Source: Hyphomicrobiales bacterium (GTDB lineage Bacteria > Pseudomonadota > Alphaproteobacteria > Rhizobiales > HXMU1428-3). From it: DNA of 32,747 bases. This document shows positions 1 to 32,747 of this stretch, one piece after another. The notes below the pieces were generated by a model, which did no database searches, was not told where the DNA came from, and saw only the letters and a list, made by a program, of their open reading frames with translations. The position numbers and the translations under genes were made by a program. Numbering within the stretch: position 1 is the stretch's first letter; the number at the start of each line of letters is the position of its first letter. The DNA lies in contig JAEPQF010000032.1 in NCBI GenBank assembly GCA_017640685.1, forward strand, positions 1 through 32,747, given 5' to 3'.

Positions 1-1790
1 TTTTTGATAAGCATTATGCCACCTTGGAACTTCACGATAAGCATTTGATCAAAGAGCTCGAGAAAATCAACGTCGCCATTCACAAGGTCGATGATATCCG
101 CAGTAAAATTGATTACAAAACGTTTGGTGTAAAACAAACGGTTGCGGAATATACCAAAGAGGTCAATATCCTAATTCACATGCTAGGCGCTGTTATTGAA
201 GCAAGTCCGTCTCCGGCAATTACTACGGAACTATTACCATTCCTATCTCTTATTCAAATGAAAGAAGCTGGCGGCCTAGAACGGGCCATTGGTAGTGCAA
301 TGTTAAAACAAGTCAAAGATGGTAAGTTTAATTTTGACACCTATCTTCTTTATTCCAAAAAACTTGGTGCAGAACTTTCATTTATGTCTGAGTTTAAAAA
401 CATCGCTACACCAAAACAGATGAAATATTTCGAAGATAATTTTAAAGGTCAATCTATCGACAAGATCAATGCTTGGCGTGAAATTGTAACAAGACTTCCA
501 ATCACACAAGATGCGAAAGGTCTTGAAGCTGGTGTGTGGTTTCAAACGGCAACAGAGCGGCTGAACATCATTAAGAAAATTTCTGAGCATTTCATCCATA
601 AAGCAGAGAAAATAGCAGATGATGAAGTAAATACCCTAACAAACGAAATTATGGTGCTTCTTGCCATTGCGTTTGTAGCAATTTTTGGCTCATTAGCCAT
701 TACATATGTTCAGATGCGTTCTATTTCCAAAATGCTAAATACACAAAGTGATACAATCACAAAATTGGCAAATGGCGATACGTCCATTAAAATTCAATAT
801 AATGAACGCCAAGATGTTATTGGTGATATCTCAAGAGCCATGAAAGTCTTCTTGCAAAATATGATAGAGAGAAATTCTCTAGAGGAAAAAGCTAAACAAG
901 CTCAGGAGCGAGACCGTAAGCGTCAACAAGCATTAGAACAACTCATTGCGAATTTTAAAAGCAATATCGCTTCGTCAATTTCTAACGCAAGTTCACATTC
1001 AGAAAATATGAAGCAAGCAGCCGAACGCATGTCAACGTTAGTTGTTGATACTACAAATGGAGCAACAACAGCTGGGGAGCTCTCAATAGAAGCATCTCAA
1101 AATGTGCAAACAGTTGCGTCTGCAACAGAGGAATTATCAGCCTCAGTCCAAGGCATTGCGGATCAAACACTTAAATCGGCCGAACTTGTGAATGTGGCTT
1201 CGTCAACAGCGAATGAAACAGAACAAGAAGTAAGTTCACTGCTGGCCTCAGTTCAAGAAATCGGCACAATCACAGAACTCATTCAGCAAATTGCCGAACA
1301 AACCAACTTGCTTGCGCTTAATGCCACCATTGAAGCGGCAAGAGCAGGCGATGCTGGCAGCGGATTTGCTGTTGTGGCAGCCGAAGTGAAAACGCTGGCA
1401 AATCAAACAGCGAGCGCAACAGAAAAGATCACAGAGCAAATTCAGGAAATTCAGTCATCGACTGAAAATTCAGTAAATTCAGTGAAAAATATTGCTGAAT
1501 GTGTTGTCGAAATTCAAACACTTTCTACGTCAATTTCTCACTCTGTTGAAGAACAAGATTCTGCAACAAAAGAAATTGCTCATTCATTGGTCCTAGCGTC
1601 TAAAGGTACCAACGGAGCAGCCGAAAATGTTACAGACGTCAATGATAAGTTGAATGTCACCTCAAATGAGGTTGACACAGTTAATCAGGCGTCAAGACAA
1701 TTGGTTGAAACCATTGATGCTATAACGCATGAAATCAATGAGTTTATAGAAAGCGTTAGCGAAGACGGCGACGCCTCAAAAGCAGCCTAA
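1..1790 (+). CDS. Methyl-accepting chemotaxis protein with NIT-type sensor domain (5' truncated)
   Basis: Inner-membrane chemoreceptor that would signal through CheW/CheA to the flagellar motor. The reading frame is open to the window edge, so the TTG at 24 is probably internal, and the first transmembrane helix is missing. Numbering from that TTG: a helical periplasmic region at about 1-205 contains [13 protein letters not shown], which resembles the nitrate/nitrite-sensing NIT domain. A membrane helix follows at about 208-230, HAMP at 230-283 and the signalling coiled coil at about 330-560. The hairpin tip at about 422-460 contains [21 protein letters not shown], typical of the family. No C-terminal CheR/CheB-binding pentapeptide is seen; the protein ends DASKAA. 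A terminator follows directly. The chemoreceptor assignment is firm. The NIT assignment rests on motif resemblance, and the ligand is unknown. Confidence 0.93.
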
Positions 1791-1808
1791 AACCGTCTAA
1801 ACAACAAT

Positions 1809-1848
1809 AAAAAACTCACCTTTCAAAAGCTGAGAGGCGAGTTTTTTT
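1809..1848 (+). terminator. Rho-independent terminator of the chemoreceptor gene
   Basis: An imperfect stem pairs AAAAACTC at about 1809 with GAGTTTTT at about 1839, extended inward by CCTTTC with GAGAGG, and ends in a T-run. It begins about 18 nt after the stop codon. Confidence 0.85.
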
Positions 1849-1986
1849 ATGATCATGATTCCGGGCGGCTTCCCAGTTACCGATATTATCAGCGCCACTT
1901 TAGGTGCCGTGATCTTAACTGTTTGTCATAGGCCTCATAAAGCGAGCGTAGAGCATTCCATCTATAATAGACGATGTTATTGGATA

Positions 1987-2015
1987 GCGCGGTTGCTGGT
2001 GGGCAACTGAAGCGC
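1987..2015 (+). repeat. Single R1 hairpin repeat (type A) upstream of parC
   Basis: GCGC, GGTTGC, loop TGGTGG, GCAAC, TGAA, GCGC. Both the outer GCGC/GCGC pairing and the inner GTTGC/GCAAC pairing are visible. It matches about 21 further copies in the window. It lies in the 250-bp gap between the chemoreceptor terminator and parC. Confidence 0.8.
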
Positions 2016-2097
2016 CCAAGAAAACCAATGTTAATCCCCGGCTTGCTACGAGCGAAAAATATTGTCCCGAATCTCATTTCGGTGTAATGCAGAGGCC

Positions 2098-4350
2098 ATG
2101 AGTAAAAAGACAAAAGACAATAATGCGTCCGGCGGAGATTTAATCCCTGAGACCATTGAGCTGCGCACCGCTTTAGAAGAGCGCTATTTATCCTATGCCA
2201 TGTCCACAATCATGCACCGGGCCCTGCCTGACGTGCGCGATGGGCTAAAACCAGTGCACAGGCGGCTCCTATACGCCATGCAGCAGCTAAGATTAGACCC
2301 AGAAGGCGGCTATAAGAAATGTGCCCGCGTCGTCGGTGACGTGATGGGTAAATTCCACCCCCATGGTGACCAGGCGATTTATGATGCCATGGTCCGCTTG
2401 GCGCAGACATTCTCTGTAAGATACACATTGGTTGAAGGCCAGGGTAACTTTGGTAACGTAGATGGCGATAACGCCGCTGCCATGCGTTATACAGAGGCCA
2501 AAATGACCGAAATGGCCATGGCGCTCTTGGATGGCATTAAAGAAGACACAGTAGATTTCAGAGAAACCTATGACGGGCAGGAAGAAGAGCCTGTGGTGCT
2601 GCCAGCAAGCTTCCCGAATTTGCTTGCTAATGGCTCATCCGGTATCGCAGTGGGCATGGCTACCAACATCCCGCCTCACAATGTGGAAGAGCTCTGTAAT
2701 GCGGCCTTGCATCTGATTAAATTTCCTAATGCATCAACGAAGAAACTCGTTGAGCTCGTCCCTGGGCCAGATTTCCCAACCGGCGGTGTGATTGTTGAAA
2801 AACAAGAGGCTATTGAAGAGGCTTATGAGACCGGACGCGGCGGCTTTAGAGTGCGCGCCAAATGGGAAAAAGAAGAAACATCCCGCGGCAATTATCAGAT
2901 CGTCATCACTGAGATCCCGTATCAGGTACAAAAATCTCGCCTGATTGAAAAAATCGCGGAATTAATGTCTTTGAAAAAACTTCCGCTTCTCGCAGATATT
3001 CGCGATGAAAGCGCGGAAGATATCCGCGTCGTTCTAGAGCCAAAAAATCGCTCAGTTGATCCTGTTATCTTAATGGAAACATTGTTTAAAATAACGGACC
3101 TCGAAAATAGAATTTCCTTGAATATGAACGTGCTCTCAAAAGGGCAAATTCCAAATGTGTTGGGCTTAAGAGGCGTCTTGAACGAATGGCTGGCCCACAG
3201 AAAAGAAGTGTTGGTTCGCCGCTCAAACTTCCGCAAAGGCAAAATCGAGCATCGCTTAGAAATCTTGGATGGTTACCTGATTGCTTACCTCAACCTTGAT
3301 GAAGTGATCCGCATCGTCCGCGAAGAAGATGACCCCAAAGCGGAATTGATGAAAACCTTCAAACTTTCAGATGTTCAAGCTGAAGCCATTTTGAACATGA
3401 GATTGCGTGCCTTGCGCAAGCTTGAAGAAATGGAAATCAAAACTGAGCACAAAGAGTTATCCAAAGAGCTCAAAGAACTCAAAGCGCTTCTTGGCTCAGA
3501 TGACCTGCAGTGGAAACGTATTTCAGAAGAAATCAAAGACACGAAGGGCAAATTCGGCAAGAAAACCGAAATGGGCAAACGCCGCTCTAACTTTGAAGAT
3601 GCCGTTGAAATCGACATTGATTTAGACGAAGCCATGATCGAAAAAGAACCGGTCACAGTTGTCGTCTCACAAAAGGGGTGGGTCCGTGCCTTGAAAGGTC
3701 ACCAGGATGATCTCTCCAAAGTGACTTATAAAGCAGGTGATGAGTTGAAATTTGCTGTCCAAGCGATGACAACAGACAAGCTTGTGCTATTTGCGACCAA
3801 CGGTAAGTTCTTCACTCTTGGGGTTGATAAATTGCCAGGCGGCCGTGGCCATGGTGAACCCGTGCGCATCATGATAGACTTGGAAGCAACAAGCGATATC
3901 GTCACAGGCTTTATTTATACAGCCGGACGCAAGCGCTTGGTCGCATCCCATCAAGGTAATGGTTTCATCGTCGGTGAGGATGATGTGATCGCAGGGACCA
4001 GAAAAGGCAAGCAGGTCTTGAACGTCAAAGAACCTGATGAAGCCGTAAGCTGTTCAATCGTTGATGGTGACATGGTGGCTGTGATTGGTGAAAACCGCAA
4101 AATGGTAGTCTTCCCCTTGGATGAGCTCAATGAAATGACCAGGGGCAAAGGCGTCCGCTTGCAAAAATATAAAGATGGCGGTTTATCTGATATCAAAACC
4201 TTCTATAAAAAAGAAGGCCTGACCTGGATTGATAGCGCTGGGCGCAATTGCAAAGCAGATGGCTTGATGGAATGGCAAGGCGCCAGAGCCTCAGCCGGCC
4301 GCATGCCACCAAAAGGTTTCCCGAAAACAAACAAATTTGCGCCTAAATAG
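2098..4350 (+). CDS. parC: DNA topoisomerase IV subunit A (ParC)
   Basis: The DNA-cleaving subunit of topoisomerase IV, which decatenates daughter chromosomes together with ParE. ParE is not in the window. The frame opens at a TTG (2062), but homologues begin close to the ATG at 2098, which gives 750 aa. The N-terminal breakage-reunion domain starts [22 protein letters not shown]. The winged-helix region has [12 protein letters not shown], and the catalytic tyrosine is Tyr131 in [11 protein letters not shown] coiled-coil/tower region and a C-terminal beta-pinwheel follow. The pinwheel's lack of a GyrA box (QRRGGKG) supports ParC over GyrA. The residue equivalent to quinolone-target Ser80 of E. 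coli ParC is Gln92. No strong Shine-Dalgarno sequence at good spacing precedes 2098, so the start is likely but not certain. Confidence 0.95.
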
Positions 4351-4361
4351 ATGAATGTACA

Positions 4362-4472
4362 GCGCGGATGCAAAGTGGGAATCCTAAAGCGCAACAAAAA
4401 AGCGCGGATGTTATGTGGGCATCTGAAGCGCAGACAAAAAAGCGCGGATGTTATGTGGGCATCCTAAAGCGC
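4362..4472 (+). repeat. Tandem array of three R1 hairpins (type B), 40-bp period
   Basis: Copies lie at 4362-4392, 4402-4431 and 4442-4472, exactly 40 bp apart. Each has GCGC, GGATG, a loop ending GTGGG, (C/A)ATC(C), YTRAA and GCGC. The first two copies are followed by CAACAAAAAA or CAGACAAAAAA. Read on the minus strand, copies two and three are GC-rich hairpins immediately followed by TTTTTT, which is the form of an intrinsic terminator. The array fills the gap between parC and its terminator. Confidence 0.85.
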
Positions 4473-4476
4473 AGTT

Positions 4477-4513
4477 AAAAAAGCACTTTCATGAAAAATG
4501 AGAGTGCTTTTTT
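4477..4513. terminator. Bidirectional Rho-independent terminator after parC
   Basis: AAAAAAGCACTTTCA pairs with TGAGAGTGCTTTTTT around a short loop. A-runs and T-runs on opposite sides allow it to work in both directions. It closes the parC unit and is the first terminator met by minus-strand transcripts coming from bpt. Confidence 0.88.
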
Positions 4514-4632
4514 GTTTTGGCAAACTGAATGAAGTGTTCTTGCCTGCTTAAAAACTCTGTGATACAAAGTAACTCTGTTTTTCAGAGTATAAATATTTCA
4601 TCCGTGAAATCTTGATAATTTGGTGTTTTAAA

Positions 4633-5655
4633 ATGGGTAACAAACTTAACATTACAAATGGTGACGGGGCAGGGAGCTTGCTCAAAGATTCAAACATCGA
4701 AGGTGATGTTCTGCCGTGGCGCGATACAATGCAATCTGGCCCATTTCCAAAAGGGTTAAGTCTTGAAGAACATTCAAAATTAAGAGCAGAAGTTTTCTCT
4801 GGTCCAAGCATGCCACTGGCTGATGTGATGAGAGATTTTGAAATCAGAGATCAACATCTAAAAGCCTATAACAATTACGAAGAAGTGGTGCTTTGGTTCG
4901 AGCATGACTTGCTTGATCAATTACAAATACTACAAATTTTAAATTTTTTCTCAGGCGTTGAGTTAGGGGAAACGAAATTAGGCCTCATTTGTATCAATGA
5001 ATTTGAAGGCATAAGCCCGTTCAGAGGGTTAGGTCAATTAACACCAGAGCAAATTGAAACGCTCGAACCGAGAAAAGAAGACATATCACGAGAGCAATTA
5101 GAGCTGGCAAAAAGAGGATGGCAGGCCTTTTGTGAGCCGGATCCAACTCATCTTGAAAATTATCTTGAAACAGACTTACCGTCTTTTCCATTTTTAAAAG
5201 CAGCGTTAAAACGCCATTTAGAAGAATACCCGTCGGTAAAAAATGGACTAAACAAAACTCAAAATAAAATCCTAGAACTTGTCAAAGACGGGGTAACAAA
5301 ACCAGGGAGAAATTTTCTCGAATTTATGAATTCAGAGACAGAATTTTTCATGGGGGATTGGACGCATTTTCGAGAAATTGAAAAATTGTGTAATGGCCAC
5401 CACCCGTTACTATCATGTAGCCCAACTGGAAGATTCCTATCTCCCCCCAACGATGAAATCGAAATAGAAGATTTTAAAGCGCAAGATTTATCAATCACTG
5501 AGCTGGGAAACGAAGTTATGGCTGGCAATAAAGATGCAACTAAGTTGCTCAAACTAGATCAATGGTTTGGCGGTGTGCACCTCGATTATAAAAAGCCCAT
5601 CTGGCGCTGGGATGAAAAGAGGCACCAGCTCATAAAAACCGAGCCAACATCATGA
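4633..5655 (+). CDS. DUF1835 domain-containing protein
   Basis: 340 aa, soluble, with no signal peptide or membrane segment. The N-terminal segment LNITNGDGAGSLLKDS, followed by LPWRDTMQSGPFPKGLS, is characteristic of the DUF1835 family, whose biochemical role I do not know. WFEHDLLDQLQILQIL at about 83-98 and a C-terminal WFGGVHLDYKKPIWRWD are also conserved-looking. I chose the ATG at 4633 over an in-frame TTG at 4612 because the family motif begins four residues after it; no clear ribosome-binding site supports either. The stop codon overlaps the ATG of the next gene (ATGA), so the two are very probably translationally coupled with a small winged-helix protein. The family call is fairly secure, the function open. 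Confidence 0.8.
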   Translation: MGNKLNITNGDGAGSLLKDSNIEGDVLPWRDTMQSGPFPKGLSLEEHSKLRAEVFSGPSMPLADVMRDFEIRDQHLKAYNNYEEVVLWFEHDLLDQLQILQILNFFSGVELGETKLGLICINEFEGISPFRGLGQLTPEQIETLEPRKEDISREQLELAKRGWQAFCEPDPTHLENYLETDLPSFPFLKAALKRHLEEYPSVKNGLNKTQNKILELVKDGVTKPGRNFLEFMNSETEFFMGDWTHFREIEKLCNGHHPLLSCSPTGRFLSPPNDEIEIEDFKAQDLSITELGNEVMAGNKDATKLLKLDQWFGGVHLDYKKPIWRWDEKRHQLIKTEPTS

Positions 5656-5960
5656 CCGATTTGCCAGAATTTAACCCGCTCTTTCATCAGTCCGTGCGAA
5701 GCAGACTTTCGCTCTTGCTAAATGGAAAAGGGGAAAGCTTTGCAGATTTAAAATCAAAACTCTCAATAACAGATGGCAATCTCGATGCTCACTTAAAAAA
5801 GCTAAGTGCCGCCGGTTTCATTGAAAGTGAAATGATCATTGAAGATGTGAAAAAAAGAAGAAGACCTTACACAAAATACAAACTGTCCCCGTCAGGCAAA
5901 AAAGCGTTTAAGGTCTATCTAAAAGCACTGGAACAAACTCTTAAAATATCAAAGAAGTGA
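5652..5960 (+). CDS. Small winged-helix (MarR/ArsR-like) transcriptional regulator
   Basis: 102 aa. The sequence FHQSVRSRLSLLL is followed by a helix-turn-helix (FADLKSKLSITDGNLDAHLKKL), a wing rich in Lys/Arg (VKKRRRPYTKYKLSPSGKKAF) and a C-terminal helix suited to dimerisation. This matches the stand-alone winged-helix DNA-binding family often annotated as transcriptional regulator (PF13601-like). It starts inside the stop of the DUF1835 gene by a 4-nt overlap, so it is the second gene of a two-gene operon. Its stop codon directly abuts the stop of the convergent bpt gene with no spacer. The effector and targets cannot be read from the sequence. Confidence 0.85.
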   Translation: MTDLPEFNPLFHQSVRSRLSLLLNGKGESFADLKSKLSITDGNLDAHLKKLSAAGFIESEMIIEDVKKRRRPYTKYKLSPSGKKAFKVYLKALEQTLKISKK

Positions 5961-6770
5961 TCAGATTTCTGAAGCATCATCAACCCGCACCCATTCACCA
6001 TTAATCAAATGATCTTGCGGTAAGAATTTGATTTTGTAGTCCATCTTTTGCGAGCCCTTCACCCAATAGCCAAGATAAACATAAGGGAGTCCAACAGCAC
6101 GGGCATAATCAATGGTCTCTAAAATGATGTAAGTGCCAATGCTTCGGCTATGCAAATTAGGTTCAAAGAAACTATAAACCAAAGATATGCCATCGCTTAA
6201 AAGGTCACAAAGTGCCACTGCAATAAGATCAGAGGCAGCTTTTGGCTTATAACTCTCTGAGCTTAAAGAATAACTATATCTCTCCCCATCAGGCCTTATT
6301 GAAGAAGAGGAATTCGGTTCCCGATATTCACGAATAAAACTATCAACAAAGCTATCTTCAATCATGGCTTGATATTCAAATAAGTTCATTTCCGCCATGC
6401 CGCCATCATTATGGCGTGTTTCAACATAGGCCTTAAACAAAGCATATTGCTCAGCACTGGAAAGCGCATCGGTTCGCGCAGCCATAAGAGATTTATTATT
6501 ATTCCAAACCCGTTTTTGAGATTTGCTCCGTTTAAAATCATCAACCCGAATGCGAACAGATATACAAGCGGAGCAATGTTCACATTGTGGACGATAAGCA
6601 ATGGTTTGGCTGCGACGAAACCCTTCTTGATGAAGATAATCAAAATCAGCAACAGAGCCATCTGGCCCTAAATGAGTAAACAATTTGCGCTCATCTCGGT
6701 CAGGTAAATAAGGGCAGGGCTGTGGCCTTGTCAGATAAAATTCTGGAAAGTCCTTTCCCTGTTTCGTCAT
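5961..6770 (-). CDS. bpt: Aspartate/glutamate leucyltransferase (Bpt; arginyltransferase family)
   Basis: 269 aa. The enzyme transfers leucine from Leu-tRNA to N-terminal Asp or Glu of proteins, feeding the N-end rule pathway (ClpS/ClpAP). The family is recognised from QPCPYLPDRDERKLFTHL near the N terminus, the cysteine-rich RPQCEHCSACISVRI at about 60-75, and the GNAT-like C-terminal half with SRSIGTYIILETIDYA and YLGYWVKGSQKMDYK. Length is normal for bacterial Bpt. The gene lies 14 nt downstream of the permease gene and is probably the last of a hemB-permease-bpt transcript. It converges end-to-end with the winged-helix gene and no terminator is visible between them. Whether it uses Leu (Bpt) or Arg cannot be proved from sequence; bacterial members usually act as leucyltransferases. 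Confidence 0.93.
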   Translation of the reverse strand: MTKQGKDFPEFYLTRPQPCPYLPDRDERKLFTHLGPDGSVADFDYLHQEGFRRSQTIAYRPQCEHCSACISVRIRVDDFKRSKSQKRVWNNNKSLMAARTDALSSAEQYALFKAYVETRHNDGGMAEMNLFEYQAMIEDSFVDSFIREYREPNSSSSIRPDGERYSYSLSSESYKPKAASDLIAVALCDLLSDGISLVYSFFEPNLHSRSIGTYIILETIDYARAVGLPYVYLGYWVKGSQKMDYKIKFLPQDHLINGEWVRVDDASEI

Positions 6771-6784
6771 ATATCAAGCTCAAA

Positions 6785-8665
6785 TCATAAGTTAAAATAA
6801 AAAGGTGCAAATAAAGAATATGCGATCCAAATAAGGAAGATCAAGGGCAAACCACCCCGCAAAAAGTCACTAAATGTGTAATTACCAGGCCCCATCACGA
6901 TCAAATTTGTTTGATAAGCAATAGGCGTTGCAAAAGAACAATTGAGAGCAAAAATTAATCCATAAATAAATGGCATTGGATCAGCTCCAATTTCCCGAGC
7001 CGCACTCACCACAATTGGCGCCATTAAAGCAGCCGTTGCCGCGTTTGATAAAAAGTTTGTCAAAATAGCTGTTAGCAAAAAGAAAGCTGAGAGCAACGCC
7101 ACCGGCCCAAAGTCAGAAAATGTATTAACAACACTTGTCGCCACAAATTGTGCACCACCCGTTATTTGCAAAGGAGTAGCAAGAGCAAATGCAGTTCCAA
7201 CTAACAAGAAAACCCGTCCATCAATGGCTCGTGCCGCTTGACGAACATTCAAACAGCCCGTTGCAATCATTGCAACCGCCCCCATCATCGCAGCAATTGC
7301 AATCGGGAGCATACCAGTGGCGGCCATCCAAATGGTGATACCAAAAATAACCAAAGCATTTAAAGAGTGATGTGTTTGCGGCAGTTCTTCTGTGAGCCAA
7401 TCAAGGAGAAGCAAGTTCCTATTCGAGCGAAGACTTTTAATATCAGCTCGTTCACCAAGAAGGAGAATAACATCCCCAGGTTCTAAGCGAATATCTTCAA
7501 TCGCACCGCGTCCCATACGGCTTCGGCGCTGAATACCAACAAAGTCCATCCCCGTTTCAGCGTGAATAATTTCAGGGTCAACATTTGCTCCGATTAAACG
7601 AGACGCAGGGGCGACAACGGCTTCTGCGATAGAAAGAGATGTTCGGCGCGGAGCACGGCGATCAATGGAGGCCGAATTTTCATCTTGCTCATCTTCCGTT
7701 TTCTCTTCTATCTTCTGCGCACTCGGATTATTCGAAAGCTGTAATGCATCAGAGAGAACTTTTCTGGTGGCCGCAAGAACAACAACATCACCATCCATCA
7801 AAGTAACATCATCAAAAGGCGGTACAAAGGTTTGAGAACCACGCCGCACCATGCGAACGGTAATATTTTTCAAATCAGGGAAAAAGCCAGCCGCACTTTC
7901 ATAGCCAAGCCAAGGGTGGCCATAGCTGAGTGGAATTTGAGCGATAAAATGTTTACCCGCATCAGATTGTTGTGTGCTTGCATCATCGGATTGTTTGTTT
8001 CCCATAAGACGCGGGAGAATGAAAATCACATAAAGCGCCCCAATGCCTGCCAAAAATAAACCAGGAATTGTAAAATCAAAAAAGCCAATTTTAGGAATAC
8101 CGCTTTGTTCAGCAATCGTTGCTGCAATCAGGTTCGCACTAGAACCAATAAGAGTGGTCATCCCTCCAAGAATACAAATGAAACTAAGCGGCATAAGCGA
8201 GCGAGATGGGTTCATCCCCATATTCGCTGCAACCGCTGTGATAATCGGAATGAAAATAACAACAACCGGTGTGTTATTCATGAAAGCAGAAACAAACCCG
8301 GCGATGATGTAAGCTACAGCAAAAGCAAGCCATGGTCCTATGCGGCCAAGTTTGGCAATCACATTCGCCGGCCCTTCAAGAGCACCAGTGTTATAGAGCC
8401 CTTGCCCAATGACAAGGAGCGCCATAATGGCAAACACAACGGGGTTAGCAAACCCTTGCAATAACTGAGAAGCCCCCAGTTGGTTTTGCCCATCTGCCCC
8501 AATAATCGGGAACATTTCAAAATATAATAGAAGAACGGCAACCACACCTGTTGAGCTTAACTCAAGCGGAATACGATCATTTGCAAATAAACAAATCGCT
8601 CCGCAAATAATGAAAAATGTAACCCACATGTGGGGATTAGAAATTTCAGGTAAAAATGAAAGCAA
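6785..8665 (-). CDS. SLC13-family permease with two RCK_C (TrkA-C) domains
   Basis: 626 aa inner-membrane transporter. Membrane helices fill about residues 15-220 and 430-626, with the SLC13/DASS-type repeats (MNNTPVVVIFIPII with LIGSSANLIAA; LSNAATAALMAPIV with IAYQTNLIVMGPG). Between them sits a soluble insert with two RCK_C domains, at about 235-310 (NITVRMVRRGS...LMDGDVVVLAATR) and 345-415 (MDFVGIQRRS...LEPGDVILLLGER), separated by an acidic linker. Such proteins are usually annotated as sodium-coupled anion symporters, for sulfate or carboxylates; the substrate here is unknown. The start is a TTG at 8665 with AGGA about 10 nt upstream; the alternative ATG is residue 12. It lies 41 nt after hemB and 14 nt before bpt on the same strand. 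Confidence 0.9.
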   Translation of the reverse strand: MLSFLPEISNPHMWVTFFIICGAICLFANDRIPLELSSTGVVAVLLLYFEMFPIIGADGQNQLGASQLLQGFANPVVFAIMALLVIGQGLYNTGALEGPANVIAKLGRIGPWLAFAVAYIIAGFVSAFMNNTPVVVIFIPIITAVAANMGMNPSRSLMPLSFICILGGMTTLIGSSANLIAATIAEQSGIPKIGFFDFTIPGLFLAGIGALYVIFILPRLMGNKQSDDASTQQSDAGKHFIAQIPLSYGHPWLGYESAAGFFPDLKNITVRMVRRGSQTFVPPFDDVTLMDGDVVVLAATRKVLSDALQLSNNPSAQKIEEKTEDEQDENSASIDRRAPRRTSLSIAEAVVAPASRLIGANVDPEIIHAETGMDFVGIQRRSRMGRGAIEDIRLEPGDVILLLGERADIKSLRSNRNLLLLDWLTEELPQTHHSLNALVIFGITIWMAATGMLPIAIAAMMGAVAMIATGCLNVRQAARAIDGRVFLLVGTAFALATPLQITGGAQFVATSVVNTFSDFGPVALLSAFFLLTAILTNFLSNAATAALMAPIVVSAAREIGADPMPFIYGLIFALNCSFATPIAYQTNLIVMGPGNYTFSDFLRGGLPLIFLIWIAYSLFAPFYFNL

Positions 8666-8706
8666 CGGTGTAAATCCTGGTTTTTATAGGTCTCGAAAAT
8701 TAAAAA

Positions 8707-9717
<1,011 letters not shown>

Positions 9718-9907
9718 TCATCTCTTTGAATTGTCTGAGCAACAAGGATTGCCCGAAAGAAAATATATTGCAAGAGTTTAGCACAACTCAAAGATGATCT
9801 AAGAGGGGAGAAAAACAATTAGTGGTGAATATTTGCAAAAAAAGTAGTAAATCGTCGAAATTGCCCTGCCTCCGGGCGATTGATCTTAAAGTTAAGAGAC
9901 AAGATGG

Positions 9908-10240
9908 TTAAGCAGTTTCATCTGCAGAAAAGGAACTGGTCGCCATAGTGTAGTTCCGTTCAACTTTCACCACACAAATCCGATAATCTTTAAAAATGCT
10001 AGAGCGCCCTTTAAGTTGTGCGGCTTGGTGATCAAAATTAGCTTTCCAACTAAGAATAGCCTCCTCATCTTCCCAATAAGAAAGTGAAAGTAACTTGCCT
10101 TCATTCACTAATGATTGAAATCTCTCTATGGAAATAAACCCTTGAGCATTGACCAGCTGCTCTCTTAAGCGAGTGGCAATGGAAAGATAGTCTTCTTTTT
10201 TGCCATCTAGCAATTCAACTTCAAAGATAACAGCATGCAT
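9908..10240 (-). CDS. Antibiotic biosynthesis monooxygenase (ABM) domain protein
   Basis: 110 aa. A single dimeric alpha/beta-barrel ABM domain: MHAVIFEVELLDGKKEDYL, then a helix ending in QGFISIERFQS, then LLSLSYWEDEEAILSWKANFDHQAAQ. This pattern is usual for small cofactor-less monooxygenase-like or heme-degradation-like proteins, but the fold does not identify a substrate. It lies 36 nt downstream of the extensin-like gene on the same strand and upstream of hemB. Co-transcription with the former is plausible. Confidence 0.85.
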   Translation of the reverse strand: MHAVIFEVELLDGKKEDYLSIATRLREQLVNAQGFISIERFQSLVNEGKLLSLSYWEDEEAILSWKANFDHQAAQLKGRSSIFKDYRICVVKVERNYTMATSSFSADETA

Positions 10241-10276
10241 AGCAAAACCTATGAATAAAGTGTTTGTGGTAAAAAA

Positions 10277-11566
10277 TTACTCACACACTTTATATCGTCC
10301 AAGGTCAAAGTGAAAATGGTTTTTATGAGCTTCATTTGCTTCAGGGCCAAGAACAACCACAAAGTCTTCACATGCAGCTGCATGAACAGCCTTTAAAAAA
10401 GCACCGAGATCACCTTCTTCATCCCAATGTTTTAAAACGGAAACTGTCCGGCCATCTTTTAAAGTAAAGCCTGCAATATCAAGCGCATTCGCTAAGGCAT
10501 GCTCTGATAATTTTCTAGTTTTATCATTATAGCGGTGGCGGCAAGAATAAGAGGCAACATTATGCACCATAGAAACGGGGCTATTGAGATGTTTCATTGC
10601 CAAGGGTTGAAGTTTCTTTTTCGCCCATTTTGCAAAGCGTGCAGTTGTCTGACAATTAAGCGTCGCAGGTGGGTTGACCTTTAAACTATGGGGCCCTTGA
10701 TGTTCACCAACGGCCCGGACTTTCAAGGGAGCTGGCGTGCCGCAAGCCCCACGCCGAATGGGTTTAATAGGAGTAACAGAGGCATCAATGTCTTTCATAA
10801 GAACCTGACAAATAAGTTGCGCATCTTTAATTTCTTTTGGCTCCCAAAATGTAACGGGGGGAGGGACAACAAATGCCGATTTTTGAACTTTGCGTTTTTC
10901 AGCTTTGTTTGTTGTCTCTTTATCGTTTTGCCCCTGTTCAGCTAATTTTTGTTGCTGAGAAGCTTCGCGCTCCCTTTGAGATTTCAACTTTTGATAGTGC
11001 GCATGCTTTTTGCGATCAAAGCCTTTTGGCTTTAACAAAGGCAAAGGAAGCCGAACAATTTGCGGCGAATTGTCAAGTTTTGGGCGAAAATCAGGCTTTC
11101 CAAGGCCGCTGATCCCCCCATTTTTCTTGATAGTTTTTTTGGGTGAAGGTGCTTTACGATAAGTTTGACTCTCATAAATAGCACCAGATTTCGTTTTTTT
11201 CACACGGCGCAAATTTGTTTTTTTGTCTGGAATAGGGGGAGATGAAACTTTACCGTCCCAGTCTGTTGGCATTTGCACTGCTGGTAATGGTGATTTGGAT
11301 TTAAAAAAATCCTTCTTTTTCTTAACACGAAGGCCCTTCTTTGAGCGCTGAGCATCCAATTGTTTTTGCCGTGAAAGTTCATTGGTCGCCTGAGCAAAGA
11401 TCATTGCTGGCTTGGTATGTCTCTCTTGTTGAATATGCGCTTTATGAGTGTCGATTACCCAAATCTCACCTGTACTTATTTGGGTGTCTTCAGAAAACGC
11501 AAATAAGGGATCCGGTAAAAAGAGTAAGGACATGATAAATATGACCAAACGCAAAAGGGATTTCAT
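10277..11566 (-). CDS. Exported extensin-like family protein
   Basis: 429 aa. An N-terminal signal peptide (about 1-23, hydrophobic core LVIFIMSLLFL, ending LFA) predicts export. Residues 60-240 are a low-complexity, Lys/Pro/Gln-rich basic region. The C-terminal 180 residues carry the extensin-like C domain: cysteines in LICQVL, RRGACGTP and LNCQTT, then ASYSCRHR, LSEHALANALDIAGF and HKNHFHFDLGRY. The His/Asp residues recall the LAS/VanY-type metallopeptidase arrangement (SEHxxGxAxD and HxH), so a role in cell-wall remodelling is a reasonable inference, not shown. It is divergent from the HIBCH-like gene, with a palindromic element in between. Confidence 0.88.
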   Translation of the reverse strand: MKSLLRLVIFIMSLLFLPDPLFAFSEDTQISTGEIWVIDTHKAHIQQERHTKPAMIFAQATNELSRQKQLDAQRSKKGLRVKKKKDFFKSKSPLPAVQMPTDWDGKVSSPPIPDKKTNLRRVKKTKSGAIYESQTYRKAPSPKKTIKKNGGISGLGKPDFRPKLDNSPQIVRLPLPLLKPKGFDRKKHAHYQKLKSQREREASQQQKLAEQGQNDKETTNKAEKRKVQKSAFVVPPPVTFWEPKEIKDAQLICQVLMKDIDASVTPIKPIRRGACGTPAPLKVRAVGEHQGPHSLKVNPPATLNCQTTARFAKWAKKKLQPLAMKHLNSPVSMVHNVASYSCRHRYNDKTRKLSEHALANALDIAGFTLKDGRTVSVLKHWDEEGDLGAFLKAVHAAACEDFVVVLGPEANEAHKNHFHFDLGRYKVCE

Positions 11567-11587
11567 AAAAAGGTTCTTTCAGGTTGT

Positions 11588-11861
11588 GGGCTCAGGACCC
11601 ATTAATTTCATGGTTTCTGTTGCACAAAAGCAGTTAAGATACTAGAAAAACAAGAGCAAGCGGGAGTTCCTTCCCGTTAAGCTTGTTTTTTGCTGTAGAT
11701 GGACTGCTTTTGTGCAACCCTTTAAAGGGCGCGGCTCTTTTTTGCATCTGTTTGCCAAACCCGTTTGACCATAGCTTAGGCTATGCTCTGAACGGGTTTC
11801 ACAAACAGTCATCAAAAAATAGACACGCGCAGAAACCGTGAAATTAACGGGTCCTGAGCCC
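11588..11861. mobile_element. MITE-like palindromic element (274 bp) with 32-bp terminal inverted repeats
   Basis: The ends 11588-11619 and 11830-11861 are inverted repeats (GGGCTCAGGACCC, ATTAATTTCA, TGGTTTCTG) with only two mismatches. Inside are two further arms. One pairs TTGCACAAAAGCAGT (11620-11634) perfectly with ACTGCTTTTGTGCAA (11703-11717). The other spans 11729-11830 and pairs TTTTTTG, CTGTTTG, AAACCCGTT and ATAGC with their complements. Between the arms is the palindrome CCCTTTAAAGGG (11718-11729). Almost the whole element can fold as a three-way junction. It encodes no protein, and I see no clear target-site duplication. It fills the divergent gap between the extensin-like and HIBCH-like genes. 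Confidence 0.7.
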
Positions 11862-11945
11862 AGGCTCTTCATGTATAGCTCAACGAGCAAAAACTTCAAA
11901 CGAGTTGAGATAATGATGCACAATATAGATGCGGAGCAAACAGTC

Positions 11946-13022
11946 ATGAACTGTGAAGAATTGACCTGTGAAAAACAAAATCGTTTAGGGTTAGTCACAA
12001 TCAACGCTCCAAAGCAGCGCAACGCCATTAATGTTGCAATGCGCCAAAAGCTTATATCTACTTACAAAGAATGGGTTGAAGACCCTCATATTTATACAAT
12101 CATTATCCAATCTGAGGATGCACAATTCTTCTCAAGTGGGGCTAATGTCAAAGAAGTCTTTGAAAAAGCACAAATAAGCAATAAAGCAGCTCTCGATTGT
12201 TTTAAAGATGAATATGAAACAATTTGGGCCATAGAATGTTACACCAAGCCTGTTGTGGCATTAATTAATGGAAAAGTTATGGGCGGCGGCGTTGGTATTA
12301 GCCAATATGGAACCCATATCGTTGCGGGAGAAAATTACGCTTGGAGCATGCCAGAGGCTCAAATCGGTTTGTTTCCAGATGTCGCAACCACTCAAATTCT
12401 AGCCAAAATGCCGGGTGCCATTGGGACATATCTTGGTTTAACAGGAACGTCTGTTAACAGATATGATGCAGTTTATCTCGGGCTCTTGGAATTCTGCATA
12501 GACGCAGAAAAGTTTGAAACCATCAGAGAAGCCATCAGAGAAGCTGAACCAGTTGATCGCTTACTTGACGATATGAACCAAACAATAGAGAAAAGCGATA
12601 TTGAAGCTAATGAACCACTTATCACCAGAGTTTTCTCTAAACCTACCGTTGAAGAAATCATTACAGCCTTGATAGAGGTCAGTGAAGAAGAGCCTGAAAA
12701 CAAAGAGTGGGCTCTTGAAACATTGGCAAACATGGAAGCTGCTTGCCCGTTAAGTTTGAAAGTCACGTTAAAAGCAATTCAAAACGCAAAGGATTTTTCG
12801 GTCGATCAAGCCTTGCATCAGGACTTTTTGCTCGCCAATCATTTTATTGAAGGTGATAATTTCTTGCCCGCCATTGAAGCTAAGCTCATTAATAAAACGG
12901 CCCCAATATGGAAACCGGCAAACTTAGAAGACGTTTCAAAGGAAATGGTAGCTCAATATTTTATCTCGAACGGAGAGGTAAATTTAAACTTGCCTCCAAG
13001 AGAATTTGGCGTTGACCAGTAA
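11946..13022 (+). CDS. 3-hydroxyisobutyryl-CoA hydrolase-like protein (enoyl-CoA hydratase/isomerase superfamily)
   Basis: 358 aa crotonase-fold enzyme. The HIBCH type hydrolyses 3-hydroxyisobutyryl-CoA in valine breakdown. Visible: LGLVTINAPKQRNAIN at the N terminus, oxyanion-hole segments FFSSGANVKEVF and GKVMGGGVGIS, and MPEAQIGLFPDV with Glu137 and Asp145. Those two acidic residues keep the 8-residue spacing of the catalytic pair in HIBCH. The usual GG after FPDV is AT. The C-terminal extension (SLKVTLKAIQNAK, then LASHFIE-like LANHFIEGDNFLPAIEAKLINK) also fits HIBCH. The frame is open upstream into the palindromic element. I prefer the ATG at 11946, with GGAG at 11932-11935; ATGs at 11913 and 11916 are alternatives. 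Confidence 0.85.
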   Translation: MNCEELTCEKQNRLGLVTINAPKQRNAINVAMRQKLISTYKEWVEDPHIYTIIIQSEDAQFFSSGANVKEVFEKAQISNKAALDCFKDEYETIWAIECYTKPVVALINGKVMGGGVGISQYGTHIVAGENYAWSMPEAQIGLFPDVATTQILAKMPGAIGTYLGLTGTSVNRYDAVYLGLLEFCIDAEKFETIREAIREAEPVDRLLDDMNQTIEKSDIEANEPLITRVFSKPTVEEIITALIEVSEEEPENKEWALETLANMEAACPLSLKVTLKAIQNAKDFSVDQALHQDFLLANHFIEGDNFLPAIEAKLINKTAPIWKPANLEDVSKEMVAQYFISNGEVNLNLPPREFGVDQ

Positions 13023-13197
13023 ATGAGCGCTTATTTTTAAAATTAAACGGCATTTAGCGCTAATTTTGTTACATTTTTAGATAAATACGAAAAAATTTAA
13101 CGTAAAATTAAGGGCGTTTTTTAAACGGATTTTAGTGTCTTATCGGTATGTTAGCTACTGTCACTACAGGGTAGGCGTAACAACAAATGAGGCAGAA

Positions 13198-13707
13198 ATG
13201 ACTTATGCCCAAAATAAGCCGGAATTAGAGACCTCAGAAGTGGATGGAAAGCTGAAAGGCGAGTACATGTCATCTCTGAGAATGATTGAACGACTGCACC
13301 GTCTCCTTCTTGATGTTGTCAAGGATGAGTTTGAGCGGAATGGTTGTTCAGAAATTAATAGCATCCAGGCTTTGCTTTTATACAATATCGGTGAAAGCGA
13401 GCTATCGGCCGGAGAACTACGTTCTCGTGGATATTATCTTGGATCTAACGTTTCTTATAATCTTAAGAAACTTGTTGATATGGGATACATCCATCATGAA
13501 CGCTCAGACACAGATCGCCGTTCGGTACGGGTGAAATTAACTGATAAGGGACAGGAAGTCTGCGACATCATTAATGGTTTGTATGGGCGTCAGCTCAATG
13601 CACTAGAAAAGGTGGCTGGGATTTCTGAAGGAAACCTCTCTGAGGTAAACAAGTCTCTTTTACAACTAGAACGTTATTGGACGGATCAAATCAGGTTCCG
13701 TTTGTAA
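13198..13707 (+). CDS. ldtR: MarR-family transcriptional regulator LdtR
   Basis: 169 aa. Winged-helix regulator: dimerisation helices around SLRMIERLHRLLLDVVKDEFERNG, recognition region LSAGELRSRGYYLGSNVSYNLKKLVDMGYI, wing ERSDTDRRSVRVKLTDKG, and a C-terminal helix. The long form and this motif set match LdtR of Liberibacter and rhizobia, which controls an L,D-transpeptidase gene (ldtP) and stress or motility traits. Here an L,D-transpeptidase gene lies downstream, supporting the name. An in-frame GTG exists at 13135, but the ATG at 13198 has GAGG at good spacing. The upstream gap (13023-13197) holds AGCGCT-centred palindromes that could be operators. Confidence 0.88.
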   Translation: MTYAQNKPELETSEVDGKLKGEYMSSLRMIERLHRLLLDVVKDEFERNGCSEINSIQALLLYNIGESELSAGELRSRGYYLGSNVSYNLKKLVDMGYIHHERSDTDRRSVRVKLTDKGQEVCDIINGLYGRQLNALEKVAGISEGNLSEVNKSLLQLERYWTDQIRFRL

Positions 13708-13720
13708 GGTTCAAAGTGGT

Positions 13721-13736
13721 AGACAATCGGTTGTCT
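13721..13736. repeat. Perfect short inverted repeat after ldtR
   Basis: AGACAA, TCGG, TTGTCT: a 6-bp perfect stem with a tetraloop, 14 nt after the ldtR stop and just before the stronger terminator hairpin. It may be an mRNA 3'-end structure or an operator half-site. Confidence 0.4.
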
Positions 13737-13746
13737 CAAAGTCCAA

Positions 13747-13784
13747 ATAGCCCCGGTTGCCAAACGGCACCGGGGTTATTCTTT
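13747..13784 (+). terminator. Rho-independent terminator of ldtR
   Basis: ATAGCCCCGGTTGCC pairs with GGCACCGGGGTTAT around AAAC, giving a strong GC stem followed by TTCTTTG. It sits about 40 nt after the ldtR stop, so ldtP needs its own promoter. Confidence 0.85.
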
Positions 13785-13865
13785 GCTTAATTGTTGTCTG
13801 GGACTTCATATTTCACACCCAAAACCGCCCCTTCAACTGTATAAAATATCCCTATGATGATTTAC

Positions 13866-14284
13866 GAAGAAGGAGCTCAGCCCTTTTTTGTCCTTCAGTT
13901 GCCCACTAGCAACCGGATCAGGGCAGTAGGACATGGCGAACGTCAGTGAAGCCCGGCGCTTAGCGCCGCACAGTGCGGTTGCTGGTGGGCAACCTAAAGC
14001 GCACAGACAAAAAAAAAGCGCGGTTGCTTCTTGCGGATGCCTGGTGGGCATCTGAAGCAAAGCAAAGGCAACCTGAAGCACGTCTAAAAAGTAGGCCCGA
14101 GCATAGCGAGGAATAGCTGTGAGAGTAACTAAAGAAGGAGTGGCACCGTTTAGGTGCCAGGACATGGCGCAGCGCCAGCGTAGCCCGGGGCAAGCCCCGC
14201 CCCTCGGAGGCTCACCGCGACAGCGGTGAAATAGCCGTGAGAGAAAATAACAGAGCGAAGCGAGGAAGAGCCGTGAGAGAAAAA
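13866..14284 (+). repeat. Composite mosaic of hairpin repeats between ldtR and ldtP (copy 1)
   Basis: A 420-bp block made almost wholly of short inverted repeats and containing no credible gene. It holds: an R1 copy in reverse orientation (13892-13915); R1 at 13973-14004; R1 type A at 14018-14079 with a type B copy nested in its loop (14033-14058); GGCGC/GCGCC hairpins at about 13954 and 14166; GGCACC/GGTGCC (14142-14158); GGGGC/GCCCC (14187-14198); TCACCGC/GCGGTGA (14212-14229). It shares modules with the mosaic near 23116-23430: GAAGAAGGAG, AGGACATG, CCGCCCCTCGGAGG, GAGCGAAGCGAG and the CCGTGAGAGAAAA tail. The 155-codon minus-strand frame across it is translated repeat. Confidence 0.8.
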
Positions 14285-14760
14285 ATACTTTAAAAAGCAA
14301 TAATTCATCATTCCAAACATAAAAACGCCTAAAATGTCACATGTTCTATATTTTAAATATTAGAAATAGTGATTGAGCTTGTGTTTTCTTATGGAATTAG
14401 TACAAATTCTCTCACATGCGGAAATATAAAATATGAACTTCAGTCCAAATTATGCGTGATTCTAGGCGCATGGTTTAGGGAAGCAATGAGTTAACAAAAA
14501 CTTTATACTTGCTCTCATAATTGTGACTGGAAATCTGAATACGGAAACGTAAACTGCTAGAAGACCATAATTTCTGGTTAGATTTAATTAGTTAATCTGC
14601 CAAAACTTAAGATTTCTTGAATGAAAAGCACGCTGTCGTGATGAGATATGACGTGAAGTTTGTTATAAAACAGTGTGTTGGCCCTTATTAATCATTCTGT
14701 CAGGATTTCACCTGATACTTTATGGTTAAGTAAGAGATTAAACTTTTAAAATATTCACAA
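14285..14760. other. Long A+T-rich leader/promoter region of ldtP
   Basis: About 475 bp without a credible ORF, RNA gene or recognised riboswitch, very A+T-rich compared with the mosaic to its left. The ldtP promoter and any LdtR operator must lie here because a terminator closes ldtR. I could not identify a convincing promoter or operator by eye. Confidence 0.4.
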
Positions 14761-16095
14761 ATGCTTGGACATTTAAAAAGAATGCAACAGACAAATAAAC
14801 TGAAAAACCAAAACGCTCAATTCACAAAAATGAAGCGTTCAGCTCTTAAATTAGCAGCTATCGCAGCCATTTCTTCAACAATGGCCGTCTCAGTAAGCTC
14901 TGGTGCCAATGCCTATGATAGTTGGTTTGGCGGTAATGAAGATAGTGTCGATTGGAATCAAACTTTTGACAGATCTGCGGCCAGAGAATGGGAGATGAAC
15001 CCACCGAAAGGGTTCCCAACGCTTGATAAAGGTAATCTCCCTTTAATGAAAGAAGCGGTAAAACGTTATGCAGCTATTGTCTCTGCTGGTGGCTGGCGTC
15101 AAATACCCAAAGGAAAGATGGGGCCTGGCTATAGCGGTCCAAACGTCGCTTTGCTCCGTAAACGCTTGGAGTTAACAGGCGACCTGCAAAAGAATTCAAG
15201 CTATTACAAAAACTATGATTATTATGTAGAGCGGGCTGTTAAACGCTTCCAAGTGCGCCATGGGCTCACACCTATGGGCATCGTTGACAGAAGAACTCTA
15301 CGCGCTTTGAACGTTCCAGCAAAAGTTCGTTTGCGTCAAATCCGTACAAATATAGCCCGCCTAAATGCACTTACACGGAATGCGGCAAAACGCTATGTTT
15401 CAGTTAACGTGCCTGCGCAACAAATTGAAGTTGTTGAAAATGGTCGCATTGTATCTCGCCACGCGGCTGTTGTAGGTAAAGTTGACCGTCAAACACCTCG
15501 CCTTCGCAGTAAGATTCACGAAATTAACTTCAATCCTTTCTGGCATGTACCGCAAAGCATTGTTAGAAAAGACCTTGTCCCCAAAGCAAGAGCTGAAGCA
15601 AAACGCGGTCGCTATGATCTTTTAGAGCGTTTCAAAATTTCTGCAATTGATGGGTCTGGTCGTAAGGTAGACCCAAGAAAAATCAATTGGAATTCAAATT
15701 CTGTATATAATTACCGCTACCGCCAAGACCCTTGGAAAGATAATTCAATGGGATTTGTGAAAATTAATTTTCACAACAAACACGCGGTTTACATGCATGA
15801 TACACCCTCAAAAAGCTTATTTGGTCGTAATTTGCGAGCCCATAGCTCAGGCTGTATCCGTGTACAAAATGTAAAACAATTGGTTGCATGGCTCTTGAAA
15901 GACAATAAAGACTGGAGCAGAAGCCGTGTAGATCAAATGCAAACAAACGGTGAGCGCAAAGATGTGCGCTTAAAAACAAGAGCACCAGTTTATTTTATCT
16001 ATGTAACATCATGGGCAACAAGAGACGGAACAGTTCATTTCCGCCGCGATCTTTATAAGCAAGATGGTGTCGGTGCGACAGCCGCCAATTATTAG
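14761..16095 (+). CDS. ldtP: L,D-transpeptidase (YkuD family), LdtP
   Basis: 444 aa exported enzyme that forms 3-3 peptidoglycan cross-links or anchors proteins to the wall. A basic N-terminal stretch is followed by a signal peptide from about Met24 (MKRSALKLAAIAAISSTMAV, cleavage near ANA). A peptidoglycan-binding domain lies at about 125-185 (NVALLRKRLELTG to VDRRTLRALNVP). The YkuD catalytic domain lies at about 211-372, with His346 in YMHDTPSK and Cys365 in RAHSSGCIRVQN as the catalytic residues. The first in-frame ATG is used, but ATGs at 14785 and 14830 are alternatives. The last puts the signal peptide at the very N terminus and may be the real start. The neighbouring ldtR supports the LdtP name. 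A strong terminator follows. Confidence 0.92.
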   Translation: MLGHLKRMQQTNKLKNQNAQFTKMKRSALKLAAIAAISSTMAVSVSSGANAYDSWFGGNEDSVDWNQTFDRSAAREWEMNPPKGFPTLDKGNLPLMKEAVKRYAAIVSAGGWRQIPKGKMGPGYSGPNVALLRKRLELTGDLQKNSSYYKNYDYYVERAVKRFQVRHGLTPMGIVDRRTLRALNVPAKVRLRQIRTNIARLNALTRNAAKRYVSVNVPAQQIEVVENGRIVSRHAAVVGKVDRQTPRLRSKIHEINFNPFWHVPQSIVRKDLVPKARAEAKRGRYDLLERFKISAIDGSGRKVDPRKINWNSNSVYNYRYRQDPWKDNSMGFVKINFHNKHAVYMHDTPSKSLFGRNLRAHSSGCIRVQNVKQLVAWLLKDNKDWSRSRVDQMQTNGERKDVRLKTRAPVYFIYVTSWATRDGTVHFRRDLYKQDGVGATAANY

Positions 16096-16118
16096 AATAA
16101 ACAAAGTCTCGATTTTAT

Positions 16119-16157
16119 AAAAAGGCTGCTTTTGATTATTCAAAGGCAGCCTTTTTT
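16119..16157 (+). terminator. Rho-independent terminator of ldtP
   Basis: AAAAAGGCTGC pairs with GCAGCCTTTTT, extended by TTTGA with TCAAA, and followed by a T-run. It lies about 23 nt after the stop codon. Confidence 0.9.
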
Positions 16158-16207
16158 AATTGTAAGAATCTCCTTATACTCACCCAAAAAGCAACAAAGA
16201 GTTTTAT

Positions 16208-16231
16208 TTAAGGGGAGAAAATTCCCCTTAA
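16208..16231 (+). promoter_or_regulatory. Perfect leader hairpin upstream of the DUF6898-like gene
   Basis: TTAAGGGG, AGAAAATT, CCCCTTAA: an 8-bp perfect stem ending 13 nt before the GTG start at 16245. The AAGGGG arm resembles a ribosome-binding site held in a stem, so it could tune translation; this is inference. Confidence 0.4.
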
Positions 16232-16244
16232 GAGAAAACAAACG

Positions 16245-16439
16245 GTGAATGAATTGAACCATTCAGGAGAAATTTATTTAGAATTTCAAGTCGTTGGGCA
16301 CAGTCAACGCGTAACCGCGATTGATGCCAAAACTGGTATGGAAGCCACTGTTATAGGCCCTTCAAAAGCGACGAAAGAACACATGACGAATTTAGCCGTT
16401 AAAAAGCTAAAACGCCGCATATCACTTGAATCAAATTAA
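16245..16439 (+). CDS. Small DUF6898-like protein preceding glyA
   Basis: 64 aa. It reads GEIYLEFQVVGHSQRVTAIDAKTGMEATVIGPSKA followed by a basic tail (NLAVKKLKRR). A small protein with the pattern (Y/F)xEFxxVGxxxKVxAID...G.E..IxGP is often found beside glyA in Hyphomicrobiales and is sometimes mislabelled as part of serine hydroxymethyltransferase; Pfam groups it as DUF6898 as far as I recall. It starts with GTG, and AAGAG about 10 nt upstream is a modest ribosome-binding site. There is no signal peptide and the function is unknown. It lies 329 nt upstream of glyA on the same strand. Confidence 0.7.
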   Translation: MNELNHSGEIYLEFQVVGHSQRVTAIDAKTGMEATVIGPSKATKEHMTNLAVKKLKRRISLESN

Positions 16440-16767
16440 AGCTTGCAAAGAGCAATTTTACTAAAAAACGTCGCTAGACAAGTTTTTTCTTAAAATCCAT
16501 GTTTCAAAACGAATATTTGATTGAAAATTCCTTATGAAAGACAAAGTGCGTACTTGTTGTGCATGAAACACCATGCTAGAGAAGGGCTCGTTTCAATTAT
16601 GGCTCTCTTAAAGTCATCGAACCAAAGACAAAAGAGCCAAAAAAGATCAAACCCCACCATCCCTGGTTGAGAGCCAAGAAAACAACTTAAGCTCTCTAAA
16701 AAAGATGGCAAAACAAATGGCCACACCAGCAATATCAACAATTGGGTTTGAAGAGGAAAGGTCTGAA
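16440..16767. other. 330-bp leader region of glyA
   Basis: No credible gene. Inverted repeats are visible: GCATG/CATGC at 16561-16576 and GGCTCT/AGAGCC at 16601-16638. I do not recognise a glycine, SAM or tetrahydrofolate riboswitch. The in-frame ATG at 16705 extends the glyA frame but is poorly placed relative to homologues. Confidence 0.35.
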
Positions 16768-18051
16768 ATGACATCTATTTTCACACAAAACCTAGAACAA
16801 ACTGATCCAGCAATCTTTGAAGCCATAACAGAAGAGTTTGGTCGTCAAAGAGATGAGATCGAACTTATCGCTTCTGAAAACATTGTCTCTAATGCTGTAC
16901 TTCAAGCTTCAGGTTCTCTCATGACCAATAAATATGCTGAAGGCTATCCGGGTAAGCGTTATTATGGTGGGTGTCATTTTGTAGATAAAGCTGAAGCACT
17001 AGCGATTGAGCGCGCCTGTAAATTATTTAATTGTGAGTATGCAAATGTGCAGCCTCATTCAGGCAGTCAAGCTAACCAAGGTGTGTTTCTAGCCCTGATT
17101 AAACCAGGTGATACGATTTTAGGCTTAAGTCTTGATGCTGGCGGTCACCTTACACACGGCTCACGTCCGAACCTTTCTGGTAAATGGTTCAATGCGGTTT
17201 CCTATGGTGTTGATAAAGAAACCCATAGAATTGATTATGATGAAGTTGAGCGCCTAGCCAAAGAACACAAACCAGCTCTCATTGTGGCTGGCGGTTCTGC
17301 TTATCCACGCCAAATCGATTTTGCCCGTTTTAGAGAAATCGCAGATGAAGTTGGTGCGTATCTTTTGGTTGATATGGCACATTTTGCTGGCTTGGTTGCA
17401 GCTGGTGTTCACCCCTCTCCTTTCCCACACGCTCATGTGGCAACCACAACAACTCACAAAACTCTGCGCGGACCAAGAGGCGGGATGATCCTTTCGAACG
17501 ATCCAGCATTGGGTAAAAAATTCAATTCAGCCATTTTCCCAGGGCTTCAAGGTGGGCCGTTAATGCATGTGGTCGCTGCAAAAGCTGTAGCATTTGGTGA
17601 AGCTTTGAGACCTGAGTTTAAAACTTACTCGCAAAATGTGCTTGATAATGCGAAAGCTCTTGGTGACACATTGAAAAAAGGTGGATTTGATCTGGTGTCT
17701 GATGGCACAGACACACATGTTGTCTTGGTTGACCTGCGCCCGAAAAATCTAAAAGGCAATGAAGCTGAAGAAGCCATGGGCCGCGCCTTTATCACATGTA
17801 ATAAAAACGGCATTCCGTTCGATCCTGAAAAACCAATGGTCACATCTGGCATTCGCTTAGGCTCACCAGCCGGCACAAGCCGTGGCTTTGGCACAGCTGA
17901 ATTTGTTGAAATTGGCGAGCTTATCACGGAAGTTCTGGAAGGTTTGCAAAAAGCAAATAGTGCTGAAGGGAATGCAGCTTGTGAAGCAAGAGTGAAAGAA
18001 AAAGCGATTGCGCTAACAAGACGTTTCCCAATTTACGAAAAAGCACTTTAA
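16768..18051 (+). CDS. glyA: Serine hydroxymethyltransferase
   Basis: 427 aa, PLP-dependent. It interconverts serine plus tetrahydrofolate with glycine plus 5,10-methylene-tetrahydrofolate and is the main one-carbon donor. Visible: [12 protein letters not shown] (31-42), [15 protein letters not shown] (54-68), HSGSQAN (97-103), VDMAHFAGL (201-209), and the PLP lysine Lys231 in [15 protein letters not shown]. Full length for the family. I chose the ATG at 16768, not 16705, because AGGAAAGG lies just upstream and homologues begin here. Its own terminator separates it from nrdR, although glyA-nrdR-rib gene order is typical of alphaproteobacteria. Confidence 0.97.
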
Positions 18052-18087
18052 ATCGACCAATCTGATTGAAACGATCTAAAATTTAAT

Positions 18088-18158
18088 AATAGGAAGAGTT
18101 CGTTTATTCCCTTTTTGAACAAAGAAGGGGAGGAAAGCTAAGAACTCTTCCTATTTTT
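18088..18158 (+). terminator. Long terminator hairpin after glyA
   Basis: AATAGGAAGAGTTC (18088-18101) pairs perfectly with GAACTCTTCCTATT (18142-18155). An inner CCC(T)5 / AAAGAAGGGG pairing lies between them, and TTT follows. The 14-bp stem is unusually long for a simple terminator. Confidence 0.75.
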
Positions 18159-18251
18159 GTGAACTACGTCTAAAATATTTCATCAATACTCCCCATAAAT
18201 CGTTATGCGGTCTTTAAAACCAAAGACCATCATGTGTAAGGACAAAATTCA

Positions 18252-18719
18252 ATGCGCTGTCCCTATTGTGGCAATAAAGAAACCCAAGTGAAAGACAGCC
18301 GCCCCGCTGAAGAAAACCAATCCATTCGCAGGCGGCGCTCTTGCTCGATGTGTGGTGGTCGTTTCACAACGTTCGAGCGGGTTCAATTGCGCGAATTGTC
18401 CGTAGCTAAGAGAAATGGCCGCACAATGCCGTTTGATCGCGATAAACTCTATCGCTCAATCCGCATTGCCTTGCGAAAAAGAAAAGTTGATGACGAGCGT
18501 GTTGATCAACTTATCTCAGGCATTGTTCGCCAATTAGAGGCATCAGGAGAATCTGTCGTATCATCAGATATGATCGGTGGTCTTGTCATGGACGCATTAA
18601 AAGTACTTGATGAAGTTGCTTATGTGCGCTTTGCTTCCGTTTATAGAAATTTCAGAGAAGCAGCTGACTTTGAAGGAGTTTTAGATGAGTTATCTGATAA
18701 AGAAGATGATACTCACTAA
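18252..18719 (+). CDS. nrdR: Transcriptional repressor NrdR
   Basis: 155 aa. Nucleotide-sensing repressor of ribonucleotide reductase genes. A zinc ribbon is formed by Cys3/Cys6 (MRCPYCG) and Cys31/Cys34 ([12 protein letters not shown]), with the Arg-rich DNA-contact segment SIRRRRS. An ATP-cone follows from about 49 to 139 ([20 protein letters not shown] ... [13 protein letters not shown]). Standard length. It lies 53 nt upstream of ribD on the same strand, as in most alphaproteobacteria. The targets (nrd genes) are outside the window. Confidence 0.97.
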
Positions 18720-18772
18720 ATTCCAAAGCCTTTAACGCAAGATTTCACATGAAAAGGAAATAAAGTTTCAAA

Positions 18773-19918
18773 ATGCAGTTAGAGCACGATGAAACATATA
18801 TGCGCGTAGCCCTGCACATGGCAAGAAGGGGCCTTGGCACCACAAGTCCAAACCCTTCTGTAGGTGCTGTTATTGTGGCAGATACACCCGATGGCAAAGA
18901 AATCATTGGGCGAGCCGTTACCGGTGTTAATGGCATTCCACATGGAGAACCGCAAGCTATAAGCCAGGCGGGCGAGAGAGCAAAAGGCGCCACATTATAT
19001 GTCACTCTCGAGCCATGTAATCACCATGGACGAACACCGCCCTGCACAGAGGCGATCATTAAAGCTGGCTTAAAACGGGTTGTTGTTTCTTCAACCGATT
19101 TAGATGACCGTGTTAAAGGAACAGGTTTAGAGCGGTTGAAACAAGCTGGCATTGAAGTTGTGACAGGAGTTTGTCAAGCTGAGGGAGATGGCTTGAATAA
19201 AGGGCACTTTTTAAGGCAAGTAAATAGCCGACCCTTTACAATTGTAAAAATTGCTGTGTCAGCAAATGGTTTCGTTGCAAAGGCAATAGACAATAAACCA
19301 ACATGGGTGACCAACGCCTTAGCACGTATGAGAGGGCATTTACTGCGAGCGGAAGCCGATGCCATTTTGGTGGGAAGAAACACGGTTGAGCAAGACAATC
19401 CAACTTTGACATGTCGTTTAAATGGTATGGAGCAGCGATCTCCAAAACCAGTTATTATAGATAAAAACTTGGTTCTTTCTGCTGAGTTGAAAATTTTCAA
19501 AGAGAACAAAGATAGCTCCCAATGGCATCCTCACTCATACCCATGGGTAATCACAAGCACAAAACATTCAAAAGAAGCAATTGCTAAATATGAGCAAAGA
19601 GGTTGTGAACTTTTATTTGCTGAAGAAACAAATTCTAGCGAACCAAATTTTGATGCTCGTGAGATAGCTGCACTACTAGCTGAAAAAGGCGTGACCAGTC
19701 TATTGATAGAAGGGGGTCCAAACACAGCCAAACAGTTCCTTGAAAGCAATTTGGTTGATCAAGTGAATGTTTTTAAAGGAAATTTTGAAGTTTCAGAAGA
19801 TAATTTACTACCATTTGGCTCAAAACCTTTAAATTGGTTGGAAAATGAGCTTGGCTTTGAGTTACATCACAAACAAAAACTCAATAATAATGTAATGATG
19901 CAATATCTTAAAACCTAA
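18773..19918 (+). CDS. ribD: Bifunctional riboflavin deaminase/reductase RibD
   Basis: 381 aa cytoplasmic enzyme catalysing the second and third steps of riboflavin synthesis: deamination of the pyrimidine, then NADPH-dependent side-chain reduction. The N-terminal deaminase domain (1-145) has zinc ligands His57 and Glu59 (PHGEPQA; most homologues have HAE), and Cys82 and Cys91 (EPCNHHGRTPPC). The reductase domain follows from about 150, with PFTIVKIAVSANGFVA, ADAILVGRNTVEQDNP and LLIEGGPNTAKQFL. Full length. It is followed by a 158-nt gap with 17-bp tandem repeats before ribE. Confidence 0.96.
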   Translation: MQLEHDETYMRVALHMARRGLGTTSPNPSVGAVIVADTPDGKEIIGRAVTGVNGIPHGEPQAISQAGERAKGATLYVTLEPCNHHGRTPPCTEAIIKAGLKRVVVSSTDLDDRVKGTGLERLKQAGIEVVTGVCQAEGDGLNKGHFLRQVNSRPFTIVKIAVSANGFVAKAIDNKPTWVTNALARMRGHLLRAEADAILVGRNTVEQDNPTLTCRLNGMEQRSPKPVIIDKNLVLSAELKIFKENKDSSQWHPHSYPWVITSTKHSKEAIAKYEQRGCELLFAEETNSSEPNFDAREIAALLAEKGVTSLLIEGGPNTAKQFLESNLVDQVNVFKGNFEVSEDNLLPFGSKPLNWLENELGFELHHKQKLNNNVMMQYLKT

Positions 19919-19958
19919 CCACATGCTAGAAAATCTAATGGAATAAATCTTCCTTATA

Positions 19959-20009
19959 TCTTAATCATAATTGTCTCTTAATCACACTTGTCCCTTAACC
20001 ATAATTGGG
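19959..20009 (+). repeat. Three contiguous 17-bp tandem repeats between ribD and ribE
   Basis: Units TCTTAATCATAATTGTC (19959-19975), TCTTAATCACACTTGTC (19976-19992) and CCTTAACCATAATTGGG (19993-20009) abut exactly. They differ from the first by two and four bases. The array ends 67 nt before the ribE start. It could be a multi-site operator; no known regulator motif is recognised. Confidence 0.65.
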
Positions 20010-20076
20010 CGAGATAAAATTTTGTAAAAGAATAAAGCCCTTGCACCATCCTTCATATATAAGGCATAACAGCTAA

Positions 20077-20676
20077 ATGTTTACCGGTATAATCACAGAC
20101 ACAGGCACATTGGTCAGCAGAAATGCAGGTCAATTTGAAATTGCCTGTCATTATGACATCGAAACAATAGATCTTGGGGCCTCTATCAGTTGTGATGGAT
20201 GCTGCCTAACTGTCACCAATTTAGTAAAAGCTGAAAATGGTGAAACTATATTTAGCGTTGATGTCTCACCAGAAACTTTAAACTTAACCACACTTGATCA
20301 ATGGCAAGTTGGACAAAAAATAAATTTAGAGCGCGCGTTAAAAATGGGTGATGAATTTGGCGGGCATATTGTCTCTGGTCATGTGGATGGTGTAGCCGAA
20401 ATATTGTCCAAAAAAGCTGATGGTAATTCTCATAGATTTGTTTTGCGAGTACCAGAAGACTTAAAAATATTCATCGCGCCAAAAGGATCTGTTACATTAA
20501 ACGGTGTGTCACTCACAGTAAACGAAGTCAAAGATGATGAGTTTGGAGTGGCAATTATTCCTCACACTTTTGAAGAGACAACCTGGCATCAATGCAATGA
20601 AGGCACAAATATGAATATCGAAGTTGATGTCCTTGTCCGATATGCCCTAAGAGCAAATCAGGTTCAGGGCACATAA
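20077..20676 (+). CDS. ribE: Riboflavin synthase (alpha chain)
   Basis: 199 aa. It dismutates two 6,7-dimethyl-8-ribityllumazine molecules into riboflavin and the pyrimidinedione. It has the typical two tandem beta-barrels: the first starts MFTGIITDTGTL with ASISCDGCCLTVTNL, and the second starts HIVSGHVDGVAEI with GSVTLNGVSLTVNEV. The cysteine-containing CDGCCLTV segment is the usual active-site region. Full length. In alphaproteobacterial genomes this gene is also called ribC. It lies 39 nt upstream of the ribB-type gene. Confidence 0.96.
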   Translation: MFTGIITDTGTLVSRNAGQFEIACHYDIETIDLGASISCDGCCLTVTNLVKAENGETIFSVDVSPETLNLTTLDQWQVGQKINLERALKMGDEFGGHIVSGHVDGVAEILSKKADGNSHRFVLRVPEDLKIFIAPKGSVTLNGVSLTVNEVKDDEFGVAIIPHTFEETTWHQCNEGTNMNIEVDVLVRYALRANQVQGT

Positions 20677-20715
20677 GGTAAAGAAAATAGTGTCTGCACT
20701 AGCATTAAGAACAAT

Positions 20716-21897
20716 ATGATTGATTTAAAAAGCAAAGCTTTGGAAGCCTTAAAAATGGAAACGATTAATTCAGGAATTTCACCGATTGAAGACATCATCG
20801 AGGATGCGCGCCAAGGGCGAATGTTTATCCTTGTGGATGCAGAAGATCGGGAAAATGAGGGTGATCTTATAATTCCAGGCGCCTTTGCAAATAGTGATGC
20901 CATCAATTTCATGGCTAAAAACGGGCGCGGCCTAATTTGCTTGGCACTCGCTTCAGAGCGTGCCAATAAACTCAATCTGGATTATATGGTACGTCACAAT
21001 CAAGCCAGAAACCAAACTGCTTTTACAGTGTCTATCGAAGCTAGAGAAGGGATCAGCACTGGCATCTCTGCTCACGACAGGGCGCACACAATTTCTGTAG
21101 CCATTAATGAAGATACAAGCATCAATGATATTGTCTCACCAGGGCACGTCTTTCCATTAATCGCGCGCGACGGTGGCGTTTTGGTAAGAGCTGGGCACAC
21201 AGAAGCAGCTGTAGATATTGCCCGCATTGCCGGACAAAATCCATCTGGTGTTATTTGTGAAATTATGAATGATGATGGCTCAATGGCCAGATTGCCAGAC
21301 CTCATCGAATTTGCCAAAACACACGACCTTAAAATCGGCACCATCGAAGACCTCATCGCTTATCGCCGTGCCAATGATAATTTGATTTACAAAACATCTG
21401 AACAGCTTATCAATTCACCATTTGGCGGAGAGTTTAATTGCCGTGTCTATCGCTCCAAATTAGATGATGTCGAGCATGTTGCGCTCATCAAAGGCAATAT
21501 AAATCCAACTGAACCGACATTAGTGCGCATGCATGGGTGTAATGTTCTGCAAGATATCATCGGATTAAATTCAGGTATGTCTGGAGCCGAAACAGTTCAA
21601 AAATCAATGGAGATCATTGGTGAAAAAGATGCTGGCGTTATCGTTTTAATTCGTCATGGCGAAGCCAAGAATTTAATCGCAACCTTAAGCTCTATGGACG
21701 GTAATTCTGAAAAAACAAAAGAAACCTCAGATGAGAACAAATCTGAGCGCCTTGTCGAATATGGTCTAGGAGCTCAAATCCTATCAGATTTAGGTTTGCA
21801 AAAAATCATTCTTTTAAGTAATTCAAAATTACCGAAAGTTATTGGCTTAGATAGTTATAATTTAGAAATTGTTGGGCATCACCCCATAACGGATTAA
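20716..21897 (+). CDS. ribB: 3,4-dihydroxy-2-butanone-4-phosphate synthase with degenerate GTP cyclohydrolase II domain (RibBX-type)
   Basis: 393 aa. The N-terminal domain (about 20-220) is an intact RibB, converting ribulose 5-phosphate to the four-carbon unit of riboflavin: DAEDRENEGDLI (acidic metal-binding loop), REGISTGISAHDRA, SPGHVFPLIARDGGVLVRAGHTEAAVD. The C-terminal domain (about 228-393) is related to GTP cyclohydrolase II, but the zinc-cysteine CxC segment is absent (VRMHGCNVLQDIIGLNSG) and the usual RQEGRG is IRHGEA. An Asn/Glu/Lys-rich insert (SSMDGNSEKTKETSDENKSE) also interrupts it. It should therefore lack cyclohydrolase II activity, as described for proteobacterial RibBX proteins. 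The ATG at 20755, with GGAAG upstream, is an alternative start. Confidence 0.93.
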   Translation: MIDLKSKALEALKMETINSGISPIEDIIEDARQGRMFILVDAEDRENEGDLIIPGAFANSDAINFMAKNGRGLICLALASERANKLNLDYMVRHNQARNQTAFTVSIEAREGISTGISAHDRAHTISVAINEDTSINDIVSPGHVFPLIARDGGVLVRAGHTEAAVDIARIAGQNPSGVICEIMNDDGSMARLPDLIEFAKTHDLKIGTIEDLIAYRRANDNLIYKTSEQLINSPFGGEFNCRVYRSKLDDVEHVALIKGNINPTEPTLVRMHGCNVLQDIIGLNSGMSGAETVQKSMEIIGEKDAGVIVLIRHGEAKNLIATLSSMDGNSEKTKETSDENKSERLVEYGLGAQILSDLGLQKIILLSNSKLPKVIGLDSYNLEIVGHHPITD

Positions 21898-22077
21898 GAT
21901 AAATTTACTCTAATTTCTGTTCTTAAAATTCAGGTGTGAAATAAGAGATAAGTAAGGTATATAATCTAAGGAATTCCTGAGGCTTCTTTTAAGCAAAACA
22001 TCAGGCATCCTTTCTTCAGATCTTATTTGATAAAAAGATCCTGAAAAATCGCAAAAGATAATGAGACCATCAATAAT

Positions 22078-22575
22078 ATGACAAAGAAATCGTCAACCAA
22101 ACATATCCTTATTTTAATCAGCCCCTACTATGAAGATGTAAGCGCTGAATTATTAAAAGGAGCAAAGCAAACACTTGCTGAAGCTGAGGCAACTTATGAA
22201 GTGTTTGAAGTGCCAGGCGCGCTAGAAATTCCGCAAGCTCTTGGTGCGGCGATTGATAATGGTTTGTTTGATGATGAACCGGAAACTTATTTCCACGGCT
22301 GTATCGCATTGGGGTGCGTGATTAGAGGCGAAACATCTCATTATGATATCGTTGCGAACCAACCAGCAGCAGCATTGATGAAAACCAGTATCAGCGAGTC
22401 TATTCCTCTCGGCAACGGTATTTTAACAGTTGAGAACCATGACCAAGCCATGGTGCGCGCCAGTGTTGAGCAAAAAAACAAAGGCCGTGATGCCGCTATT
22501 GCTTGTCTCCGTATTATTGAGCTAACTGACGAATTCAGCGAAATCGCTGATGATGAGGATGAGCAAAATGGCTAA
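22078..22575 (+). CDS. ribH: 6,7-dimethyl-8-ribityllumazine synthase
   Basis: 165 aa. It joins the RibB and RibD products into lumazine, the substrate of RibE. Visible: ISPYYEDVSAELLKGA, FEVPGALEIPQAL, ALGCVIRGETSHYDIVAN (with the catalytic His in the ETSHYD loop), and GNGILTVENHDQAMVRA. Full length with an acidic tail. Preceded by a 180-nt gap in which I see no FMN riboswitch. The end overlaps nusB by 8 nt (ATGGCTAA), so translation of the two is coupled. Confidence 0.96.
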   Translation: MTKKSSTKHILILISPYYEDVSAELLKGAKQTLAEAEATYEVFEVPGALEIPQALGAAIDNGLFDDEPETYFHGCIALGCVIRGETSHYDIVANQPAAALMKTSISESIPLGNGILTVENHDQAMVRASVEQKNKGRDAAIACLRIIELTDEFSEIADDEDEQNG

Positions 22576-23062
22576 ATCAGATCATAAAACTGATCAGCCG
22601 ATTTCATCAAAAAACCGGCGCTCAAGTGCAAGACTAGCCGCCGTTCAGGCGCTCTATCAAATGGATGTCGCTCAAACCAATCTTGATGAAGTGATGGATG
22701 AGTTTGTCTCATTTCGCCTTGGAAAAGAAGTTGAAGGCGAGCATATGAGCAAAGCAGACACCGCCTTTTTTCAAGACCTCCTTGCAGGCATTGTTGAAAA
22801 ACAGCGCGCACTCGACCCAATAATCGATACGCACCTGGCCTCCAAATGGCGTTTGCATCGAATAGATAGTACCCTGCGAGCAATTTTAAGAGCAGGCGCC
22901 TATGAGCTAACAAACCGCAAAGACATCCCTCACGCCGTTGTCATCACAGAATATGTTGATGTAGCCCATGCCTTCTTTGAAAAAGACGAACCCAAAGTCG
23001 TGAATGCAGTTCTTCAAAATATCTGGAAAACCGAAAATGCTGTCGAAGATGCCTCTGAATGA
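22568..23062 (+). CDS. nusB: Transcription antitermination factor NusB
   Basis: 164 aa. RNA-binding partner of NusE (S10) in rRNA antitermination. All-helical NusB fold: RRSSARLAAVQALYQMDVA at the N terminus, DTAFFQDLLAGIVEKQRALD in the middle, RLHRIDSTLRAILRAGAYEL and HAVVITEYVDVAHAFFEKDEPKVVNAVLQNIW at the end. The frame opens at 22550, but I chose the ATG at 22568 with AGGA upstream; it overlaps the ribH stop by 8 nt. This position next to ribH is conserved in many Proteobacteria. Confidence 0.95.
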   Translation: MAKSDHKTDQPISSKNRRSSARLAAVQALYQMDVAQTNLDEVMDEFVSFRLGKEVEGEHMSKADTAFFQDLLAGIVEKQRALDPIIDTHLASKWRLHRIDSTLRAILRAGAYELTNRKDIPHAVVITEYVDVAHAFFEKDEPKVVNAVLQNIWKTENAVEDASE

Positions 23063-23115
23063 GATCTTCGTATTTCAAAATGTAGAGCATCGAGAAAAAC
23101 AATAGTGTACGATAC

Positions 23116-23430
23116 GAAGAAGGAGTGATGCCTAGATGGTTGTGTAATGGGCAACTGAAGTCTTATAAAGGCATCAGGACATGACGCAGCGCCAGCACAG
23201 TTGCATAGTGTGTAACCTAAAGTGCAAATAACCAGCGCGGTTACATAGTGGGTAACCTAAAGCGCAACTAAAATGTAGTCCGGCGCACAAGATCAGCCCG
23301 AACGGAGCGAAGCGAGTACGGATAAGCTGATCGCAAGAAAACCGCCGCCCCTCGGAGGGCCAGCTGCTTTAAGCACGGATGCTGGTGGGCATCTGAAGTG
23401 CTACTAAAGAGCCTAGCCCGTGAGAGAAAA
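23116..23430 (+). repeat. Composite mosaic of hairpin repeats between nusB and thiL (copy 2)
   Basis: 315 bp of repeat modules filling most of the nusB-thiL gap, with no credible gene. It starts GAAGAAGGAG, then GATGCC (23127) pairs with GGCATC (23170-23175) around a nested R1 type A copy (23138-23160). AGGACATG follows, with R1 copies at 23195-23225 (outer stem GCAC/GTGC), 23235-23265 (GGTTAC/GTAACC) and 23373-23401 (GCAC/GTGC, type B). CCGCCCCTCGGAGG (23345-23358) is identical to 14197-14210, GAGCGAAGCGAG (23305-23316) is shared, and the end CCCGTGAGAGAAAA (23417-23430) is shared with copy 1. The shared module order argues for a mobile or duplicated unit. Confidence 0.8.
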
Positions 23431-23440
23431 CGAGAAAAAT

Positions 23441-24427
23441 ATGATTAGTGAAACGGACTTTATTGAAAATTATCTAAAGCCCTTATGCACATCAAAAGCT
23501 AGCCTGAATTTATCTGACGATACCGCCCTTTTAAACACTGACCCCAGCCAAGATATTATCATTTCTAAAGATATGAGTATAGGAGGGCACCACTTCTTTG
23601 AAGATGATGACCCAAGTGATATTGCCTATAAAGCGCTAGCTGTTAATCTGTCTGACATTGCAGCAAAGGGAGCAAAGCCATTTGCCTATATGTTAGGTAT
23701 TGCCTTTCCAAAGTCACCGGATGAGAGTTGGGCAAACAAATTTACAAAAAGCCTTAAAGAACTAATAGATCAGTTCAATCTAACTTTGCTGGGCGGAGAT
23801 ACAACAGGCACAAAGGGGCCGCTTGTGATTTCTGTAACTATCTTCGGTAAAGTTGAAAAAGGCCGCATGGTCAAAAGGTCTGGTGCGAAAATTGGAGACA
23901 AGGTCTTTGTCAGCGGAACTTTAGGAGACGCAGCTTTGGGGTTTCAAATTCGCTCAGCAGCAAAGCAAGTTTCAAACTGGCCATTAAATGAAGAAGAAAA
24001 AAAGTTTCTTCTAAAAAAATATTTAAGACCAACCCCACGTTGTAATTTATCAAACATTATCAAAAACCACGCTTCAAGTTCTATGGATCTCTCAGATGGC
24101 TTAATCGTTGATCTGGAAAAATTATGCACAGCGTCTAAAATAGGAGCAGTTATTCGGTTTGATAAACTCCCCTTGTCAAACCCAGCAAAGAAAGTTTTTG
24201 AAGCCGCACCAAATTTAAAAACTCATTGCTTAGGTTGGGGGGATGACTATGAAATTCTAGCAACCATCCCTGAGAAAAACTATGAAAGCTTCAGCAAAAC
24301 TCTAAAAGAAACAAAAACCCCGATGACATATATCGGTGACATTCAATCCGCCGAAAATGGAATCATTTATGTTAAAGAGAACGGCGAAGAATTAGCCTTA
24401 AAAGGGCAGAACTTTAGCCATTTTTAA
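23441..24427 (+). CDS. thiL: Thiamine-monophosphate kinase
   Basis: 328 aa. It phosphorylates thiamine monophosphate to thiamine diphosphate, the final step of the pathway. PurM/AIR-synthase-like fold: LNLSDDTALL near the N terminus, SKDMSIGGHHFFEDD, KALAVNLSDIAAKGAKPFAYMLGIA, LLGGDTTGTKGPLVISVTIFG, SSMDLSDGLIVDLEKL and CLGWGDDYEILATIP. These Asp-rich motifs bind Mg-ATP and substrate. I chose the ATG at 23441; the in-frame GTG at 23420 lies inside the conserved repeat tail CCCGTGAGAGAAAA and is therefore unlikely. Gene order nusB-thiL is common in Proteobacteria. Confidence 0.94.
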   Translation: MISETDFIENYLKPLCTSKASLNLSDDTALLNTDPSQDIIISKDMSIGGHHFFEDDDPSDIAYKALAVNLSDIAAKGAKPFAYMLGIAFPKSPDESWANKFTKSLKELIDQFNLTLLGGDTTGTKGPLVISVTIFGKVEKGRMVKRSGAKIGDKVFVSGTLGDAALGFQIRSAAKQVSNWPLNEEEKKFLLKKYLRPTPRCNLSNIIKNHASSSMDLSDGLIVDLEKLCTASKIGAVIRFDKLPLSNPAKKVFEAAPNLKTHCLGWGDDYEILATIPEKNYESFSKTLKETKTPMTYIGDIQSAENGIIYVKENGEELALKGQNFSHF

Positions 24428-24450
24428 AATGATTAAAAATTATGCAGCCA

Positions 24451-24466
24451 AAAAAATGCATTTTTT
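24451..24466. promoter_or_regulatory. Perfect 16-bp A/T palindrome between thiL and hppA
   Basis: AAAAAATGCATTTTTT, immediately followed by AGCGCT, 24 nt after the thiL stop and about 120 nt before hppA. It may be an operator or a weak bidirectional terminator; neither role is shown. Confidence 0.3.
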
Positions 24467-24584
24467 AGCGCTTTAGTTGCATAGAATCCAACTTTCCCAC
24501 AATTACCACCTTGTCAGACTGAAAACTTAATGCCTCAATAGGCGTGTAAAAAGAAAACGCATAACTTAATGGGGAGTTTCCTAC

Positions 24585-26720
24585 ATGGACATGGTTTTAT
24601 GGGGGGTCATTGGTTGCGGTGTCTTGTCAATTTTATACGGGGTATGGGCAATCCGCTCCGTTCTGGCAGCAGACCCGGGCAATGAACGGATGCAAGAAAT
24701 AGCCGGAGCAATACAAGAAGGCGCTCAAGCTTATTTATCAAGACAGTATCGAACAATCTCAATAGTCGGCATCGCAATTTTTGTGTTGCTGACTTTTTTA
24801 TTATCTTGGCAGGTTGCCGTTGGTTTCGCCATCGGTGCCATCATGTCAGGTGTAGCTGGCTTTATTGGTATGCTGGTTTCTGTGCGAGCAAATGTGCGCA
24901 CAACACAAGCCGCCAGTTTCAGCCTCGCTTCTGGTTTGAATGTAGCGTTTAAATCAGGTGCCGTAACAGGACTTTTGGTAGCTGGTTTAGCCTTGCTCGG
25001 TGTTGCCGTTTATTATTTGGTGCTTACAAAATCAATGGGCTATGCGATTACTGATCGCGTTGTGATTGATAGTTTGGTGGCATTAGGTTTTGGTGCTTCG
25101 CTAATTTCAATCTTTGCCCGTCTCGGCGGGGGTATCTTCACCAAAGGTGCTGATGTTGGTGCGGACTTAGTTGGTAAGGTTGAAGCAGGCATTCCAGAAG
25201 ATGACCCAAGAAACCCAGCAACCATTGCTGATAATGTGGGTGACAATGTAGGTGACTGTGCTGGCATGGCCGCTGACCTATTTGAAACCTATGCAGTGAC
25301 CATTGTAGCAACCATGGTGCTTGCAGCTATTTATTTTGCAGGGCAATCCGTAGTTGAAAATCTGATGATCTATCCTTTGGCCATTGGCGGTGTGTGTATC
25401 TTCACATCAATCCTTGGCACCTTCTTTGTGCGATTAGGAGCTAATGGGTCAATCATGGGCGCACTCTATAAAGGCTTTATCGCAACAGGCGTCTTGTCTT
25501 TAATCGCTCTCTATCCAGTCACTGATTATATCATTGGCATGGATACAACCTTGAAGATCGGTTCATCAGAATTTACCGGTATGGATTTATTCTATTGTGG
25601 TGCCATTGGCTTGATCATCACAGCCCTAATCATCGTAATCACAGAATATTACACGAGTACTGAATACCGCCCGGTAAGAAGCATCGCGAAAGCCTCTGTA
25701 ACTGGTCATGGTACCAACGTGATCCAAGGCTTGGCTGTTTCACTCGAAGCAACCGCACTTCCAGCCCTTCTGATCATCATTGGTATCATCGTGGCTTATG
25801 CATTTGCGGGACTCTTTGGTATTGCCATCGCCGTTTCAACAATGTTGGCTCTCGCTGGTTTTGTGGTCGCATTGGATGCCTTCGGCCCTGTAACTGATAA
25901 CGCAGGCGGTATCGCCGAAATGTCAGAACTACCAGAAGAGGTGCGCAACACCACAGACGCTCTCGACGCTGTTGGTAACACCACGAAAGCGGTGACCAAA
26001 GGCTATGCAATTGGCTCGGCTGGTCTTGGTGCATTGGTGCTCTTTGCCGCTTATACAGAAGACCTAAAGCACTTTATATCGAAAGCAAATGAAGCCGGTG
26101 CTTCAAGCTTCCAATATTTTAGTGGTGTTGAAATAGATTTTTCTCTTTCAAACCCATATGTGGTTGTAGGACTTTTCTTTGGTGGCATGCTACCTTATCT
26201 ATTCGGTGCAATGGGCATGATGTCTGTGGGGCGTGCCGGTGGTAAAGTTGTTGAAGAAGTTCGCAGGCAATTTAAAGAGCATCCAGGCATCATGGAAGGC
26301 ACCGAAAAACCAGACTATGGCCGTGCTGTAGATATGCTCACCAAAGCTGCTATTAAAGAGATGATCATTCCATCACTCTTGCCAATCTTATCGCCAATCA
26401 TTTGCTTCTTTGCAATTGATGCGATAGCCGGCAAGTCAGCTGCCTTTAGTGCTCTTGGCGCCATGCTACTTGGTGTGATTGTAAACGGGCTATTTGTTGC
26501 TTTATCAATGACAGCAGGTGGTGGTGCATGGGATAACGCTAAAAAATACATCGAAGATGGTAATTTTGGCGGTAAAGGCTCAGAAGCACACAAAGCAGCT
26601 GTCACAGGTGACACCGTAGGTGATCCATATAAAGATACAGCTGGTCCTGCCGTGAATCCAATGATCAAAATCACTAATATTGTGGCTTTATTGCTATTAG
26701 CAATCTTGGCACATCTTTAA
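24585..26720 (+). CDS. hppA: K+-independent H+-translocating pyrophosphatase (membrane PPase)
   Basis: 711 aa, about 15-16 membrane helices. It pumps protons using pyrophosphate hydrolysis. The catalytic loop reads [20 protein letters not shown] followed by [20 protein letters not shown], rich in Asp residues for Mg-PPi. A second site is [14 protein letters not shown], and the last is [16 protein letters not shown]. At the position that separates the subtypes the motif is GNTTKA with Lys468; a lysine there (alanine in K+-dependent enzymes) is diagnostic of K+-independent proton pumps. Full length. An excellent GC-rich terminator follows. It lies downstream of thiL, as in many Hyphomicrobiales. 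Confidence 0.97.
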
Positions 26721-26745
26721 ATAAACAGTGTTTTAAAATAAATTG

Positions 26746-26774
26746 AAAAGCCCCGCATTTTTGCGGGGCTTTTT
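26746..26774 (+). terminator. Rho-independent terminator of hppA
   Basis: AAAAGCCCCGC pairs with GCGGGGCTTTT around ATTTTT. A classical strong terminator, about 25 nt after the stop. Confidence 0.95.
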
Positions 26775-26964
26775 GCCTTAAGCTTACGGAAATTTTTCAA
26801 ATTAACCGAAGCGGAAAATAATGCTAATCCGTAGGTAAAAAGCCGTAGTTTGGGATTAACATTTTTTTTATTTGGTTTATTCTGACCCTGGAATGTATGT
26901 AGAGTGACAGAAAATAAAGACACCAGAAAATACATCCATAATCAATTGGTGAGTGGAGGAAAAC

Positions 26965-28863
26965 ATGAGCAGTTACAAGGCAACCTACGTTACCTGGAAA
27001 AATAATGGGGAAGAGTTTTGGGCGAATGAAGCTGATAAAATCACATGGGATAAAAGATGGGATAAAGTTTTTGATCCCAATGATGGTCCCTATGGTCGCT
27101 GGTTTTCAGGCGCTAAATGTAACACTTGCTTTAATGCCCTCGATCGTCACGTCGTAGACCGACCGGGTCAAGCTGCCATCATCTACCACAGCCAAATGAC
27201 TGGTGAAGTCAAAGAAATTTCCTATGAAGCTTTACTCAGTGAAGTGGAAGCTTTTGCAAAAGTTATCCAAAATCAAGGTGTTGAAAAAGGCGATCGTGTC
27301 ATCATCTACATGCCAATGATCCCAGAAGCTGCAATTGCCATGCTAGCCTGTGCGCGCATTGGTGCGGTTCATTCTGTTGTTTTTGGTGGCTTTGCTGCTG
27401 AAGAACTCAGTGTTCGCATAAATGATTGCAACCCGAAATTAATTATCGCAGCCTCATGTGGCCTCGAGCCAAACCGCGTCATTGCTTATAAACCTCTCAT
27501 CGATAAAGCTATAGAAATTGCTGACCATAAAGTCTCTGGCACCATCATCTTCCAAAGAGAAGGACAAGAACCAAGTGAGATGGGACCAATCGACAAGGAT
27601 TGGAAAACTCTCATTGATGAAGTGAAACTAAAGGGGGAAAAAGCTGAGTGCGTTTCAGTGGAAGCAACGGACCCGCTTTATGTCCTTTATACCTCTGGCA
27701 CCACGGGCAAGCCAAAAGGAGTGCTACGCGACAATGGCGGCCATATGGTGGCCCTTAAATGGACGATGCAAAACTTCTATGGCATTGAGCCGGGTGAAGT
27801 TATGTGGGCCGCTTCAGATGTGGGCTGGGTTGTTGGCCATTCATACATTGTCTACGGCCCTCTTTTACAAGGCGCCACAACATTGATTTTTGAAGGCAAA
27901 CCTGTTGGAACCCCAGACGCTGGCGTGTTCTGGAAAGTTATTGAAAAACACAATGTGAACGTTCTTTTCACAGCACCAACAGCAATTAGGGCCATTAAGC
28001 GCGAAGATCCAAATGGCGAGTTGATGGAAAAAGCAGATTTAACATCCTTCAGGGCTTTGTTTTTAGCAGGTGAACGCGCAGACCCAGACACTATCAATTG
28101 GTCTGCTGAAAGTTTAAAAGTCCCAGTGATTGATCATTGGTGGCAAACTGAAACAGGCTGGGCTATTACCGGCATTCCTTATGGCTTAGAGAAATTACCG
28201 ACAAAAGTTGGCTCTTCAAACTTACCAATGCCAGGCTATCAAATTGATATTTTAGACGAAGGCGGGAATGTGTTACCAGCCGGTGAAATCGGCGCGATCA
28301 CAGTGAAACTGCCCTTACCACCTGGCTGCGCTCCAACCCTTTGGGGTGACACTGAACGTTATGTAGAAAGTTACCTAACCACATTTGATGGCTATTACGA
28401 AACAGCTGACGCTGGCTATATTGATGAAGATGGCTATGTCTATGTCATGGCAAGAACCGATGACGTGATTAATGTGGCTGGTCACCGTCTCTCAACAGGC
28501 GGCATGGAAGAGGTTGTTGCCTCTCATAAAGATGTCGCTGAATGCGCCGTATTTGGCATGAATGATAAACTAAAGGGGCAATTGCCAATTGGGTTTATTG
28601 TGCTATATAGCGGTGTCGAGCGCTCAGCTGAAGAAGTTGAGAGCGAAGTTGTCAAACTAGTCAGAGAAAAAATTGGCCCAGTTGCAGCATTTAAAACAGC
28701 TGTTTCAGTTAATCGTTTGCCAAAGACACGATCTGGTAAGATTTTGCGGGGTACAATGCGCAAAATCGCAAATGGCGAAGAGTTTAAACTACCGGCCACA
28801 ATCGATGATCCAGCCATCCTTGATGAAATCAAAGAGGCACTTGGCTCACGAAACATTGGCTAG
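26965..28863 (+). CDS. prpE: Propionyl-CoA synthetase (propionate-CoA ligase)
   Basis: 632 aa AMP-forming acyl-CoA synthetase. Domains: N-terminal ACAS_N (ATYVTWKNNGEEFWANEAD), ATP-binding P-loop YTSGTTGKPKGV, adenylation motif DHWWQTETGW, hinge YVMARTDDVINVAGHRLSTG, and the C-terminal RLPKTRSGKILRG with catalytic Lys592, the usual acetylation target. WQTETGW in place of acetyl-CoA synthetase WQTETGG, together with VFGGFAAEELSVRINDCNPK, favours PrpE (ACSS3-like) over Acs. I chose the ATG at 26965, with GGAGG just upstream; the GTG at 26953 overlaps that ribosome-binding site. No methylcitrate-cycle genes are adjacent. Confidence 0.93.
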   Translation: MSSYKATYVTWKNNGEEFWANEADKITWDKRWDKVFDPNDGPYGRWFSGAKCNTCFNALDRHVVDRPGQAAIIYHSQMTGEVKEISYEALLSEVEAFAKVIQNQGVEKGDRVIIYMPMIPEAAIAMLACARIGAVHSVVFGGFAAEELSVRINDCNPKLIIAASCGLEPNRVIAYKPLIDKAIEIADHKVSGTIIFQREGQEPSEMGPIDKDWKTLIDEVKLKGEKAECVSVEATDPLYVLYTSGTTGKPKGVLRDNGGHMVALKWTMQNFYGIEPGEVMWAASDVGWVVGHSYIVYGPLLQGATTLIFEGKPVGTPDAGVFWKVIEKHNVNVLFTAPTAIRAIKREDPNGELMEKADLTSFRALFLAGERADPDTINWSAESLKVPVIDHWWQTETGWAITGIPYGLEKLPTKVGSSNLPMPGYQIDILDEGGNVLPAGEIGAITVKLPLPPGCAPTLWGDTERYVESYLTTFDGYYETADAGYIDEDGYVYVMARTDDVINVAGHRLSTGGMEEVVASHKDVAECAVFGMNDKLKGQLPIGFIVLYSGVERSAEEVESEVVKLVREKIGPVAAFKTAVSVNRLPKTRSGKILRGTMRKIANGEEFKLPATIDDPAILDEIKEALGSRNIG

Positions 28864-28868
28864 TTCTA

Positions 28869-29040
28869 GCGACGGTTGTCATTGCGGTTGCTAGTGGGCA
28901 ACCGAAGCATAGATATGCGGATGTTTTATGGGCATCAGAAGCTAGTAATCGCAACCTGAAGGAGCACTCGCGACGGTTGCTTGTGAGCAACCTGAAGGAG
29001 CACTAACGCGACGGTTGCTTGTGGGCAACTGAAGGAGCAC
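28869..29040 (+). repeat. Cluster of five R1 hairpins, two nested in the loop of a third
   Basis: The outer type A copy (28869-28967) has a loop that holds a complete type A (28884-28908) and a complete type B copy (28917-28942). It is followed by two near-identical tandem copies at 28969-29003 and 29007-29040 (CGCGACGGTTGCTTGTG, then GGCAAC and GAAGGAGCAC). The variant 3' end GAAGGAGCAC, in place of GAAGCGC, occurs only here. The cluster fills the prpE-SDR gap. Confidence 0.8.
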
Positions 29041-29062
29041 TTAAAAGAGCTTAGGATTTTTC

Positions 29063-29878
29063 ATGCCGCTAAGTGGTAAAGTTGCAATTGTTGCTGGCGG
29101 CGGCCAAGGTATTGGCCGCGCCACAGCTCATCGTTTCGCTCATAATGGCGCAAACATAATCATTGCAGATAAAGACGAAGAAAACGGGCAAACCGTTGCA
29201 TCCGAGTTAAAAACAGCGGGGTTTAACGCCGAGTTCATCCATTGCAATGTTGCAGAACGTCTTGATGTTCTAAACCTCATGGCCGGTACATTAGAAGCCT
29301 TTGGCCGGGTTGATATTCTTCTCAATGCTGCAGCCATTCGAGATAATAAACCGTTTATAGAGCTTACCGAAGATGAATTCAGCTCCGTTATTGATGTGAA
29401 TTTGAAGGGCTCTTTTTTACTTGGCAAGGCCGCCTCAAAGCAAATGATGAAACAAATCGAAGAGGAAGGCGCTGAGCCAAAACCAGGCTCTATCATCTTC
29501 ATCACATCAACTCACACAGTTTTAGCAGAGCCCAATGCAGTTGGGTTCTCTGTCGCGAATGGGGGGCTTGGCCAATTAACCAAAGCCATGGCACAAGCAA
29601 CAGCTCCTTATGGCATTAGAGTAAACGCAATAGGGCCAAGCAATGTCATGACCCCTATGTTGGCTGAAGTTGCAAAGAACGATAAAAAACGCAAAAAAGC
29701 CCTCGCACGCTCGCCTATGGGGCGCTTTGGTAATCCAAAAGAAATCGCCTCTATTGCTGCATTTCTTGCAAGTGAAGACGCAAGCTACATAACTGGCCAA
29801 ACCATCTATGCCGACGGCGGTGCCCTTTCCATGAGGTGCTCAAGACCCGACGAAGACGAAACATCAGATGATGAATGA
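29063..29878 (+). CDS. SDR-fold protein lacking the canonical Tyr-x-x-x-Lys catalytic pair
   Basis: 271 aa Rossmann-fold protein. The NAD(P)-binding glycine motif GGGQGIGRA (12-20), DILLNAAAIRD in place of the usual NNAG, and VIDVNLKGSF are present, as is the active-site serine (Ser149 in FITSTHTV). Where classical SDRs have YxxxK, this protein reads FSVAN (162-166): the tyrosine is Phe and the lysine is Asn, although the following GGLGQLTKAMA aligns well. The C-terminal YITGQTIYADGGALS is typical. It may be a catalytically altered or non-enzymatic SDR. The start follows AGGA at a suitable distance. An acidic tail (DEDETSDDE) ends it. Co-transcription with the GNAT gene 87 nt downstream is possible. 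Confidence 0.85.
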   Translation: MPLSGKVAIVAGGGQGIGRATAHRFAHNGANIIIADKDEENGQTVASELKTAGFNAEFIHCNVAERLDVLNLMAGTLEAFGRVDILLNAAAIRDNKPFIELTEDEFSSVIDVNLKGSFLLGKAASKQMMKQIEEEGAEPKPGSIIFITSTHTVLAEPNAVGFSVANGGLGQLTKAMAQATAPYGIRVNAIGPSNVMTPMLAEVAKNDKKRKKALARSPMGRFGNPKEIASIAAFLASEDASYITGQTIYADGGALSMRCSRPDEDETSDDE

Positions 29879-29965
29879 AGTAACCCCCTAGTCGGCTATT
29901 ATGCCTACTAACTGTGTTTACTGCCTAAATTTACCTAATACGCTTTCCTTATAAAAGAGGTTTTA

Positions 29966-30415
29966 ATGTCAGTACTTATTCGAACTGGAAAAAAGTCAGA
30001 CGCTATTGCCTGCGTCGATATCCTGCGCGCTTGGGTTGATGAAACGCCGTGGATGGCTGAATTGGACGACCTTGAGCCAATGCAGGCGTTTTGGATGGAT
30101 ATCTTCGAGACGGATTTAGTTTGGGTTGCTGAAATTGAGGGGCGCATTGTGGGCTTTTGCACCCGCGGTGTTGATGATGGACCAGACAATATCGGCGCGC
30201 TTTATGTGGTAGCTGAGCTAAGAAGCTCGGGCATCGGTAAACGCTTGCTAGACATGGCAAAACAGGACCGAGATTGGATAACCGTGTGGGCTTATGAGAA
30301 AAATGTACGAGCCCTAAACTTCTATAAACGAGAAGGCCTCATCGAAATTTCTCGAGAAATCGAAAAGTCATCAAACCTAATGAACATCGAACATCGCTGG
30401 CACAGACCGACCTAA
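29966..30415 (+). CDS. GNAT-family N-acetyltransferase
   Basis: 149 aa. Acetyl-CoA-dependent transferase fold: VWVAEIEGRIVGFCTRG (beta-strands 2-4), IGALYVVAELRSSGIGKRLLDMA with the R-x-x-G-x-G acetyl-CoA loop, then VWAYEKNVRALNFYKREGLIEI, the usual C-terminal strand-helix motif. The substrate is unknown. Start at ATG 29966 with AGAGG eight nt upstream. The stop codon (30413-30415) lies within CCTAAAGCGC, a 3' module of the R1 repeat that begins at once, so the last residues may derive from repeat sequence. Confidence 0.88.
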   Translation: MSVLIRTGKKSDAIACVDILRAWVDETPWMAELDDLEPMQAFWMDIFETDLVWVAEIEGRIVGFCTRGVDDGPDNIGALYVVAELRSSGIGKRLLDMAKQDRDWITVWAYEKNVRALNFYKREGLIEISREIEKSSNLMNIEHRWHRPT

Positions 30416-30416
30416 A

Positions 30417-30637
30417 GCGCCGTTGCTATTACAGATGCCTAGTGGGCATCAGAAGTACAAAAAAAGTAACCTAAAGCGCATCAAAAGCGCGGTTTCTGGT
30501 GGGCAACTGAAGCATAACTAAAATGTAGGTCTATGAGCTTCAGCAGCGCGGTTGCTTGTGGGCAACCTGAAGCGCAACTAAAAAGTAATAGCCGTGAGAG
30601 TGTAATTAAGCGGATGCTTTGTGGGCATCTTAAGCGT
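30417..30637 (+). repeat. Mosaic of R1 hairpins after the GNAT gene (copy 3)
   Basis: An outer type A copy (30417-30479) has a type B copy nested in its loop (30434-30455). Copies follow at 30487-30513 and 30546-30575 (perfect GCGC/GCGC and GGTTGC/GCAACC), and a type B copy lies at about 30608-30636 just past the trcR stop. The linkers repeat AACTAAAA(T/A)GTA (30514 and 30576) and GCCGTGAGAG (30591-30600), both also found in the mosaics near 14080-14284 and 23266-23430. Confidence 0.8.
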
Positions 30638-30643
30638 CAGAAA

Positions 30644-31360
30644 TTAACTATCACTACCAGTTTTGTCGTCTTTAGGCTGTTCGCCAAAAACACTTTCAAT
30701 TGAAATTTCAGCTTCAGGAGCTTCAGTTGTAGTGCTAGCATCACCGCCAAGGTCAATCGTTTCTTCACTTGGAAGAAGAGTTGGCGCGGGTTTTTCTGGC
30801 AACTCAATGCCTTGCTCTTTAGCTTCGCGGGCAACGCGGCGAGCTGCCTTTTGAACCGCAGCATCAAGCTCGGTTTGGCTGCAAAGTCCAAGCGTTACCG
30901 GGTCAAGCGGCTGAAGATTGGCCGAGTTCCAGTGGGTGCGCTCTCGGATGGCTTCAATAGTTGGCTTGGTTGTACCAACAAGACGCATAAGTTGGCTGTC
31001 TTTTAATTCTGGATGGCGCTTTAAAAGCCATAAAATCGCATTAGGGCGATCTTGCCTGCGAGAAACAGGTGTATAGCGCGGAGAGCGTTTTTTCTTAATC
31101 TCAGGAATTTCAACTTTAGATTCTGAGAGCTGAATATGATAACTGCTATCTTTCTGAGCGCGCGCAATTTCTTCGCGGCTAAGTTGACCTGAAGAAATAG
31201 GGTCCATGCCTTTAATCCCATGGGCAACATCCCCATCAGCAATACCTTTGACCTCAAGCACATGCAGTCCGCAGAACTCTGCGATCTGTTCAAAGGTAAG
31301 TGATGTGTTATCTACAAGCCAAACAGCTGTAGCTTTTGGCATTAATGGTGCTTTAGACAT
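30644..31360 (-). CDS. trcR: Cell-cycle transcriptional regulator TrcR (DUF1013 family)
   Basis: 238 aa. The sequence starts MSKAPLMPKATAVWLVDNTSLTFEQIAEFCGLHVLEVKGIADG, the hallmark of the DUF1013/TrcR family, which is restricted to Alphaproteobacteria. A helix-turn-helix-like segment (TFEQIAEFCGLHVLEVKGI) and a second one (RPNAILWLLKRHPELKDSQLMRLVGTTKPTIEAI) suggest DNA binding. The C-terminal 60 residues are acidic and low in complexity. The name comes from homologues; direct targets here are unknown. Minus strand, same orientation as the quinone oxidoreductase gene upstream, which is a conserved neighbourhood. Its 3' end abuts the R1 mosaic. Confidence 0.92.
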   Translation of the reverse strand: MSKAPLMPKATAVWLVDNTSLTFEQIAEFCGLHVLEVKGIADGDVAHGIKGMDPISSGQLSREEIARAQKDSSYHIQLSESKVEIPEIKKKRSPRYTPVSRRQDRPNAILWLLKRHPELKDSQLMRLVGTTKPTIEAIRERTHWNSANLQPLDPVTLGLCSQTELDAAVQKAARRVAREAKEQGIELPEKPAPTLLPSEETIDLGGDASTTTEAPEAEISIESVFGEQPKDDKTGSDS

Positions 31361-31725
31361 AAAACAATTCTCCGCCCATATATTATTAGTGATGAAAAAG
31401 ATGGGAGTGGTACATCACCGTTTGGGCTCATAATCAATAGTACGAATACCCCTCTCAAGATTATAATCAATTATTAGTGATAAAATCTTAATAGAGAAGA
31501 CCTCAATCCTCTAGTTAGGATCCCACTTTCCCTGAGTGGTAAAAAAAGGCTTATTAATAGAAAGGCACTCGCAGATGGCTCCATACCATATTAAAAAAAC
31601 AGGTGCGATTGTGCTCATAATTGCCGACTTTTTCATAGCTAGTCAAGCCGCTGCATCAATATAAACGTAATAAATTCACTTTTCACTTTCATTTCATGTA
31701 TTTTTACCTGTTAATTCGGCAAAAC
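31361..31725. other. Intergenic/promoter region of trcR
   Basis: About 365 bp with no credible gene. Two imperfect copies of TTATTAGTGAT occur about 90 bp apart (near 31383 and 31471), each near an AATCAAT(A/T) motif; they could be binding sites in the trcR promoter. Nothing else is recognised. Confidence 0.35.
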
Positions 31726-31753
31726 AAGGGCCTAGAGCATTTATTAGGCCCTT
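31721..31753 (-). terminator. Rho-independent terminator of the quinone oxidoreductase gene
   Basis: On the minus strand AAGGGCCTA pairs with TAGGCCCTT around a short loop, followed by GTTTTG. It lies about 13 nt after the stop codon at 31766. Confidence 0.8.
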
Positions 31754-31765
31754 AAATTGAGAGTT

Positions 31766-32747
31766 TTATTGATCCAAATCAAGAATCACTTTGCCAACAT
31801 GAGCACCACTTTCAAGGAACTCATGCGCCGCTTGAATGTCATTAAGAGCAAAACATTTAGAAACAACGGGTTTGATGGTTTTATCTTCGAGTAAAGGCCA
31901 GATCTTTTGCTGAACTTCAGAAGCAATCTGTGCTTTGGTCGCGTTATCACGGGCACGCAATGTGGAGCCTGTGTGCACAAGACGTTTCATCATTAGGCGC
32001 ATGTAGTTAATTTCAACTTTAGAGCCTTGAAGAAAGGCAATTTGCACAATCCGCCCATCAATACTGGCCGCTGAATAGTTTTTCTCAATGTATGAGCCGC
32101 CAACCATATCAAGAATAACATTCACCCCGGCCTTTTCTGTCACTTCTTTGGCAACTTCAACAAAATCTTCAGATTTGTAATTAATGGCAACATCTACACC
32201 AAGTTTTCGAACAGCCTCACATTTTTCATCAGTCCCACAAGTGGCAATGACTTTAGCACCAAACGCTTTCGCCATTTGAATGGCCGTGGTGCCAATGCCA
32301 CTTGTCCCCCCATGGACCATAAACCACTCACCAGCTTTCAAATCCCCCCTTTGAAACACATTGTGCCAAACAGTAAAGAACGTTTCCGGCAAGCCAGCAG
32401 CTTCAACTAAAGAAAGTCCATTTGGAATGGGAAGAGCTGAGCCGCTATCTGCAACACAATATTCGGCATAGCCACCACCATTCACCAATGCAGTCACTTG
32501 GTCACCAATCTCATGAGCAGTAACATCAGCCCCAAGAGCAACAATTTCACCGGCCACTTCAAGCCCTAAAATATGGGAATGTCCTTTGGGGGCTGGGTAA
32601 AGCCCATCACGCTGGAGAATGTCAGGCCTGTTAATCCCAGCTGCCTGCACTTTAATCAAAATATCATTGGCGCCAACTTCCGGCAAAGCTTCAGTGACGA
32701 CTTGAAGACCTCCCGCTCCTTTGGTCTCTGAAGTTGGAACACAGCGC
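31766..32747 (-). CDS. NAD(P)H-quinone oxidoreductase, PIG3/zeta-crystallin type (5' truncated)
   Basis: Medium-chain dehydrogenase/reductase without structural zinc. The frame is open to the window edge: residues upstream of the TTG at 32686 read CVPTSETKGAGGLQVVTEAL, the expected N-terminal strands, so the true start lies outside the window. Visible: VGANDILIKVQAAGINRPDILQRDGLYP, LGLEVAGEIVALG, the cofactor-binding VHGGTSGIGTTAIQMAKAFGAKVIATCG, and the C-terminal FALNDIQAAHEFLESGAHVGKVIL. These match the PIG3-family NADPH:quinone reductases. The substrate cannot be told. It lies upstream of trcR, an arrangement seen in other Alphaproteobacteria. Confidence 0.92.
   Translation of the reverse strand, partial: RCVPTSETKGAGGLQVVTEALPEVGANDILIKVQAAGINRPDILQRDGLYPAPKGHSHILGLEVAGEIVALGADVTAHEIGDQVTALVNGGGYAEYCVADSGSALPIPNGLSLVEAAGLPETFFTVWHNVFQRGDLKAGEWFMVHGGTSGIGTTAIQMAKAFGAKVIATCGTDEKCEAVRKLGVDVAINYKSEDFVEVAKEVTEKAGVNVILDMVGGSYIEKNYSAASIDGRIVQIAFLQGSKVEINYMRLMMKRLVHTGSTLRARDNATKAQIASEVQQKIWPLLEDKTIKPVVSKCFALNDIQAAHEFLESGAHVGKVILDLDQ

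Follow-up and report, generated by a model that had tools for sequence, protein, structure and literature searches.

Several described systems resemble the repeat reported here. The REP, BIME and REPIN sequences associated with TnpA-REP (RAYT) are likewise palindromes that lie between genes in high copy number, with a foot of the GTAG type. Small hairpin repeats of bacteria are for the most part short or symmetric, which makes the strand they use and the route by which they spread hard to read. Hairpins and a link to the lagging strand also mark the insertion sequences IS200/IS605, which make no target duplication, and group II introns combine a structured RNA with lagging-strand orientation. 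In mitochondria, dispersed hairpin repeats include the RHE of sponges and the double-hairpin elements of Allomyces, in which nesting in loops is known. Published accounts report, in outline, that the REP tandem arrays of P. fluorescens run in opposite directions on either side of its genome and that REPINs are related to IS608-like transposition (PMC3116915), that GTAG and CGTC REPs are present in rhizobia (PMC3733652), that IS200/IS605 enter the lagging-strand template (PMC6006769), and that Allomyces double-hairpin elements lack flanking duplications, both DNA and RNA routes having been proposed for mitochondrial hairpin elements (PMC2800124).

The element studied here, unit B, was read in a window of 32,747 nucleotides, one contig (C156) of a draft 3.5-Mb genome in 230 contigs (the host genome, G000). 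Unlike REP and BIME sequences, it is about 121 nt long, has several conserved helices, is oriented copy by copy with replication and has loops that receive insertions; its own genome yielded no Y1 gene. In contrast to the mitochondrial elements, it lies in a bacterial chromosome, has a larger conserved fold and is oriented by replication strand. It differs from IS200/IS605 in that no tnpA was found with it and that the strand which seems to fold is the other one: the minus strand of B is on the lagging-strand template, with mixed evidence on which strand folds. Unlike group II introns, it has no Rfam match, and reverse transcriptase was not found in six of the eight genomes of the genus. The open-licence literature, represented mostly by titles and the first lines of abstracts, contained no account that we recognised of these elements or of hairpins following replication copy by copy. 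With its large asymmetric fold, near-absolute replication orientation, nesting in loops and relatives with different fillings, B makes directly testable both the spread of repeats through single strands at forks and the need for a transposase in that spread.

Unit B in the window and beyond

An earlier note on this DNA had described a large mosaic at 13866-14284 that shared ordered modules with a second one at 23116-23430. All words quoted there were found, each at most one or two bases from the position given: GAAGAAGGAG at 13866 and 23116, with a one-mismatch variant at 14131; AGGACATG at 13928, 14159 and 23176; CCGCCCCTCGGAGG at 14197 and 23345; GAGCGAAGCGAG at 14253 and 23305; and CGTGAGAGAAAA tails near 14235, 14271 and 23418. 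The two mosaics are made of copies of a single element, unit B, which explains why they share the order of their modules. This order stands, whereas by eye the two occurrences of GAGCGAAGCGAG belong to different parts: at 14253 it forms the last hairpin of a 3′ fragment of B, and at 23305 it lies inside a smaller hairpin, unit C. The palindromes noticed between the shared words are nested copies of unit C and of another small hairpin, unit A.

From its 5′ end, B consists of ACGAAGAAGGAG, hairpin P1, GGACATG, hairpins P2 and P3, C(A/C)CCTCG(T/G)A, GGC, hairpin P5, AATAGCC and GTGAGAGAAA. Its compact form was aligned with MAFFT from 29 copies, 20 of the host genome and 9 of named relatives, over 132 columns; a thirtieth copy of 96 nt without P3 (L041:7799-7894) was left out. 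AAGGAG and GACATG were invariant, as was most of the 3′ tail GTGAGAGA; the hairpin arms were variable. The covariance model, R1, has 121 positions and 29 pairs. Terminal inverted repeats as in a MITE are absent, the 5′ GAAGAAGGAG and 3′ GTGAGAGAAA not being inverse complements. A protein-coding B, suggested by AAGGAG and the ATG that follows P1, was rejected by eye, many copies having an early stop after the ATG or a frameshift in P3. For an autonomous, gene-carrying form, also rejected, a pattern scan of the fetched loci other than L041 to L186 gave one split candidate, the window copy, of 337 nt.

The first mosaic keeps its repeat content, but by eye it reads as a swollen B, a compact B and a 3′ fragment rather than as a single mosaic. 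All three are on the plus strand. Copy 1 (13864-14129, extent by eye; R1 match 13864-14011, 58.7 bits) is swollen by nested A hairpins. One A unit stands inverted, on the minus strand, in the loop of P1 (13884-13919; inverted repeats I3, I4, I6 and I8), and plus-strand A hairpins, one nested in another, occupy the CUC mini-loop (13972-14090; families D1, D3, D5 and D6) between CAC and GTAGG. Copy 2 is compact, with 118 nt (14129-14246; 121.5 bits over model positions 1-121), and has fold z-scores of −3.4 on the plus and −2.4 on the minus strand. The last hairpin and tail of a third copy follow at about 14247-14284, of which family D7 covers 14266-14283, the rest being assigned by eye. The neighbours of this mosaic are genes for an LdtR-like MarR regulator (13135-13707) and an L,D-transpeptidase-like protein (14761-16095).

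The second mosaic is a plus-strand B copy between nusB and thiL (23114-23429; the 5′ part, 23114-23231, matches R1 at 38.7 bits), enlarged by one C and four A units, all on the plus strand. These are an A in the P1 loop (23133-23168, D4), a tandem pair of A in the P2 region (23193-23273, D2), a C in the P3 loop (23288-23339, the stretch around 23275-23430 matching at least six of eight genomes at up to 99%) and an A in the P5 loop (23376-23409, D1). The copy measures 316 nt, as against 117 nt for the syntenic copy of the congener G004; in another congener, G002, the nusB-thiL site holds one decayed and one compact B copy.

Unit A reads GCGC-GGTTGC-loop-GGCAACC-TAAA-GCGC, with variants, and a window-wide repeat search also placed it at about 1985-2033, 4360-4480, 28885-29045 and 30434-30636. 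The stretch 28885-29045 (plus strand) is a cluster of A alone, identified by this search and by synteny; the cluster is present in G002 and G004 and missing from the corresponding site of G001, G003, G005 and G007. At 30434-30636 (plus strand; D1 and D7, by eye), A units accompany a B 3′ fragment with an A in its P5 loop.

The mosaic sequence is repeated far above chance. A genome-wide search, which the earlier note had proposed, gave at least 76 matches in the host genome with the 419-nt region (E ≤ 0.001, from the best 40 of 276 candidates) and at least 143 with R1 (from the best 150 of 739 candidates, a few swollen copies yielding two matches each). The pattern GAAGAAGGAG-N12..42-AGGACATG occurred 27 times, its reversed form not at all. 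Thus the two mosaics are not the only copies; more than 100 matches share one conserved fold.

R1 was positive in 21 of 61 genomes: the host genome, all seven congeners and 13 of the 53 that represent other families of the order. Among these 13, ten or more matches were obtained only in G018, G032 and G033; the others had one to three, which may be chance. Copies outside the genus were read in G032, where L264, L265 and L266 form a diverged B-like family with P4 as CGC/GCG instead of CUC/GAG. B copies also occur in Methyloligella sp. DHS20C07 (BQJJ01000001.1, BQJJ01000014.1) and in the metagenome-assembled genomes OFTM213 (Hyphomicrobiales) and OFTM222 (Hyphomicrobiaceae). An 18-base pattern found at least 116 stretches in public sequences, at least 11 of them true-looking by eye (L041, L049, L058, L062, L075, L092, L100, L132, L141, L149 and L151) and the remainder coding or chance. 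Plasmid and phage records gave no match to one B copy at E ≤ 1e-5. Within the genus, R1 found 48 matches in G005 as against at least 150 in G002. Three contigs of G002 end at B copies (C3:1-118, C6:202044-202155 and C9:66970-67093); B may break assemblies, so that draft copy counts would be too low.

A conserved fold and its strand

To evaluate the fold of B, 150 matches (149 distinct) were aligned to the model, chosen as the best among 198 from 92 sources. Pairing was possible in 96.4% of cells, as compared to 73.9% in shuffled and 30-43% in slid alignments. Two-sided changes were observed at 27 of the 29 pairs, against 19.6 in shuffles, and covariation reached 0.555 against 0.160 in the control. 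None of 500 shuffles attained the value of B for pairing, changed pairs or covariation, figures that lean towards the structure to which the 150 rows were fitted. RNAalifold, run on the MAFFT alignment of 29 copies, reproduced the main helices; of its 31 pairs, 21 were compensated. The fold of B is strongly conserved, with covarying helices.

A further pairing proposed by RNAalifold towards the 3′ end of B was refined by the copies of G032 to positions 76-78 with 116-118. Over 87 aligned rows, pair 77-117 was UA in 72 and GC in 7, all 7 from G032, and pair 74-80 was CG in 44, AU in 22 and GC in 5. A mini-hairpin whose CUC loop pairs with the downstream GAG, a probable pseudoknot, would explain both pairings. 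In the controls for the five pairs of P4, 137 of 500 shuffles reached the number of changed pairs and 359 of 500 the number of pair types.

On the plus strand, G-T outnumbered A-C in the stems of B by 103:37 when the first, misregistered pair of P5 was dropped and by 107:72 with that pair, an excess biased the same way by the scoring of G-U as paired in the R1 alignment. A symmetric mismatch count gave G-T:A-C ratios of 11:3 in P1, 8:1 in P5 and 2:2 in P3; the rows counted are related, so that p-values are not literal. The ratio was reversed in the outer stems of unit A (19:45, register uncertain) and in unit C (1:5). Four B copies folded alone had the better z-score on the minus strand in three cases. 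The evidence is mixed and argues moderately for the plus strand of B as the one that folds.

Orientation of B along the chromosome

Among the matches listed, 334 of 344 R1 matches in three congeners (about 97%) were on the majority strand of their contig: 147 of 150 in G002, 45 of 48 in G005 and 142 of 146 in G004, drawn in each genome from at most the best 150 candidates. The strand was compared with skew, taken as G-C and T-A at fourfold codon sites for the genes of each strand separately, which avoids circularity. In every sampled copy-bearing contig stretch of these three genomes, mean T-A skew was negative where plus copies prevail and positive where minus copies prevail. G-C skew was mostly concordant, and near zero on several G002 contigs. 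Overall, 224 of 232 copies on skew-scored contigs fitted the predicted strand, and a recount on fetched stretches gave 101 in agreement and 6 in disagreement. In the host genome, 110 of 112 copies agreed within contigs of two or more copies, with 81 expected at random.

Leading strands are G-rich. Because rpoB and gyrB motifs were found on the G/T-rich strand of contig C3 of G004, opposite B, we read the plus strand of B as lagging-strand sequence. Genes were also considered. For 121 copies with two flanking ORFs, 46 pointed with both genes, 23 against both, 44 were between convergent and 8 between divergent ORFs, B thus running against both genes at 23 of 69 tandem sites. The orientation of B tracks replication, not genes or transcription; the 46:23 ratio leaves room for some transcriptional preference. 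The smaller units obey the same rule in G002 and G005, with 85:2 and 10:1 for A and 5:0 and 4:0 for C.

Eight of the ten minority-strand copies begin at a distance of 164-358 bp from a majority copy, the two 5′ ends in every case facing each other. The two without such a partner lie in G005 (C2, 635234) and G004 (C3, 43156), and a further solitary one in G002 (L200:11385). An orientation switch inside contig C3 of G004 was rejected since skew was positive in 8 of 8 stretches, so that the plus copy at 43156 is a true exception. Seven head-to-head pairs were fully read (L007, L190, L206, L244, L003, L041 and L149). In six, one partner carries a P1 variant (GGGAG or GGAAG, then TGCTC or CGAGC), and the spacer of three contains TTATGAATTCA. 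Partners are no closer to each other than copies in general (likeness 0.55-0.75, against a mean of 0.71 among all 14 copies). These pairs possibly represent a separate dimeric form or subfamily.

Nested insertions and routes of spread

The loops of B contain hairpins of the smaller families A and C. In the 150-row alignment, all 35 insertions of at least 20 nt fell in apical loops, a count that leans on the model alignment and covers copies other than the strongly swollen ones with split or partial matches. They followed position 24 in the P1 loop (12), 49 in the P2 loop (1), 66 in the P3 loop (10) and 96 in the P5 loop (12). Those listed were mostly A or C, with at least one other hairpin. 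Nine copies, apart from the junction at 13972-14090, have A between P3 and (G)TAGG; several read exactly CAC-A-GTAGG, which places A in the CUC mini-loop.

Syntenic sites carry different fillings. At one (L193:4766, L244:4614, L245:4929), where the left flank could be aligned up to the element in three genomes, B is compact in G002 and G004, and in G000 the same B holds a C in its P3 loop, an A inside that C and an A in the mini-loop. Insertion in G000 would be the simpler reading, as against loss elsewhere. At another site, the P1 loop of B contains an A in G002 but not in the syntenic copy of G004; the other stems differ too, and conversion is possible. At the site of the first mosaic, B is lacking from G001, G002, G006 and G007; G003 has a decayed copy there and G004 a remnant. 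Among the syntenic sites compared, neither a clean target duplication nor a precise empty B site at high identity was found. To judge from their sequences, these comparisons support mobility of B. The composite element with its own architecture proposed in the earlier note is borne out by more than 100 matches, the conserved fold, the nested insertions and the differences in filling between syntenic sites; copy number, nesting and filled versus unfilled sites likewise favour its suggestion of a non-autonomous mobile unit.

We consider it rather probable that B is a non-autonomous mobile hairpin family spreading via single-stranded DNA at replication forks, a reading in which we infer both the enzyme and the route. 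The plus strand would fold into P1, P2, P3, a probable CUC mini-hairpin pairing with GAG, a terminal variable P5 and a 3′ AATA bulge. New copies would arise at forks, either directly as single-stranded DNA or by copying of it, and this would leave the plus strand with the sequence of the nascent lagging strand; were the plus strand the one that travels, it would come in as nascent lagging strand, unlike IS200/IS605. The loops of copies folded on exposed single strands would offer entry points for A and C. The enzymatic part may come from host replication and repair functions alone. The 3′ tails are A-rich (51% in B and 54% in A, as compared to 29% overall; the 20 nt before B have 44%), and searches for Y1 transposase and reverse transcriptase in the eight genus genomes identified no mobilising gene for B: within the limits of draft assemblies, neither is common to all B-carrying genomes of the genus. 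Together with replication orientation and nesting in loops, these features fit single-strand entry at forks. Selection could instead keep the orientation. We would put forward only tentatively a transposase-free mobile DNA, in which nascent lagging single strands, protected by their hairpins, re-enter at forks and preferably in hairpin loops. Re-entry would be by annealing, as with recombineering oligonucleotides, and would produce replication-locked, nested populations.

It appears unlikely that B is instead a REP-like element that a Y1 transposase (RAYT or IS200/IS605), now lost, unbinned or confined to other strains, mobilised in trans. Such an enzyme would suit the GGAG at the 5′ foot of P1 and the G(T/G)AG at that of P5 in most copies, as well as the mostly intergenic position of B, with 4 of 125 copies inside ORFs of at least 100 aa and 8 of 121 between divergent ORFs. 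Use of hairpins and of the lagging-strand template by Y1 enzymes (PMC6006769) and recognition of GTAG (PMC8266576) are reported in outline. However, Y1 transposase (PF01797) was found in one of the eight genus genomes and not in the host draft genome or six other congeners. Its two genes, both RAYT-like and in G004 (C1; L250, 3449-8200), lie beside many ATTACGGTGACAGT repeats, which are a different repeat system, and among the matches listed no R1 match on that contig is nearer than 132 kb from its start. In addition, the plus strand, if it folds, is not on the lagging-strand template. The label BIME-like used earlier holds for location and repetition, but the host genome yielded no REP-associated Y1 transposase.

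A structured RNA or SINE-like retroelement with A-rich 3′ tails, spread by reverse transcription, seems quite unlikely. The RNA-like covariation and probable pseudoknot pairing, the tails with 51-54% A and the 46:23 excess of copies pointing with both tandem genes would agree with it, and reverse transcriptase genes occur in the host genome (L269, G000:C178:10472-11074) and in G005 (L270, G005:C2:542686-543117), one in each. None was found in the other six, including the B-rich G002 and G004. Rfam gave no family match for the window at gathering thresholds, and at E ≤ 5 on L015, L100 and L264 its four weak matches all lay outside B copies; ribozymes of the HDV, hammerhead and twister types were considered and dropped. 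Orientation, moreover, follows replication, not transcription. The structured RNA considered in the earlier note thus keeps its conserved, covarying fold, against which stand this orientation and the lack of an Rfam match. A signal of chromosome polarity, comparable to KOPS or a primase site and kept in a single orientation by selection, would account for a strand agreement of about 97%, above known transposon biases, but is very improbable for copies that are nested within one another, decay and vary among relatives, with 48 matches in G005 against at least 150 in G002.

Elsewhere in the window, at 11587-11862, two 33-nt inverted repeats that are 94% complementary lie 210 nt apart and possibly delimit a separate MITE.
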